64,000 bases of DNA. It comes from Colwellia sp. (GTDB taxonomy: Bacteria; Pseudomonadota; Gammaproteobacteria; Enterobacterales; Alteromonadaceae). Positions 1-64,000 of the stretch are shown here, in pieces; the stretch's first letter is position 1, and the number at the start of each line of letters is the position of its first letter. The DNA is taken from the NCBI GenBank assembly GCA_029938115.1, contig JAPYOP010000005.1, positions 66,623-130,622 of the forward strand. The letters are read 5' to 3'. Made by a program: the position numbers and the translations under genes. The notes beneath the pieces are model-generated. The model was not told the origin of the DNA, searched no databases, and was given only the letters and a program-made list of their open reading frames with translations.

Positions 1-353
1 TAGTATTTTTTCACTCTAAATGGATCACTTTTGGTGGTGGCTTTTACGGTTTAATAGCCTTATTAACATTTATAATTATTGAATTGTTACAATTGCTTAA
101 TTTTTGGTTAAATATAACGGGTTGGCAAGATATTGTCGCACTATTTACTGTCGATACCGTTATCGCTATGATCATTGACTCTATTCTTAACATGATCAAA
201 GCAGCAATATGGTTCACTTATTGGCCAGATAAGCTCAATACAGATAATTACCTCGCTTGGATATTAATTGCCTACATTGGTTATAGATTGGCGGGGAAAT
301 ATGCAAAGGCTTATTCAATCGCTCAAAAATCCAAGAGTGAACAAAGCGTATAA
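1..353 (+). CDS. membrane protein, 5'-truncated by the window edge
   Basis: The reading frame is open from base 3 of the window with no start codon needed, so this is the C-terminal ~116 residues of a longer protein. A TTG at 84 could act as a start but nothing supports it. The visible part has a hydrophobic stretch near the window edge (GLIALLTFIII), an amphipathic middle, a second hydrophobic stretch ending in YIGYRLAGKYAKAY, and a basic, polar tail. This suggests an inner-membrane protein with at least two membrane segments. I do not recognise the family. The next plus-strand gene is almost 480 bases downstream, so no operon partner is visible. Confidence 0.5.
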   Translation, partial: VFFHSKWITFGGGFYGLIALLTFIIIELLQLLNFWLNITGWQDIVALFTVDTVIAMIIDSILNMIKAAIWFTYWPDKLNTDNYLAWILIAYIGYRLAGKYAKAYSIAQKSKSEQSV

Positions 354-387
354 ATTAGCTTATTTTAGTCATATTTAATCAAGGGTG

Positions 388-528
388 TTATTGGTTTTCT
401 AATATCTCACGTTGCTCAGCTACTTCAATTCGTATATCAAAGTCACGCGGCCAATCAGTATTGTCATAATCAAACTCAGTGAATGTTACCGACTGCTTTT
501 CTTTTAAAGTTACGCTTTTATCTTCCAT
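388..528 (-). CDS. hypothetical 46-residue acidic protein
   Basis: A short minus-strand ORF starting MEDKSVTLKEKQSV and ending EQREILENQ. It is acidic and has no membrane segment. A purine-rich AAAGAG lies about 7 bases before the ATG, a plausible ribosome binding site. It is convergent with the truncated gene ending at 353 and divergent from the nitrilase-fold gene at 830. I do not recognise it. Support is only the RBS, a clean start and stop, and protein-like composition with a Trp-Pro and charged residues. It could be a chance ORF. The remainder of the 354-829 gap is AT-rich and shows nothing else I can name. Confidence 0.4.
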   Translation of the reverse strand: MEDKSVTLKEKQSVTFTEFDYDNTDWPRDFDIRIEVAEQREILENQ

Positions 529-829
529 TTTATTCTCTTTAGGCTAATTAACAATAACTACAATGTAGTATTATTACGTTGTTTTTGTCGGTTGTGCAAG
601 TACAATTCAATTTTGAATACTATTTTGTAGTTTTATTACTACGACTTATTGTTTGTGACGAAATATTTATCAGGTTACTTTGGTTAAAGCACACTTGCGT
701 TTTGTCGGCAAATTAGCATTAAAGTGTATAAAAAATAATATCTACAATGAAGCCTCTATGAGGATTGTTTGCCATAGGTATTAGTAATATGATGCGAGTA
801 ATTCATTAGTATCAGGAAAAGTATAAATT

Positions 830-2704
830 ATGCGAGTAGCCGTTGCGCAGTTTGCCACCTCTTTAAATGTTCAAGAAAACCTAGCAAGCTGTATTCGTAT
901 GATAAAAGAGGCCGCAGTATGCGAGCCGTCCCTCATTGTGCTTCCCGAGTATTGTAATAGCCAGTTTTGCAATGCCCATTCTTCCTACATTGATCATAAT
1001 CAAGCATGGAATGAAGCCCTATCTATTGATGGGGGTTTTTTACAACGCATAGCAGAGCAAGCGATAAAGCATAATTGCTATATTGTGATCAATGTAACTT
1101 TACGGCGAGAGCTTTCGGGTGCTTTTCAGAATAATAAACAAGCGGGGGTCATTGAGCCAAAAATGAAATCATCTGCCAAATCAAATATTAGTGTTACTTC
1201 ATGTTTATTTTCACCGCTTGGGATACTCATTCACCAAGAAGATAAAAAAACATTAGTGGGATATGAAAATGACTTCTTTATTAGCGCCGATAACTTAACC
1301 GACAACATAAGTGAGAACTTAACTGAAAACTTAGATGTAAATAATGCAGAGGTGACAACTACGCCTGTTGGGAAACTTGGACTTTTAGCCGGTAGCGATG
1401 ATATGACCTATAAGGCATCTCGTGATTTAGCCACTGGTGGCGCGCAATTACTGTGTCATTCAATGAGCTCATTCTCACTTGATCAAAGTAACTTACATGG
1501 CCCCGCACGAGCGAGCGAAAACAAAGTTTTTTTAGCATCGGCAAATAAAGTTGGTTCACTTTTACAACAAGGAAAATCACAAGGGCTCCTTTCACAAGAG
1601 AATCCTTCACAAGAGCTGCTTGTTGGTATTGGTCGAAGCCAAATAATCTCCCCTGATGGCAAAATATTAGCAAAAATGATGGACGATGAAGCAGGTTTTG
1701 TTTTTGCTGATCTTGATTTAGCCGACTTGGCACGGTGCAGCATTAAAAATAAATCCCGCCCTGATGGCACCGAACTCATTAAGCAGCTTCGTCCTGAACT
1801 TTATCAAGAGCTGACGCTACCGAGGAATAAAATACTTCAGCATAACGTTGCTGATAGTGAAGGAAGAACTAAGGTTCCTGTTACGGCCAATGTCGCGATA
1901 TTTGCAACCTATAAATCTAACGAGCAAGCTATTGAAGATGTTTGTCATTACATTGAAAACAACCTTAGCGATATTATTCAATTACCCGAGTTGTTCTTTG
2001 TAGAAGATAAAAAAACCACCGATAATGCACAGCAATTAGCCCAGATATTTAATTTAAGTAAACAGTTAATTAATCAAGTCAGTGCGGTGTTGCGACCTTT
2101 TCAATACGTGTGCACGAGTTTAGTTCTTGAGGGAAAACATCAGGCGGTATTAATAAATGAGCATGGTTTATTTGCAATGCAACAACAGTTACATTTTTGT
2201 CAAAGATACCAATGGACTGCATTAGGTGATGACGTAAATATTATAGAATTACCTTTAGAACAGGGGAACATCAATGTAGCTATGTTAACAGCAGACGATG
2301 CTAATATACCTGAAATAGTTAAAGTTGTGGCGTTAAATGGCATTCACCTGTTATTGGTGCCGTTTGATATTCAAGAGCCGTGCGAGGTTGAATACAGTTT
2401 ATTATCTCGAGCGGCTGAAAATAGAATTTGCATTGTAGCCGCGAGTCGCGAGAAAAGCTTTACCAATGACTTATCTACTGATAGCGGTAATAACCTTACT
2501 GACACCAAAAAGCAAAACAAGATAAAATATCATAAATCTACAGGACTCATTGCCAATTTAACCACTGATTCCATCTTGTTGCCTCAATGGAAGTCACCAA
2601 AATTTGATGGGTATATCAATCGACCTCTGGTCAAGCATCAATATGGAAAAATCACTAAAGCCGTAATTCATCCTATAGCTGCTTGTGATAAATCTAAACG
2701 CTAA
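830..2704 (+). CDS. tandem carbon-nitrogen hydrolase (nitrilase-fold) protein lacking catalytic cysteines
   Basis: The protein has 624 residues with two nitrilase-superfamily domains in tandem, about 1-330 and 355-620. Domain 1 opens MRVAVAQF and keeps the first catalytic glutamate (LPEYCN, E40) and a plausible lysine region (HQEDKKTL). Where the family has CYD around the nucleophile cysteine, it reads GSD (G188). The flanking GGAQLL and RASENKVFLASANKVG blocks are normal for the fold. Domain 2 keeps LPELFF and the block RAAENRICIVAASR, but the cysteine position reads ADD (A488). Canonical amidase or nitrilase activity is therefore unlikely in either half, which may have become a binding or regulatory module. 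Its last 11 bases overlap phoU tail to tail. Fold assignment is solid, function unknown. Confidence 0.75.
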   Translation: MRVAVAQFATSLNVQENLASCIRMIKEAAVCEPSLIVLPEYCNSQFCNAHSSYIDHNQAWNEALSIDGGFLQRIAEQAIKHNCYIVINVTLRRELSGAFQNNKQAGVIEPKMKSSAKSNISVTSCLFSPLGILIHQEDKKTLVGYENDFFISADNLTDNISENLTENLDVNNAEVTTTPVGKLGLLAGSDDMTYKASRDLATGGAQLLCHSMSSFSLDQSNLHGPARASENKVFLASANKVGSLLQQGKSQGLLSQENPSQELLVGIGRSQIISPDGKILAKMMDDEAGFVFADLDLADLARCSIKNKSRPDGTELIKQLRPELYQELTLPRNKILQHNVADSEGRTKVPVTANVAIFATYKSNEQAIEDVCHYIENNLSDIIQLPELFFVEDKKTTDNAQQLAQIFNLSKQLINQVSAVLRPFQYVCTSLVLEGKHQAVLINEHGLFAMQQQLHFCQRYQWTALGDDVNIIELPLEQGNINVAMLTADDANIPEIVKVVALNGIHLLLVPFDIQEPCEVEYSLLSRAAENRICIVAASREKSFTNDLSTDSGNNLTDTKKQNKIKYHKSTGLIANLTTDSILLPQWKSPKFDGYINRPLVKHQYGKITKAVIHPIAACDKSKR

Positions 2705-3503
2705 TTTCTAGGGGGGGGGGAGTTACTTTAATTCTGTTCATATTACCGTGTCGAACGTCTTTTCCTTCAACTAGATAAACAATGTATTCGCAGAGGTTGG
2801 TGGTGTGATCACCGATACGCTCTAACGCTCTAGCACACCAAGTGACGCGTAAAGCATTTTTTATTTCACGTGGATTCTCCATCATTCTTGTCACTAGTAA
2901 GCGAGAATTATTGTCGAATTCTTCGTCAATAATTTTATCATCTTTGATTATTATTAGTGCTTGTTGAACATCCATTTGTGCGTAAGCTGTTAAGGCTCTA
3001 TTTAAGGTTTTACTGACGTGATTACCTAAGTGCTTTAGCTCAATTAAAGGCCTTGCACCTTCGGTTTCGGCAAAGCTATTTTCGGAGCAACTATTTTCAG
3101 ATAAATTACCTTTGGCTAATTTGATGGCGTTTTTACCAAATTTAACTGCTTCATCACCCATACGTTCAAGGTCTGTAATGCTTTTAATGACACTGACTAT
3201 TAATCTTAAATCACTGGCAGCAGGCTGGCGCCTAGCTAAAATTTTCGTGCAATATTCGTCTATTTCGAGCTCCATATTGTTCACATCATTGTCACGGTCA
3301 ATAACCTTTTGAGCTAGGTCTAAATCTGCGTTCAACAATGCGCTAAGACCATCGTTAACTTGCTGCTCTACTAGTGCGCCCATGTTCATTACTAGGGTTC
3401 TTACTTGTTCTAGCTCTTCATTAAAACGGCGAGAGATATGTTTGTCTAAGTACAATTTTGTTGTGAAACCAGATGAGTTGTTGATTATTTTATCTGTTAT
3501 CAT
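2694..3503 (-). CDS. phoU: phosphate signalling/transport regulator PhoU
   Basis: PhoU is a cytoplasmic helical protein that couples the Pst transporter to PhoR/PhoB signalling and restrains Pho regulon expression when phosphate is ample. The 269-residue protein carries both PhoU repeats: KVIDRDNDVNNMELEID-type and DKIIDEEFDNNSRLL segments, with ERMGDEAVKFGKNA and ERIGDHTTNLCEYIVYL metal-binding style motifs. It is ~25-30 residues longer than the Escherichia coli protein, mainly an N-terminal lead and an insert (NLSENSCSENSFAE). It is last in the pstS-C-A-B-phoU operon, 76 bases after pstB. The last codons contain a run of ten C on the coding strand (2711-2720), giving Pro-Pro-Pro just before the stop. 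Slippage there would change only the last eight or so residues. Confidence 0.95.
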   Translation of the reverse strand: MITDKIINNSSGFTTKLYLDKHISRRFNEELEQVRTLVMNMGALVEQQVNDGLSALLNADLDLAQKVIDRDNDVNNMELEIDEYCTKILARRQPAASDLRLIVSVIKSITDLERMGDEAVKFGKNAIKLAKGNLSENSCSENSFAETEGARPLIELKHLGNHVSKTLNRALTAYAQMDVQQALIIIKDDKIIDEEFDNNSRLLVTRMMENPREIKNALRVTWCARALERIGDHTTNLCEYIVYLVEGKDVRHGNMNRIKVTPPPLEISV

Positions 3504-3579
3504 TGTTGTTCCTTAATTTTTCAGGTCAAAATTTAGCTTTGAGAATGTCGATCATTGCTTCGCTTTGGTTTACCTACAG

Positions 3580-4398
3580 TTAACCGAAACGGCCTGTGAT
3601 ATAGTTTTCAGTTAATTTATGCTTCGGGTGAGTGAAAATATCTTCCGTTTTACCCATTTCAACTAGCTTACCTAGATGAAAATAAGCGGTGTGTTGTGAA
3701 ACCCGTGCTGCTTGTTGCATCGAGTGGGTTACTATGGCGATGGTGTACTTTTCTTTTAACTCATCAATTAACTCTTCAATAATAGCGGTAGCAATGGGGT
3801 CTAAGGCTGATGCAGGTTCATCCATTAGAATTATTTCGGGGCTAACCGCTATTGTTCTGGCGATACATAAACGTTGTTGCTGGCCACCCGACAAACCGGT
3901 GCCGGGATCTTTAAGTCGATCTTTTACTTCATTAAATAAACCGGCTTTTTGTAGACTAGTTTCAACAACTTCATCTAGCTCTGCTTTGTTATTAGTTAAA
4001 CCGTGAATGCGAGCGCCATAAGCAACATTGTCATAAATTGATTTTGGAAAAGGGTTTGGTTTTTGAAATACCATACCAACACGAGCACGAAGCAGTACAG
4101 GATCTAAGTTCTTGGCGTAGATATCCTGGTTGTCTAAGGTGAATTCCCCCGTTATATTGCAAATATCAATAGTATCGTTCATGCGGTTTAAGCAACGTAA
4201 AAAGGTTGATTTACCACAGCCTGATGGGCCAATAAGGGCGGTTACTTGGTTTTTGGCTAAATCTAGACTGACATTATGAATGGCTTGTTTTGAGCCGTAA
4301 TAAACGTCTGCATTGCGGATGGACATTTTTGCACTATCAGCATAAATATTACCAACTGTTTCGGTAAGTTCTACTTGTTTTATATCTAAGTTTTTCAT
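3580..4398 (-). CDS. pstB: phosphate ABC transporter ATP-binding protein PstB
   Basis: The ATPase of the high-affinity phosphate importer, at the cytoplasmic face of the PstC/PstA channel. It has 272 residues. Walker [11 protein letters not shown]-loop in [12 protein letters not shown] signature LSGGQQQRL, Walker [10 protein letters not shown] and the H-loop histidine in IVTHSMQQA are all present, and the C-terminus ENYITGRFG is typical of PstB. The start codon directly abuts the pstA stop (no spacer), indicating translational coupling. phoU follows 76 bases downstream. Confidence 0.98.
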
Positions 4399-5751
4399 TT
4401 ATTTCTTCTCAAATTTACTGCGTAACACCGTTGCGGTTAAGTTTATTACTAGCAATAGAGTTAGTAACACTAAAATAGCGGCAGATGTTTTAGCTAAAAA
4501 GGCTCTTTCAGGGCTGTCGGCCCATAAAAATATTTGCACAGGTAATACGGTGGCTGAATCAACAATGCTAGTCGGCACATCCACAATAAAAGCGACCATG
4601 CCTATCATCAGTAATGGTGCTGTTTCACCTAGCGCTTGAGCAATACCAATAATCGCACCAGTAATGATGCCGGGCGTAGCTTGTGGTAAAACATGGGAAA
4701 AGGTGACTTGCATTTTTGATGCACCTAAACCAAGTGCCGCTTCTCTTATTGATGGTGGTACTGCTTTAATAGCCGCACGACTTGAAATAATAATGGTTGG
4801 TAGTGTCATTAAAGTTAAAACGATACCTCCAACCAATGGCGCTGAGCGTGGTAAGCCAAATATATTAATGATGATTGCCAAACCGAGTAAGCCAAAAACA
4901 ATAGAGGGAACCGCCGCTAGGTTGTTAATGTTTATTTCAATAAAATCAGTCCAACGGTTTTTTGGCGCGAATTCTTCTAAATAAAGCGCGCCAGCAACGC
5001 CTAACGGAAATGACAGCAACAAAGTAACAAATAGTGTTAATAAGGTACCTGTTAATGCGCCTCTAATACCGGCAAGTTCAGGCTCTCGAGAATCACTTGC
5101 GGTAAAAAAGCTAAAGTTAAAGCGACTTTCAATACGCTGCGCGGATGCTAATTGTTTGATCCATTGAGCCTGCTGTTTACTAAGCCGTAATCCTGCTTCA
5201 CCTGATGCAAAGCCCTCTTTAAGATAACTGTCAACATCATCATCAAGTCTCACCCAAACACTTATTTGCTTATTAAGGTGTTCAGGAGTCGTTATTAAGG
5301 TATCTTTAAGCGTAAATTCTGCATTGCTAGAAAATAACTTAAACAGTTGCCGTTTGTCTTTACGGCTAAGACTTTTACCTGATGGCGTAGGAAACATTAG
5401 ATAAAGAGATTTTTTCAATGCAGAGCGATAATTAGCCTTTTTCATTTGCTTAGCTAAAATGCTTTGCTTTGATGAACCATCAATATTTAACCAATTCGCT
5501 TTATAATCCATATCAATTTTCACCCAATGTTGATGAAATGCAGGTAGGGCTTTGGCGGTAATATCACTAATTAATACTACTACCAACATAAAGCCGAAAA
5601 GTACTGCAAACAGCCCGACGTTTTTAAATCGCCTTTCCTTTTGATGACGTTTCTTAAGACTTAAGGTCACTTTCTCAGTAGTAGATAGTGTAGTAGTACG
5701 TGCGGTTGAGGACATTTTGTTTATCTTTGAATTATCTTTTAGATTAATCAT
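4399..5751 (-). CDS. pstA: phosphate ABC transporter permease PstA (long form)
   Basis: Inner-membrane permease subunit of the Pst phosphate importer. The C-terminal ~220 residues hold the binding-protein-dependent permease domain with the EAA loop (REAALGLGASKMQVTFSHVLPQATPGIITG) that contacts PstB. The protein is 450 residues, about 150 more than the enterobacterial PstA. The extra part lies after the first membrane segment (LFAVLFGFMLVVVLISDI) and is a hydrophilic, probably periplasmic region. Long PstA forms are known in marine gammaproteobacteria. It overlaps the end of pstC by 8 bases and abuts pstB. Confidence 0.95.
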   Translation of the reverse strand: MINLKDNSKINKMSSTARTTTLSTTEKVTLSLKKRHQKERRFKNVGLFAVLFGFMLVVVLISDITAKALPAFHQHWVKIDMDYKANWLNIDGSSKQSILAKQMKKANYRSALKKSLYLMFPTPSGKSLSRKDKRQLFKLFSSNAEFTLKDTLITTPEHLNKQISVWVRLDDDVDSYLKEGFASGEAGLRLSKQQAQWIKQLASAQRIESRFNFSFFTASDSREPELAGIRGALTGTLLTLFVTLLLSFPLGVAGALYLEEFAPKNRWTDFIEININNLAAVPSIVFGLLGLAIIINIFGLPRSAPLVGGIVLTLMTLPTIIISSRAAIKAVPPSIREAALGLGASKMQVTFSHVLPQATPGIITGAIIGIAQALGETAPLLMIGMVAFIVDVPTSIVDSATVLPVQIFLWADSPERAFLAKTSAAILVLLTLLLVINLTATVLRSKFEKK

Positions 5752-7162
5752 ATTGCTCTCGATATTTTCTAACGACTTTTAACGCTAATACATTGAGTCC
5801 TAACGTAGTGATAAATAACATTAAACCTAAGGCGAAAGCGGCTAAGGTTTTTGGACTGTCAAACTCTTGATCGCCCGTAAGTAAGGTTACTATTTGCACG
5901 GTAACAGTAGTGACTGAATCAAGTGGGTTAGCCGTTAGGTTTGCTGCCATGCCTGCCGCCATTACTACGATCATGGTTTCACCTATTGCGCGTGATACTG
6001 CTAATAAAATTGCACCAACAATGCCCGGCAAGGCAGCGGGCAATAAAACCTTAATAACAGTTTCACTTTGTGTTGCACCCATGCCTAACGAAGCTTCTTT
6101 TAATGCATTGGGTACAGCGCTAATAGCATCTTCAGATAATGAGGAAACAAAGGGAATGATCATGGTGCCCATGACTAAACCTGCGGCTAAGGCACTTTCA
6201 GAAGCAACACTTAACCCCAATGATTCCCCTACATTTCTAATAACAGGTGCCACGGTTAAGGCCGCGAAAAAACCATAAACTACCGTAGGAATACCGGCGA
6301 GTACTTCTAACATAGGTTTTGCAAAGGCACGTAATTTAGCACTGGCATATTGGGATAAATAAATGGCAATCATTAAACCAATAGGTACAGCTAATAACAT
6401 GGCGATGAAGGTGATTAACAGTGTGCCAGCAAATAATGGGATAGCACCAAATGAGCCAGAGCCACCAACTTGGTCTGTGCGCATGGCTGCTTGCGGGCTC
6501 CATTGAGTACCAAACATAAAATCGCTAATAGGTACGCTTTTAAAAAAATGTATTGATTCAAATAAAACAGAAAGAATTATGCCAAGGGTCGTTAAAATAG
6601 CGATGGCAGAAGAGGCAACAAGTAATCCGCGGATGATAGTTTCAGATTTTTGTCGAGCAGGAAATGTTAAACTGAACTTTTTTATCAAAACAATAACGCT
6701 GACACAAGCTATCACTAACACTAAAGCTGTTTTTAACCAACGTGCTTGTTGCTTTAGCGCTTGTAAGGTAGATGCTGCTTTATATTGTTCTTGCATCGCT
6801 AATTCATTACTACTATTTATGTTTGTTAATAGTGTTTTCGATGCTTCTGATGATGCTAGTGAGTGTATATTGTTAAGGTACAGGCCTAAATCAATACTTG
6901 AAAGTGATTGAATGTTTGCTGATAAGGTTGTTGTGAACAATTGTTCTATAACAAGCTGTTCAGCACTATTGAAAATTAGTAAGGTCATTAAAGCGGGCAA
7001 GCCGCAAACCATAGCGGTTAGCAAGCCAAACTGCTGGGGTAAGCAAGTTAAATTTTTTTTATGCTCGTTGCCACCCGCAACTTTTAGTGAGCGTTTCATA
7101 CCATACCAATAGCTAAATAACGTTAGGCAAAGTAGAACCGTAAAGAGTAGAGGAGAATTCAT
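5744..7162 (-). CDS. pstC: phosphate ABC transporter permease PstC (long form)
   Basis: Partner permease of PstA in phosphate import. The permease domain, with EAA loop KEASLGMGATQSETVIKVLLPAALPGIVGA, is in the C-terminal half. An N-terminal segment of about 150 residues, absent from the E. coli protein, includes a first membrane helix, a hydrophilic region (about residues 60-140) and another helix. I use the ATG at 7160-7162, which gives MNSPLLFTVLLCLTLFSYW with the membrane helix at the start. An in-frame TTG at 7183 would add seven residues. Neither has a strong Shine-Dalgarno, so the start is uncertain. An inverted repeat lies between it and pstS. Confidence 0.93.
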   Translation of the reverse strand: MNSPLLFTVLLCLTLFSYWYGMKRSLKVAGGNEHKKNLTCLPQQFGLLTAMVCGLPALMTLLIFNSAEQLVIEQLFTTTLSANIQSLSSIDLGLYLNNIHSLASSEASKTLLTNINSSNELAMQEQYKAASTLQALKQQARWLKTALVLVIACVSVIVLIKKFSLTFPARQKSETIIRGLLVASSAIAILTTLGIILSVLFESIHFFKSVPISDFMFGTQWSPQAAMRTDQVGGSGSFGAIPLFAGTLLITFIAMLLAVPIGLMIAIYLSQYASAKLRAFAKPMLEVLAGIPTVVYGFFAALTVAPVIRNVGESLGLSVASESALAAGLVMGTMIIPFVSSLSEDAISAVPNALKEASLGMGATQSETVIKVLLPAALPGIVGAILLAVSRAIGETMIVVMAAGMAANLTANPLDSVTTVTVQIVTLLTGDQEFDSPKTLAAFALGLMLFITTLGLNVLALKVVRKYREQYD

Positions 7163-7200
7163 ATTTAACGCCAAGTTTTGCAATTATTTTAACGAGTAAA

Positions 7201-7241
7201 GCGAGAATATCTTAACTATAAAAGTTGCAAAGTATTCTCGC
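7201..7241 (-). terminator. intra-operon hairpin between pstS and pstC
   Basis: A perfect 9-bp inverted repeat (GCGAGAATA at 7201-7209, TATTCTCGC at 7233-7241) lies just downstream of the pstS stop. No good U-run follows on the minus strand, so it is more likely a partial terminator or a 3' mRNA-stabilising hairpin. Such hairpins let the abundant periplasmic binding protein be made in excess of the permease. Seen in sequence; role inferred. Confidence 0.5.
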
Positions 7242-7257
7242 CTGAAATAGGCAGTTA

Positions 7258-8325
7258 TTATTTATTTAAAGCTAACGGTGTAAGCGATAATACATTTTGA
7301 CGAACGCTTGCTAATTTAGCTTCACCTAGTGGAATCAAACCTTTATCCGTTAAGTAACCTTCTTCACCCATAGCACCTTGCGAGGTAAATTCTTTTAGAA
7401 ACTCTAAAATACCCGGTACTTTGCCAACGTGAGTATTTTTTACGTAGAAATATAATGGGCGCGATACTGGGTATGAACCGTCAGCAATGGCATCAAATGT
7501 AGGTGCTTGACCATCAATGATTGAGCCTTGCAATTTATCGCTATTTTGGTCTAAGAAGCTAAACCCAAAAATACCGAAAGCTTTAGGATTAGCAGATAAC
7601 TTTTGCACAATTAAATTGTCATTTTCACCGGCTTCAATGTAAACGTGATCTTCACGAACACTGTGACAAATAGTTTTGTACTTAGATTTATTTTGTTTTT
7701 TAATTGCTTTGATCCAAACGAATTTTTTACAGCCGCCTTCTAATACTAATTCTGCAAAAGCATCACGTGTACCAGAGGTTGGTGGTGGGCCTAAAACTTC
7801 AATTTTATTAGCAGGAAGAGCAGGGTTAATGTCGCTCCATAGTTTGTATGGATTGGCGACTAATTTTTCGCTGCCATCTTTTGCAGGCACTTCTTTTGCT
7901 AATGCTAGAAAAAGCTCCCTACGGGTAATATTCATCTGTATGCTAGCATTTGAGTTAGCAACGACAATACCATCATAACCAACAAGTACCTCTGTAATAC
8001 TGGTCACGCCGTTTTTAGTGCACATGTCAAATTCACTCTTTTTCATACGACGTGAGGCATTTGATAAGTCAGGCGTATTAATAGCATTGCTAGCGCAGAA
8101 TAATTTCATGCCGCCACCCGTACCGGTAGATTCTATTTTTGGTGTTTTAAAGCTTGTGCTTTTACCAAAACGCTCAGCAACTACTGTTGAAAAAGGATAA
8201 ACAGTTGACGAACCAACTGCAGTAATTGTGTCACGACTATTACCCTGTGCATTGGCAACGCTGCTCATAAGGGCAACTGTACCTAGAGATAAGCTTATTA
8301 TTGTTTTAGTTAATGTACTTTTCAT
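7258..8325 (-). CDS. pstS: periplasmic phosphate-binding protein PstS
   Basis: The periplasmic phosphate receptor of the Pst system. The N-terminus is a classical Sec signal peptide (MKSTLTKTIISLSLGTVALM, cleavage near VANA-QG). The mature part begins RDTITAVGSSTVYPFSTVVAERF, the PstS phosphate-binding SSTVYP motif, followed by ESTGTGGGMKLFC and GPPTSGTRDAF loops. It is of the PstS_2/SphX-like style with extra cysteines. A GTG at 8340 could be read as the start, but AGGAA at 8333-8337 is clearly the ribosome binding site for the tandem ATGs at 8326-8328 and 8323-8325. The second has the better spacing. It is first gene of the operon, behind a Pho box. Confidence 0.96.
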   Translation of the reverse strand: MKSTLTKTIISLSLGTVALMSSVANAQGNSRDTITAVGSSTVYPFSTVVAERFGKSTSFKTPKIESTGTGGGMKLFCASNAINTPDLSNASRRMKKSEFDMCTKNGVTSITEVLVGYDGIVVANSNASIQMNITRRELFLALAKEVPAKDGSEKLVANPYKLWSDINPALPANKIEVLGPPPTSGTRDAFAELVLEGGCKKFVWIKAIKKQNKSKYKTICHSVREDHVYIEAGENDNLIVQKLSANPKAFGIFGFSFLDQNSDKLQGSIIDGQAPTFDAIADGSYPVSRPLYFYVKNTHVGKVPGILEFLKEFTSQGAMGEEGYLTDKGLIPLGEAKLASVRQNVLSLTPLALNK

Positions 8326-8400
8326 CATATTATTCCTCACTTGTTAAGTTTTGATATTTTTAAAGTAGATATTTATTAAACTGGAGACAGTGTAGAAACT

Positions 8401-8433
8401 TAATGTGACAGTTAAGTGAACGATTTATGACAG
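8401..8433 (-). promoter_or_regulatory. Pho box (PhoB binding site), three 11-bp units, upstream of pstS
   Basis: On the minus strand three successive 11-mers read CTGTCATAAAT (8433-8423), CGTTCACTTAA (8422-8412) and CTGTCACATTA (8411-8401). PhoB binds 11-bp direct repeats of CTGTCAT plus four AT-rich bases, and two near-perfect units flank a degenerate one. A -10-like TACACT follows at 8394-8389, about 10 bases past the last repeat unit, as expected where PhoB replaces the -35. This makes the pst operon a PhoB target. phoB and phoR are not in the window. Confidence 0.8.
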
Positions 8434-8499
8434 TTATGTTACGGCCGATTTATGCTTTAAATATATTTTAAAAAGATACTGTACTCAGTTAGTTTTATG

Positions 8500-8540
8500 T
8501 GTAAAAATAACATTACAAATCGCGTAATTAAATCTTTACG
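8500..8540 (+). promoter_or_regulatory. probable TyrR box pair upstream of aroF
   Basis: The TyrR consensus is TGTAAA-N6-TTTACA. At 8500-8517 the sequence is TGTAAA-AATAAC-ATTACA (one mismatch). A weaker copy at 8523-8540 is CGTAAT-TAAATC-TTTACG. The two boxes are 23 bp apart, the spacing known for strong/weak TyrR box pairs in E. coli. They lie 130-170 bases before the aroF start, consistent with repression of aroF-tyrA by TyrR with tyrosine. The sequence is observed and the regulator is inferred. Confidence 0.55.
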
Positions 8541-8672
8541 ATTTTGTGTTTTTATTTTTGATTGACCTGTATCCCTTTAAAAGTGCATTTTGATCTTTTC
8601 AATATCTTCTGCAAATCATTTGTTTATCCCGCGTATAACGTTCAATTTATTATATTTAGATTAGGAAATGTC

Positions 8673-9758
8673 ATGTCGACTACAGACCACAAAAGCACCT
8701 TAAATGATATTCATGTAAATGAAGAGCATGTATTGATAACCCCTGAACAACTTAAAATTGAGTTGCCGTTAAAAGAGCCTGGTCGAGAATTTGTCAAATC
8801 AGCACGTAAAAGTATTGCCGATATAATTCACAAGCGTGACTCGCGTTTATTGGTGATCAGTGGTCCATGTTCGGTACATGATATCGATGCGGCCAAAGAA
8901 TATGCTCGTGAACTAAAAAAACTTCATGACAAACATCAAGACTCTTTATATATTGTTATGCGAGTGTACTTTGAAAAACCACGTACAACGGTAGGTTGGA
9001 AAGGGCTAATTAATGACCCTCACATGGACGGTTCATTTGACGTTGAAGCCGGTCTTAGAAAAGCACGCGAATTGTTAATTTATTTAACCGAGTTAGGTTT
9101 ACCGCTTGCTACCGAGGCGTTAGATCCTATCAGTCCACAATACTTAGCTGAATTATTTAGCTGGTCTGCCATTGGTGCGCGTACTACTGAATCTCAAACT
9201 CATAGAGAAATGGCCAGTGGTTTATCAATGCCCATTGGTTTTAAAAATGGTACCAATGGTAGTTTAGATGTTGCTATTAATGCCTTACAATCTGCAGCAT
9301 CACCACATCGCTTTATGGGCATTAATCGCCAAGGACAGGTGGCTTTGATTAAAACATCAGGCAACCCAGATGGTCATGTTATTCTACGTGGTGGTAAGCA
9401 ACCTAACTACGACAGTGTTAATATCAGTGAATGTGAGCAAGTACTAGCTAAACATGGCTTAGAGCCCGGAATTGTTGTTGATTGCAGCCATGGTAACTCT
9501 AATAAAGATTATCGCCGTCAGCCACTGGTTGCTACCAATGTGTTTAATCAAATTATTGAAGGTAATAAATCGATAATTGGTATCATGTTAGAAAGTAATA
9601 TCAATGCTGGCAATCAAAGTAGCGAATTAGCGATTGCTGATATGGAATATGGTGTGTCGGTAACGGATGCTTGTATTGATTTTGATGCGACAAAAACATT
9701 ATTAAGTGAAGCTGATGCTATGCTTAGTGATGCATTGAAAAAACGTACAGTTAGCTAA
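8673..9758 (+). CDS. aroF: 3-deoxy-7-phosphoheptulonate synthase (class I DAHP synthase)
   Basis: Condenses phosphoenolpyruvate and erythrose 4-phosphate to DAHP, the first step of the shikimate pathway, in the cytoplasm. It has 361 residues. Motifs include SGPCSVHD near residue 65, MRVYFEKPRTTVGWKG (PEP and metal site), IGARTTESQTHREMASGLS, GFKNGTNG and VDCSHGNSNKDYRRQ. The frame is open back to 8562, but AGGA at 8663-8666 sits six bases before the ATG at 8673 and the protein then begins MSTTDHKSTLNDIHV, as in the family. I call it aroF, the tyrosine-sensitive type, because tyrA follows 27 bases later as in the enterobacterial aroF-tyrA operon. Feedback specificity itself cannot be read with certainty. 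Confidence 0.93.
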   Translation: MSTTDHKSTLNDIHVNEEHVLITPEQLKIELPLKEPGREFVKSARKSIADIIHKRDSRLLVISGPCSVHDIDAAKEYARELKKLHDKHQDSLYIVMRVYFEKPRTTVGWKGLINDPHMDGSFDVEAGLRKARELLIYLTELGLPLATEALDPISPQYLAELFSWSAIGARTTESQTHREMASGLSMPIGFKNGTNGSLDVAINALQSAASPHRFMGINRQGQVALIKTSGNPDGHVILRGGKQPNYDSVNISECEQVLAKHGLEPGIVVDCSHGNSNKDYRRQPLVATNVFNQIIEGNKSIIGIMLESNINAGNQSSELAIADMEYGVSVTDACIDFDATKTLLSEADAMLSDALKKRTVS

Positions 9759-9785
9759 CTATTTATAAACATTAATAGAGAAATT

Positions 9786-10919
9786 ATGAGTGATTTTGAT
9801 GACAATCTTAAAGTTTTACGCGATGAGATTGATGACATTGATAGTCAATTAGTCGCATTACTCGCTAAGCGATTAGCGGTAACGACTAAAGTAGGTGAGC
9901 TGAAAAGTACCGAAGGCATGCCTATTTTCGCACCTGAGCGTGAAGCTGCTCTAATAAGTTTACGTCGTGAACAAGCCGATCAAGCAGGGCTTAGCGGTGA
10001 TTTGATTGAAGATATATTGCGCCGTTTAATGCGTGATTCTTATATCAGTCAAGATGCGAGTGGTTATCAATGCATTAACCCTGATTGCAGAAAAGTTGTT
10101 GTGGTTGGTGGTAAAGGGCAACTAGGTAGCATTTTTGTTGATTTATTTAAACGCTCAAATTATCACGTAGCTATTATCGAGCAAGAAGACTGGCCTAACA
10201 GTGACGCTATTTTAGCTGATGCTAGTTTAGTTATTGTTGCAGTGCCAATCCGATTAACCTCTATGGTTATTCATCATTTAAATAATTTACCTGATGATTG
10301 TATTTTGGCTGATTTTACCAGTATTAAAGAGTCACCTGTATATGAAATGATGAAAGCACATAACGGTCCTGTGGTTGGCTTACATCCAATGTTTGGACCT
10401 GATGTTACCGGGCTAATCAAACAAACTATTATTGTTTGTGATGGTAGAGAAGAAGCGCAGTATCAGTGGCTTTTAAAACAGTTTCAGGTTTGGGGGGCTA
10501 AAATTTTTCAAGTCCCAGCACATGAGCACGATCAAGCGATGTCTATGGTGCAGGTGATGCGACATTTTTCAACTATCGCTTATGGTTATCACTTGATGGC
10601 TGAGGGTGCAGATATTGAAAACCTAGTTAATATGAGCTCGCCTATTTATCGACTAGAGTTGATTATGGTAGGTCGTTTATTTGCTCAAGATCCTATTTTG
10701 TATTCAGATATTATTTTTGCTAACCCTGACAATATTACTATGATGAAGCGTTTCGCTTACCGTTTTTTAGAGCTTTTAGAGGATGTTGAATTAGGTGATA
10801 AAGAAGCATTTGTCGCCATGTTTAAGCAAGTGTCAGGTTGGTTTGGTAATTATGCTGATGACTTTTTGGCTGAAAGTAAAACGATGTTATTAAAGGCTAA
10901 TGAATTGAAAAAACATTAG
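9786..10919 (+). CDS. tyrA: bifunctional chorismate mutase / prephenate dehydrogenase TyrA
   Basis: Converts chorismate to prephenate, then to 4-hydroxyphenylpyruvate, for tyrosine synthesis. The 377 residues divide into an AroQ chorismate mutase domain (about 1-90, LRDEIDDIDSQLVALLAKR) and an NAD-dependent prephenate dehydrogenase domain (about 100-370) with the Rossmann entry VVVVGGKGQLGSIF and the GLHPMFGPDV substrate loop. Length is equal to E. coli TyrA (373). The ATG is preceded by an AGAGAAA purine block. It is co-transcribed with aroF. No convincing terminator is seen in the 50-base gap to the convergent cytochrome gene. Confidence 0.97.
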   Translation: MSDFDDNLKVLRDEIDDIDSQLVALLAKRLAVTTKVGELKSTEGMPIFAPEREAALISLRREQADQAGLSGDLIEDILRRLMRDSYISQDASGYQCINPDCRKVVVVGGKGQLGSIFVDLFKRSNYHVAIIEQEDWPNSDAILADASLVIVAVPIRLTSMVIHHLNNLPDDCILADFTSIKESPVYEMMKAHNGPVVGLHPMFGPDVTGLIKQTIIVCDGREEAQYQWLLKQFQVWGAKIFQVPAHEHDQAMSMVQVMRHFSTIAYGYHLMAEGADIENLVNMSSPIYRLELIMVGRLFAQDPILYSDIIFANPDNITMMKRFAYRFLELLEDVELGDKEAFVAMFKQVSGWFGNYADDFLAESKTMLLKANELKKH

Positions 10920-10970
10920 CCTTATCTTTTTCTGCTTTTACCTGTAGTGCCTCGCGCTTCAGGTGACTAC

Positions 10971-11528
10971 CTATAAGTTAGTTTTCTTTTCTGGCAGCAT
11001 CCTTGTTAAAGTATCATCTTTTTGCACATGATGATGAATAATGGCTGCCAGTGCATGAAAGCCTATTAAAAAGTATCCTATTTTACCAACAAGTTCATGA
11101 ACATCATGGATAGAGCCACCGAGTTTTTTATCAATTGCTATTAATGGAGGTAATTCTAAACCAAAAAAGGGTATTGGTTTACCAAAAGCGCTTAGCATTA
11201 CCCAACCGGCAATCGGCATCATGATCATAAAAGCATACAGTACTATGTGGGCGACTTTCGCAACAGTATTTTGTATAGCAGATGGCGCCGGTGTGATCTT
11301 TGGAGTCACTTGAGTAAATCGAAAGTAAAGTCGAATTAATACCATAACTAGAACTAGCAGCCCAAGCATGAAATGCCACATTTTAAATAAGTCTCGCATT
11401 TCTGTGCCTTTTTCGAAGAAAACTCGACACTCAATAAAAGTAAAAGTAGCCGCAATAAGAATGAACATTAGCCAATGCATTTTGATAGATAGTGAACCGT
11501 AACGGTTTTCAGTGTTTTTCAAACTCAT
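10971..11528 (-). CDS. cytochrome b561 family protein
   Basis: A 185-residue inner-membrane dihaem b-type cytochrome of the bacterial b561 (CybB) family, thought to move electrons between quinol and small donors. Four membrane helices are visible: LMFILIAATFTFIECRVF, KMWHFMLGLLVLVMVLIRL, VAHIVLYAFMIMMPIAGWVML and KIGYFLIGFHALAAIIHHH. Candidate haem ligands are the histidines in KMHW, MWHF, AHIV and GFHALAAIIHHH. Frame extends to 11564, but AGAGGAAAA precedes the ATG at 11526-11528 and gives the usual MSLKNTENRYGSLSIKMHW. Single gene, convergent with tyrA. Confidence 0.88.
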   Translation of the reverse strand: MSLKNTENRYGSLSIKMHWLMFILIAATFTFIECRVFFEKGTEMRDLFKMWHFMLGLLVLVMVLIRLYFRFTQVTPKITPAPSAIQNTVAKVAHIVLYAFMIMMPIAGWVMLSAFGKPIPFFGLELPPLIAIDKKLGGSIHDVHELVGKIGYFLIGFHALAAIIHHHVQKDDTLTRMLPEKKTNL

Positions 11529-11631
11529 GTATTTTCCTCTTAATATGGGATATATACCCTGCATCTTGGGGGGACATGGGCATAGACTAGTTGAAATTCT
11601 AAAGTACTATTCTTTAATCAGTTCTTTTTAC

Positions 11632-11664
11632 AAAAAAAGCCGAAGATAAAAATACCATCGGCTT
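11632..11664 (-). terminator. intrinsic terminator of the csrD-like gene
   Basis: On the minus strand, just after the stop at 11686, AAGCCGA (11664-11658) pairs with TCGGCTT (11643-11637), followed by a run of T (complement of the A-run 11632-11638). Standard Rho-independent form with a 14-base loop. Confidence 0.7.
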
Positions 11665-11685
11665 AATATAACGCTATTTTTATCG

Positions 11686-13599
11686 TTATAACTGTTCTGG
11701 CTTACCTATGTAAAAACCTTGGCAGCCATCAATAAATAGTTTTTCGAGAGTATGCTTTTCTTCTTGGCTTTCAACACTTTCAGCTAAAACGTTAATACTT
11801 AATCTGTGAGCTAAATCTACCATCAAGCGCAGAAAGTATTGGTTGTTTTTATCTTCATCAATATCACGAGTGTATGAACTGTCCATTTTAATGTAGTCAG
11901 GGGTTAAGTCTCTAAAGAATTTAAATGAAGTTAAGCCAACACCAAAACGTTCAACGGTCACTCTAGAGCCAACACGATGTAACATGTCAATTAAACGTTT
12001 GCTAGTTTTAATATTTTGCTGCAAACCGTATTCCGATATTTCAAATATTAATCTCGTGGCAACTTTTTGGTCACGCAATAATTTACGCTCTAACCAAATC
12101 ATAAAATGCTCATCACTAATACTTCGAGCACTGATGTTTATGCCAAAGCTATGTTCAAACATATTCTTGTTAATAATTTCTTGAATTGTTGTTTCAATAA
12201 TAAGCTTGTCGACAGCAACAATTTTATCGAGCTTCTCTGCCATAGCAATAAAAGAAGCCGTTGGTAGCATTTCGTCATTTGAATTGAGGAACCGTGCTAA
12301 TACTTCACTATATACTTTATTATTACGGCCACTAGGCTGTATCGGTTGAACCAATAACAATAATCGTTGATTCTCTATAACACTATCAATTTCTTGTCGC
12401 CAGTTCTGGTTGCCATAGCTAGCACTGTTTTTTTGTAAAATATCGGTGTCTTTTTGTGAATACCAAGCGTTAGAATTTTGAGTTTGCGCAACACTGACAC
12501 CTGTGTCTGCTAAGGCTAATAACTCACCTAAAGGTTTAGTCTTATCAAATGATACCAAGCCAGAATAAGCGACTGAATCAAGATCGGACGCTTGCTGGTA
12601 TTCATTGAATAACATGGTTAATTCTTTAGTGAATACTTCAGCTTCTTGTAATTTTATGTTCGGTAAAATACAAGCAAAATCAGAGCTATTTAATCTAAAT
12701 AAATTACCATCAGGGTAAACAGAAATAGCTTGAGCCATGATTTTGGCAACATTAGAGATGTATCTATCACCTTCTCTGTAACCGTGTATTTGGTTAATTG
12801 TTTGTAACTCAGAGCAACGAGTAATAATTAATACACCAAATTTCACTGGACTTTCTTGTATAACTTGGTTTTCGTAAAACTGAACAAAGCGACCCCGGTT
12901 ATCAAGCTTAGTTAAATGATCAACATAAGCCTCTTGCTCTAAATTAATGGCGTTTTCTAATTGCAGTGTCATCAATTTTTTAATATCAGCAATACCTTGT
13001 TTAAGCTCTGGTATTTCTAATATGTCACTATCAACGCCTAATTCTTCCTGCTTATTGTTCTTTGTAGGATTAATTAAAGCTAGATCATTTTTAATTTGCT
13101 GGCTAATAATCTTAAACACTTCTTTATGTCGTTTAGTGCTCATAGTTGCTGCTATGAAGACTAAAACTAGTGATAAGACGATAGAAAGTAGCATGAAGGT
13201 TAATACTAAAGTGGATTCGTCGGCAAAATTAAGCTGGTATTCAATATTCAGCTCTATCCCAATGGTATTCAGCTTTTCAGTACTAGGCGCAGTGAAAGGA
13301 ATAGTTAAGCCTATGTTTTTATTCTGATAGTTAAATAGTTTTTTACCTGCGCGGTTATAAATAGCTAAATAATTATAGTTTGCTGTTTGTTGAAGATTTT
13401 TAGCTAGATTACTAGCATCTTGCAGCTCAATATTTGTTGTCTCTAACTGCTCGGTGAATAATTTGATAGTTTGAGTGTGCAGACTAACTTTATCTCCAAG
13501 CATTGAAGACAGCATAGACACAGAAACAACACTAATTGATACTATGAAAATTAGTGCTAATACGGCGTTTCTTAATAATAATTGGGGAAATGTGTACAT
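11686..13599 (-). CDS. csrD: CsrD/MshH-like degenerate GGDEF-EAL membrane regulator
   Basis: 637 residues. Two membrane helices (about 11-33 and 128-152) bracket a ~95-residue periplasmic segment. A coiled linker then leads to a GGDEF domain, whose signature is NSSDF (RLNSSDFACILP), and an EAL domain that starts SEVLARF instead of EAL and has VERFGVGL where active enzymes have DDFG. Both catalytic sites are ruined, so it should neither make nor cleave cyclic-di-GMP. E. coli CsrD (HRSDF/ELM) has this same architecture and length and targets CsrB/CsrC RNAs for RNase E decay. MshH is the Vibrio equivalent. Ortholog status is inferred from architecture and the shared linker block (NSNAWY...). RNase E (rne) is also in this window, but unlinked. 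Confidence 0.7.
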   Translation of the reverse strand: MYTFPQLLLRNAVLALIFIVSISVVSVSMLSSMLGDKVSLHTQTIKLFTEQLETTNIELQDASNLAKNLQQTANYNYLAIYNRAGKKLFNYQNKNIGLTIPFTAPSTEKLNTIGIELNIEYQLNFADESTLVLTFMLLSIVLSLVLVFIAATMSTKRHKEVFKIISQQIKNDLALINPTKNNKQEELGVDSDILEIPELKQGIADIKKLMTLQLENAINLEQEAYVDHLTKLDNRGRFVQFYENQVIQESPVKFGVLIITRCSELQTINQIHGYREGDRYISNVAKIMAQAISVYPDGNLFRLNSSDFACILPNIKLQEAEVFTKELTMLFNEYQQASDLDSVAYSGLVSFDKTKPLGELLALADTGVSVAQTQNSNAWYSQKDTDILQKNSASYGNQNWRQEIDSVIENQRLLLLVQPIQPSGRNNKVYSEVLARFLNSNDEMLPTASFIAMAEKLDKIVAVDKLIIETTIQEIINKNMFEHSFGINISARSISDEHFMIWLERKLLRDQKVATRLIFEISEYGLQQNIKTSKRLIDMLHRVGSRVTVERFGVGLTSFKFFRDLTPDYIKMDSSYTRDIDEDKNNQYFLRLMVDLAHRLSINVLAESVESQEEKHTLEKLFIDGCQGFYIGKPEQL

Positions 13600-13791
13600 A
13601 CTAAATTAAGTTGCTCCACAAAAAATATCAAACTCTTTGGCTTATCTTTAAATTATCTTAGAATCAGTCTTTGAGTAAGTATTTGTCATTAATAAAAGTG
13701 TTATAACATGACATACTAACTGATTGTAATGCATAAGTTAATTTTTTACCTTAATTTCAACCAATTTTTAACTATAATTACTTAATCAAGC

Positions 13792-13820
13792 TTGCGCTTG
13801 CGCTTGCGTCCCTATATAAT
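13792..13820 (+). promoter_or_regulatory. candidate promoter of the rimP-nusA-infB operon
   Basis: TTGCGC at 13792-13797, a 17-base spacer and TATAAT at 13815-13820, followed by a G/C-rich stretch (TCGCCTGC) as in growth-rate-controlled promoters. The -35 lies in three tandem copies of CTTGCG (13791-13808). A start near 13827 would leave a leader of more than 300 nt, which opens with a 7-bp stem (13827-13833 with 13849-13855). Confidence 0.5.
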
Positions 13821-13976
13821 TCGCCTGCTTAATTTGCTAGGTAGGTTGATTAAGCTAGTAACAAGATGTCACTGAAGTGTTTATTTATTTATCGCCTGTG
13901 GGTGGAAATAGGTTAATTACTATTCTTGTTATTAGTGCTTTTTGTCTTAACACTTGTTGTTAAAATGAAAAGGACA

Positions 13977-14098
13977 GGGGTCAGTGATATAGACCCCTAT
14001 TATGGGGTTTTTTTGTTTTTAGTGCTTAACTATTTGATTAGCCAGTATTAAAAATAAAAATACACAGCAAAACATGCTGGGCTATAAGCCCTTTTTTT
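13977..14098 (+). promoter_or_regulatory. rimP leader with two terminators and a possible antiterminator
   Basis: ACCCC (13993-13997) pairs with GGGGT (14004-14008), followed by seven T: an intrinsic terminator. The same CCCC can pair instead with upstream GGGGTC (13977-13982 with 13992-13997), which would be mutually exclusive. A second terminator is GGGCT (14079-14083) with AGCCC (14087-14091) and seven T, only 52 bases before rimP. Terminators inside the leader of an essential operon imply read-through control. A conserved rimP leader attenuator is known in enterobacteria, and whether this is homologous is unknown. Alternatively the first palindrome is a REP-like repeat. No metY tRNA is present upstream, though many relatives have one here. 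Confidence 0.55.
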
Positions 14099-14149
14099 GT
14101 ATCTTAAATTTTTATTTAGAGTGATTTTAAATAAAAAAGGAGAAAACGA

Positions 14150-14605
14150 TTGGCTAAATTTGAACAAAAACTAACTGAAATGCTTCGTCCTGCAGTACAA
14201 GAGACAGGTAAAGAATTACTGGGTGTTGAATTTATCAGCGCAGGTAATAATTCAGTTTTACGTTTGTTTATTGACCATGAAAATGGCATCAATGTTGATG
14301 ACTGCGCTGAAGTAAGCCGTCAAGTTGGAGCGATTTTAGATGTGGAAGATCCAATAAGTAGTGAATATAATTTAGAAGTTTCATCCCCAGGTGTTGATAA
14401 ACCCTTATTTGAATTGGCACATTTTCAAGCTGTGGTTGGTGAAATAGTAAATGTTAAATTGTCGATGCCATTAAATGGTCGTCGAAAATTCAAAGGCACT
14501 TTAGTTGCTATAGAAAATGACTCATTAATAGTAGATGTTGATGGCATTGATTACGAACTTGTCATTAATAATGTAGATAAGGCAAATCTTGTCGCGCGCT
14601 TGTAA
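14150..14605 (+). CDS. rimP: ribosome maturation factor RimP
   Basis: Cytoplasmic factor for 30S subunit maturation. It has 151 residues with the family pattern EQKLTEML near the start, GVEFI, LRLFIDHENGINVDDCAEVSRQV, DVEDPI and YNLEVSSPGVDKPLF. The C-terminal SH3-like domain follows (GRRKFKGTLVAIENDSLIVDVDG). The start is TTG at 14150, supported by AAGGAG at 14137-14142 with a seven-base spacing. Rare start codons may limit its yield relative to nusA. First gene of the rimP-nusA-infB operon. Confidence 0.97.
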   Translation: MAKFEQKLTEMLRPAVQETGKELLGVEFISAGNNSVLRLFIDHENGINVDDCAEVSRQVGAILDVEDPISSEYNLEVSSPGVDKPLFELAHFQAVVGEIVNVKLSMPLNGRRKFKGTLVAIENDSLIVDVDGIDYELVINNVDKANLVARL

Positions 14606-14660
14606 AAAGATAGTGCGGGCACATTAAGAATTTAGAAATAGATAAATAAGGTTTAGTAGC

Positions 14661-16157
14661 ATGAGTAAAGAGATATTACTGGTTGTAGATGCAGTATCAA
14701 ATGAAAAAGCATTACCTAGAGAAAGCATTTTTGAAGCAATGGAAACAGCTTTAGAAACCGCCACCAAGAAAAAATACGAAGGTGATATTATCGTACGTGT
14801 TTCTATTGACCGTGTTTCTGGTGAATTTGAAACTTTCCGTCGCTGGTTAATCATTGAAGACAGTGATGAGCCTATGGAAAATCCATACGCTGAAATTACG
14901 TTAGCAGCAGCTAGATATGATGATCCTGAATTAAACGCAGGTGATTATGTTGAAGATCAAATAGATTCAGTAACATTTGACCGTGTTACAACACAAACAG
15001 CTAAACAAGTAATTGTTCAAAAGATTCGTGAAGCAGAGCGCGCATTAGTTGTTGAGGCGTATCAAGATCAAATCGGTGAACTAGTTACCGGTGTTGTGAA
15101 AAAAGCGAGTCGCGAAAGTGTTATTTTAGATCTAGGTAATAACGCCGAAGCAATTATTTACCGTGACGACATGCTACCGCGTGAAAGTTTCCGACCGGGT
15201 GATAGAATTCGTGGTTTATTATATGAAATAAAACCTGATGCTCGTGGTGCTCAGTTATTTGTTAGTCGTACTAAGCCTGAAATGTTAATTGAATTATTCC
15301 GCGTTGAAGTGCCAGAAATTGGCGAAGAAATGTTAGAGATTAAGGGCGCTGCTCGCGATCCTGGTTCACGCGCTAAAATTGCAGTAAAAAGTAATGACAA
15401 GCGTATTGACCCTGTAGGTGCTTGTGTTGGTATGCGTGGTTCACGTGTACAAGCGGTCTCGGGTGAGCTAGGTGGTGAGCGCGTTGACATCGTTTTATAT
15501 GATGACAATGTTGCTCAGTATGTAATTAACGCTATGTCTCCGGCTGAAGTTGCATCAATCATTGTTGATGAAGACAAAGGCACTATGGATATTGCGGTTG
15601 AAGAAAGCAACTTAGCAATGGCTATTGGTCGCAGTGGTCAAAATATTCGTTTAGCAAGCCAGTTAACTGGTTGGGAACTAAACGTAATGACTGTTGCAGA
15701 CATGAAAGAGAAACATCAGGCTGAAAACGATAAAGTATTAAACTTATTTATTGATAAGTTAGATCTTGATGAAGATTTCGCTACTTTGTTAGCTGAAGAA
15801 GGCTTTACTTCATTAGAAGAAATTGCCTATGTTCCAGCCGCTGAAATGTTAGAAATTGATGGTTTAAATGAAGAAATAGTTGAAGAGTTACGTGAACGTG
15901 CTAAAGAAGCATTAACCACACAAGCGCTTGCTAGTGAAGAAACGTTAGAAGGCGCAGAGCCTGCTGAAGATTTATTAGCCCTTGATGGCTTAGAGCGTCA
16001 TTTAGCATTTGTATTGGCAAGTCGTGGTGTTCGCACTTTAGAAGACTTAGCGGAACAAGGCATTGATGAAATCAGCGATATTGAAGAATTAACTGAAACC
16101 AAAGCGGGTGAGCTAATAATGGCAGCACGTAATATTTGTTGGTTTAACGAAGAATAA
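14661..16157 (+). CDS. nusA: transcription termination/antitermination factor NusA
   Basis: Binds RNA polymerase and nascent RNA to govern pausing, termination and antitermination. The 498 residues show the N-terminal RNAP-binding domain (1-130), S1 domain (about 135-200, [21 protein letters not shown]), KH domains (about 200-345, [17 protein letters not shown] and [18 protein letters not shown]) and two acidic C-terminal repeats (about 365-425 and 440-495). These repeats are typical of gammaproteobacterial NusA, where they bind the polymerase alpha C-terminal domain. Sits 55 bases after rimP and 23 before infB. Confidence 0.98.
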
Positions 16158-16180
16158 TTAACACCGGGAGAATAGTGTAC

Positions 16181-18853
16181 ATGGCAGATATAACTGTAGC
16201 AGAACTTGCCAAAGAAATTGGCACACCGGTGGATCGTTTAGTAAGCCAGTTGGCTGACTCAGGCGTGAAAAAATCGGCAACCGATACTGTTTCGCAAGAC
16301 GAAAAAGAATCTTTATTAGGTCACTTGAAAAAGCAGCATGGTGATGATTCAGCAGCAAAACCAAGTAAATTAACGTTAAACCGTAAAACCAAGTCAACTT
16401 TGACTATGGGGCATGGCTCTAAGGCTAAATCGGTTAATGTTGAAGTTCGTAAAAAACGCACTTACGTTAAACGTAGTGACGTAGAAGAGCAGCAAATAGC
16501 AGAAGCCGCTGCAAAAGTAGAAGCAGAAGCTGCAGAAAAAGCTGAAGCTGATGCTAAAGCTAAAGCTGAGTTAGCAGCTAAAGAAGCTGATAATGCTCGC
16601 GCAGTAGCGGTAGTAAAAGCAGAAGCGGAAGTTGAACGTAAAGCAGCAGCAAAAGTTGAAGCAGCATCAAAAGCTAAACAAGTAGCAGCTGAAAAAGCGA
16701 ATAAAGCACCTGTCGTTAAAATTGAAGAAAGTGAAGAAGCTAAGAAACTTCGCCTTGTTCAAGAAAAAGAAGCGGCTGCAAAAATTGAAGCAGAAGCTAA
16801 AGAAGCGAGTGATGCAGCAAGAAAACTTGCTGAAGAAAACGAATCTCGTTGGAAAGAACAAGAAGCAGAGCGTAAAGTTAAAGAAAAAGAAGTGGTACAT
16901 GTTACCTCGTCTAAATACGCTCAAGAAGCTGAAGATAAAGTTGATGCCGCTGATGAAGGCGCTGGTCGTCGTCGTAAGAAGAAAAAAGGCCCACAAGACA
17001 GAAATGCACGTGGTCGTGGCAAAGGTCGTAAAGCAATTTTATCAGCACCACAAAGTTTAAAGCATGGCTTTACTAAGCCGGTTGAAACTAAAGTACAAGA
17101 CATTCGTATTAGTGAAACTATTTCAGTTGCAGAATTAGCTAACAAAATGGCTAAGAAAGGCGTTGAAGTAGTTAAAGCAATGTTTAAAATGGGCGCTATG
17201 GCAACCATCAACCAAGTAATTGACCAGGAAACAGCGGCATTAGTTGCTGAAGAAATGGGCTTTAACGTGGTATTGGTTCACGAAAATGCCCTTGAAGAAG
17301 CGGTATTAGCGGATCGTGATAGTGCTAGTAACACTACTGATTCTACAACGCGAGCACCTGTTGTGACTATTATGGGTCATGTTGACCACGGTAAAACATC
17401 ATTGCTTGATCACATTCGTGAAGCAAAAGTTGCTGACGGCGAAGCTGGTGGTATTACTCAGCATATTGGTGCTTATCATGTAGAAACTGGTCATGGCATG
17501 ATCACTTTCTTAGATACTCCTGGTCATGCGGCATTTACGGCAATGCGTTCACGTGGTGCAAAAGCTACTGATATCGTTATTATTGTTGTTGCTGCTGATG
17601 ATGGTGTTATGCCGCAAACAATTGAAGCAATTCAGCATGCAAAAGCATCTGATGCACCAATTATTATTGCTGTTAACAAAATGGATAAAGAGTCAGCTGA
17701 TCCAGACCGCGTTAAAAGTGAATTATCTCAACATGACGTGCTTTCAGAAGAATGGGGCGGCGACGTTCAATTCTGTCATGTATCTGCGAAAACTGGTTTA
17801 GGTATTGATGAGTTACTTGATGCAATTTTATTACAATCAGAAGTATTAGAGCTGACTGCTGTTGTTGATAAAATGGCTAACGGTGTTGTAGTTGAATCTA
17901 AATTAGATAAAGGTCGTGGCCCAGTGGCAACGGTACTTATTCAAGAAGGTACGTTGAAGCAAGGCGACATTGTACTTTGTGGTTTAGAGTATGGCCGTGT
18001 TCGTGCCATGCGTGATGAAAATGGTAAAAGCATTCAATCAGCAGGGCCGTCAATTCCAGTAGAAATTATTGGTTTAAGTGGTGTACCTATTTCAGGTGAT
18101 GAAGCTACGGTTGTTAAAGATGAGAAGAAAGCGCGTGAAGTTGCTTTATTCCGTCAAGGTAAATTCCGTGATGTTAAACTTGCACGTCAACAAAAATCTA
18201 AACTTGAAAACATGTTTGCTAGCATGGCAAGTGGTGAAATATCAGAAGTTAATGTGGTACTTAAATCTGATGTTCAAGGTTCATTAGAAGCAATTACTGA
18301 TTCACTATTGAAGCTTTCTACTGACGAAGTGAAAGTTAAAATTGTTGGCTCTGGTGTTGGTGGAATCACTGAAACAGATGCAACGTTAGCTGCTGCTTCA
18401 AATGCTATTGTCGTTGGCTTTAACGTTCGTGCTGATGTAGCTGCACGTAAAGTAATTGAATCAGAAAATATTGATCTACGTTACTACAGCGTTATTTACG
18501 CACTAATTGATGAAGTTAAACAAGCGATGAGCGGTATGCTTGCGCCAGAGTTTAAACAAGAAATTATTGGTCTTGCACAAGTACGTGATGTATTTAAGTC
18601 TCCTAAAATTGGCTCTATCGCCGGTTGTATGGTTACTGAAGGTACTATTAAGCGTTCAGCGCCAATTCGTGTATTACGTGAAAACGTGGTTATATACGAA
18701 GGTGAACTTGAATCATTACGTCGCTTTAAAGATGACGTACAAGAAGTTCGTAACGGTACTGAGTGTGGTATTGGTGTTAAGAACTACAATGATGTACGTG
18801 TAGGCGACCAAATAGAAGTATTTGAGACTGTAGAAGTTAAACGAACACTGTAA
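16181..18853 (+). CDS. infB: translation initiation factor IF-2
   Basis: GTPase that delivers initiator tRNA to the 30S subunit. About 890 residues. An IF2_N module ([21 protein letters not shown]) is followed by a long Ala/Glu/Lys-rich linker (about 95-250), a basic patch (GRRRKKKKG), a second IF2_N module (about 310-360), then the G domain with [21 protein letters not shown] and SAKTGLGID, and the C-terminal fMet-tRNA-binding domains. GGGAG at 16166-16170 serves either GTG 16175 or ATG 16181. I choose the ATG because the family starts with M-A/T-D. The low-complexity linker produces many spurious antisense ORFs. Confidence 0.97.
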
Positions 18854-18891
18854 TTTTATATTTTTGCTAATTTCTCCGATAGCGGCATCGG

Positions 18892-18926
18892 AAGTACTCA
18901 TTGACGTGTGTCAACTCCGTGCTTCC
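18892..18926 (+). repeat. dispersed palindromic repeat, copy A
   Basis: A 33-bp core (18892-18924) centred on TTGACGTGTGTCAA recurs at 39382-39414 in inverse orientation with one mismatch. The centre is an inverted repeat and the outer arms (AAGTAC and GTGCTT) are partly complementary. A small stem (CCGAT 18876-18880 with ATCGG 18887-18891) adjoins it. It lies in the infB-rbfA gap. See also 20976-21117 and 39362-39441. Confidence 0.75.
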
Positions 18927-18998
18927 TCTTTGCTCTCGAAGTAATTAGCTTCAATCTAAAGCAACAAATAGTAGAAAATAGTTTACTACAATAATATG

Positions 18999-19021
18999 AA
19001 AGGGACTGATGTCCCTTTTTT
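18999..19021 (+). terminator. intrinsic terminator between infB and rbfA
   Basis: AAAGGGAC (18999-19006) pairs with GTCCCTTT (19011-19018) around a TGAT loop, ending in six T. It comes 145 bases after infB and only 47 before the rbfA start, so infB transcription is at least partly stopped and rbfA-truB may need its own promoter or read-through. Confidence 0.8.
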
Positions 19022-19067
19022 GTTAATAGAAATTGATACCATTGGTATAAGATACAAGAGAAAAATT

Positions 19068-19472
19068 ATGGCTAGAGAATATGCCCGTACTGACCGTGTA
19101 GGTCAGCAAATCCAAAAAGAAATTGCGATTATTTTAATGCGCGAGATTAAAGATCCACGTTTACAAATGACGACTGTTTCAGCTGTTGAGGTAACACGCG
19201 ATCTTGCTTATGCAAAAATATTTGTCACTTTTTTTAATGACAAACCTGATGAAATTAAAGCTTCGCTTGAAGTGCTAGCTGACGCTGAAGGTTATATTCG
19301 TTCATTATTAGGCAAACGTTTACGTGCTCGTATTATGCCGCACCTACGTTTTATCTATGACAGTTCAATGAGCGAAGGTGTTCGTATGAGCGCTTTAGTT
19401 GATCAAGCGGTTGCTAGTGATAAACCTGATGATGCTGACGATGCAGCAACGACAAGTGAAAAGAGCGAATAA
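19068..19472 (+). CDS. rbfA: 30S ribosome-binding factor RbfA
   Basis: A small KH-type protein needed for 16S rRNA maturation and growth in the cold. It has 134 residues: [30 protein letters not shown], then [20 protein letters not shown] and [18 protein letters not shown]. Frame is open to 18996, but that would run through the terminator. The ATG at 19068 with AAGAGA upstream gives the family N-terminus [11 protein letters not shown]. An acidic C-terminal tail ([17 protein letters not shown]) follows the fold. truB starts 3 bases after the stop. Confidence 0.97.
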
Positions 19473-19475
19473 GGC

Positions 19476-20423
19476 ATGGCGAAGCGTAGAAAAGGTCGTG
19501 CTATCAATGGCGTTTTGCTTTTAGATAAGCCTCATGGACTATCATCCAATCATGCCTTGCAAACGGTTAAACGTATTTATTTTGCTCAAAAAGCTGGGCA
19601 CACTGGTGCATTAGATCCACTTGCTACAGGCATGTTACCTATTTGTTTAGGTGAGGGGACTAAGTTTTCTCAGTTTTTACTTGATACCGACAAAACTTAT
19701 CAAGTAGCCGCAAAGCTAGGTATTCGTACTACCACTAGTGATTCTGGTGGTGAAGTTGTTAGTGAAAAATCCGTTGAGGTATCAAGTGAGCAATTAACAG
19801 TAGCATTAGATAGTTTTCGCGGTACCACCAAGCAAGTACCGTCTATGTATTCAGCGCTTAAATATCAAGGCAAACCATTATATAAATATGCACGTGAAGG
19901 TATTGAAGTGCCACGTGAAGCAAGAGATATTACGGTGTTTTCTCTCGAGTTATTAGGATTTGAACATGATGAAGTCGAGTTGAAAATTCATGTGTCAAAA
20001 GGGACTTATATTCGCACCATTATTGATGATTTAGGTGAGTTACTTGGTTGTGGAGCACATGTTGCTGATTTAAGGCGTTTAGCCGTGGGAAATTATCCTA
20101 TTGATAAAATGGTAACTTTACCTCAACTAGAAGCGTTACTTGAACAAGCTCAAGCACAAGATATCACCCCTTCTGAATTACTAGACCCATTATTGTTGCC
20201 CATGCAAAGTGCTGTTGAGGGGATGCCTTCGGTTTATGTTGATGATATGTCAGCTAATTTTTTACGTCATGGCAATCCAGTTCAAGCTTATAAAGCGCCT
20301 ATTGATGGTAGTGTTCAGGTGTATATTGGTGAAGATGATAATGATAAAGCTGCGGAATTTATCGGTGTTGGTTTTATTGATGACGATGGTCAAGTAGCGC
20401 CGAAACGTATTGTGGTTATTTAA
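19476..20423 (+). CDS. truB: tRNA pseudouridine(55) synthase TruB
   Basis: Makes the conserved pseudouridine 55 in the T-loop of tRNAs. It has 315 residues, with catalytic aspartate in [47 protein letters not shown]-type substrate loop (here [16 protein letters not shown]), and [14 protein letters not shown]. The C-terminal PUA-like part is present. It is co-transcribed with rbfA (3-base gap) and closed by a strong terminator. Confidence 0.98.
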
Positions 20424-20442
20424 CTTACTTATTATGAAAATT

Positions 20443-20471
20443 AAAAAGGAGCTCTTTAGCTCCTTTTTTTT
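20443..20471 (+). terminator. terminator after truB
   Basis: AAAAAGGAGCT (20443-20453), loop CTTT, AGCTCCTTTTT (20458-20468) and a T-run to 20471. The symmetrical A/T flanks make it usable also for the convergent lipoprotein gene ending at 20487. Confidence 0.9.
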
Positions 20472-20486
20472 ATTGAATAATTGAAT

Positions 20487-20642
20487 TTAAGATTTACAGA
20501 TTCTTTTTTTCATTTTACTGCCCATTACTTTTACAGAAGTACAGGTTTCTTTTTTCTCTGCTTTTGCAGTCGTGTCTGCAGACTCTTTAGTAGATGCGCA
20601 GCCAGTAGTAATTAGTACCAATAAAATAACTAGAAATTTCAT
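20487..20642 (-). CDS. small lipoprotein, 51 residues
   Basis: Minus-strand ORF starting MKFLVILLVLITTGCAS: a short lipoprotein signal with lipobox ITTGC, then an acidic/lysine spacer (KESADTTAKAEKKE) and a C-terminal motif TCTSVKVMGSKMKKRICKS. Two cysteines framing a V-K-x-x-G-S core resembles a small gammaproteobacterial family with pattern C-x5-GS-x5-C, but I cannot name it. AAAGGA upstream is a possible RBS with long spacing. Convergent with truB. Not a shadow: it lies outside any other gene. Confidence 0.65.
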   Translation of the reverse strand: MKFLVILLVLITTGCASTKESADTTAKAEKKETCTSVKVMGSKMKKRICKS

Positions 20643-20975
20643 TTTTCAATAAATCCTTTAGGTAAAACATTTTAAAGACAGGATGATATAGAGACTTATT
20701 TACTATGTCTAACAAAAAGACAGATAAATGTTAAAAAAATGTAACATTATATTAATGTGTTTTATCGAGTGTACTCACAGGAGTGCTTTTTAGGTAAGTA
20801 TAGGAGTCATGCTTAGACAATAGAAGAGACTTCTATTTATTTTTACACCAGCCTGTAGGCTAGCATTGCTCATGAATCGATTTCATATTGCCTTGAAGTC
20901 CGCTCTCGTCGTTCTCTGATTACTTTACTGGTAGTCGTATTAGTATTTTTAAGCTGATAGCTAATCACCTTGCTT

Positions 20976-21117
20976 CTGTATAGCCCAATTAAGTAAAAAA
21001 AGTACTCACAACTACTTCGGGAAATAATTTGAACATCCGAACGATGGTCTGAAAGGGGTAGTAATGGGTGTACGGAGTAATGACTACAGTCAACTCCGTT
21101 ATTTTTCTTTAAATTGA
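20976..21117 (+). repeat. dispersed palindromic repeat, expanded copy C
   Basis: The left arm (20976-21008) matches the left part of the element at 39362-39441 read on the opposite strand: CTGTATAGCCCAATT, then a poly-A spacer and AGTACTCA. The right arm (21089-21117, GTCAACTCCG then T-rich) matches its other part. Between them about 80 bases replace the short palindrome centre. The right junction itself forms an imperfect stem, CGGAGT-aa-TGACT with AGTCA-ACTCCG (21073-21098). The rest of the gap 20643-21287 has no gene that I can see. Confidence 0.6.
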
Positions 21118-21157
21118 GCGATACACCTCAAAGCTGAACAATTACTCAAATATGAAT

Positions 21158-21183
21158 AAAGCAGCCAACTTGGCTGCTTTTTT
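21158..21183 (+). terminator. strong orphan terminator upstream of gltS
   Basis: AAAGCAGCCA (21158-21167), loop ACT, TGGCTGCTTT (21171-21180), six T to 21183. It is far from any annotated 3' end: 515 bases past the divergent lipoprotein start and before gltS. It could end an unannotated small RNA transcribed from within 20700-21150. Confidence 0.75.
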
Positions 21184-21287
21184 GATTAAGTGTTTTCAAA
21201 AATATAGTGGATTTTAGCTGTTGAGTTGTCTTATTTTGAGCGAAAAAATAAACACATAATTATAATAAAGAAAGGTTGTAGTAAATA

Positions 21288-22493
21288 ATGAATATAGATG
21301 TAGGACTTATTGAGACATTATTAGTCGCGTTACTAATATTATTTTCAGGTTACTTTCTAAATAGTAAAATTTCTTTTTTACGAGAAAATAATATTCCTGA
21401 GCCTGTAGTAGGCGGCATTGCCTTTTCAATTTTAGCGGCAATCGCTCATGCATATTTTGATGTGAATTTAAATTTTGATATGAGCTTTAAAAGCCCGTTA
21501 ATGATCATTTTCTTCACTACCGTAGGCTTGGGCGCAAGCTTTTCTTTATTAGTTAAAGGTGGACCTAAAGTTGTATTGTTTTTAGGGGTTGCAACTGTCT
21601 ATTTGTTTTTGCAAAATGGCATTGGTGTCGGTGTTGCGTTATTAACGGGCATGAATCCTTTAATGGGATTAATTGGTGGCTCAGTTACTTTATCCGGTGG
21701 TCATGGTACGGGGGCGACCTATGCAGAGCTGTTTACCACTGAATTTGGCATGGGAGCGGGAGTATTAGAACTTGCTATGGCTGCGGCTACTATGGGCTTA
21801 GTGTTAGGCGGCTTAATTGGTGGGCCCGTCAGTAAGCGCTTAATTAATAAATATAATTTAAAAGCAGATGAATATCACGAAGAATTAGACGATACCATTA
21901 CCTTTAACCCAGACGATCATGATTTAGTAACACCTAAAAAAATGATGGAAACATTGTTTATTATTCTTATTTGCATGGTCGTTGGTGAATTTGCTCACTT
22001 AGCATTAAAAGCCAATGGCTTGGTTTTACCCTCATTTTTATTACCATTATTATGCGGTGTTGTTGCGACCAATGCGTGTGAGTTTTCTAAGCGTTACCAC
22101 ATAAGCCGAGCGTGTATTGATCTGTGGGGCACTATGGCTCTGTCAATATTTTTAGCTATGGCGTTAATGTCACTTAAAATATGGGAATTAGCTAATTTGG
22201 CTGGCCCAATGTTTATGCTTATTATTATTCAAGCAATTATGCTGATGTTTTTTGCTTACTTCATTACCTTTAGAGTGATGGGTAAAAATTATAATGCGGC
22301 TATTATGGCGGGCGGTCATTGTGGTTTTGGTTTGGGCGCTACACCGACAGCCGTTGCTAACATGGAGTCATTGGTTGCTCGTTATGGTCCATCACCTCAA
22401 GCATTTCTAGTAGTGCCTTTAGTTGGCGCATTTTTTATTGATATTACTAATGCGTTAGTACTTCAGGTTTATTTGAGTTTTATTACACCATAA
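21288..22493 (+). CDS. gltS: sodium/glutamate symporter GltS
   Basis: Inner-membrane Na+-coupled glutamate carrier. It has 401 residues, about ten hydrophobic segments and two pseudo-symmetric halves each with a glycine-rich re-entrant loop: GGSVTLSGGHGTGATYAE and GGHCGFGLGATPTAVANM. N-terminal half begins IETLLVALLILFSGYFLNSKISFLRENNIPEPVVGG, characteristic of GltS. AAAGG about ten bases before the ATG is the probable RBS. It stands alone between rbfA-truB and rpsO, an insertion relative to many gammaproteobacteria, where truB and rpsO are adjacent. Confidence 0.95.
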   Translation: MNIDVGLIETLLVALLILFSGYFLNSKISFLRENNIPEPVVGGIAFSILAAIAHAYFDVNLNFDMSFKSPLMIIFFTTVGLGASFSLLVKGGPKVVLFLGVATVYLFLQNGIGVGVALLTGMNPLMGLIGGSVTLSGGHGTGATYAELFTTEFGMGAGVLELAMAAATMGLVLGGLIGGPVSKRLINKYNLKADEYHEELDDTITFNPDDHDLVTPKKMMETLFIILICMVVGEFAHLALKANGLVLPSFLLPLLCGVVATNACEFSKRYHISRACIDLWGTMALSIFLAMALMSLKIWELANLAGPMFMLIIIQAIMLMFFAYFITFRVMGKNYNAAIMAGGHCGFGLGATPTAVANMESLVARYGPSPQAFLVVPLVGAFFIDITNALVLQVYLSFITP

Positions 22494-22535
22494 TTAGTTT
22501 GGTATAATTAATATAAAAATCGCGTCGGGTTTTAG

Positions 22536-22563
22536 TTGCAATTTAGCTATGCCCTGATACAAT
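22536..22563 (+). promoter_or_regulatory. candidate rpsO promoter
   Basis: TTGCAA (22536-22541), 16-base spacer, TACAAT (22558-22563), followed by GCGCGC, a GC-rich discriminator typical of stringently controlled ribosomal promoters. The ~105-nt leader to the rpsO start would be the place for S15 autoregulation, but I could not define a pseudoknot. Confidence 0.5.
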
Positions 22564-22675
22564 GCGCGCTCTTTCGTTACCTCAGCTGAATTAGTGTTTG
22601 GCTTGGGTCGTTATTTTAGCCCTTATTTTCTAAATAAAAACTTTAGATAAAAGGCTTTCACACTAAGGATTTATT

Positions 22676-22945
22676 ATGTCTTTAAATGCTACAGAAAAAG
22701 CAGCAATTGTTGCTGAATACGCTCAAAAAGAAGGTGATACAGGTTCACCAGAAGTACAAGTTGCTTTGTTAACTACACAAATCAACCACTTACAAGGTCA
22801 CTTCAAAGAGCACATCCATGATCACCATTCACGTCGTGGTTTATTACGCATGGTTGCACAACGTCGTAAATTACTTGACTACTTAAATGGTAAAAACGTT
22901 GAACGTTATACTGCATTAATTGGCAAGTTAGGTCTACGTCGTTAA
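22676..22945 (+). CDS. rpsO: 30S ribosomal protein S15
   Basis: Primary 16S rRNA-binding protein of the 30S platform. It has 89 residues, the exact family length, with [53 protein letters not shown] and the ending [20 protein letters not shown] before the ATG is the RBS. A strong terminator follows, and pnp, normally the very next gene, is displaced by 1.9 kb. Confidence 0.99.
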
Positions 22946-22970
22946 TAGTTCACTTATTTGAACTAGTTGA

Positions 22971-22995
22971 AAAAGCGCCTATTGGCGCTTTTTTT
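22971..22995 (+). terminator. terminator after rpsO
   Basis: AAAAGCGCC (22971-22979), loop TATT, GGCGC (22984-22988) and seven T. The 350 bases that follow (22996-23345) are AT-rich with no gene seen. Confidence 0.9.
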
Positions 22996-23345
22996 GATTT
23001 TAGCTTCCCTAAAATTTTAAAAAATCCTTGCCCTTGTAAGCTGTATTTCATCTCATAAAACTAATCATAATTACATGAAGTGCCCACTTCGTAGTGATAA
23101 ATGTACCGCCTTACCTCATTTAAATTGTCTCAGTTTCTTTTCTATATATTGTTGATTTCAGCTTTAGTTTAAGTGATTTTTCTTTACTTTTTTATAAAGA
23201 AAGTGACTTTGTTTTTGCTATTTATAATAAACAATTAAATTAACAATGATGCTAGTAGTTAATATTTTCTTTATAAATCAAATGAATATAAATAAAATTG
23301 ATTTGTACAGTTTATGTCTGACTGTTAGTTATTTTGGGAAGGCAT

Positions 23346-24472
23346 ATGAATAAATCAAATAATAAATTGGTAAAAGCAATGATCACCGCATGTTTGGGGA
23401 TTGCGCTTACCGCTTGTGGAGGCTCTGATTCTAAAGGAAAATCCTACGCCTGAGCTGCCACCTGCAAATACAGCACCGGTTATTTCAAGTACAGGTATTA
23501 ACACGGTTGAAGTAGGCTCGGCATACTCATATACATTGGTAGGAAGTGATGCTGATAGTTTAACTTTGTCAGCAAGTAATCTACCTATATGGCTTTCGTT
23601 TAATAGTACAACCGGAATATAAAGTGGTACACCTGCCGAAGGCGATGAAGGCGATCATGCTATTACCTTAATAGTTAGTGACGGTACTGATGACGTAAGT
23701 CAACCATATACAATTACAGTAACGGCTGCTGTAATTGTAAATAATGCACCGATAATAACCAGTACGAGTATTGATGAAGCAACCGCTAACTCAGTGTATA
23801 GTTATATGTTTTCTGCAATGGATGAAGATGAAGATGCTTTTACCATGTCAGCAACTTCTATCGCAACTTGGCTTACTTTTGATATCGTAAGTGGCACTTT
23901 AACAGGCACGCCTTCAAGCTGTGATGTTGGTGACCAGAGTATTACTTTGGCTGTTACAGACGGTATTGATAAGGTATCGCAAAGCTTTACAATAACCGTT
24001 GCTGAAGAATTATCATCAGGGCCAATGGATGTATGAGTTATTTTCAATGATGCAGCTAACCCTAAATGGGCTGCATGGGATTGTTGTGCGGGTTCAACAC
24101 CCACCGTTGAAACTGACGATGCAGAACATGGCACTGTAACTGAATTCAATTACTGGCGATACTGTTATGGGCTTCACAACGCGCGCCGTTGACGGTGCTA
24201 TAGATGGTGTTCCATTTGATGCAACCGATATAGTTTCAGCAGGAACTTTTGAGTTTGATCTTAATTTAGTACCGACTAAATAGTTGCCAAATTCATTTAA
24301 TCCGGGAGAATACACCGCTATTGCCATTTTTTCTGGAATAATGGCAACTATTCCACCACCACCACCACCAACACCACTTTTTCCCGGTAAACCTACGCTA
24401 AAAGCAAAAGCAAAAGCAAAATCACATGAGGCATTAATGCTTACATGTGCGGCTGTGAGATATTGGACATAA
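23346..24472 (+). pseudogene. decayed lipoprotein with Ig-like repeats
   Basis: ATG at 23346 begins MNKSNNKLVKAMITAC and a lipobox LTACGG, so it was a lipoprotein. The frame then breaks (near 23432-23445) and continues at NPTPELPPANTAPVISS. Two cadherin/putative-Ig repeats of He_PIG type follow: YSYTLVGSDADSLTLSASNLP and YSYMFSAMDEDEDAFTMSATS, each with GTP and ITV edges. Interruptions are TAA at 23620, TGA at 24034, a second frameshift near 24146-24155 and TAG at 24281. After the TGA the coding resembles a carbohydrate-binding-type module ([20 protein letters not shown]). The tail ends in a poly-Pro and KAKAKAK region. Two shifts and three stops leave no functional product. It was probably a secreted polysaccharide-active lipoprotein inserted between rpsO and pnp. 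Confidence 0.75.
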
Positions 24473-24624
24473 GTCGTCGAAATTAAAATTTAAAAATGAC
24501 GTGATACAAGATTAATCGCAGTGATTATTTAAGTTAGAAACTAAACACAGACTACAAAAGGATCTTTTTTGTAGTCAATAAGCCTTAACTGACTATTCTT
24601 GCTAGCAAATAGCGCTCAGGTCAG

Positions 24625-24678
24625 TATAATGTGCCTGCCTAATTTTTTTGTTGTCATACTTAACAAAAAATTAGGCAC
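24625..24678 (+). promoter_or_regulatory. pnp promoter and 5' stem-loop
   Basis: TATAAT at 24625-24630 would start transcription near 24637, exactly at a long near-perfect inverted repeat: GCCTAATTTTTT on one side, AAAAAATTAGGC (24663-24676) on the other. A stem at the 5' end of pnp mRNA recalls the RNase III-cleaved, PNPase-autoregulated leader of E. coli. The -35 is weak (TTGCTA, 20-base spacing). Elsewhere in 24473-24844 a perfect palindrome GACTACAAAA/TTTTGTAGTC (24550-24576) lacks a U-run. Confidence 0.5.
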
Positions 24679-24844
24679 TAATTTAAAACAAAATAATCAA
24701 TCAAACTGTATAATTTTTTGTTCTACTTAAACCGTCAATGTAGCGTCTAAGTGAATAAATAATTGTACAGATTGATTAATATATCAATACGTTATTGCTT
24801 TTGATTTATAAGGCAAGACGTAAAAAATCAAGGAAACATATTTA

Positions 24845-26959
24845 ATGTTCAATCCAGTAACTAAAAAATTTCAATTCGGCAAACATACCGTAACGCTTGA
24901 AACGGGCACTATTGCTCGTCAAGCATCTGCAGCTGTTATGGCAAGCATGGACGATACTTGTGTATTAGTATCAGTTGTTGCTAAAAAAGAAGCAAAAGCA
25001 GGTCAAGATTTCTTCCCATTAACAATTAACTACCAAGAACGTACTTACGCTGCGGGTAAAATCCCTGGTAGCTTCTTTAAACGTGAAGGTCGCCCTTCAG
25101 AAGAAGAAACATTAATCGCACGTTTGATTGACCGTCCACTTCGTCCACTATTCCCAGAAGGGTTTATTAACGAAGTACAAGTAATTATCACTGTTGTTTC
25201 AGTTAATCCTGAAATTGCCCCTGACATCATTTCATTAATTGGTGCTTCTGCGGCATTAGCTATTTCTGGTGCACCTTTTAACGGTCCAGTTGGCGCTGCG
25301 CGTGTTGGTTATACTGATGGTCAATATATTCTTAACCCATTGCAATCTGAATTACCAACAAGTCAATTAGACCTAGTGGTTTCAGGTACAGACTCTGCTG
25401 TATTAATGGTTGAATCTGAAGCTGACGTTTTATCTGAAGAAGTAATGCTTGGCGCGGTAATGTTTGGTCATGAACAAATGCAAGTTGCCGTTGATGCAAT
25501 TAAAGAATTTAAAACAGAAGTTAACACGCCTTCATGGGAATGGACTGCTCCAGTTAAAAATGCTGAGTTAGTAGCTAAAATTGCTGAGCTTAGTGAAGCA
25601 CAAGTAAACGAAGCTTACCAAATTACTGAAAAAGCTGTTCGTTATGATAACATCAAAGAAATCCGCAATTCAGTTGTAGAGCAATTGTTAGCTGAAGATG
25701 CTGATGTAGATGTTCAAGAAGCAAAAGATTTATTCCACGACTTAGAGAAAACAGTTGTTCGTGGTCGTATCACGCAAGGTTCACCACGTATTGATGGTCG
25801 TGATCCTGAGTCGATTCGTGCTTTAGACGTAATGACTGGTGTATTGCCACGTACTCATGGCTCAGCTGTATTTACTCGTGGTGAAACACAAGCACTTGTT
25901 ACTGCTACTCTTGGTACACAACGTGATGCACAGCGCATTGACAGTATTTTAGGTGAGAAAACTGATGCATTTATGCTTCATTATAACTTCCCTCCATACT
26001 GTGTTGGTGAAACTGGTTTTGTTGGTTCACCTAAGCGTCGTGAAATCGGCCATGGCCGTTTAGCTAAACGCGGTATGTTAGCTGTTATGCCTAGTATTGA
26101 AGAATTCCCGTACGCAGTACGTGTTGTTTCTGAAATTACTGAATCAAATGGTTCATCTTCAATGGCTTCTGTTTGTGGTACTTCTCTAGCTCTTATGGAT
26201 GCTGGTGTTCCAATTAAAGCATCAGTTGCTGGTATTGCGATGGGTCTAGTTAAAGAAGGCGAAAAATTCGTTGTTCTTTCTGACATTTTAGGTGATGAAG
26301 ATCACTTAGGTGACATGGACTTTAAAGTTGCTGGTACTACGGGTGGTATTACTGCACTGCAAATGGATATCAAAATTGAAGGTATCACGCAAGAAATCAT
26401 GCAACTTGCTTTAAACCAAGCAAAAGCTGCGCGTACACATATCTTATCTGTAATGGATGAAGCGATTTCTGGTCACAGAGACGAAATCTCTGAATTTGCA
26501 CCACGCATTCATACGATTAAAGTTAGCCAAGATAAAATTCGTGACATCATTGGTAAAGGCGGCGCTACTATTCGTCAACTTACTGAAGAAACGGGCACTA
26601 CTATTGAAATTGATGACGATGGTACCGTTAAAATTGCTGCAACTTCGGGTGAGCAAGCTGAAGATGCCATTAACCGTATTAAAGCATTAACGGCTGAAAT
26701 TGAAGTAGGTACACTTTACACAGGTAAAGTAGTACGTATTGTTGATTTCGGTGCTTTTGTTAATGTATTACCGGGTAAAGATGGTTTAGTACATATTTCA
26801 CAAATCTCTGAAGAGCGTGTTAACAACGTAAGTGACGTGCTTAAAGAAGGTCAAGAAGTGAAAGTTAAAGTACTAGAAGTTGACCGTCAAGGCCGTGTAC
26901 GTTTAAGTATTAAAGAAGCGATTGAAAAGCCAGCAGCAGAAACTCCTGCAGCAGAGTAA
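24845..26959 (+). CDS. pnp: polyribonucleotide nucleotidyltransferase (PNPase)
   Basis: Phosphorolytic 3'-5' exoribonuclease of the RNA degradosome. It has 704 residues: two RNase PH domains (about 1-225 and 310-540) with [31 protein letters not shown] and the active-site loop in [19 protein letters not shown], a KH domain ([17 protein letters not shown], about 560-610) and an S1 domain ([33 protein letters not shown]). Start ATG preceded by AAGGAAAC. The partner RNase E is encoded at 59116-62304, whose tail has a candidate PNPase-binding motif. It has its own promoter because rpsO is separated by a pseudogene. Confidence 0.99.
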
Positions 26960-27002
26960 TTCTATATCGTTAATTGACTAAGTAAGTTACAAATTAGTCT
27001 TT

Positions 27003-27029
27003 AAAAAGGAGCCAAATGGCTCCTTTTTT
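27003..27029 (+). terminator. terminator after pnp
   Basis: AAAAAGGAGCC, loop AAAT, GGCTCCTTTTTT. A U-run follows. nlpI begins 65 bases later and so is probably transcribed partly by read-through or from its own promoter. Confidence 0.9.
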
Positions 27030-27093
27030 GTTTTTATTTAAAGTACAATCACTTATAAGTATATTTTATTTTATAAATTTTTAAGGTCGATTA

Positions 27094-28014
27094 GTGAATT
27101 TCTTCTTTCCCCAATTCAAATTTAAACCATTGATGTTGATTACCGTTATTTGCATGGCTTTATTTACACAAGGTTGTGTATCACCAAATAATTCAGATAA
27201 TAACACTGGTTCAGCTGCGCTAAGTCAATTAGTGATTGCTGAGCCTTTAGCGATTAATTTTAAAAGTGAAATTGCGATAGCACGTTTATCTGAAGTCATT
27301 AATCGTGTTAAAGTTACTGATGAACAAAAGGCACAACTTCATTATGATCGCGGTGTGCTTTATGACAGTGTTGGTTTACGCTCATTGGCCCGACTTGATT
27401 TTTCTCATGCTATACAGCTAAAACCTAATTTGATAGATGCTTACAACTTTTTGGGAATACACTTTACTCAGTTAAAAGAGTTTTCGCAGGCATATGAAAA
27501 ATTTGATTCAGTTCTCGAGTTAGAGCCTACCCATGAGTATGCACATTTAAATCGTGGCATAGCGCTTTATTATGGTGACAGACCAGAGTTGGCTGCGCAA
27601 GACTTTAGTGACTTTCATCATAAGCAAAGTGATGATCCATATCGACTGTTATGGTTATATTTAGCTGAATATGAAATCGATTCAACTTTAGCTAAGCAAA
27701 AGCTAAAACAAAGAGCTGAACTAGTAGCAGAGCATACTTGGGCTAAACAGGTCATTTATTTATATTTAGGTGAAATTAGCCAAGCGCAGTTTATTAGCGA
27801 GTTAACCCAAAATGTTCAGTCAAATAAAGCGTTAACCGATAGGTTATGTGAAGCCTATTTTTACCTTGGGAAATATAATCAAAGTACGGATAATTATGGT
27901 GCAGCGGCAAACTTCTTTAAACTATCTTTAAGTACCAATGTTTACGAATTTGTTGAACATCGATATGCCAGACTAGAATTAGATTTAATGCGCACTAAAA
28001 AAGTTAATTTGTAG
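27094..28014 (+). CDS. nlpI: lipoprotein NlpI (TPR adaptor)
   Basis: Outer-membrane lipoprotein with TPR repeats. In E. coli it is an adaptor that brings peptidoglycan hydrolases such as MepS to the Prc protease. The 306 residues show a signal with lipobox LFTQGC, then the NlpI core: DRGVLYDSVGLRSLARLDFSHAIQLKPNLIDAYNFLGIHFTQ, SVLELEPTHEYAHLNRGIALYYGDR and FVEHRYARLELDL. These match the E. coli protein block for block. Start is GTG with AAGG seven bases upstream. pnp-nlpI adjacency is the same as in E. coli. A membrane zincin gene follows 12 bases later. Confidence 0.95.
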   Translation: MNFFFPQFKFKPLMLITVICMALFTQGCVSPNNSDNNTGSAALSQLVIAEPLAINFKSEIAIARLSEVINRVKVTDEQKAQLHYDRGVLYDSVGLRSLARLDFSHAIQLKPNLIDAYNFLGIHFTQLKEFSQAYEKFDSVLELEPTHEYAHLNRGIALYYGDRPELAAQDFSDFHHKQSDDPYRLLWLYLAEYEIDSTLAKQKLKQRAELVAEHTWAKQVIYLYLGEISQAQFISELTQNVQSNKALTDRLCEAYFYLGKYNQSTDNYGAAANFFKLSLSTNVYEFVEHRYARLELDLMRTKKVNL

Positions 28015-28026
28015 GTTGTACTTTTA

Positions 28027-29622
28027 GTGCCCAAAAAAGTGCAAAAAAAAGTTCGACATAATGTCTGGCAAAACAAACTAATCACTATGAGCTTGTTGGT
28101 TCTCCTGGTAACAGGATTATCAACAAGCTCATTTTTTTTAAATGATTATCTAACAAAAACAATTAATAAAAATAAGCACAGTTCAGCTCAGTTTGACTTT
28201 GCTTTAAGGCAAGATAACCTTGCAGTATTGCGCTTAAGTCTGAGTGAGTCTCAACAATATAGTCAGCAATGGCTTGTATTAGCGACTACATTAGCGAAAA
28301 CACAAGGCGATGTGGCTTATCAACTTGCTATTTATTACCAAGAAGACTCTAGCCAAGCCCTTTTTTGGTATAAAAGCGCAATCAGGCTTAATTATCATAA
28401 AGCGTCAATAGCATTAGCAAGGCATTACTTTCAGCAAAATAAACTAAATAATGCTACAGAGACTTTGGCTGCGCTACCCGTTACTCTTTCTCAAAAGTTG
28501 AACACAGAAGCCAATATACTAAAAGTTAATATTGCCATTAATCGGGGTGATGTTAGCAAAGTTAAGCTCATAATTAACGAACATGCTCAACAATTACAAA
28601 AAACGATTGCAGGGCGATTGTTGTTAGCTGACATTAATAAATATCAGCTACTGATAGATAATAATAAAGACCCTGAGTCTGGTTCCTTAAAGTTGAGTTG
28701 CGATAATAGCATTCAGCTCTTCGCAACTAATTTGAATCATTTAAAACACCTTGAAGGCATAATAAAATATTTTGAAGCGCAAGTTTTGAATCAGGCGGTG
28801 TGTTTTTCGTCAGTTCGTTATATGGCAATTAATGGACTTGATTGTAGTAACGAACAAGAGAAAGCTATTCGATGTAATGAACTAAACTGGCAACCTTGGG
28901 CTAGTTCAATTGACACTCGTTATGTTGGCATTATGTTGCCCAAGGGGGGGGCTAATGTTCATTTAGGGATCTTGTATTTTGACGCACAAGATAGTGTTGA
29001 TGTTATCGCCCATGAAGTAAGTCATTTATTAGGTTTTGTTGATGAATATCCCTTAACAGCAGAGCACGTAAAATGTAGAGCTAGCCAAAAGATTAGTTTT
29101 TCACAAAACATATCTGTTTTGAAAAAAACTTATCTGGGTGACAAAAACACTGTACGCATTAAAGTATTAAAGCAAATTGCGTGGGCTAAACATATTAAAA
29201 AGTCTACCCCTATTTTACAGCCAGTAACGAGCTTAAATGACGAAAAACGTTGGGAATTAGGCACTCCAATGAGGTATAAAGATGACGTTGGACTTTTTAA
29301 TGCGCAAACATGTGATAACAGCATTGATTCTTTAAAGGAGAAATTTAGTGCTTTCAAACCAGTATTGAAAACCACCAAGTTACAGTATTTTTCGTTAGAC
29401 TTTCCTAAACTCTACTCTACACTTATAGAAGAAAATTCAATGCAATATTTGATGCCTAGTTTTCATTACAATATTGCCTTGGCATATTTTCAACAAAGCA
29501 CTTTACAGCAAAATTCTTTTCAAAAAACAAGTGTTGAACAAGCGAATTATTGGCTTGAGCAATCTGCCAAATGGGAGCGTGATGCCAAAAGAATTAAAAA
29601 AGTGCGTCAAGGAGCCTTTTAA
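28027..29622 (+). CDS. membrane-anchored zincin metallopeptidase with repeat region, downstream of nlpI
   Basis: 531 residues, not assigned to a named family. It has a basic N-terminus, one membrane helix (about 19-42, MSLLVLLVTGLSTSSFFL), then helical Sel1/TPR-like repeats (AYQLAIYYQEDSSQALFWYKSAIRLNYHKASIALARHYF) to about 200, then a domain with four early cysteines and the zinc motif AHEVSHLLGFVDEY near residue 329. This is HExxH with a possible third ligand in the D-E that follows. The remainder is extracytoplasmic by topology. Start GTG at 28027 has no clear RBS, and ATG 28087 is an alternative. It is separated from nlpI by 12 bases, so operon membership is likely. A G8 run (28944-28951) lies in the coding sequence. 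Confidence 0.7.
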   Translation: MPKKVQKKVRHNVWQNKLITMSLLVLLVTGLSTSSFFLNDYLTKTINKNKHSSAQFDFALRQDNLAVLRLSLSESQQYSQQWLVLATTLAKTQGDVAYQLAIYYQEDSSQALFWYKSAIRLNYHKASIALARHYFQQNKLNNATETLAALPVTLSQKLNTEANILKVNIAINRGDVSKVKLIINEHAQQLQKTIAGRLLLADINKYQLLIDNNKDPESGSLKLSCDNSIQLFATNLNHLKHLEGIIKYFEAQVLNQAVCFSSVRYMAINGLDCSNEQEKAIRCNELNWQPWASSIDTRYVGIMLPKGGANVHLGILYFDAQDSVDVIAHEVSHLLGFVDEYPLTAEHVKCRASQKISFSQNISVLKKTYLGDKNTVRIKVLKQIAWAKHIKKSTPILQPVTSLNDEKRWELGTPMRYKDDVGLFNAQTCDNSIDSLKEKFSAFKPVLKTTKLQYFSLDFPKLYSTLIEENSMQYLMPSFHYNIALAYFQQSTLQQNSFQKTSVEQANYWLEQSAKWERDAKRIKKVRQGAF

Positions 29623-29657
29623 TTCAATCAGCCTTTTTTATTCTGGCGGTAATTAAT

Positions 29658-29699
29658 AATTTTGTCATCGCTTGGATAAGGTATAATTACGACAAAATT
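29658..29699 (+). promoter_or_regulatory. promoter flanked by a 9-bp inverted repeat, csdA-csdE
   Basis: AATTTTGTC (29658-29666) and GACAAAATT (29691-29699) are perfect inverted copies with TATAAT (29682-29687) between them, just upstream of the desulfurase gene. A dimeric repressor bound here would cover the -10. The regulator is unknown. Confidence 0.4.
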
Positions 29700-29731
29700 T
29701 GTATCTTATTTTTATAACTAGAAATCTATCA

Positions 29732-31411
29732 ATGAAGCCTTTTGAGCCTAAACAGTTTCGCCAACATTTTCCTCTTGTTGTCAGCACTAATTCAAAAAAT
29801 GAAAAGCTTATGCCTTTGGTCTATTTTGACAATGGTGCAACCACGCAAAAGCCTGATTGTGTTATTGATAACTATCAATATTTTTATCAAAATATAAATG
29901 CCAATGTTCACCGAGCTTCCCATTTGTTAAGTACTAAAGCAACGACAGCTTATGAGCATACACGCGAGTCAGTAAAGTCCTTTATTAATGCAAAAAGTAA
30001 TAAAGAAATCATTTGGACAAAAGGTACGACCGAAAGCATTAACTTGATTGCTGCAAGTTTGGGGAAACAAATTCTCAATGCAGGTGATGAGATTATTTTA
30101 GCGGTAAGTGAGCATCACGCAAACGTTGTACCGTGGCAACTTATAGCAGAGCAAACAGGGGCAAAAATTAAAGTTGCAATATTAGATGCAACAGGAAAAC
30201 TAGACATTAATGAATTTAATAAGCTCGTTACTAATAAGACAAAAATTGTTTGTTGCGCACATGTTTCGAATGTACTGGCAAAAATAAACCCTATCAATGA
30301 AATTATTAAAAAGGCAAAATCTGTTGGCGCAATAACTGTTATAGATGGAGCACAAGCCGTTGCCCACTTTTCTGTTGACGTGCAAGCCCTTGATTGTGAT
30401 TTTTATGTGTTTTCAGCGCATAAAATGTATGGACCAACCGGTGTAGGAGTGCTTTATGGCAAACAAGCTTTACTTGAAGCTATGCCTCCCTATCAATCAG
30501 GCGGAGAAATGATCAAAGTAGTGAGCTTTAAAGAGCAAACAACCTTTAATTCTCTGCCATTTAAGTTTGAAGCAGGCACGCCTAATATCGCAGGCGTTGT
30601 AGCTTATGCTAAAGCCATTAGTTTTATTCGTCAGTTTGATAGTGCTGAAATAACTGATTATGAGCAACAATTAACACATTATTGTTATCAGGCTTTAAAT
30701 AAGGTTTTCGAGGTTGAATTTATTGTAGATGAAATGCCTGATATTCCTGTTATCACTTTTATTATTAAAGGCCATCATAATCATGATATAGCAACTAGTC
30801 TTGATAGTTTTGGTATTGCTATTCGCAGTGGTCATCATTGCGCCATGCCTTTGATGGAATATCTAAATATTTCAGGGTGCTTACGTGTATCTATGGCACC
30901 TTATAATACGTTTGCTGAAATTGACTATTTAATTGAGTGTTTAAATAAAATACTTAATCAAGAACATGATAGTTTGCAAGAAGAGCTGAGCTTTCAATGT
31001 ATCGAGAGTAATGAAGCGGCGAGTGTTGTAATTATCGATAAGTTTTCAAAGGTTAAAAGTTGGGATTCCCGTCACCGTGAAATAATGTTACTAGGTAAGC
31101 AACTAAATCGCCTAGACAAAAACCTTAGAGATGAGCAAACTTTGATTAGTGGCTGTGAAAGTCTTGCATGGCTAGTGTCGTCAAAAAATTCACAAGGTGT
31201 ATTTAATTTTCAAGCAGACAGTGACGCAAAAATAATTCGCGGCTTATTAGTTATAGTGCTAGCGGCATATGATGGTAAAACGGCAGAGAAAATACAGCTT
31301 TTTAATATCGAAGCATATTTTGAAAGCTTAGGATTAATGCAGCATTTAAGTCCATCAAGAGGTAATGGTGTGCTAGCAATTGTGGATAAAATAAAATCGT
31401 TAACCTTATAG
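29732..31411 (+). CDS. fused cysteine desulfurase-sulfur acceptor (CsdA-CsdE)
   Basis: Residues 1-410 are a SufS/CsdA class-V aminotransferase: VYFDNGATTQKP, NVHRASHLLS, VSEHHANVVPW, VDGAQAVAH, PLP lysine in SAHKMYGPTG (K231), and catalytic cysteine in RSGHHCAMPL (C370). Residues ~430-559 are a SufE/CsdE domain: WDSRHREIMLLGKQL, acceptor cysteine in ISGCESLAWL (C475), SDAKIIRGLLVIVLAAYDGKT and LSPSRGNGVLAI. The persulfide relay C370 to C475 would thus be within one chain. Frame extends to 29699, and ATG 29732 (MKPFEPKQFRQHFP) fits the family. In E. coli csdA and csdE are separate and stand beside csdL (tcdA). Here tcdA is convergent, 141 bases away. An insertion of stop or a frameshift between domains is absent. 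Confidence 0.93.
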   Translation: MKPFEPKQFRQHFPLVVSTNSKNEKLMPLVYFDNGATTQKPDCVIDNYQYFYQNINANVHRASHLLSTKATTAYEHTRESVKSFINAKSNKEIIWTKGTTESINLIAASLGKQILNAGDEIILAVSEHHANVVPWQLIAEQTGAKIKVAILDATGKLDINEFNKLVTNKTKIVCCAHVSNVLAKINPINEIIKKAKSVGAITVIDGAQAVAHFSVDVQALDCDFYVFSAHKMYGPTGVGVLYGKQALLEAMPPYQSGGEMIKVVSFKEQTTFNSLPFKFEAGTPNIAGVVAYAKAISFIRQFDSAEITDYEQQLTHYCYQALNKVFEVEFIVDEMPDIPVITFIIKGHHNHDIATSLDSFGIAIRSGHHCAMPLMEYLNISGCLRVSMAPYNTFAEIDYLIECLNKILNQEHDSLQEELSFQCIESNEAASVVIIDKFSKVKSWDSRHREIMLLGKQLNRLDKNLRDEQTLISGCESLAWLVSSKNSQGVFNFQADSDAKIIRGLLVIVLAAYDGKTAEKIQLFNIEAYFESLGLMQHLSPSRGNGVLAIVDKIKSLTL

Positions 31412-31542
31412 GTCGTCACTATGTAGTCAGGCACGACACTGAAAATTGTCGAGGCGAGCATCGACCTACGGTTTAAGCTCTATAGGTATTTGTAGCTCGT
31501 CACGAACGTATTGAAGCACGACAAAAAAGTACTAGTCGTGAC
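31409..31542. repeat. pair of REP-like palindromes between csdA-csdE and tcdA
   Basis: Module 1 is bounded by TAGGTCG (31409-31415) and CGACCTA (31462-31468). Module 2 contains GTCACGA (31499-31505) and TCGTGAC (31536-31542). Both also share the pattern CGTCAC, 11-12 bases, then GCACGACA, about 80 bp apart, so they look like diverged copies of one unit. The desulfurase stop codon overlaps the first arm. In this convergent position it may act as a terminator or be a mobile palindrome. Confidence 0.55.
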
Positions 31543-31552
31543 AAATTTCTCC

Positions 31553-32359
31553 TCAGACTTTTATTAACAACTTATCAATTGCTCTGCCAACGGCGAAAAA
31601 TGCAAAAGTAGCAGTAACATGCGTTGTCGCACCAAAACCACCACTACAATCTAGCCGCATAGCGCCACTTTTTTTATCTGTAACTTCGGGTTTTGCTAAG
31701 CAAACTTCCCCCATTTCTGTTGGGTAGCGTAATTGCTCGGTAGAAAAGACGGCATCAATAGAGAATTTTCGTTTGCTGGCTTTGGCAATATTAGCTCGAG
31801 GAAAATTGAACTCGCGCCTTAATTGGTTTTTAACCTTGGCAAGTAATGGATCTTGATAAGTTTTACTTAAATCAGTAATGGCTATTTTACTCGGGTCTAC
31901 TTGTCCACCAGCACCGCCAATAGTGATTATGGGCAGTTTATTACGTTTGCAGTGAGCAATTAAACGGGTTTTAACATCTACAGAGTCGATGGCATCGATA
32001 ACATAATCATAATTATGACTAAGCAACTCACCTAAATTCTCTACTGTTACAAAATCTTCAATACAGCTTACTTGACAGTCAGGGTTAATTTGCTTGATAC
32101 GATCGCGCATAACATCAACCTTACTTTCACCAATAGTATCACTAAGCGCATGAATTTGACGGTTAATGTTAGTAATGCAAATATCATCAAGATCAATTAA
32201 CGTTATATTACCAATGCCATTCCTAGCAAGAGCTTCTGCTACCCAAGAGCCAACACCACCAATGCCAATAACACAAAAATGGGCATTTTGTAGAGCTTGA
32301 GCACCTTGTTGACCATAAAGGCGGACAATGCCGCCAAATCTTAATGAGTAATCTGACAT
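31553..32359 (-). CDS. tcdA: tRNA threonylcarbamoyladenosine dehydratase TcdA (CsdL)
   Basis: E1-like enzyme that cyclises t6A37 of tRNA to ct6A using ATP. It receives help from the CsdA-CsdE sulfur relay. The 268-residue protein shows the ThiF/E1 nucleotide fold: VIGIGGVGSWVAEALARNGIGNITLIDLDDICITNINRQ, DAIDSVDVKTRLI, GGAGGQVDPSKI, and C-terminal MRLDCSGGFGATTHVTATFAFFAVGRAI with the conserved cysteine. Facing the fused csdA-csdE gene, which reproduces the E. coli csdA-csdE-csdL neighbourhood with changed orientation. Confidence 0.96.
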   Translation of the reverse strand: MSDYSLRFGGIVRLYGQQGAQALQNAHFCVIGIGGVGSWVAEALARNGIGNITLIDLDDICITNINRQIHALSDTIGESKVDVMRDRIKQINPDCQVSCIEDFVTVENLGELLSHNYDYVIDAIDSVDVKTRLIAHCKRNKLPIITIGGAGGQVDPSKIAITDLSKTYQDPLLAKVKNQLRREFNFPRANIAKASKRKFSIDAVFSTEQLRYPTEMGEVCLAKPEVTDKKSGAMRLDCSGGFGATTHVTATFAFFAVGRAIDKLLIKV

Positions 32360-32424
32360 TTTACCGATAATATAAAGTTGAAATTAAGTGCTCCATTATA
32401 ACGGGTTAACGCCGATGGTTAAAA

Positions 32425-32688
32425 CTAACTAAAACATTTTTTAAGCAGACAGCTTTTAATTAAACAAGTGCTATTATTTTTGATCTTTGTCTTGTCTAAT
32501 AAAATCGAATCTAATTTTTGCTCTATAACAATGCTAAGGATAAAAATTAGGATTAAAAAAGTGGGTAAGAGTACAAAAGAAGTAACCATAGTAATGTTAG
32601 TAATAAGTGGGATTGCAGTAATTAATAACAATAAAGCAGCTAAAGTTACTTTATGAATTAATCGAAATAAATTAATTGTCCTTTCCAT
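32425..32688 (-). CDS. small membrane protein, 87 residues
   Basis: Hydrophobic protein beginning MERTINLFRLIHKVTLAALLLLITAIPL, with a second helix (MVTSFVLLPTFLILIFILSIVI), then a charged tail with two cysteines (EQKLDSILLDKTKIKN). The frame is open to 32793, but the longer version is not membrane-protein-like at its start, and the ATG at 32686-32688 places the helix properly. No strong RBS. Divergent from the GlxA-type regulator at 32810. Family not recognised. 2-TM architecture could suit an inner-membrane stress peptide, but this is only a guess. Confidence 0.5.
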   Translation of the reverse strand: MERTINLFRLIHKVTLAALLLLITAIPLITNITMVTSFVLLPTFLILIFILSIVIEQKLDSILLDKTKIKNNSTCLIKSCLLKKCFS

Positions 32689-32809
32689 GATAATGATCTT
32701 AGTTAAGTGATTTATGTCATTATAATAGCGCTTGCATTGAATAAATAATGGTGGCATATTTGCCATGATGAGTGGCAAAAGTGACATTTGCAATTAAGAG
32801 GAAGGCAGT

Positions 32810-33796
32810 ATGAAAATTCTAGTATTAGCCACGGAACATTGTATGGTCTCTGCCATTTATGGCGTGTTAGATGTGTTCTCAACTGCGAACTACTGTATTG
32901 GTAAACGCTATGGTGAAGGTGTTATTGATGACTTTGATTGTCAAATTGTCACCATAGAAAACCAAAGTGTTCAAGGTTATAACGGTATTGAGATTAAGCC
33001 GACTCAACATTTAGATTATCAGCAGGCCCCTGATATTATTGTGCTTTCGTCTTCTGTTGAAGTGGTGATCGATTGCTGTGGTGATGATATTGAAATAGCG
33101 GATAGAGAAAAAATTAAACAATGGCTTACATTTTGTGAAGAGCAGGGCACTGTTATAAGTAGTTTTTGTACAGGCGCTTTTTTATTAGCGTCCTCTGGTT
33201 TACTTGCTGGAAAAACAGCGACAACCCATTGGCGCAGTGCTGATTTGTTTAGGCGCGTTTTTCCTTATATCCGTCTTGATTGTGATCAGTTGATTGTTGA
33301 TAACGGTGATGTAATTTGCTCAGGTGGCTCGATGTCTTACATCGATCTTTGCTTACACCTCATTGATAGATTCATTGGCAAAGATATTGTTTCTGATTGT
33401 GCAAAACTACTTGTTTTTGATCCTGTAAGGCAAAAACAATCACCTTATGTTTCTTTTAAGGCGCAGAAAAAACATGAAGACAAAGCTATTTTAGCAGCGC
33501 AAGACTGGCTTGAACGTCACTTTAATAATGATATTTCAATGGAAGCTTTAGCTGACAAGGTTGGCCTTGGAACACGTACATTTAAGCGTCGCTTTAAGCA
33601 AGCAACCAGTGAAAATCCCATTAACTACTTGCAAAGAATAAGAGTAGAACAGGTAAAAGATAAACTAGAAAAGACTAATGATTCAATTAATCAGATTATT
33701 TGGTCGGTAGGTTATGAAGATATCAGTAGCTTTAGACAATTATTTAAACGATTTACGGGTTTGACTCCAAAAGATTATCGGCAAAAATTTTCTTAA
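32810..33796 (+). CDS. GlxA-family AraC-type transcriptional regulator
   Basis: 328 residues. The N-terminal half (about 1-195) is a DJ-1/PfpI-like ligand domain (ILVLATEHCMVSAIYGVLDVFSTANYC) with the nucleophile-elbow-like FCTGAFLLASSGLLAGKTATTHW. The C-terminal half (about 220-328) is a double helix-turn-helix AraC domain (DISMEALADKVGLGTRTFKRRFKQATSENPINYLQRIRVEQ, then VGYEDISSFRQLFKRFTGLTPKDYRQKF). The elbow cysteine is present, but such domains in regulators bind rather than hydrolyse ligands. GAGGAAGG about six bases upstream is a good RBS. Target is unknown. The divergent small membrane gene is one candidate. Confidence 0.93.
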   Translation: MKILVLATEHCMVSAIYGVLDVFSTANYCIGKRYGEGVIDDFDCQIVTIENQSVQGYNGIEIKPTQHLDYQQAPDIIVLSSSVEVVIDCCGDDIEIADREKIKQWLTFCEEQGTVISSFCTGAFLLASSGLLAGKTATTHWRSADLFRRVFPYIRLDCDQLIVDNGDVICSGGSMSYIDLCLHLIDRFIGKDIVSDCAKLLVFDPVRQKQSPYVSFKAQKKHEDKAILAAQDWLERHFNNDISMEALADKVGLGTRTFKRRFKQATSENPINYLQRIRVEQVKDKLEKTNDSINQIIWSVGYEDISSFRQLFKRFTGLTPKDYRQKFS

Positions 33797-33986
33797 TGGT
33801 TAGTTTTTAGCTTAAAAGTGAAGATTCTACATTTATTATATGAATAGTAGTTATTACTATAATAAATAAAAAGTATAGTGAAAATGTGTGTTTTCTGACT
33901 GTTTTATATTCTATATGAGTGATTTTCTACTATATATTTCTTATAAAACTGAATTTATATAGGTTCGACAATTAGAAAAAAAGCAT

Positions 33987-34014
33987 AAAAAAGGTAGCTA
34001 ATGCTACCTTTTTT
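33987..34014. terminator. bidirectional terminator between the GlxA-type gene and gltA
   Basis: AAAAAAGGTAGC (33987-33998), loop TAAT, GCTACCTTTTTT (34003-34014). Convergent genes on both sides (ends at 33796 and 34064) can share it. Confidence 0.85.
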
Positions 34015-34063
34015 ATTATTGGTTACTCAAAAATTAATTTATAGTAACTACAATATTATTTTC

Positions 34064-35350
34064 TTATCTTTTAGAAAGAGGTACAAATTCACGGTTAATT
34101 TCACCGGTGTATTTTTGACGAGGACGACCAATTTTCTGACCCGGTTGAGATAACATTTCATCCCAATGAGCAATCCAACCAACGGTTCTAGACATCGCAA
34201 AAATAACAGTAAACATACTCGTTGGAATACCAATAGCTTTTAAGATGATACCTGAATAGAAATCTACATTTGGGTAAAGTTTTTTCTCAATGAAATAAGG
34301 GTCTTCTAAAGCAACTTTTTCTAATGCCATGGCAACATCTAACAATGGATCTTGGATGCCAAGTTCTTTAAGAACTTCATGACAAGTCTCACGCATTACG
34401 GTCGCGCGAGGGTCAAAGTTTTTATAAACGCGATGACCAAAACCCATCAAACGGAACGGGTCACTTTTATCTTTAGCCTTAGCTACAAACTCATCTACAC
34501 GGTCTAGGGTGCCAATTTCTTCAAGCATAGTTAAGCAGGCTTCGTTAGCGCCGCCATGTGCAGGACCCCATAAAGATGCAACACCTGCTGCAATACAAGC
34601 ATAAGGGTTAGCACCAGAAGAGCCAGCTAAACGTACAGTAGACGTTGATGCATTTTGTTCGTGATCAGCATGAAGCGTAAAAATTCTATCCATTGCGCTA
34701 GCAACAATAGGGCTTACGATATATTCTTCTGCAGGCACAGAGAACATCATGTGCAGGAAGTTTTCAGCGTAAGTTAAATCATTACGTGGATAAACAAAAG
34801 GTTGTCCTACACTATATTTGTATGCCATAGCTGAAATGGTAGGCATTTTAGCGATTAAACGATGAGCGCTACGTTTACGTTGCTCTGGGTCGTTGATATC
34901 TAAATCACTGTGATAGAAAGAAGATAAAGCACCTACAACACCGCAAATCATTGCCATTGGATGCGCATCAGGTAAAAAACCATGGAAGAAATGAGCCAAT
35001 TTTTCGTGAACCATCGTATGGTTAGTTATCGTGTTTTTAAACTCATCATATTGCGCTTGAGTTGGAGCGTTGCCATTAAGTAAAATATAACAAACTTCTA
35101 AGTAATCTGCTTCTTTAGCAAGGCTATCAATAGGGTAACCTCGATGTTGTAATACGCCTTTGCCACCATCAATAAAAGTGATTGCAGACTCACAAGATGC
35201 AGTGGCTAAAAACCCAGGGTCGTAAGTGAAATAACCATGGCTGCCTAAGGTTCTAATATCAATAACATCAGTCCCTGCAGAGCCTGTTAGAATAGGCAGT
35301 TCGGCAATTTCTTTTCCGTCAATACTTAGCGAGGCTTTAGATTCAGCCAT
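34064..35350 (-). CDS. gltA: citrate synthase (type II, gammaproteobacterial)
   Basis: Condenses acetyl-CoA and oxaloacetate to citrate. The 428-residue protein is the hexameric NADH-sensitive length. Signatures: [63 protein letters not shown] with both catalytic histidines, [15 protein letters not shown] and the aspartate region [14 protein letters not shown]. Divergent from sdhCDAB, the classic gltA-sdh arrangement, with a 666-base intergenic space that should hold both promoters. Confidence 0.98.
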
Positions 35351-36016
35351 ATGTTTTATCCCCTATTATTTTTAAATTTACAATTTATTTTCTGATTATC
35401 TGGTTAATACTCGTAGATAAGAATAGACCCTATTTAAAAGAAGAATGGAAAATAATCAATTTTATTGATTTAACTTATATTTCTTTACAATCAGGTAAAT
35501 CGAATTGCCGATATTCTACCTCAATTTCAGAATGAATAGTAATAGCCATTAGTCTAAAGTTTGATGAGGGTCATCAAATCGACTAAAAATCAATCATAAG
35601 CTATTATTAGTGAAGGAAAATTGAATTTATTCACTATCAGCTATATAATCAAGCCGTTCAGTAATTGCTTTTACGATTTCGTTATATAAATAAAGATTTA
35701 GGTAATAAATTTCTTATTGCGTGAGAATTTAATTTCATATTGAAAATAACTCTCTCTTATACGAAAGTATTAATAGAATTACTTAGCCAAGTTAGGTTAA
35801 GTTCGCTATTATTATGTGCATCGGTTGACTGAGAAATTAGCTGTTTAGCTATTTTTCTAAACCAAAGGCAGTAACCGTTCATTTCGGGAATTACTTATTT
35901 AGTAATCTCTTTAGTATTTATTTTGCTTAACAAAAATATATACTAAATTCTAAAAAGGTAGTTCATGAGTAACAATAATAAAAGTTGAAGGCTTTCGGGC
36001 TCTTTAGGCAACAATT
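35351..36016. promoter_or_regulatory. divergent gltA-sdh regulatory region
   Basis: A 666-base AT-rich gap between the divergent TCA-cycle genes. I see no palindrome or consensus operator I would defend. It contains one short ORF with a plausible RBS (AAGGTAG), ATG at 35965 encoding MSNNNKS then TGA at 35986-35988, placed 28 bases before the sdhC start. This may be a leader peptide or chance. Confidence 0.35.
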
Positions 36017-36391
36017 GTGAAAAAACAACGTCCTGTAAATCTAGATCTAACTACAATTAAGATGCATCCGGCAGCTAATGCCTCAATTCTCCACCGTGTT
36101 TCTGGTGTGATAATGGTATTTGCTATTGGTATCTTATTGTTGACCCTTTCAATCTCTCTTTCTTCTGTTGAAGGATTTGCTCAAATTCAAGATTATATTG
36201 ATGGCATTTTCTTTAAATTTATTATCTTTGGCTGTTTATCAGCGTTGACTTACCATGTATTAGCCGGTGTACGACACTTGTTTATGGACTTAGGTCACTT
36301 TGAAGAATTAGCTTCGGGGAATACTAGCGCTAAATTAATTATGATTATTTGGTTAGCAGTATCAGCAGTCATAGGAGTTTGGTTATGGTAA
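36017..36391 (+). CDS. sdhC: succinate dehydrogenase cytochrome b556 subunit
   Basis: Membrane anchor of complex II. It has 124 residues and three helices. It contains the motifs RPVNLDL and ASILHRVSGV near the N-terminus, which form part of the quinone site, and a histidine-rich segment LTYHVLAGVRHLFMDLGH whose first histidine is the haem-b ligand region. GTG start at 36017 with AGG nine bases upstream. Overlaps sdhD by seven bases. Confidence 0.95.
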   Translation: MKKQRPVNLDLTTIKMHPAANASILHRVSGVIMVFAIGILLLTLSISLSSVEGFAQIQDYIDGIFFKFIIFGCLSALTYHVLAGVRHLFMDLGHFEELASGNTSAKLIMIIWLAVSAVIGVWLW

Positions 36392-36732
36392 ACGTCGTCG
36401 CATCAGTAGGCCGAAACGGCGTACATGATTTTATTCTTCTAAGAGCTAGTGCAATTATTCTTGTGCTATACACTTTATTACTTGCTGGGCTTTTCGTATT
36501 AACACCGAGTGTTACTTATGATATATGGCAAGGGTTCTTTGCTTGTATGAGCGTAAAGATTGCCACAATGTTAGCGCTACTTGCGTTGCTTGTGCATGCT
36601 AAAATTGGTGTTTGGCAAGTTTTGTCAGATTACATCAAACCAGCATTTTTACGTGGTACATTGCAATTTTTCTTTTCAGTTCTTTTATTAGCCTACGTAT
36701 TGTTTGGCTTTTCAATTGTGTGGGGTGTGTAA
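36385..36732 (+). CDS. sdhD: succinate dehydrogenase membrane anchor subunit
   Basis: Second membrane anchor, 115 residues. MVNVVASVGRNGVHDFILLRASAIILVLYTLLL is the family N-terminus with arginine in the quinone site, followed by HAKIGVWQVLSDYIKP and a last helix. Frame is open to 36349, but AGGAG at 36373-36377 fits the ATG at 36385. It overlaps sdhC by seven bases and directly abuts sdhA. Confidence 0.93.
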   Translation: MVNVVASVGRNGVHDFILLRASAIILVLYTLLLAGLFVLTPSVTYDIWQGFFACMSVKIATMLALLALLVHAKIGVWQVLSDYIKPAFLRGTLQFFFSVLLLAYVLFGFSIVWGV

Positions 36733-38499
36733 GTGAGCGTTCCAATTCGTGAATTTGACGCCATAGTAATTGGCGCAGGCGGCGCGGGCATGCGCGCTGC
36801 ATTAGCAATTTCAGAATCAGGCAAATCTTGTGCCTTGATTTCTAAAGTATTTCCAACTCGTTCTCATACTGTATCTGCCCAAGGTGGTATTACCGTAGCA
36901 CTTGGTAATGCCCATGAAGATCACTGGGAACAACATATGTACGATACCGTTAAAGGCTCTGATTATATCGGTGACCAAGACGCTATTGAGTACATGTGTA
37001 AAGTGGGCCCAGAATCTGTGATTGAGCTAGAGAAAATGGGTTTACCTTTTTCTCGCACAGAAGAAGGTAAAATTTACCAACGTCCATTTGGTGGTCAATC
37101 TAAAAACTTTGGTGGCGAACAAGCAGCCCGTACCGCGGCAGCAGCTGACCGTACAGGTCATGCTTTATTACATTGTTTGTACCAACAAAATGTTAAAAAT
37201 AAAACTAACGTTTACTCTGAGTGGTATGCATTAGATTTAGTTAAAAACAGTGACGGCGCTGTAGTGGGTACTACTGCTATTTGTATCGAAACTGGTGAAG
37301 TGGTTTACTTTAAGGCCCGCGCAACGGTATTAGCTACTGGTGGTGCTGGTCGTATTTTCGCATCAACTACTAATGCTCACATCAATACTGGTGATGGTGT
37401 TGGTATGTCACTTCGTGCTGGCATTCAAATGCAAGACATGGAAATGTGGCAATTTCATCCAACCGGTATTGCTGGTGCAGGTGTATTAGTTACTGAAGGT
37501 TGTCGTGGTGAAGGTGGTTACCTACTTAACAAAGACGGCGAACGTTTCATGGAGCGTTACGCGCCTAATGCTAAAGATTTAGCTGGTCGTGATGTTGTTG
37601 CTCGCTCAATGATGACAGAGATTCGTGAAGGTCGTGGTTGTGATGGTCCTTGGGGTCCTCATATTAAACTTAAGCTTGATCATTTAGGTCGCGAAACTTT
37701 ATACAAACGCCTACCAGGTGTTTGTGATTTATCGAAAACTTTCGCACACGTTGACCCTGCAGAAGAGCCGATTCCAGTAATACCTACCTGTCATTATCAA
37801 ATGGGTGGCGTACCAACTAATGTTAACGGTCAAGCCCTTAATATTGGTAGCGACGGTAAAGAAACTATCGTTGAAGGCTTATTCGCCGTTGGTGAAATTG
37901 CTTGTGTATCTGTACATGGTGCTAACCGTTTAGGTGGTAACTCATTACTAGATTTAGTGGTATTTGGCCGCGCGGCAGGTAACTTTTTAGGAACCTACTT
38001 AAACGACACTCAAAATGCTAAAGATGCCTCTGAATCTGATTTAGAAGCCTCGCTTGCTCGTACTAATCGTTGGGAATCATCTACTAAAGGTGAAGACCCT
38101 GTACAAATTCGCAAAGACTTACAGCAGTGTATGCAGATGAACTTCTCGGTATTCCGTGAAGGTGAAGCAATGGCACAAGGTATGAAAGAATTAACTGAAA
38201 TTCGTGAACGTTTAAAAGATGCTCGTTTAGATGATAAGTCTTCTGAATTTAACACCCAACGTATTGAGTGTTTAGAATTAGACAACTTAATGGAAACGGC
38301 ATTCTGTTCAGCAAAAGCAGCTAACTTCCGTACTGAATCTCGTGGCGCGCATGCAAGACAAGATTTCACTGAACGTGATGATAAGAACTGGTTATGCCAT
38401 TCAATCTACACGCCAGAAACCGAAGCAATGAGCAAACGTGACGTTAACATGAAACCCGTTCACCGCGAAGCTTTCCCTCCGAAAGCTCGTGTTTACTAA
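36733..38499 (+). CDS. sdhA: succinate dehydrogenase flavoprotein subunit
   Basis: Catalytic FAD subunit of complex II, oxidising succinate to fumarate at the inner face of the membrane. 588 residues. FAD motif [15 protein letters not shown], covalent FAD histidine in [10 protein letters not shown], substrate loop [30 protein letters not shown]-type region [30 protein letters not shown], and C-terminal [20 protein letters not shown]. Starts at GTG directly after the sdhD stop; translational coupling is likely. Confidence 0.99.
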
Positions 38500-38511
38500 G
38501 GAGTAATTGGT

Positions 38512-39219
38512 ATGAAACAGTTATTTTCGATTTACCGTTATAATCCTGATGTAGATGCTAAACCTTACATGAAAGATTATGAGTTAGAGGTTCCTGAAGG
38601 CTCTGATATGATGATCCTTGATGCACTTATTCTGTTAAAAGAAGAAGATGCAACATTATCATTTCGTCGTTCATGTCGTGAAGGTGTTTGTGGCTCAGAT
38701 GGTTTAAACATGAATGGCAAAAATGGCTTAGCCTGTATTACGCCATTATCAGAATTGAAGTCGAGTAAAATTATTTTACGTCCTTTACCTGGATTGCCAG
38801 TAGTGCGTGACTTAATTATTGATATGACTCAATTTTATGAGCAATATGAGAAAATTAAGCCATACTTGATTAACGATGCTCAACAACCAGCACGTGAAAA
38901 CATACAATCAATTGAAGAACGTGACAAATTAGACGGTCTTTATGAATGTATTTTGTGTGCTTGTTGTTCAACTTCTTGCCCTTCTTTCTGGTGGAACCCG
39001 GATAAATTTATCGGGCCAGCAGGTTTATTGCATGCTTATCGGTTTTTAATTGATAGCCGTGATACCGCAACAGAAGAGCGTTTAGATGGTTTACAAGATG
39101 CTTACAGCGTATTTCGTTGTCACGGCATCATGAACTGTGTTGATGTTTGTCCAAAAGGATTAAACCCAACCAAAGCCATTGGTCATATAAAATCTATGTT
39201 ATTAAGCCGAGCAGTTTAA
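38512..39219 (+). CDS. sdhB: succinate dehydrogenase iron-sulfur subunit
   Basis: Electron-transfer subunit, 235 residues. Three cluster motifs are intact: 2Fe-2S in SCREGVCGSDGLNMNGKNGLAC, 4Fe-4S in CILCACCSTSCPSFWW and 3Fe-4S in CHGIMNCVDVCPKGLNP. AAGGAG precedes ATG 38512. Last gene of sdhCDAB, followed by a terminator. Confidence 0.99.
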   Translation: MKQLFSIYRYNPDVDAKPYMKDYELEVPEGSDMMILDALILLKEEDATLSFRRSCREGVCGSDGLNMNGKNGLACITPLSELKSSKIILRPLPGLPVVRDLIIDMTQFYEQYEKIKPYLINDAQQPARENIQSIEERDKLDGLYECILCACCSTSCPSFWWNPDKFIGPAGLLHAYRFLIDSRDTATEERLDGLQDAYSVFRCHGIMNCVDVCPKGLNPTKAIGHIKSMLLSRAV

Positions 39220-39287
39220 TTATTTGAATTAATAACATAGAGGAAATATCTAATCTAACTGTTTAGGTATTACCGAAATAAAAATTT

Positions 39288-39319
39288 CTGAGTATTTTGT
39301 TTTAAATACTCAGTTTTTT
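39288..39319 (+). terminator. terminator after sdhB
   Basis: CTGAGTATTT (39288-39297) and AAATACTCAG (39304-39313) form a perfect 10-bp stem followed by six T. sdhCDAB and sucAB are therefore probably separate transcripts here, or joined only by read-through. Confidence 0.85.
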
Positions 39320-39361
39320 AACAATAATTTAGTTTCAGGTAATTGTTTATCTTTAAGTTGT

Positions 39362-39441
39362 AGGGTTCAAGTTGAAGGAAAAAGCACGGAGTTGACGCAC
39401 GTCAATGAGTACTTTTTACGTACAAATTGGGCTATACAGCG
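39362..39441 (-). repeat. dispersed palindromic repeat, copy B
   Basis: Core 39382-39414 matches copy A (18892-18924) reverse-complemented with one mismatch in 33. The flanks to 39362 and to 39441 (CTGTATAGCCCAATT on the minus strand) match the two arms of copy C at 20976-21117. Placed about 55 bases before sucA, so it may also influence the sucA leader. Confidence 0.75.
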
Positions 39442-39496
39442 ACAAAGTAAATAGTTACATATTTTTAGTTGCTTAACCTCAGCAAGGAACAAGGCA

Positions 39497-42298
39497 ATGC
39501 CAGAAGGTGTAATGAAGGCTTGGCTAGAGTCTTCCCACTTAAACGGTGGCAACATCGTTTATATTGAAGAATTGTACGAATCATACCTAGATAATTCAGC
39601 CTCTGTATCTGCAGAATGGCGTGAACTCTTTTCAGAACTTCCTAAGGTTGCAGGCAGTGAGGTGGAATACCGCCACAGTGTTATACGCGATGAATTTAAA
39701 GTTTTAGCTAAACAACAACAGAAACAAGTTGTGACTTCTGGTGGAAACGCCAAACAAGTTAAAGTTTTACAATTAATTAATGCCTTTAGGGTTCGCGGTC
39801 ATCAAAATGCTAATTTAGACCCGTTGGGTTTATGGCAGCGTGATAAGGTTCGCGATTTACAGTTATCACATCATGACTTATCAGAAAACGATTTTGACAA
39901 AGAATACAACCTCGGATCTTTTGCTGTTGGTCAAGACTCGATGAAGTTGGCTGAATTATATAAAACGCTTAAAAAGACTTATTGTAGTTCGCTTGGCGCA
40001 GAGTATATGCACATAACCTCAACAGATGAAAAGCGTTGGTTACAAAGTCGTATAGAATCTATTCAGTCTCAGTTAACGTTAAATGTTGATGAGAAAACTG
40101 AAATTCTTAAAGGCTTAATTGCTGCGGATGGTTTAGAGAAATACCTTGGCGCAAAATTCCCCGGTGCTAAACGCTTTTCTTTAGAAGGCGGTGATGCACT
40201 TGTTCCTATGCTAAAAGAGTTGATAACCCGCGCAGGTACTGCGGGCACTAAAGAAGTGGTCATGGGCATGGCTCATCGTGGTCGACTAAATGTTTTAGTT
40301 AATGTTATGGGTAAAAATTCATCTAAATTGTTTGATGAATTTGCAGGTAAACATGATGAAGTGTCTAGCTCTGGCGATGTTAAGTATCATCAAGGCTACT
40401 CTTCTGATTTTGTTACTCCCGGTGGTAATGTTCATTTAGCGTTAGCATTTAATCCTTCGCATCTAGAAATTGTTAACCCAGTTGTTATTGGTTCAGTACG
40501 AGCCCGCTTAGACAGACGTGATTGTAATCAGGGGGATTTAGTTTTACCTATAACAATTCATGGTGACTCTGCTATTGCTGGTCAAGGTGTTGTGCAAGAA
40601 ACTTTTAATATGTCACAAGCGCGTGCTTTTAAAGTCGGTGGCACAGTACGTATTGTCATCAATAACCAAGTAGGTTTTACTACCTCAAAAGCAGAAGATA
40701 CCCGCTCAGGCGAATATTGTACTGAAATTGCCAAAATGGTACAGGCACCAATATTACATGTTAATGGTGATGATCCAGAAGCTGTAATCTTAGCAACTCA
40801 AATAGCGCTAGATTATCGCAATGAATTTAAACGTGATGTAGTTATTGATTTAGTTTGTTACAGACGTCATGGACACAATGAAGCAGATGAGCCTAGTACT
40901 ACTCAGCCATTAATGTACAAAATTGTTAAGAAGCATGCGACGCCACGTCAATTATATGCGGATAAATTAATTAACGAAGGCAGCTTAACAAAAGCAAATA
41001 TTGATGAGCTAACTGCTTATTATCGTAAACTACTTGATGAAGGTCAGTGTACTGTTCATCAATGGCGACCTATGACTGAGCACTCAGTTGATTGGACTCC
41101 TTATCTAGGCCATGACTGGGATGATGAATACGATAAAGAAATATCTATAGAAAAGCTAAAAGAGCTAGCGGTTAAAGTTGCCACTATTCCAGAAAGTCAC
41201 CCAGTGCATTCTCGTGTTAAAAAGGTTTATGATGCACGCATGAATATGGCCACAGGTGAAAAACTATTGGATTGGGGCATGGCAGAAAATCTTGCTTATG
41301 CTTCCATTGTTGATTTAGGCAAGCGAGTCCGCCTTACTGGTCAAGACTCTGGTCGTGGAACTTTCTCTCATCGCCATGCAGTTCTACATAATCAAGAAAA
41401 CGGTAGTACTTATACTCCACTGAAAAATATCAGTGAAGACCAAGGCCCGTTTGATGTGCATGACTCGGTATTATCTGAAGTGTCAGTACTGGCTTTTGAA
41501 TATGGTTATACCACCGCAGAGCCTGCAGGTTTAACTATTTGGGAAGCACAATTTGGTGATTTTGCTAACTGTGCACAAGTAGTGTTCGATCAGTTTATTA
41601 GTTCAGGTGAGCAAAAGTGGGGACGTTTATGCGGTTTAACCATGTTGTTACCACATGGCTATGAAGGTCAAGGGCCGGAGCATTCATCTGGCCGATTAGA
41701 ACGTTTCTTGCAACTTTGTGCTGATCACAATATGCAAGTATGTGTACCGTCAACACCCGCACAAGTATTTAACATGCTGCGTCGTCAAGTCGTTCGTCCT
41801 ATGCGACGCCCACTTGTTGTGATGTCACCTAAATCATTATTACGCCACCCGTTAGCCGTATCATCATTAGAAGAAATGGCAACTGGCGTTTTTCAAAATG
41901 TTATTGGTGAAATTGATGATTTAGATGCCAAAGCGGTTGAACGAGTAGTGTTTTGTAGTGGTAAAGTTTATTACGAGTTGCTTGAGCAACGTCGTAAAAA
42001 TGAACTTAATAATGTTGCCATTATTCGTATTGAGCAGTTATACCCATTCCCTGATAAAGAACTTCAAAATGCTATTAAAGACTATCAGCATGTGAAGCAA
42101 TTTGTTTGGTGTCAGGAAGAGCCTCAAAATCAAGGTGCTTGGTATTGTTCTCAGCATCATTTTAGAGCAGCTATCCCTAAAGGTACGTATTTGACTTATG
42201 CCGGCCGTAATGCTTCTGCAGCACCAGCTGTAGGTTATATGTCAGTTCATGTAAAAGAACAACAAGCGCTTGTCACTCAAGCGTTAACGTTAGATTAA
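39497..42298 (+). CDS. sucA: 2-oxoglutarate dehydrogenase E1 component
   Basis: Thiamine-diphosphate decarboxylase of the oxoglutarate dehydrogenase complex. 933 residues, E. coli length. E1o N-terminus MKAWLESSHLNGGNIVYIEELYESYL, transketolase block HRGRLNVLVNVMGK, GDSAIAGQGVVQETFNMSQARAFKVGGTVRIVINNQVGFTT, YRRHGHNEADEP and LPHGYEGQGPEHSSGRLERFLQL. First of sucABCD. Starts ATG 39497, with AAGG near the start codon. Confidence 0.98.
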   Translation: MPEGVMKAWLESSHLNGGNIVYIEELYESYLDNSASVSAEWRELFSELPKVAGSEVEYRHSVIRDEFKVLAKQQQKQVVTSGGNAKQVKVLQLINAFRVRGHQNANLDPLGLWQRDKVRDLQLSHHDLSENDFDKEYNLGSFAVGQDSMKLAELYKTLKKTYCSSLGAEYMHITSTDEKRWLQSRIESIQSQLTLNVDEKTEILKGLIAADGLEKYLGAKFPGAKRFSLEGGDALVPMLKELITRAGTAGTKEVVMGMAHRGRLNVLVNVMGKNSSKLFDEFAGKHDEVSSSGDVKYHQGYSSDFVTPGGNVHLALAFNPSHLEIVNPVVIGSVRARLDRRDCNQGDLVLPITIHGDSAIAGQGVVQETFNMSQARAFKVGGTVRIVINNQVGFTTSKAEDTRSGEYCTEIAKMVQAPILHVNGDDPEAVILATQIALDYRNEFKRDVVIDLVCYRRHGHNEADEPSTTQPLMYKIVKKHATPRQLYADKLINEGSLTKANIDELTAYYRKLLDEGQCTVHQWRPMTEHSVDWTPYLGHDWDDEYDKEISIEKLKELAVKVATIPESHPVHSRVKKVYDARMNMATGEKLLDWGMAENLAYASIVDLGKRVRLTGQDSGRGTFSHRHAVLHNQENGSTYTPLKNISEDQGPFDVHDSVLSEVSVLAFEYGYTTAEPAGLTIWEAQFGDFANCAQVVFDQFISSGEQKWGRLCGLTMLLPHGYEGQGPEHSSGRLERFLQLCADHNMQVCVPSTPAQVFNMLRRQVVRPMRRPLVVMSPKSLLRHPLAVSSLEEMATGVFQNVIGEIDDLDAKAVERVVFCSGKVYYELLEQRRKNELNNVAIIRIEQLYPFPDKELQNAIKDYQHVKQFVWCQEEPQNQGAWYCSQHHFRAAIPKGTYLTYAGRNASAAPAVGYMSVHVKEQQALVTQALTLD

Positions 42299-42368
42299 CT
42301 ATTGAGTGCACTTTAATTCATTCGAATAGTATGAATAAGTGCTAAAAGTTTGTAAGGAATATAATAAA

Positions 42369-43838
42369 ATGACAACCGAAATCAAAGTTCCGGTATTACC
42401 TGAATCAGTTGCGGATGCAACAGTAGCAACTTGGCATGTACAAGTTGGTGAAAAATTTACTCGTGATCAAGTTCTTGTAGATATTGAAACTGACAAAGTA
42501 GTATTAGAAGTACCTGCTACTTGTGATGGTGTTTTAACTGACATCAGCCAAATCGAAGGCGCTACTGTCTTAGGCGACCAAGTTATTGGTGCGTTCTCTG
42601 AAGGTAGTGCTGAAGTAAGCTCTACTCCTGCGGCTGCTCCAACCGCAGTTGCTAGTAGTGCAAGTAAAGTAATTGATATAGTTGTACCTGTATTACCAGA
42701 GTCTGTTGCAGATGCTACGGTTGCTTCTTGGCATGTCGCGGAAGGTGATACTGTTTCAGTGGATCAAAATCTAGTTGATATTGAAACTGACAAAGTTGTG
42801 TTAGAAGTTGTAGCACAAGACAGTGGCGTGATTGGTAAAATCATTCATGTTGAAGGTGATACTGTACTAGGCGCACAAAAAATTGGTGAGTTGAACGCAG
42901 GCGCTACTGCTAATGCAACCGCTACAGCAACTTCTGAAGAAGCCGTAAGCTCTGATGAATTAGCTAGTCCATCAGTTCGTCGTTTAATGACGGAAAAAGG
43001 ATTGTCGGCAGGCGATGTTAAAGGCTCAGGCAAAGGCGGTCGTATTTCAAGAGAAGATGTTGAAGCGGCGGCTAACAAGTCTAAAGCGGCAGCTCCTGTA
43101 GCAAAATCAGCAGCACCAGCAGTTCAAGACTTAGGTGAACGTACGCAAAAACGTGTTCCTATGACTCGTTTACGTAAAACTATTGCGACGCGTTTATTAG
43201 AAGCGAAAAATTCTACTGCAATGTTAACAACCTTTAACGAAGTTAACATGAAGCCAATCATGGATTTACGTAAGCAATATAAAGACTTATTCGAGAAAAC
43301 TCATGATACTCGTTTAGGCTTTATGTCTTTCTATGTAAAAGCGGTAACTGAGGCGCTTAAACGCTTCCCAGCCGTAAATGCTTCAATTGATGGCGATGAT
43401 ATTGTATATCATAACTTCTTTGATATCTCGATTGCCGTTTCTACACCTCGTGGTTTAGTAACGCCTGTATTAAGAGATACAGATCAATTAGGTATGGCAG
43501 CAATTGAAAATGGCATTCGCGCTCTAGCCATTAAAGGTCGTGACGGGAAACTGTCTTTAGCTGAGATGACCGGCGGTAATTTTACTATCACCAATGGTGG
43601 AGTCTTTGGCTCACTACTTTCAACGCCAATTCTAAACCTTCCACAGGCGGCTATTTTGGGTATGCACAAAATCCAAGACCGTCCTATGGCTGTTGATGGT
43701 AAAGTTGAAATATTACCGATGATGTATTTAGCATTATCATATGATCATCGTTTAATTGATGGTAAAGAATCTGTTGGTTTCCTAGTGACTATTAAAGAGT
43801 TATTAGAAGATCCAACACGTCTGCTTTTAGATGTATAG
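42369..43838 (+). CDS. sucB: dihydrolipoamide succinyltransferase (E2) with two lipoyl domains
   Basis: E2 core of the oxoglutarate dehydrogenase complex. 489 residues against ~405 in E. coli because there are two lipoyl domains (about 1-75 and 97-170), each with the lipoylated lysine in [10 protein letters not shown] hinge, the E3/E1-binding domain ([33 protein letters not shown], about 200-235) and the catalytic domain with the histidine/aspartate motif [18 protein letters not shown] follow. Frame extends to 42339, but ATG 42369 with AAGGAA at 42354-42359 gives [14 protein letters not shown]. Confidence 0.98.
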
Positions 43839-44028
43839 CTTTTAGCACTAAAACAGACGAAGAATAATCACTAAGTAGACTATAGTATTAGCTCTTTTGA
43901 CTACCGTCTTTAGAGCTTTTGTACTATAATTTGTCGACTTTTCATTGGCCATTGTTCATTTTATTGTTTATTAAATAAATAGTGAAAAAGACAGTGGCTT
44001 TCATTTACAGATAAATGGATAAAACACC

Positions 44029-45198
44029 ATGAATTTGCATGAGTATCAAGCGAAACAATTATTCGCTGAATATGGTTTACCAGTTTCTGAAGGTTTCGCT
44101 TGCGATACACCTCAAGAAGCTGCCGAAGCGGCTGATAAAATTGGCGGCGATATGTGGGTTGTTAAAACTCAAGTACACGCAGGTGGTCGCGGTAAAGCTG
44201 GCGGTGTTAAGCTAGTTAAAACTAAAGACGAAATCAGAGAGTTTTCTCAACATTGGTTAGGTAAAAACTTAGTAACTTACCAAACAGATGCAAACGGCCA
44301 ACCGGTTTCTAAAATTTTAGTTGAAAGCTGTACTGACATTGCTAACGAGTTATATCTTGGCGCTGTTGTTGATAGAGCTTCACAAAAAGTTGTTTTCATG
44401 GCTTCTACCGAAGGCGGTGTTGACATAGAGAAGATTGCTGAAGAAACGCCTGAGTTAATTCACAAAGCTGCAATTGATCCTCTTGTCGGTGCTCAACCTT
44501 ACCAAGCCCGTGAGCTTGGTTTTAAATTAGGTTTAAACCCTACGCAAATGAAGCAATTTGTTAAGATCTTTATGGGTCTTGCAAAAATGTTTGAAGATTT
44601 TGATTTTGCCTTACTTGAAATTAACCCGTTAGTTATTACTGACGAAGGTAACCTTCATTGTTTAGACGGTAAAATTGGCATCGATGGCAACGCCTTATAC
44701 CGTCAACCAAAAATCCGTGCTTTCCATGATCCATCTCAAGAAGATGAACGTGAAGCACATGCAGCACAATGGGAGCTTAACTATGTAGCCCTTGATGGTA
44801 CTGTTGGTTGTATGGTTAACGGTGCAGGCCTAGCAATGGGTACTATGGATATCGTTAATTTACACGGCGGCAAGCCAGCTAACTTCCTAGATGTTGGCGG
44901 CGGAGCAAACAAAGAACGTGTTTCTGAAGCATTCAAAATCATCCTTTCTGACGACAACGTTAAAGCTGTTTTAGTTAACATCTTTGGTGGCATCGTTCGT
45001 TGTGACATGATTGCTGAAGGTATTATTGGCGCTGTTAAAGAAGTTGGCGTTAAAGTACCAGTAGTTGTACGTCTTGAAGGTACTAATGCTGAATTAGGTC
45101 GTGAAGTTCTTAAAAATTCTGGCTTAGACATCATTGCTGCTGAATCACTAACTGATGCTGCGACTAAAGTTGTAGCAGCTGCGGAGGGCAATGCATAA
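44029..45198 (+). CDS. sucC: succinyl-CoA synthetase subunit beta
   Basis: ADP-forming succinate-CoA ligase beta chain, 389 residues. ATP-grasp start [59 protein letters not shown] and the [17 protein letters not shown] phosphate site. It is separated from sucB by 190 bases with no terminator seen, so operon continuity is likely. Its TAA overlaps the sucD ATG (TAATG). Confidence 0.99.
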
Positions 45199-46070
45199 TG
45201 TCTATCTTAATTAATAAAGATACTAAAGTAATCTGTCAAGGTTTCACTGGTGGTCAAGGTACTTTCCACTCAGAGCAAGCTATTGATTACGGTACACAAA
45301 TGGTTGGTGGCGTAAGCCCAGGTAAAGGCGGTCAAACGCACCTTGGTTTACCAGTATTCAATACAGTACGTGAAGCAGTAGAAGCAACTGGCGCAACAGC
45401 TACAGTTATCTACGTTCCTGCTCCGTTCTGTAAAGATGCAATCTTAGAAGCGATTGATGCTGGCATTAAAATTATCATCACTATTACTGAAGGTATTCCA
45501 ACTTTAGATATGGTTGACGTTAAAGCTAAGCTTGATCAAACGGGTGTTCGTATGATTGGTCCTAACTGCCCAGGTGTTATCACGCCAGGTGAAACTAAGA
45601 TTGGTATCATGCCAGGTCATATCCATTTACCAGGTAAAGTTGGTATTGTTTCTCGCTCAGGTACGTTAACGTACGAAGCGGTTAAACAAACTACTGATTT
45701 CGGTTTCGGCCAATCTACTTGTGTAGGTATTGGTGGTGATCCGATTCCAGGTACTAACTTCATCGACGTATTGGAAATGTTCCAAAACGATCCTCAAACA
45801 GAAGCAATCGTAATGATTGGTGAAATTGGTGGTACAGCTGAAGAAGAAGCGGCGGAATATATCAAAGCTAACGTTACTAAACCTGTAGTATCTTACATTG
45901 CTGGTGTTACTGCACCAGAAGGTAAGCGTATGGGTCATGCTGGCGCAATTATCGCTGGTGGTAAAGGTACGGCTGAAGAGAAATTTGCTGCGCTTGAAGC
46001 AGCTGGTGTCAAGACTGTTCGTTCTTTAGCGGATATTGGTAAAGCACTTAAAGAGAAAACGGGTTGGTAG
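45198..46070 (+). CDS. sucD: succinyl-CoA synthetase subunit alpha
   Basis: Alpha chain that is phosphorylated on histidine and binds CoA. 290 residues: [71 protein letters not shown] and phosphohistidine in [18 protein letters not shown]. Overlaps sucC by one base. A terminator closes the operon. Confidence 0.99.
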
Positions 46071-46100
46071 GCGAGTAGCTTACAATTTGTAGTTCTTAAT

Positions 46101-46126
46101 AAAACCCGCTATCTAGCGGGTTTTTT
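46101..46126 (+). terminator. terminator after sucD
   Basis: CCCGCT (46105-46110), loop ATCT, AGCGGG (46115-46120), six T. A-rich 5' flank (46101-46104) extends the stem. Confidence 0.9.
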
Positions 46127-46139
46127 GCTTTTAAAAGTA

Positions 46140-46720
46140 GATAAAGAGATAGATAAATGGGGGCATGATAAATGGGGTCAGATTAACTTTAGGATTGAAG
46201 TTTGTATTTTTATAGTTGTCGGGGTGCCGACGACACTCAAAGGGATACTGTCTCCGGCATCCCTCGGAGCTGCGATCCAAACTTCATCTTGCATTCGTTC
46301 AAGTGTTTTCGACGTAACAGCACTGAACGGACATCCATGCCAGTCATACGTGAACACTTTTACTTATTTCAGCGTTTATTCACGCTGATTTTGTGGGCGT
46401 TGATAGGTTTGGTGATCATAACTCTTAACTTATTTTCTGAACGAGTAAAAAACTAGGGGTTAATTACAGTATGGAAACTTTGCAAAAAACTCTAATTCCC
46501 ATCTCCGCAATGAAATGGTAAACGAGCAAAGGCAAACCTCGACCCGAGACAGGACGTCGAGGGCTGCCGTTGTTCATGGACAACGGCAGATATCGTGGTT
46601 AGCGTTAGTTGATTATTGACTGCTTTGTTGGGGGAGAGGGATGCTGTAGGTAGTATCCCTTTAGGTGCAGTTCCTATTGCGACGTCAAGCAGATAAATAA
46701 GCTCCAATCACTAAATGTTG
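46140..46720. repeat. palindrome-rich region, probable decayed mobile or REP-type element
   Basis: About 580 bases with more G+C than the neighbours. It holds a tandem GATAAATGGGG (46152-46162, 46167-46177), the stems GTCGG/CCGAC and GGGAT/ATCCC near 46219-46264, CTCGAC/GTCGAG (46538-46561), and a perfect 10-bp stem CTGCCGTTGT/ACAACGGCAG (46564-46589). Short ORFs in it (for example the 39-residue ORF at 46337-46456 starting MPVIREHFYLF, with one membrane helix) have no RBS. The GGGGTCAGATTAACTTTAGG start resembles flanks of RAYT transposase-associated repeats. No transposase is left. Confidence 0.5.
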
Positions 46721-46736
46721 CTACATAGCTAAATAA

Positions 46737-47183
46737 CTAACTCATCTCCAGTAACTTATCCACTAACCATTTATCATCTTTTTTAATCAATCGAATTTTT
46801 TTATAATCTTTATAGGTATTACCATCACGTATGCCAGTGAACTGTATCATCATGGTTGCTTGAATATAATACTCATCAATGATTTTGGTTTTCTTAGCTG
46901 AGGTATGTAGTGAAACTGAGTCAAAACGCATGTTGAATAGACGGTGAGCTATGTTATTGGCGGTATGATATTTTTCTAACTCTTTTCTAAAGTCTGGGGT
47001 GCTTAATAACAGTGCTTTATTAACATTTTTTTCATTATATATAGCATTAAAAAATGATACTGCAACTTGTTGTTCTGAGATTTCTATTTTCTTTTCTTCT
47101 TGATTACAACCAAAAAGAAAGCTTGATAATAAAAGTAACAATACTAAATGTGAATTTTTAAAGAGGCTCATTAACTTATTCAT
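46737..47183 (-). CDS. hypothetical lipoprotein, 148 residues
   Basis: Signal peptide with lipobox LFGCNQ at about residue 26, then a soluble domain of about 120 residues with QQVAVSFFNAIYNEKNVNKALLLSTPDFRKEL and a basic C-terminus KIRLIKKDDKWLVDKLLEMS. Overall shape (a helix that recruits an N-terminal FFNAIY, followed by beta strands that end in DDKWLVD) resembles NTF2/DUF4878-like lipoproteins. Not identified. Ribosome binding site is weak. Lies between the repeat region and the DUF1653 gene. Confidence 0.7.
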   Translation of the reverse strand: MNKLMSLFKNSHLVLLLLLSSFLFGCNQEEKKIEISEQQVAVSFFNAIYNEKNVNKALLLSTPDFRKELEKYHTANNIAHRLFNMRFDSVSLHTSAKKTKIIDEYYIQATMMIQFTGIRDGNTYKDYKKIRLIKKDDKWLVDKLLEMS

Positions 47184-47301
47184 GTTTTCAGTCCATAGAA
47201 TTAATTGGGACGTATAAGTCTATACAGTTTAAACATACGATAAATTGTACTTAATTTCAATAACTGGCAAGGAGAAACAAGCTAATAATGTTCAGAAAAC
47301 C

Positions 47302-47508
47302 TTACTCCACGAACTGAAAGCGCTGAATACTTTTTCCATCCCTTACAATCACTTCATTAAACATATTTAAGGGTCGTACCCAGATATCATCAATATCGTT
47401 AAAAGAGTGATATACCACCAAGTATTCTTCTGTTTCACTATGCCTTGCGATGTGAAGCACTTGATAATAACTTCCTTTGAAATGCTGGTATTTTCCTAAC
47501 ATAATCAT
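47302..47508 (-). CDS. DUF1653 domain protein
   Basis: 68-residue protein containing the whole DUF1653 motif: GKYQHFKGSYYQVLHIARHSETEEYLVVYHSF, then IWVRPLNMFNEVI and GKSIQRFQFVE. Family function is unknown. Its members are small, cytoplasmic and predicted to fold as a beta barrel. AGGA precedes ATG at 47506-47508; a second in-frame ATG two codons later is an alternative. It is on the same strand as ilvI-ilvH, after a 70-base gap, so might be co-transcribed. Confidence 0.85.
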   Translation of the reverse strand: MIMLGKYQHFKGSYYQVLHIARHSETEEYLVVYHSFNDIDDIWVRPLNMFNEVIVRDGKSIQRFQFVE

Positions 47509-47579
47509 TAATGTTTTTCCTAAAATAAATGGTGAAGTCTTAAAGCTTTACCATTTTATAACTTAATTGTTTTAAAGCT

Positions 47580-48077
47580 TTAAACTCTTAAAGCTTTCTC
47601 TCCTCGTGCTATGCCAACACAGCCAGAACGGGCAGATTCAATAATCTCAGTTTCGTTGCTTAGCGTTTCAATAAAGGCATTTAGCTTGTCACTACTACCT
47701 GTTAACTCTATGGTATAAATTTGCTTTCCAATGTCGACAATTGAACCTCGAAAAATATCGCTGATCCGCTTTACTTCTGTCCGTGATTTATCATTCATGG
47801 CTGCAACTTTTACCAGCAGTAGTTCACGTTCAACGTGTTTTCTGTCAGTTAATTCAGATATTTTTATCACATCAACTAATTTATTTACTTGTTTTACTAT
47901 TTGTTCTAAGACTTTGTCGTCACCAATGGTTGCAATCGTTATTCTGGATAAGCTGCCATCATCAGTAGGTGCTACGGTTAAGCTTTCAATATTAAAAGCA
48001 CGTTGAGAAAAAAGTCCAACTATACGTGATAGCGCACCGGGTTCATTTTCTAATAAAATAGCTAAAATATGGCGCAT
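47580..48077 (-). CDS. ilvH: acetolactate synthase small (regulatory) subunit
   Basis: Regulatory subunit conferring valine feedback on acetohydroxyacid synthase. 165 residues, ACT domain ILLENEPGALSRIVGLFSQRAFNIESLTVAPTDDGSLSRITI and C-terminal domain ending GCVGIARGEKALRV. The start codon overlaps a TAA (TAATG at 48075-48079). That stop is not ilvI's own but that of the last of three tandem mini-ORFs. AAGGGAG, 10 bases before the ATG, lies in the mini-ORF tail. Confidence 0.98.
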   Translation of the reverse strand: MRHILAILLENEPGALSRIVGLFSQRAFNIESLTVAPTDDGSLSRITIATIGDDKVLEQIVKQVNKLVDVIKISELTDRKHVERELLLVKVAAMNDKSRTEVKRISDIFRGSIVDIGKQIYTIELTGSSDKLNAFIETLSNETEIIESARSGCVGIARGEKALRV

Positions 48078-48163
48078 TACGCTTTAACTCCCTTTTGTAT
48101 TATAACAACCCACATGTCATCAATGTTATTTGCTAAAGCCTTATTTGATGGAGAATGATACAT
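48077..48163 (-). CDS. mini-ORF 1 of the ilvI-ilvH tandem array
   Basis: 28 codons: starts MYHSPSNKALANN and ends IDDMWVVIIQKGVKA. Its TAA overlaps the ilvH ATG and its ATG overlaps the TAA of mini-ORF 2. The C-terminal part copies the IlvI tail ([12 protein letters not shown]) with a two-residue insertion. AAGGGAG is carried 10 bases before the next ATG. Whether the peptide is made or just a bridge for ribosomes is unknown. Confidence 0.5.
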   Translation of the reverse strand: MYHSPSNKALANNIDDMWVVIIQKGVKA

Positions 48164-48249
48164 TATGCTTTAACTCCCTTTTGTATTATAGCAACCCACA
48201 TGTCATCAATGTTATTTGCTAAAGTCTTATTTGATAGAGAATGATACAT
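48163..48249 (-). CDS. mini-ORF 2 of the ilvI-ilvH tandem array
   Basis: Second 86-bp unit, again 28 codons (MYHSLSNKTLANN, ending IDDMWVAIIQKGVKA). Pro to Leu at position 5 and a Thr at position 9 distinguish it from unit 1. TAATG overlaps on both ends. Because the unit length is not a multiple of three, each copy is in a different frame, and only the stop/start overlap keeps the chain readable. Confidence 0.5.
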   Translation of the reverse strand: MYHSLSNKTLANNIDDMWVAIIQKGVKA

Positions 48250-48335
48250 TACGCTTTAACTCCCTTTTGTATTATTGCAACCCACATGTCATCAATGTTA
48301 TTTGCTAAAGTCTTATTTGATGGAGAATGATGCAT
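48249..48335 (-). CDS. mini-ORF 3 of the ilvI-ilvH tandem array
   Basis: Third 28-codon unit ([13 protein letters not shown], ending IDDMWVAIIQKGVKA). Its ATG (48333-48335) overlaps the stop codon of ilvI (48335-48337), so ribosomes ending ilvI could re-start here, then pass through units 2 and 1 to ilvH. Confidence 0.5.
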   Translation of the reverse strand: MHHSPSNKTLANNIDDMWVAIIQKGVKA

Positions 48336-50062
48336 TATGCTTTAACTCCCTTGGCAATCCACATGTCATCAATGCCGCCTTGGCGAATATGCATTGGGTA
48401 CACGTGTTCTTTTTCATCAACTAAAACATCAACAAAAACAAGCTTGTTTTTAATATTAAATGCTTGCTCTAGCTTACTGTCAAGCTCATCTAATGTATCT
48501 ATTTTTATACCTATATGACCGTACGCTTCAGCTAACTTGGTAAAGTTAGGCAGCGACTCCATATAAGAAGATGAGTGCCTACCGTCATAAACCATATCTT
48601 GCCACTGTCGAACCATTCCTAATGAGCGGTTATTTAAGGTAATAATTACTACTGACAAGTTGTACTGTTTACAAGTAGACAATTCTTGAATGTTCATTTG
48701 AATTGAACCATCACCAGTAATACATATTACATGCTTATCAGGGAAGGCAAGTTTCGTCCCCATAGCCGCAGGTAAACCAAATCCCATCGTGCCAGCGCCG
48801 CCTGAATTGATCCATTGGCGAGGTTTTGCAAAGGGATAATATTGCGCGGCAAACATTTGATGCTGGCCAACATCTGAAGCTACATAAGCTTCACCTTTAG
48901 TTATTCTATACATTGCTTCTACAACACGCTGAGGTTTTATTTTTTCTCCTTCTACCTGCTTATAACTTACACTGCGCATATCTCTCCATAGATGAATTTG
49001 TTGCCACCACTCTTTTAGGGCTTCTTTGTTGGGGCTGTAATTAATCGTGCTAAGTTCATCAAGTAGTTGTTGCATAACAACATCAACCAAACCAACCACA
49101 GGTATATGTGCATTTATAGTTTTTGATATTGACGTAGGATCAATATCTACATGAATAATGGTTGCGTTCGGGCAGAATTTTTCTACATTATTGGTAACTC
49201 TGTCGTCAAAGCGAACACCAAGAGCAAGAATGACATCAGCATTAGCCATGGTTTTATTTGCTTCTAGACTGCCATGCATGCCTAACATGCCAACAAAGTT
49301 TTTATGCACGCCTGATATACCTCCAAGCCCCATTAACGTATTGGTAATAGGCGCTTTTAACGTTTCAACTAACTTAGTTAGTAGCTCAGAGGCATCAGCT
49401 AAAACAATGCCACCGCCGGAATAAATTACTAGTTTTTTCGCTTCATTAATCGTTTTTGCTGCTTTGCGAATTTGTTTTGGGTGTCCTTTAATATTTGGAT
49501 TATAAGAGCGTATTTTAACATTTGTTTCGATGCTAAATGGCGCCTTGTTTTGTGGAATGAGTAAATCCTTTGGCAGCTCAACAACAACAGGGCCAGGTCT
49601 TCCTGTACTGGCTATATAAAACGCTTTCGCAATAATATTCGGTATCTCGGCTAAATCACGACAATTAAAGCTGTGCTTAATAATAGGGCGGGTACAGCCA
49701 ACAATATCCGTTTCTTGGAAGGCATCATTACCTATTAAGGTTGTGGGTACTTGACCTGCTAATACAACCATAGGTATTGAATCCATATAAGCGGTAGCAA
49801 TACCAGTAACGCAGTTAGTAGCACCGGGACCTGAAGTTGCCAATACTACACCAACTTCGCCTGTGGCTCGAGTATAGCCATCGGCCATATGAGTAGCTGC
49901 TTGTTCATGGCGCACTAATATGTGTTCAATTTCGTCTTGTTGAAAAATAGCATCGTAAAGATCTAGTACTGAACCACCGGGGTAGCCAAAAATATACTTA
50001 ACCTTCATTGCTGAGAGTGCTTTAACAACCATTTCTGCACCAGTAAAAAGTTTTGTTGTCAT
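48335..50062 (-). CDS. ilvI: acetolactate synthase large (catalytic) subunit, IlvI type
   Basis: ThDP- and FAD-dependent first enzyme of valine/isoleucine/leucine synthesis. 575 residues, matching AHAS III large subunit. [39 protein letters not shown], catalytic glutamate in [34 protein letters not shown], ThDP motif [29 protein letters not shown] and C-terminal [18 protein letters not shown]. An upstream in-frame extension to 50188 runs into the attenuator terminator and is not used. The true ATG is at 50060-50062. Regulated by a leader-peptide attenuator (below). Its stop overlaps mini-ORF 3. Confidence 0.97.
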
Positions 50063-50188
50063 GTTGATACCTATTGTCTTATTGACTATTAAAATACACG
50101 CTTCTTGCCACTGCGACATACGACCACTAATGATGGTGGAAATGCTGCTTTTGCAGGAGCAAAAAAAATGCACGTTCATTCTGAACAT

Positions 50189-50226
50189 AAAAAACCCCCG
50201 GTCTAAATTAGAGCGAGGGTTTGGTT
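50189..50226 (-). terminator. ilvI attenuator terminator and antiterminator strand
   Basis: On the minus strand AAACCCTCG (50222-50214) pairs with CGGGGGTTT (50200-50192; one G-T pair), a G/C-rich stem followed by six T (50194-50189). AACCAAACCCTC (50226-50215) can pair instead with GAGGTTTAGGTT (50281-50270) at the end of the leader peptide gene, which would destroy the terminator. This is a textbook attenuator arrangement. It lies ~125 bases before ilvI. Confidence 0.8.
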
Positions 50227-50255
50227 ATTTATTTGCTTACTTGTCTATTTAAAAA

Positions 50256-50351
50256 TTAACATTTAGCACAACCTAAACCTCGTAATGATTTGACTATCAC
50301 TACGACCATGAGGACGACATTGAGCTTGTTTTTATTATTGATTGAAAACAT
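50256..50351 (-). CDS. ilv leader peptide
   Basis: A 31-codon ORF that begins MFSINNKNKLN, has a run VVLMVVVIV of branched-chain codons and ends SLRGLGCAKC. The codons for R-G-L-G-C immediately after form one strand of the antiterminator. Ribosome stalling on Val/Ile/Leu codons would expose it. Analogous to IlvL and IvbL in E. coli but with no sequence identity claimed. The ATG has no strong RBS; a later in-frame ATG at 50309 would leave a 17-residue MVVVIV peptide with the same effect. Confidence 0.7.
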   Translation of the reverse strand: MFSINNKNKLNVVLMVVVIVKSLRGLGCAKC

Positions 50352-50401
50352 ATGTTAATTAAATATAATTCTTCGTTGACCAAGATTAATGCTTAGCTCT
50401 A

Positions 50402-50430
50402 TTTTTAAAGGGTTTAGCTATGATAGTCAA
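50402..50430 (-). promoter_or_regulatory. ilvI-ilvH promoter
   Basis: On the minus strand TTGACT (50430-50425), 17 bases, TAAAAA (50407-50402): good -35, moderate -10. Transcription from about 50395 would run through the leader peptide and attenuator. The rest of 50352-50645 is AT-rich and includes the unresolved promoter of the divergent lipoprotein gene. Confidence 0.55.
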
Positions 50431-50645
50431 CCATTAAATATCAAAGTGACAATTTTTATTGAAATTTAATAAGACTGTTCACCTTAAATGATAATAAAAG
50501 TATAAAACAATGTTAATTACTTGTTTGCACTGTTTTAGTTTTTCATTATGAATTATAGTTATTAAAATTACATTTATTGACAATATTATTTAAATGTTTA
50601 GGTTAGTCTTTAAATATCAACAATAAACTAAAAACGGAAGGATTT

Positions 50646-51227
50646 ATGAATAAGATAAGAACAATATTAGTTACGGCATTCGTTATTGTAGTCGCTAGTT
50701 GTGCTAGTACCTATGAAGCAAAAGTTGATTTTGATAAAAATACTAAAGTAGATATATTAAATTATAAAACCTTTGCTTGGTTAACACCGGGTAAAATAAT
50801 GGCGCCAGCAGAAGATGTTAACCCCGTAATGAAATTGCGTGTCGATGAAGAAATTGAACAAGGATTTATTGCCAAGGGTTATAAACTCATAGCTAATGCT
50901 GAGGATGCTGACTTTGCAATTTCTTATACTGTAGGTAATAGAGATAAAATAAAAGTAAGTAGCTACCCAACGACATATAATTCTAGCTTTGGCTGGGGTA
51001 GAGGCTATTATGGCGGATACTACGGCGGTATGTATGGAACCAGTATGGGAACAGAAACCCGTGTGCGTCAATACACCGAAGGTAAATTAGCGATAGATGT
51101 GTATGATGTTAAAACGCATCAACCGGCATGGCATGGTTGGGCAACTAAGCGCATTACCTCAGATGATAAAGAAACACCATCAGAGATGATTAAAGATGTT
51201 GTTAGTCAAGTGATTGCTCAGTTTTAA
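50646..51227 (+). CDS. DUF4136 lipoprotein
   Basis: 193 residues. Signal and lipobox (VIVVASCAST), then the DUF4136 domain: DFDKNTKVDILNYKTFAWL, VDEEIEQGFIAKGYKLIANAEDADFAISYTVG, a Gly/Tyr-rich loop (GWGRGYYGGYYGGMYG) and TEGKLAIDVYDVKTHQPAWHGWATKRI. Family function is unknown; members are outer-membrane-associated lipoproteins. GGAAGG seven bases before the ATG. Single gene followed by a weak terminator. Confidence 0.9.
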   Translation: MNKIRTILVTAFVIVVASCASTYEAKVDFDKNTKVDILNYKTFAWLTPGKIMAPAEDVNPVMKLRVDEEIEQGFIAKGYKLIANAEDADFAISYTVGNRDKIKVSSYPTTYNSSFGWGRGYYGGYYGGMYGTSMGTETRVRQYTEGKLAIDVYDVKTHQPAWHGWATKRITSDDKETPSEMIKDVVSQVIAQF

Positions 51228-51257
51228 TAAATTTGATAAACAAAAGATATGTATAAT

Positions 51258-51280
51258 AAAGCGGCTTAGGTCGCTTTTTT
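51258..51280 (+). terminator. probable terminator after the DUF4136 gene
   Basis: AAAGCG (51258-51263) and CGCTTT (51272-51277) around an eight-base loop, with six T from 51275. Confidence 0.55.
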
Positions 51281-51366
51281 GTTTATTTTTAATATTTTAA
51301 TGCATTTTTTTTTATCTGCATTACACTCAAGGTAAGGCATATTTTAATAAACTAAAACTTAATAGA

Positions 51367-52911
51367 ATGACTGATTTTATTTTTAAAGAAGAACCAGAAG
51401 AAGCTACTAACGAAATGGCGACGCTATCACATAAAAAGTGGCGTATTTTGGTTGTTGATGATGACGACTCTGTTCATCAAGTAACTAAGTTAGTTTTAGC
51501 TGATGCAGAAATAGAAAATCGCTCGTTAGAAATTGTGTCTGTTTATTCTATGGATGAAGCGAAGAAAAAGCTTTTAGAAGACAGTGACTTTTGTATGGCT
51601 TTTGTTGATGTGGTTATGGAAACGGATCATGCGGGATTAGAGTTGGTTCAATGGATTCGAGAAGACCTTAAAAACCAAGCCATACGCTTGGTGCTCAGAA
51701 CTGGGCAGGCAGGCTCGGCTCCCGAAGCAAAAGTCATTAAAGACTATGATATAAATGACTACAAAGAAAAGACAGATTTTACTTCAAATAAAATGATCAC
51801 CACGGTTTATGCCAGTATTCGTGCTTATCGTGACATTATGACAATTCAGCGTAGTTTAGATGCTTTTAAGAAGCTAATAGAGGCTACACATGATTTGTTA
51901 AAAATGGATCAGCTTAAAAGCTTTGGTTCAGCTGCGTTAAATCATTTACTTGCCTTAATGAATATTGATAGTTCAGCCTTATATATTGCTAGAACCCAAA
52001 TAGACTTTGATCAACATGCCACTAGCTTAATTATTGCTTGTACGGGTAAATACGTATGTGAGTCTGATTCATTAGAGTCATCCGATATATCTGATAGTGT
52101 AAAAGAAAAAATTCAACAAGTTTTCAGCTCAAAAGTTCACTACAGTGATGCGCATTGCTTTGTAGGTTATTATCAAGCATCAGCTAATTCTGCTTCAGTA
52201 TTGTTTATTGAATTTGAAGATGATAATGAACACTTTAAAGCCAGTTTAGCTGAGCTATTTGCTACTAATGTAGCTTTGATTTTAGAAAGTTTAACAAAAC
52301 AGAAAGAGATTGAACGAACACAAAAAGAATTACTGTTTATTGTTGGAGAAGCCGTAGAGGCACGTAGTAAAGAGACCGGATGTCATGTAAAACGTGTTGC
52401 TTTGATATGCGCCCTGTTGGCATCAAAATATGGTTTAGAAGAAGCGTTTGTTGATGCCATACGTTTAGCTGCACCACTGCATGATTTGGGCAAGATAGCG
52501 ATACCAGAGCATATTTTACATAAACCAGGGAAACTTCTTGGTGATGAATGGAAAATTATGCAAACTCATTCGCAGGTTGGCGGTGATATTTTACGAAAAT
52601 CTACTGTTAGTGTGTCAAAGTTAGCATCACGACTTGCTTATTATCACCATGAAAACTGGGATGGCTCAGGTTATCCCGATGGTTTAGCGGGAAATAATAT
52701 TCCTATTGAAGCTAGAATTATGGCTGTTGCCGATGTATTTGATGCTTTAGGCTCTAAACGTTGTTATAAAGAGCCTTGGTCAGATGAAGAGATTAAGACC
52801 TTTATCTTAGAAGAAAAGAATAAAAAATTTGATGCTGATTTAGTTGATATAATGGTTAATAATTTTGATGAATTTATAGCTATTAGAGCACAATACCCTG
52901 ATAATGCTTAG
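51367..52911 (+). CDS. response regulator with DUF3369 and HD-GYP phosphodiesterase domains
   Basis: 514 residues. Receiver domain (about 27-155) with VVDDDDS, phosphoacceptor aspartate in MAFVDVVMETDHAGLEL and YKEKTDFT with the conserved lysine. DUF3369 follows (about 165-315), which usually accompanies this type, then an HD-GYP domain (about 320-505) with LHDLGKIAIPEHIL, THSQVGGDIL and YYHHENWDGSGYPDGLAG (intact GYP). All metal ligands are visible, so cyclic-di-GMP hydrolysis is expected. RBS is weak. No sensor kinase is next to it. The yfbR-like gene follows 34 bases later. Confidence 0.93.
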   Translation: MTDFIFKEEPEEATNEMATLSHKKWRILVVDDDDSVHQVTKLVLADAEIENRSLEIVSVYSMDEAKKKLLEDSDFCMAFVDVVMETDHAGLELVQWIREDLKNQAIRLVLRTGQAGSAPEAKVIKDYDINDYKEKTDFTSNKMITTVYASIRAYRDIMTIQRSLDAFKKLIEATHDLLKMDQLKSFGSAALNHLLALMNIDSSALYIARTQIDFDQHATSLIIACTGKYVCESDSLESSDISDSVKEKIQQVFSSKVHYSDAHCFVGYYQASANSASVLFIEFEDDNEHFKASLAELFATNVALILESLTKQKEIERTQKELLFIVGEAVEARSKETGCHVKRVALICALLASKYGLEEAFVDAIRLAAPLHDLGKIAIPEHILHKPGKLLGDEWKIMQTHSQVGGDILRKSTVSVSKLASRLAYYHHENWDGSGYPDGLAGNNIPIEARIMAVADVFDALGSKRCYKEPWSDEEIKTFILEEKNKKFDADLVDIMVNNFDEFIAIRAQYPDNA

Positions 52912-52945
52912 TTAGTAGTCGGACATATATTTTCAGGTAAGAGTT

Positions 52946-53560
52946 ATGTTTCATCATAAAAAAGGTAGTTTTAGCGCATGGATGTTAAGACTTAGAAAAA
53001 TAATACGATGGCCGTTAATGACATCTAGAGAAGCTGAAACGTGTGCTCAGCACTCGTTTGAAGTTACATTAATTAGTCATCAAATTGCATTAATTGGCCA
53101 AATAAAATTTAATAAAACATATGACCCTTCAGCTATTGCTCTAGCTGCACTTTATCATGAAGCCTCAGAGTCTGGAGGCGTTGGTGATATACCAAGCCCT
53201 CTAAAATACTATAATCCCGATTTAACAAAGCAAATAAAGAAAATAGAAAGCGAAGTAGAGCATTCTATGGTGTATGAGGGGTTACCAGAATATTTGCATG
53301 ATGCTATGGCTCCATTAGTTATTCAAGCAAACGTAGATAAACAAACTAAAGCTATAGTTAAAGCAGCCGATGATTTAGCTGCATACCATTACAGTTTATC
53401 AGAAGTAAATGTTGGTAATAGAGAGTTTATAGATGCCTCGAAACTATTAGAGAAGAGGGTAAATAAGCATTGTCAGCAATGGCCTGAAGTTAATGAATAC
53501 TTTCAGTCTCAATTTCCTGCATGTATGCAAACGCTGGACGAGCTTTCTCGTCCAGACTAG
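52946..53560 (+). CDS. yfbR: YfbR-like 5'-deoxynucleotidase with HD to HE change
   Basis: 204 residues of the YfbR HD-domain family, dephosphorylating deoxynucleoside 5'-monophosphates. RWPLMTSREAETCAQHSFEVTLISHQ has the recognition Arg-Trp and first metal histidine. KAADDLAAYHYSLSEVN has the last metal aspartate. The central HD motif is altered: YHEASESGGVGDIPSPLKY (H71, E72) instead of YHDASEVLTGDLP, with one extra residue. Metal binding may still work with Glu, but this is unusual. Adjacent and convergent to alaA, as yfbR and yfbQ/alaA neighbour in E. coli. Confidence 0.85.
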   Translation: MFHHKKGSFSAWMLRLRKIIRWPLMTSREAETCAQHSFEVTLISHQIALIGQIKFNKTYDPSAIALAALYHEASESGGVGDIPSPLKYYNPDLTKQIKKIESEVEHSMVYEGLPEYLHDAMAPLVIQANVDKQTKAIVKAADDLAAYHYSLSEVNVGNREFIDASKLLEKRVNKHCQQWPEVNEYFQSQFPACMQTLDELSRPD

Positions 53561-53568
53561 TGGTTAAC

Positions 53569-54786
53569 TTATACTTGTTTATAGGTAGAAAAGAAGTTTT
53601 TAAGCTTTTCTAACGCAGGCACAAGCTCATCTACATGAGGCAAAAACACTAACCTAAAGTAGTTTTGTGCTTTAATATTAAAGGCACTACCATGAACAAG
53701 TAGTATTTTTTCTTGTTTAAGCAAATCTAAAATCATTTTTTCATCGTTGGTGATGTTGAACTTTTTAACATCTACTTTGACAAATAAATACAAAGCGCCC
53801 ATTGCTGGATGACACGATAATCCTTCAATCTCATTAATCATTTTAGCGGCAATATTACGTTGCTTTAATAAACGCCCATCACCTGATATCAGTTCGTTAA
53901 TACTTTGATAACCACCGAGTGCAGTTTGAATAGCATGCTGGCTTGGTACGTTTGAGCACATGCGCATTGAAGACAGAATAGTTAAGCCTTCTAAGTAATC
54001 TTCAGCATGAATCTTAGGTCCAGATAAAACCATCCAACCCGCTCTAAAGCCAGCAACACGATAATTTTTAGATAGGCCACCCATAGTAATAATAAATACA
54101 TCTTGGGCAAGTGATGCCGTTGGAATGTGTTTGACTTCATCGTAAAGAATTTTGTCGTAAATCTCGTCACTGAAAATAATTAAGCTATGTTTTCTAGCAA
54201 GAGCAATTATACCTTGAAGAATTTCTTCTGGATAAACTGCACCCGTTGGATTATTAGGATTGATCAAAACAATCGCTTTAGTCTTATCCGTAATTTTACT
54301 TGCCATATCTTCAAGGTCAGGATACCAATAATTTTCGTCGTCACAGGTATAATGCACCGGGTTTCCACCAGATAATGCTACTGCTGCTGTCCACAATGGG
54401 TAATCGGGCGCAGGAATTAGTACTTCATCACTATTATTTAGCAAGCCTTGCATCGACATAACTATAAGCTCACTAACACCGTTACCAATAAATATATCAT
54501 CTACACGAACATCCTTAATTCCTTGCTGCTGAAAATATTGCATTACGGCAACCCTAGCAGAATATATGCCTTGGGATTCACTATAACCTTGTGAACTAGG
54601 CAAGTTGTGTATCACGTCTTTTAATATGTCATCAGGCGCTTCAAAACCAAAAGGAGCTGGATTACCAATATTTAACTTAAGGATCTTATGACCTTCATCT
54701 TCTAAACGACGCGCCTCGGCTGCTATTTGCCCTCTAATTTCATAACAAACGTTGTTTAATTTAGATGACTTTAATATAGCTTTCAT
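53569..54786 (-). CDS. alaA: glutamate-pyruvate aminotransferase AlaA
   Basis: Pyridoxal-phosphate alanine-forming transaminase. 405 residues, exactly the E. coli length. KSSKLNNVCYEIRGQIAAEARRLEDEGHKILKLNIGNPAPFGFEAPDDIL, PAPDYPLWTAAVALSGG, INPNNPTGAVY, DEIYDKILYD and PLP lysine in GGLSKNYRVAGFRAGW. Ends eight bases from the convergent yfbR-like gene. Confidence 0.97.
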   Translation of the reverse strand: MKAILKSSKLNNVCYEIRGQIAAEARRLEDEGHKILKLNIGNPAPFGFEAPDDILKDVIHNLPSSQGYSESQGIYSARVAVMQYFQQQGIKDVRVDDIFIGNGVSELIVMSMQGLLNNSDEVLIPAPDYPLWTAAVALSGGNPVHYTCDDENYWYPDLEDMASKITDKTKAIVLINPNNPTGAVYPEEILQGIIALARKHSLIIFSDEIYDKILYDEVKHIPTASLAQDVFIITMGGLSKNYRVAGFRAGWMVLSGPKIHAEDYLEGLTILSSMRMCSNVPSQHAIQTALGGYQSINELISGDGRLLKQRNIAAKMINEIEGLSCHPAMGALYLFVKVDVKKFNITNDEKMILDLLKQEKILLVHGSAFNIKAQNYFRLVFLPHVDELVPALEKLKNFFSTYKQV

Positions 54787-54947
54787 GATGTGTTTACTTC
54801 TTTAATGTGTGGGAGTTTGCCAATTGCCTATTGTTGCTAAAATTTATGTATTTTGAAACAGTTGCTTGCAACTTTTTTCGTACAAAATAATTATTTTTGC
54901 ATATGCTAATAGATATAGGACAAAAATAAAGCAAAAGAGGCGTTATT

Positions 54948-55553
54948 ATGGCATTACCCTTACTTTTATTAGGTGCGGCTGCGTTGTCAGCTCTTGCTGT
55001 GCAAGAGTTAGCTGATGACAGAGATAACATGCTGCGTAAACGGAAAAATAGTAATAAAGTAGAAACAATAGAACACTTAGCTAAATATGATTCTCCTGTT
55101 GCTACATACCCAAGTGAAATATTACTCAGCTTGGCAAATAATTATGCGGTTGACGTAGTGCCTAAAATTGGCGCTATTGTTTGTTGTGGCTTAGGGGGGA
55201 TATTAGATCACACCGGAATTTATGTCGGTGATAATACCATAGTAGAATTATCAGGGAGTGGTTTAGTCAAAGCAGTGTCGATGGAGCGTTTCTTAGCTGA
55301 ACGATCAGGAAAACAAATCTTTATTGCATGTGATTCGAAGGCACAGCCATTAGTTAATAAATTAGCTGCACAAAAAGCCGTAGAGCAACTTTTTAATTAT
55401 TATGAATACGATGTTATCAGTAATAATTGTCATCGTTTTATATGGCAATGCTTTGAACAACGAGATGATGATTTAAGTACATTTAAAACCTTAAGTTATA
55501 AAATTGCTGAATATTATAATAGGATTGTATATTGGGATGTCTGTAAGAGTTGA
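54948..55553 (+). CDS. LRAT/NlpC-P60-like domain protein, membrane-tethered
   Basis: 201 residues. A short hydrophobic N-terminus (MALPLLLLGAAALSALAVQE) could be a membrane anchor. Residues ~78-185 look like an LRAT-type circularly permuted NlpC/P60 fold: GAIVCCGLGGILDHTGIYVGDNTIVELSG with candidate catalytic H88, and SNNCHRFIWQCF with candidate nucleophile C161. In the family the motif is NCEHF; here NCHRF. Such proteins are acyltransferases or thioesterases on lipids. AGAGG precedes the ATG. It is divergent from alaA and stands alone. Substrate unknown. Confidence 0.7.
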   Translation: MALPLLLLGAAALSALAVQELADDRDNMLRKRKNSNKVETIEHLAKYDSPVATYPSEILLSLANNYAVDVVPKIGAIVCCGLGGILDHTGIYVGDNTIVELSGSGLVKAVSMERFLAERSGKQIFIACDSKAQPLVNKLAAQKAVEQLFNYYEYDVISNNCHRFIWQCFEQRDDDLSTFKTLSYKIAEYYNRIVYWDVCKS

Positions 55554-55583
55554 TATGTGGACCAACGCTGGAATTAGCGCAAT

Positions 55584-55610
55584 TAAAAAGGAGCCATATG
55601 CTCCTTTAAA
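55584..55610. terminator. terminator shared by proS and the LRAT-like gene
   Basis: AAAGGAGC (55587-55594), loop CATAT, GCTCCTTT (55600-55607). On the minus strand it is followed by five T, making it a proper terminator for proS; on the plus strand the U-run is shorter. Confidence 0.7.
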
Positions 55611-55630
55611 ATATTGATATAAATTAAGAT

Positions 55631-57328
55631 CTAATTAAATAAAGACATTACATCTTCAATAGCCATTAATGACTTTTCTCCGGTGATTCTATCTTTCACT
55701 TCAATTTGCTGATTATCTAAATTTCGTTCACCGACAATAAGTAAAATCGGAGTACCTATTAACTCATGATCTGCAAAAAGAACACCTGGACGCTCTTTAC
55801 GATCGTCAAAGAGTACTTCAATATTAGCTTGGTTCAATTGCTCGTATAAAGCTTCGGCTGTTTCTTTTACACGAGCAGATTTTGCCATATTCATAGGCAC
55901 GATAGCTACTTGGAAAGGCGCGATAGCTTTTGGCCATTTAATACCATATTTATCGTGGTTTTGCTCTATTGCTGCAGCAACAATACGAGAAACACCGATA
56001 CCATAACAGCCCATAGTTAAGGTTTGATTTTTTCCGCCTTCGTTTAATACAGCACATTTCATAGCTTGTGCGTATTTATCACCAAGCTGAAATATATGAC
56101 CGACTTCAATACCACGTTTTATAACTATATTACCTTTACCACAAGGACTTGGATCGCCTTCAACAACGTTACGAATATCTTGTATATTTATCTCTCCACA
56201 ATCACGTTGCCAGTTAACCCCCGTAAAAGAATGGTTATTTTTGTTAGCACCACAAACAAAGTCACTTAAGTGAGCAGCGCTACGATCAACAACCACTTCA
56301 ATATCTAAACCTTTAGGTCCTAATGAAGTACTGTGACAGTTAACAACAGCAGACACTTGTTCATCAGTTGCGAATGTTAACGGTGAAGCAATTCCTGTTA
56401 GACTCTCAGCTTTAACTTCATTTAGTTGATGATCTCCACGAAGCACTAGTGCAACTAGTTTTTCTGCTTCGCCGTCTTCAGATGCGCCAACAACTAATAA
56501 TGTTTTAACAGTCGTTTTTAAATCTATATCTGTGGTTTTTATTAAACGCTCTAGTTTTAACTCTACTGTTTCGATATTTTGAGTAGGCTCTGCACGTTCT
56601 TCTGTAGGTGCTAAAGCTTCTGCTTTTTCAATGTTAGCTGCAAAATCGCTGCTATCACTAAAGGCAATATCATCTTCGCCTGAGTCAGCTAGGACATGAA
56701 ATTCATGACTGGCATCACCACCAATAGAGCCTGTGTCGGCTAATACCGGACGATAATTTAAACCTAAACGATCAAATATACGACAATAAGCATCGAACAT
56801 GTTTTGATAAGTTTTCTCTAAACACTCCTGCTCTAAATGAAATGAATAAGCATCTTTCATTAAAAATTCACGACCACGCATTACACCAAAGCGAGGACGA
56901 ATTTCATCACGAAATTTATTCTGAATTTGAAATAATGATAATGGCAACTGCTTGTAGCTATTCAATTCATTTGCTACAAGTTTTGTGATCACTTCTTCAT
57001 GCGTTGGGCCTAATACGAAAGAGCGCTTATGGCGGTCATTTAATCGTAATAGTTCAGGGCCATAATCGTCTAAACGACCAGACTCTTCCCATAAATCAGC
57101 AGGTTGAACCATTGGCATTAGTATTTCGTTAGCGCCAGCTCGTTGCATCTCATCACGAACAATGTTTTCTACCTTTCTTAATACACGCAGGCCTGTTGGT
57201 AACCACGTATATAAGCCAGAAGCTAGATTTCGAACAAGTCCAGCACGTAGCATTAATTGATGGCTAATAACTTCAGCACTCGCAGGGGTTTCTTTTAAGG
57301 TAGACAATAAGTATTGACTGGTACGCAT
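55631..57328 (-). CDS. proS: prolyl-tRNA synthetase
   Basis: Class II synthetase charging tRNA-Pro, 565 residues, bacterial type with INS editing domain (about 225-390). N-terminus [46 protein letters not shown]; motif 2 region [26 protein letters not shown]; motif 3 [18 protein letters not shown]. An in-frame start 11 codons upstream (57361) is less likely; ATG 57326-57328 gives the family N-terminus with GGAAA upstream. No partner operon. Confidence 0.98.
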
Positions 57329-57496
57329 GATTACTAATTTCCGAAAAAACCATGCAAGCAAAGGTTGTACTTAAACTGCACGGAGACAAATAAAATTGCC
57401 GCTATTCTAGCAGGGGGATTAGTGTTGAAAAAGTAATATATTATAATTTTATATTAAATATCGAGAGTTACTCTACTTTTGGTTACATAACTTGAA

Positions 57497-58495
57497 CTAT
57501 CGGGTCATTTTTTTAACAAAAACAACAACGAATAAGGCAAGGGTAAAACTACCAGTAAAAGCTTCTATTGCAGCTATAGCCCTAGAAATATTAACCGGGG
57601 TAATATCGCCGTAGCCAAGGGTGGTAAAAGTGACCACCGAAAAGTAGAGCGATGAGAAAAATATGGATAAATTTTCAGTGAAACTATGTTGACTGCCAAT
57701 ATTATGTATATTGTCTTGATAGTTTAAACCTGTGAAAGAATAGAGCACAGCACAAATAATAATGATTAATAAAGATAAGCCAATAATGCGTAATGGTGCT
57801 TCACCATAACCGCAAAAAAGATCAACAAGCTTAGATAAGGTTCTATTCATGCTGTAGCGAGGTAACTGCAAACGACGCATGGTCAGTTCTTTATGAATAA
57901 AGAAACCAGATAAAGTAAAAATACCTTCTTGCTCGGCATGTTTTCTCAAATCGCGGTATATTTCTTCTGCTTGTTGCAAATAATCGTTAGATTCTTGTTT
58001 GTTACCTAACGTCATTGCTTGTTTAGAGTCTACCTCTTGTCGAACTTTTTTGCCTATTTTAATATTTTCAAACTTACAACCCTGCCACTTTACGCCTAAT
58101 AAATTAGTACTTTGTATATTCGCGCAGTTTAAATTGGCACCGCGTAAATCTGCTTTCATAATGCTGGCGTGATTTAAGTTGATGTTGAAAAGGTGAGCGC
58201 CTTTTAACTCTGCATGATAGAAGTCAGCATACGAAAAATCATAGCCATTTCTTTTATGATGATTCACCAAGTCTATATTATTTAAATTGGCTCTTTTTAA
58301 CCAAATGCCTCTTAATAATCCACCATTTTTTGCATGATTTTCTAATTTTTCCTTAACATCATCACCGGTCTTATCTATCGCTTTATCGTGCCAATAGCAA
58401 AAGCCAGAATGATTCGCTTCTTCTTTGCAGCAAAAAGGTTGCTGTGGTGAATGGTTAGGATCGTGATATTGGCATAATGACTTTATTTTGTGCAT
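57497..58495 (-). CDS. pentapeptide-repeat / two-helix potassium channel with Cys/His-rich N-terminus
   Basis: 332 residues in three parts. Residues 1-40 have Cys/His pairs C8-x2-H11, C22-C23 and C33-x2-H36, a possible zinc site. About 60-145 are pentapeptide repeats (ANLNNIDLVNHH, ADFYHAELKGAHLFNINLNHASIMKADLRGANLNCANIQSTNLLGV). About 230-330 form a two-helix channel: a first membrane helix (IIGLSLLIIIICAVLYSF), pore loop with the potassium filter TTLGYGD (291-297) and a second helix (FTGSFTLALFVVVFV). The soluble part precedes the pore, so it may gate the channel from the cytoplasm. Ligand is unknown. Start has no clear RBS. Divergent from the GNAT gene. Confidence 0.85.
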   Translation of the reverse strand: MHKIKSLCQYHDPNHSPQQPFCCKEEANHSGFCYWHDKAIDKTGDDVKEKLENHAKNGGLLRGIWLKRANLNNIDLVNHHKRNGYDFSYADFYHAELKGAHLFNINLNHASIMKADLRGANLNCANIQSTNLLGVKWQGCKFENIKIGKKVRQEVDSKQAMTLGNKQESNDYLQQAEEIYRDLRKHAEQEGIFTLSGFFIHKELTMRRLQLPRYSMNRTLSKLVDLFCGYGEAPLRIIGLSLLIIIICAVLYSFTGLNYQDNIHNIGSQHSFTENLSIFFSSLYFSVVTFTTLGYGDITPVNISRAIAAIEAFTGSFTLALFVVVFVKKMTR

Positions 58496-58543
58496 AGCTA
58501 GAGTATAGTTCGTGTTATTAAAAAATGTAGTGAAGGAAAGAAT

Positions 58544-59029
58544 ATGACTATCAAATTAATTCGAGCAGATTATGAAAACGAGCAGCATGCAAAAGATTTA
58601 ATTATGTTGTTAAATGCGTATGCTTTAGATCCTATGGGAGGAGGGGAGCCATTGACTGATGAGGTACAGAAAACCCTTGTACCTATGTTAGCCAAGCGCC
58701 ATGATGTTTTTACTGTGCTTTGTTATGTTGATAATGAACCAGCGGGCATTATTAATTGTATTGAAGGTTTCTCTACCTTTAGTAGTAAACCTTTAATAAA
58801 TATTCATGATTGCGGCGTTTTAGATAAGTTTCGTGGTCTTGGCCTTAGCTTGAAAATGTTTGCTGAAGTTGAGGTTATTGCTATTGAACGTGGTTGCTGC
58901 AAGCTAACTTTGGAAGTTTTACAAGGAAATGAAGTAGCTAAAAATGCTTATAAAAAACTGGGGTTTTCAGGATATGAACTTGACCCTACTTTAGGCCATG
59001 CACTTTTTTGGGAAAAGAAACTAAAGTAA
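58544..59029 (+). CDS. GNAT family N-acetyltransferase
   Basis: 161 residues. Acetyl-CoA-binding region LDKFRGLGLSLKMFAEVEVIAIERGCCKLTLEVLQGNEVAKNAYKKLGFSGYELDP is typical GNAT: arginine-glycine pyrophosphate loop and the NExAxxxYxKxGF motif. The substrate is unknown. AAGGAAAG before the ATG. Single gene ended by a strong bidirectional terminator. Confidence 0.9.
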   Translation: MTIKLIRADYENEQHAKDLIMLLNAYALDPMGGGEPLTDEVQKTLVPMLAKRHDVFTVLCYVDNEPAGIINCIEGFSTFSSKPLINIHDCGVLDKFRGLGLSLKMFAEVEVIAIERGCCKLTLEVLQGNEVAKNAYKKLGFSGYELDPTLGHALFWEKKLK

Positions 59030-59061
59030 AAACGTTTTAGTTTTAGTTTTAGTTTAAATAT

Positions 59062-59098
59062 AAAAAAGCCAGTTGTTATTACTAACAACTGGCTTTTT
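59062..59098. terminator. bidirectional terminator between the GNAT gene and rne
   Basis: 16-bp stem AAAAAGCCAGTTGTTA (59063-59078) with its complement (59083-59098), loop TTAC. U-runs on both strands serve the two convergent genes. Confidence 0.92.
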
Positions 59099-59115
59099 GC
59101 TTAAAGACTTATTGC

Positions 59116-62100
59116 TTATAAGCTAGGGTTTGTTGCTTCAGCAGAGCTTCTGCTTATTGCATCAGCTGAAATAGCACTACGACCTGAAACCTGATGCGCC
59201 ATACGATCTTCACTGGCCATAAAGCTAGTTGGGATTTCATTAATGGTGGTAATAGTTTCAGTTTTTGTCATTGGTGATGAAGCATGACCAGATAAACGAT
59301 TAGCTTTTTTCACTTGTCTTGCTAATTTTTTATCCTTGTTAGGTGACTTTTTAACTGCTTTAGTTGCAGCTTTTTTCACTTTAGCTTTTGGTGCTGGCTT
59401 CTCTTCTTTTATTTCAGTTTCAGTTTTAGCTTCAACTTCTTCAGTAATCTTTACTGGTTCTTCAATTACTGTTGTTTCACTAGCCTCTTGCTTAACGGCT
59501 TGAGTATCTTCTGTATTGTTAACAGCATCTTCATTTACATCTGTTTCTAGCTCAATTGTTTCTTGAACTGGTTCTGCAGTGCTAACGGGGTCACTTACTT
59601 GAGAAGGCTCAACTTTTTCAACTTCAGCAAGTTCTGGCTCTTTGACAGTGTTTTCATCAGCAGCCTCACTTTTATCTGAACTTGCAACTTGCGCTTCAAC
59701 TACAACTTCTGTTGATTGTACTTCTTCAACGTTAGTTTCGTTAAAAGGTAAGTCTTGCTGTATTTCTTCAGAAACTACCTGTTTAACCACATTTTCTTCA
59801 ACATCGTTATTTACTGTTTCAGTTGCCGGTTCTTGAACCGTGCTAGTTGCAGGGGTCTCTGTTTCAGTTGCCGGTTCTTGAACAGTGCTTGTTGCAGGGG
59901 TCTCTGTTTCATGAGTTTCAGTTTGCGGGCTCACTGCTTCAGGGTAACGAGCTTCAATAGCTTGATTGCTTTCTTCTGCAATATCAGCAACTGGCTCTTG
60001 TACTACATCATCTGTGTTCTTCTCACGATGTCTACGTTGGCCATTAGAACGCAAATGTCTCGGTGAACGTCTACTGCGTGGACGCTCATCTTTGTTGCCT
60101 TTGTTTTCTTGGTTAACTTCTTGAGAAGCTACTTGCTCAACGTTGTTATTTTCTTGCTCTTTATTAACAACATCCGTGTTTGATTCAGTAATAACATTCA
60201 AAGCTTTATTTGTTACTTCTTGTTCTACCTTCGTTTTATAAACACGTACTTTTTTACGGTTAGTTCTACGCTGGCGACGTTCTGTAGCAACTTCTTCTTT
60301 TACTGGTTTGTTTTTGTCATGTTCAGGTTTACGATTTTGTCCTTTGGCTTTTTGAGCAGGCTTATTAACATCGTCTCGATCATTGCGTGTATTGCGGCCT
60401 TTATCGCTTGGTTTTACATTTTTATTGTTAGTGCGCTCAGTATTGCGTTCATCATTACGATTACCGCCACGGTTATTGCGTGTATTACCACGACGTTGAC
60501 CTTGACGACCTCGTTGTTGACCTCGGTTATCTTGACGTTTAGGCTTGCTTTCAGGTGCTTTTTCTTCTTTAACTGCTTCTTCAGAAGTAAATAAACCTTT
60601 TAACCAAGTAAAGAAACCTGCTGGCTTAGCTTCTGATTTCGTTGCTGTCTTAGGGGCTACGACAGTTGCTGTTTCACTAACGGGTGCAACCTTTGGAGCA
60701 GCCATACCTTGACCCATAGCTTGGATCAGAGGCTCATCACGTTTAGTAACCTCCTTATCAAATTTAGGCATTTTAGCTTCTTCAAGCTCTGCTTCTTTAA
60801 TTGAAATATCGTAGCTTGCTTCAGCAACAGTATCATCGTTTTTAACACGCAACACTTCATATTGAGGTGTATCCATATGCGGGTTAGGAATAATTAATAC
60901 ACGAACACCATGGTGTTTCTCAATGTGCATAACCGAACGACGTTTTTCATTCAATAAATAAGTTGCGACAGGAACAGGCACTTGCGCTTGAACATGCTGT
61001 GTGTTTTCTTTAATGGCTTCTTCTTCCATTAAGCGCAATATAGATAATGCTAATGATTCAACACCACGTACTTGGCCTGTACCACTACAACGTGGACAAA
61101 CGCCTTGGCTAGTTTCACCAATAGAAGGGCGTAAACGCTGACGGGACATTTCTAACAAACCAAAGCGAGAAATGCGGCCTAGTTGAATGCGCGCTCTGTC
61201 TTGTCGGACTGAATCACGCATGCGATTTTCAACTTCACGTTGATGGCGAACAGGTGTCATATCAATGAAGTCGATAACAACCAAACCACCTAAATCACGC
61301 AAACGTAATTGACGAGCAACTTCTTCTGCTGCTTCTAAATTGGTATTAAAGGCTGTTTCTTCAATATCACTACCTTTAGTTGCGCGGGCAGAGTTGATAT
61401 CGATAGAGGTCATTGCTTCTGTTGGGTCAATAACAATAGAACCACCAGAAGGTAAGCGCACTTCACGTTGGAAAGCTGTTTCAATTTGCGTTTCTATTTG
61501 ATAGTGAGTAAATAAAGGTACATCACTACTATACAGTTTGATTTTGTTTAAGAAATCAGGACGAACAACCTCAATGTGCTTTTTAACACTCTCGAAAGTT
61601 TTCGGGCGATCAATTAATACTTCACCAATATCACGTCGTAAATAATCACGAATAGCACGTAATATTAAGTTTGTTTCTTGGTGAATTAAAAAGGGAGCAG
61701 AGCGACTTTCAGCTGCATCGCTGATAGCTTTCCAATGGTGTAGTAATACATTTAAATCCCATTCTAATTCTTCGTACGCTTTACCAACACCTGCAGTACG
61801 AACAATTAAGCCCATACCTTTTGGTAAGTCTAGCTTGCTTAGAGAGGTTTTTAATTCAGTACGTTCATCACCTTCAATGCGACGAGAAATACCGCCAGCA
61901 CGAGGGTTATTTGGCATTAATACTAAATAACTTCCGGCTAAGCTGATAAAGGTTGTTAACGCAGCACCTTTTTGACCACGTTCTTCTTTATCTATTTGAA
62001 CGATGACCTCTTGGCCTTCGCGTAATACTTCTTTAATGTTAGGGCGGCCTTGAAAGCTGTAACCCTTAGGGAAGTATTCACGAGCAATTTCTTTCATTGG

Positions 62101-62304
62101 TAAAAAACCATGGCGATCAGCACCATAGTCAACAAAAGCGGCTTCTAAAGACGGTTCAATACGTGTGATTTTTGCTTTATAGATATTTGATTTTTTTTGT
62201 TCATGACCAGGACTTTCGATATCTAAATCGTAAAGTTTTTGCCCATCTACAAGTGCTACGCGCAATTCTTCTGATTGGGTAGCGTTTATTAACATACGTT
62301 TCAT
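59116..62304 (-). CDS. rne: ribonuclease E
   Basis: Essential endoribonuclease and degradosome scaffold. 1062 residues. S1 domain (about 38-118, [34 protein letters not shown]), 5' sensor region, DNase I-like catalytic part with IDFIDM, and zinc link CPRCSGTG near 405. The non-catalytic half is Glu/Pro/Lys-rich: an arginine-rich RNA-binding zone (about 600-690), long acidic low-complexity stretches with repeats, a Lys-rich stretch ([15 protein letters not shown]) and HASSPMTK, which resembles the E. coli HASAPMT PNPase-binding segment. pnp is in the same window. Starts [21 protein letters not shown]. The long 5' region (62305 onward) would host autoregulation. Confidence 0.97.
59816..59905. 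repeat. two tandem 45-bp repeats inside the rne tail
   Basis: Units 59816-59860 and 59861-59905 differ at two bases and give a duplicated [13 protein letters not shown]-type segment in the disordered RNase E tail. In-frame (45 = 15 codons). Probably length-variable. Confidence 0.85.
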
Positions 62305-62989
62305 AGTTTGTGTGACTCATTTTTTAGTCACAACACACCAATGCATTAGTACACAAAGCAGTGCAATCTGTGGTGATGTAACAGCATTTTGTCAACCTCG
62401 CGGTTGTCAATCTAAACGTGTCATAAAACCACGCTAAGCTGTTATAAATTCTGATTGTTTTAATTAGCTATGATATTTATTAATCTAAAAATCATAGTGT
62501 TATTGTTTCTTTATGTGCTCAGCGAGTGTGCTGTGCGTACTTATCTTGCAGGGTTTAACAACTTATTTTGCCTAGCGACTTTTTACGCTTTGGTTTACGG
62601 CTATGTTCAATTGTTAGTGAAAACAGTTTTCTGCAGGGTAAGTTAATTTAATAAAATTGCGCTATGGAGTTGGGCTAATATCTTTTTCAAGGATAAAACT
62701 GTTTATGCTTTTCCTAACAAGTTACACGCGTTAGTTGTTACAACAGGCCGTACTATTGGTGAATCAGTTACCTAAAAAATGGTAACTGCGCACTAATGTG
62801 GCCGCAGTTTGCCTCTTACTTCTCTCTTTAGAGCTTCTAAGGTTAACGCTTATTAAGCATTAACCTATTCATTATCCCCTATAAATTCATATAAGCCAAT
62901 AAAAAAACAACTTAAATGTCAAAAAGCAGTAAAAAAAATATGTTAAACTGCGCGCCATAAACGAATTGATACAAAATAAGCGGCAATCC
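62305..62989. promoter_or_regulatory. divergent rne-rluC regulatory region
   Basis: 685 bases without a gene. Notable structures: direct repeat TTGTCAA near 62387-62409; perfect stem CAGTTACC/GGTAACTG (62765-62788); stem AGGTTAA...TTAACCT with inner GCTT/AAGC (62840-62866). rne mRNA leaders in enterobacteria are long and structured for feedback by RNase E; these structures could serve this, but no homology is shown. rluC's promoter probably lies near TATGTTAAACT (62939-62949). Confidence 0.4.
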
Positions 62990-64000
62990 ATGTCACAAAA
63001 GCCACTAGTACATAAAAAAACAATGCAAGACTCAAATACTGAAAAGCCAGACGGTAATGATAGACCTAAGGTTCGCTTTATCACTATTGATATCGAAGAT
63101 GCAGGGCAAAGAATTGATAATTTTTTGTTAAGGACTTTAAAAGGTGTACCTAAAAGTCATTTATATCGTTTATTGCGAAAAGGTGAGATTAGAGTAAATA
63201 AAAAGCGCACCAAGCCTGTTTATAAATTGGCCATCGATGATGTGTTACGCATCGCTCCTATTCGCGTATCTGAACAAACTAATAATGTATCTACAGGGTT
63301 GAATATTGTTGCCAATCTAGAAAAACAAATATTGTTTGAAGATGATAGGTTAATTGTTATTAATAAACCTTCAGGAATGGCTGTGCATGGTGGTAGCGGT
63401 TTAAGCTTTGGTTTGATAGAAGCATTAAGAGCCTTGCGACCTGATGCTCGAATGTTAGAGTTGGTTCATCGATTAGATAGAGATACATCGGGTTGCTTAG
63501 TCGTTGCTAAAAAACGTTCGGCTTTGCGTCATTTACATGAACAATTACGTAATAAAAAAGTACAAAAATTTTATCATGCATTAGTGAAGGGGCACTGGCC
63601 AGCAAAGTTAACGCGCGTAACTGAAGGGCTGAGGAAAAACGATCTTAAATCGGGCGAGCGAGTTGTTATTGTTGATAATATTAATGGTAAAGAGTCTGAA
63701 ACACGTTTTAAGGTGCTTGAGCGCTATCGAGGAGCAACTTTAGTTCGTGCCTTTCCTGTTACCGGACGAACTCATCAAATACGTGTACATTGCCAAGTTA
63801 GTGGTCATTCGATTGCTATGGATGCTAAATATGGTCATGAAATTTTTGATGCCGATATGAAAGATAAAGGCTTAAAAAGATTATTTTTACATGCGGCTAG
63901 TATTGAATTTACTCACCCTAAAACAGAAGAACGAATAAAAATAGAAGCGCCACTTGAGCCTAGTTTAGAAAAATTACTCACTAGATTAGTGAAAGAGTAA
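62990..64000 (+). CDS. rluC: 23S rRNA pseudouridine synthase RluC
   Basis: Makes pseudouridines 955, 2504 and 2580 in 23S rRNA. About 337 residues. S4 domain near the N-terminus (RIDNFLLRTLKGVPKSHLYRLLRKGEIRVNKKRTKPVYKL) and RluA-type catalytic domain with aspartate in ELVHRLDRDTSGCLVVAKK, then GRTHQIRVHCQVSGHSIAMDAKYG. Frame opens at TTG 62966; ATG 62990 (MSQKPLVHKK) is preferred. The stop codon is at the very last three bases of the window. rluC opposite rne is the standard arrangement in gammaproteobacteria. Confidence 0.96.
   Translation: MSQKPLVHKKTMQDSNTEKPDGNDRPKVRFITIDIEDAGQRIDNFLLRTLKGVPKSHLYRLLRKGEIRVNKKRTKPVYKLAIDDVLRIAPIRVSEQTNNVSTGLNIVANLEKQILFEDDRLIVINKPSGMAVHGGSGLSFGLIEALRALRPDARMLELVHRLDRDTSGCLVVAKKRSALRHLHEQLRNKKVQKFYHALVKGHWPAKLTRVTEGLRKNDLKSGERVVIVDNINGKESETRFKVLERYRGATLVRAFPVTGRTHQIRVHCQVSGHSIAMDAKYGHEIFDADMKDKGLKRLFLHAASIEFTHPKTEERIKIEAPLEPSLEKLLTRLVKE

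Follow-up and report, generated by a model that had tools for sequence, protein, structure and literature searches.

Chained mini-ORFs between ilvI and ilvH in Colwellia: a probable ribosome hand-over array derived from an overlapping gene junction

Translational coupling at overlaps between a stop and the next start codon is reported for 13 of 14 tested gene pairs (PMC6728339), and among natural spacings −4 is described as the most enriched, followed by −1 and −8 (PMC12548453). In axe-txe, a minigene just upstream is reported to act in cis and raise the expression of the gene that follows (PMC8708949), and in the synthetic nfORF booster an upstream short ORF, with the ribosome binding site beside its stop, is likewise described to raise expression (PMC13255528). 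Mycobacterial interspersed repetitive units (MIRUs), such as that of senX3-regX3, are described as short intergenic units whose ORF is coupled to the downstream gene (PMC12548453); they occur in tandem in variable number, with three 77-bp units reported in H37Rv (PMC4213456). No report of mini-ORFs at ilvIH was found among the titles and abstracts listed in our literature search, which covered few subscription journals, and "Colwellia" together with "ilvH" gave no match.

The window analysed here, a stretch of 64,000 nucleotides from the draft genome of a marine Colwellia, contains such short ORFs between the genes for the two acetolactate synthase subunits (Table 1). The ilvI–ilvH gap (48077–48335, minus strand) consists of three 86-bp units with one 28-codon ORF each, and a 1-nt stop/start overlap (TAATG) is found at every junction from the ilvI stop through the ilvH start. 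TRF described the array with a period of 86, 3.2 copies, 95% matches and no indels. The sequence-only reading, made from the letters of the window, had proposed chained ORFs with TAATG junctions and an AAGGGAG ahead of each start; the former were borne out by the sequence, the ORF list and TRF, and the latter by the four sites read in the sequence. Its claim that the peptides copy the IlvI tail holds for the ending IDDMW...KGVKA, but the copy is limited to the IlvI end, and IDDMW is separated from KGVKA by three residues more than in IlvI. The copies are nearly alike, with 2–3 nonsynonymous (N) and 1–2 synonymous (S) changes per pair. The likely start of ilvI is the Met of MTTKLF at ~50062, as the close relatives G019 and G426 align from residue 39–40.

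Table 1. Features of the ilvI–ilvH region in the window
Feature	Position	Strand	Basis
ilvI, acetolactate synthase large subunit	48335..50188	minus	Pfam TPP_enzyme_N, M and C
SD-like AAGGGAG inside ilvI tail, 5' of mini-ORF 1	48346..48352	minus	read from sequence
mini-ORF 1, 28 codons, starts within ilvI stop (TAATG)	48249..48335	minus	sequence and ORF list
SD-like AAGGGAG inside mini-ORF 1, 5' of mini-ORF 2	48260..48266	minus	read from sequence
mini-ORF 2, MYHSLSNKTLANNIDDMWVAIIQKGVKA*, TAATG at both ends	48163..48249	minus	sequence and ORF list
SD-like AAGGGAG inside mini-ORF 2, 5' of mini-ORF 3	48174..48180	minus	read from sequence
mini-ORF 3, MYHSPSNKALANNIDDMWVVIIQKGVKA*, TAA overlapping the ilvH ATG	48077..48163	minus	sequence and ORF list
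SD-like AAGGGAG inside mini-ORF 3, 5' of ilvH	48088..48094	minus	read from sequence
ilvH, acetolactate synthase regulatory subunit (ACT domain)	47580..48077	minus	Pfam ACT_AHAS_ss, ALS_ss_C

The array was also screened for other kinds of element. It folds worse than most of its shuffles (z +1.58) and shows no strong fold, and Rfam at the gathering score gave no match within 46000–50600. TGnTATAAT-like strings were seen by eye in two of the array copies; a promoter role of the array was rejected, as the promoter scan listed no promoter-like site within it and no excess over 47500–50600 (10 vs 11.5 expected). Neither a plasmid nor a phage match was found for the window array, nor a phage match for that of C. 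piezophila. On the plus strand (48069–48330), the same array holds chained 29-aa ORFs that overlap by ATGA. Among the 16 spacer loci described below, an antisense frame is open over the first unit in eight, and it is not always the same one; the antisense chain was therefore rejected as a feature and treated as a by-product.

Several further elements of the window were recorded in their own right. Upstream of ilvI lies a leader ORF, MFSINNKNKLNVVLMVVVIVKSLRGLGCAKC* (50256–50351, minus strand), with a terminator-like stem at ~50188–50222 and then a T run on its 3' side, in a region that folds with z −3.87; leader ORF and hairpin look like a branched-chain amino-acid attenuator. A loose V/I/L-rich short-ORF pattern upstream of ilvI was matched in 72 of 79 relatives, some of the matches plainly by chance. 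At 59814–59911, a unit of 45 bp is repeated in tandem (2.2 copies with 96% matches), and the intergenic stretch at 46130–46460 is of the GGGGTCAGATTAACTTTA type, which we take to resemble REP/RAYT-associated sequence.

To place the array among relatives, 205 loci were read, from 124 genomes and 80 further loci partly of the same genomes; both genes were readable at 202, giving 125 distinct ilvI–ilvH junctions in the family. This survey covers part of the family, since an ilvH match was obtained in 320 of 395 sampled family genomes and many distant members lie outside it. A bare 1-nt stop/start overlap was found at 106 of the 125 junctions (91 TAATG and 14 TGATG by script, plus L141, whose IlvI match broke early and which was scored as "no spacer" by eye), so the overlap is the family's rule. 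Gaps of 0–3 nt occur at three junctions and spacers of 73–483 nt at 16, all of the latter within the window's genus (mostly Colwellia). In every one of these spacers, one to four chained mini-ORFs fill the whole distance between the ilvI stop and the ilvH start; L003 is a doubtful case, as the repeat is cut by the beginning of its contig. Twelve loci have one unit, Colwellia sp. 75C3 (L028) has two, the window and C. piezophila have three and Colwellia sp. TT2012 has four. The sequence-only reading had named a copy-number comparison at this junction as a check, and unit number indeed varies from 0 to 4 between species. In a 17th genome, C. marinimaniae, the ilvI and ilvH contigs both end within a TT2012-type mini-ORF, as expected of a collapsed array, which probably has more than one unit. 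Altogether, 17 of the 39 genus genomes (mostly Colwellia, two Litorilituus) have mini-ORFs at the junction, 20 have the bare overlap and two are unreadable, namely G017 (ilvH fragment only) and G035 (ilvI fragment, no ilvH). The mini-ORF spacer was found at none of 89 distinct junctions outside the genus and at none of 17 junctions from the order's other families, where spacings run from −8 to +2. Two loci deserve separate mention. In the 3.0-Mb genome G017 (L187/L273), ilvH survives only as a remnant of ~41 residues, and the best ilvI match, at 41% identity, is not a close one. The mini-ORF of L003 (genome G030), inside which the contig starts, repeats a long part of the ilvI-like tail that lies upstream, and the locus may belong to an array larger than the part seen or stem from a recent conversion.

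What is shared by these spacers is the frame, the overlap and the Shine–Dalgarno (SD) sequence. The sense frame is stop-free over the first unit at 16 of 16 junctions, whereas the +1 frame is open at one and the +2 frame at none. All 24 mini-ORF starts have an SD-like sequence 9–13 nt ahead, three of them a mere 4-base match at 12–13 nt, and GGAG stands 9–10 nt 5' of the ilvH start at all 16 spacer-bearing junctions. Single-unit spacers of clade 1 (the window's clade, see below) measure 73, 79, 85, 97, 100 and, doubtfully, 136 nt, with all differences being multiples of three. In clade 2, the mini-ORFs of L019, L024 and L028 end in another frame and with another C-terminus than those of L025 and L084; there an 8-nt overlap, ATGCSTAG, joins stop and start and the chain is intact. 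Base-shuffled cores remain open with a probability of 0.04–0.34 each, values that should not be naively multiplied as the units are related. Given the observed substitutions, the chance of an open frame is P 0.13–0.91 per unit pair, so no single pair is decisive for selection.

Self-chaining alone is weak evidence, because a gapless tandem unit with a spanning ORF chains itself, and the plus strand chains too. A control for chained spacers used 464 kb, made up of the window and 20 segments of 20 kb each from relative G010, with genes defined as ORFs of at least 90 codons and −1 and −8 overlaps scored, −4 being left out. It yielded 238 same-strand neighbour pairs, 137 of them with gaps of 40–600 nt and ten directly coupled by −1 or −8 overlap. 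Two tiled spacers were obtained, the ilvI–ilvH array and one other that by eye has no SD. The strong part of the case against chance is conservation among relatives.

The feature falls into two clades of the genus, with 11 of 14 rows in clade 1 and 5 of 18 rows in clade 2. These were taken from a tree of 106 rows, made by a quick method with the IlvI tail and IlvH head excluded; the tree left out 19 of 125 rows, all below 72% IlvH identity, retained five such rows as outgroup and had the L003 row only 27% filled. Parsimony on this tree gave eight changes of the feature, at least five of them on starred branches. The two clades differ in the gene that their mini-ORFs resemble. On the one hand, clade-1 mini-ORFs end like IlvI. 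Compared with the ilvI tail of its own locus, the window unit scores z 11.4, and z 8.4 once the SD part is removed; without that part, a clear match is kept by four of 11 clade-1 units (L001, L003, L010 and L012; z 4.7–43), L011 is weak (z 2.7) and six (L004, L005, L006, L008, L009 and L015) show no match (z 0.2–1.6). On the other hand, clade-2 mini-ORFs begin like IlvH (MRRILA...), and five of five units resemble the ilvH head of their own locus (z 10.4–15.5). A 34-nt direct repeat flanks the L025 unit. An ORF with an ilvH head and an ilvI tail is just what would result from a duplication across the junction. Among clade-1 units, however, none has a clear match to the ilvH head (z 3.6 in L003 and 3.2 in L015 at best), so that for the window's family the junction-spanning duplication is inferred rather than directly visible. 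Junction-derived sequence can be seen in nine of the 16 spacer loci, and the other seven would have arisen likewise.

Taken together, we put a probability of about 0.65 on the array being a chain of ribosome hand-over ORFs that arose by duplication at the overlapping ilvI/ilvH junction. Ordinarily in the family, the ilvI stop and ilvH start share TAATG and an SD lies in the ilvI tail, and a ribosome finishing ilvI could restart at ilvH, as the anatomy and the work on overlaps elsewhere would predict. A junction-spanning duplication would then produce a short intervening ORF that starts at the former ilvH start and ends like ilvI. This ORF would be tolerated if its frame puts the stop on the next start with the SD retained, and duplications would persist only when each new ORF passes ribosomes to the next start. 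The window's clade would have kept the mini-ORF as a unit of 24–45 codons, and the window genome would recently have triplicated it as 86-bp units. Selection most likely keeps translation continuous up to the ilvH start, with the peptide mostly a by-product; ribosomes would travel along the chain, and the benefit would lie in the coupling and not in a set ratio. The comparisons suggest that evolution protects the unbroken handover more than the small peptides. A point against the account is that clade 1 has kept DNA that is dispensable, which speaks for something beyond tolerance. The mini-ORFs of the two clades may or may not share a single origin. A recent junction amplification tolerated through coupling had been put forward by the sequence-only reading. 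Such a tolerated amplification is well supported, given the match of the unit core to the ilvI tail, the 0–4 units of relatives and the chain intact at all spacer-bearing junctions. The amplification is not simply recent, because the mini-ORF is present in most clade-1 rows and across pairs with saturated or near-saturated synonymous divergence; only the triplication in the window, whose units are 96% identical, looks recent.

The same reading had also offered a relay that tunes the IlvI:IlvH ratio, which fits the anatomy and is possible. Under this explanation, each extra termination–reinitiation step would shift the amount of IlvH made per IlvI, with the number of units (0–4) as a dial that repeat recombination could adjust. 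In its fullest form, a lineage-specific dial of 1–4 hand-over ORFs, built in two clades from different junction ends, would set the ratio of catalytic to regulatory subunit. The spread of 0, 1, 2, 3 and 4 units across species, with C. marinimaniae probably above one, the direct repeat around the L025 unit and the presence of mini-ORFs in 11 of 14 clade-1 rows are all in line with it. However, 20 of the 37 readable genus genomes do without them, even close sisters (L025 with, L027 without), and we regard selected tuning, and the dial with it, as unlikely, though the first of the alternatives to keep in mind.

That the unit encodes a functional micropeptide, which would act on the enzyme as a mimic of the IlvI tail or of the ACT head of IlvH, appears more doubtful still. 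Between species, changes in four pairs fell on the three codon positions as 14/9/29, the third-position count (null mean 18.1) being reached in 0 of 1000 simulations, with N 33 vs 38.0 expected (P 0.051); a second choice of species pairs gave 15/12/28 (P 0.004) and N 34 vs 40.3 (P 0.024). This third-position excess hints at some peptide constraint in the sequences. Shared motifs point the same way, namely NIDD(M/I)W in the window, L010 and L012, and the clade-2 head RILA-x2-(V/L)-M-x2-(E/D)-N in five of five loci (RVLA in the first copy of L019). But within arrays no constraint was detected (codon positions 11/12/9, N 26 vs 23.8 expected, first and last 8 codons excluded), and the peptides of L004, L009 and L010 are hardly alike. 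Moreover, clade 2 uses two C-terminal frames, many relatives wholly lack the mini-ORF and the three window peptides had no Pfam match. In near pairs, the mini-ORF has dN 0.075–0.239 and dS 0.073–0.775, compared with dN 0.015–0.039 and dS 0.41–0.91 in the flanking ilvI and ilvH. From these values and the third-position data, constraint on the peptide is far weaker than on the neighbouring genes, though the peptide is perhaps not free. For the two closest pairs, dS of the mini-ORF (0.07 and 0.13, resting on 1–2 changes) falls below that of the flanking genes (0.41–0.67).

It is very improbable that the array represents a mobile repeat of MIRU type whose insertion sites are start codons. The layout is alike, with tandem short units whose ORFs are described as coupled to the next gene (PMC12548453, PMC2734929), but the unit core matches ilvI itself and the window unit, which the dispersal search covered, is not interspersed, which contradicts this reading for that unit. 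In its own genome, the search returned the three units and the ilvI tail, then only 14–26-nt matches with E of at least 0.018, the next off-locus match being 21 nt (E 0.018). In 38 other genus genomes, both matches below 1e-5 (G010 and G014) lie at ilvIH; two further ones, of 22 nt (E 2e-4) and 29 nt (E 3e-4), come next, are found at other places and look like chance. Assembly artefact or chance is scarcely credible: the draft genome has 278 contigs, but the copies differ at defined sites, the array runs through within a contig of 132,880 bases, and independent arrays occur in other assemblies (L019, L028 and L084).

The hand-over chain offers a natural experiment on translational coupling, in which the same junction holds 0, 1, 2, 3 or 4 hand-over ORFs in related species and the peptide drifts while the stop/start overlap and the SD persist, and this series is a direct way to measure the summed reinitiation losses over successive short ORFs. 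It also suggests that overlap-coupled junctions can take up duplications and that tiny ORFs come into being within operons in this way. Such mini-ORFs may be missed by annotation.

Among described systems, MIRUs share with the window array its tandem layout of ~40–100-bp intergenic units (here 86 bp × 3). Copy number, which varies between strains in MIRUs, here runs from 0 to 4 in a comparison across species. They differ in that MIRUs, as described, are scattered over 41 loci (PMC2734929) and apparently mobile, whereas the window unit is confined to one locus and its core matches the junction's own gene. MIRU ORFs are reported to couple at −4, compared with −1 (TAATG) in the window and −1 or −8 in relatives, and the senX3-regX3 region is reported to have promoter activity (PMC4213456), while none was seen in the scan of the array. 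Being neither interspersed nor of MIRU spacing, the window unit is MIRU-like but not a MIRU, and seems to have arisen in place. Two-codon or engineered ORFs are used in axe-txe and nfORF, whereas this array is natural, tandem in some species and placed within an operon behind a long gene. The likeness to translationally coupled overlapping genes lies in the stop/start overlap at each junction of 16 of 16 spacer loci (L003 doubtful) and in the SD ahead of the second gene, for which termination–reinitiation would be the expected mechanism; the difference is that ORFs of 24–45 codons, up to four of them, are here interposed between the two genes.
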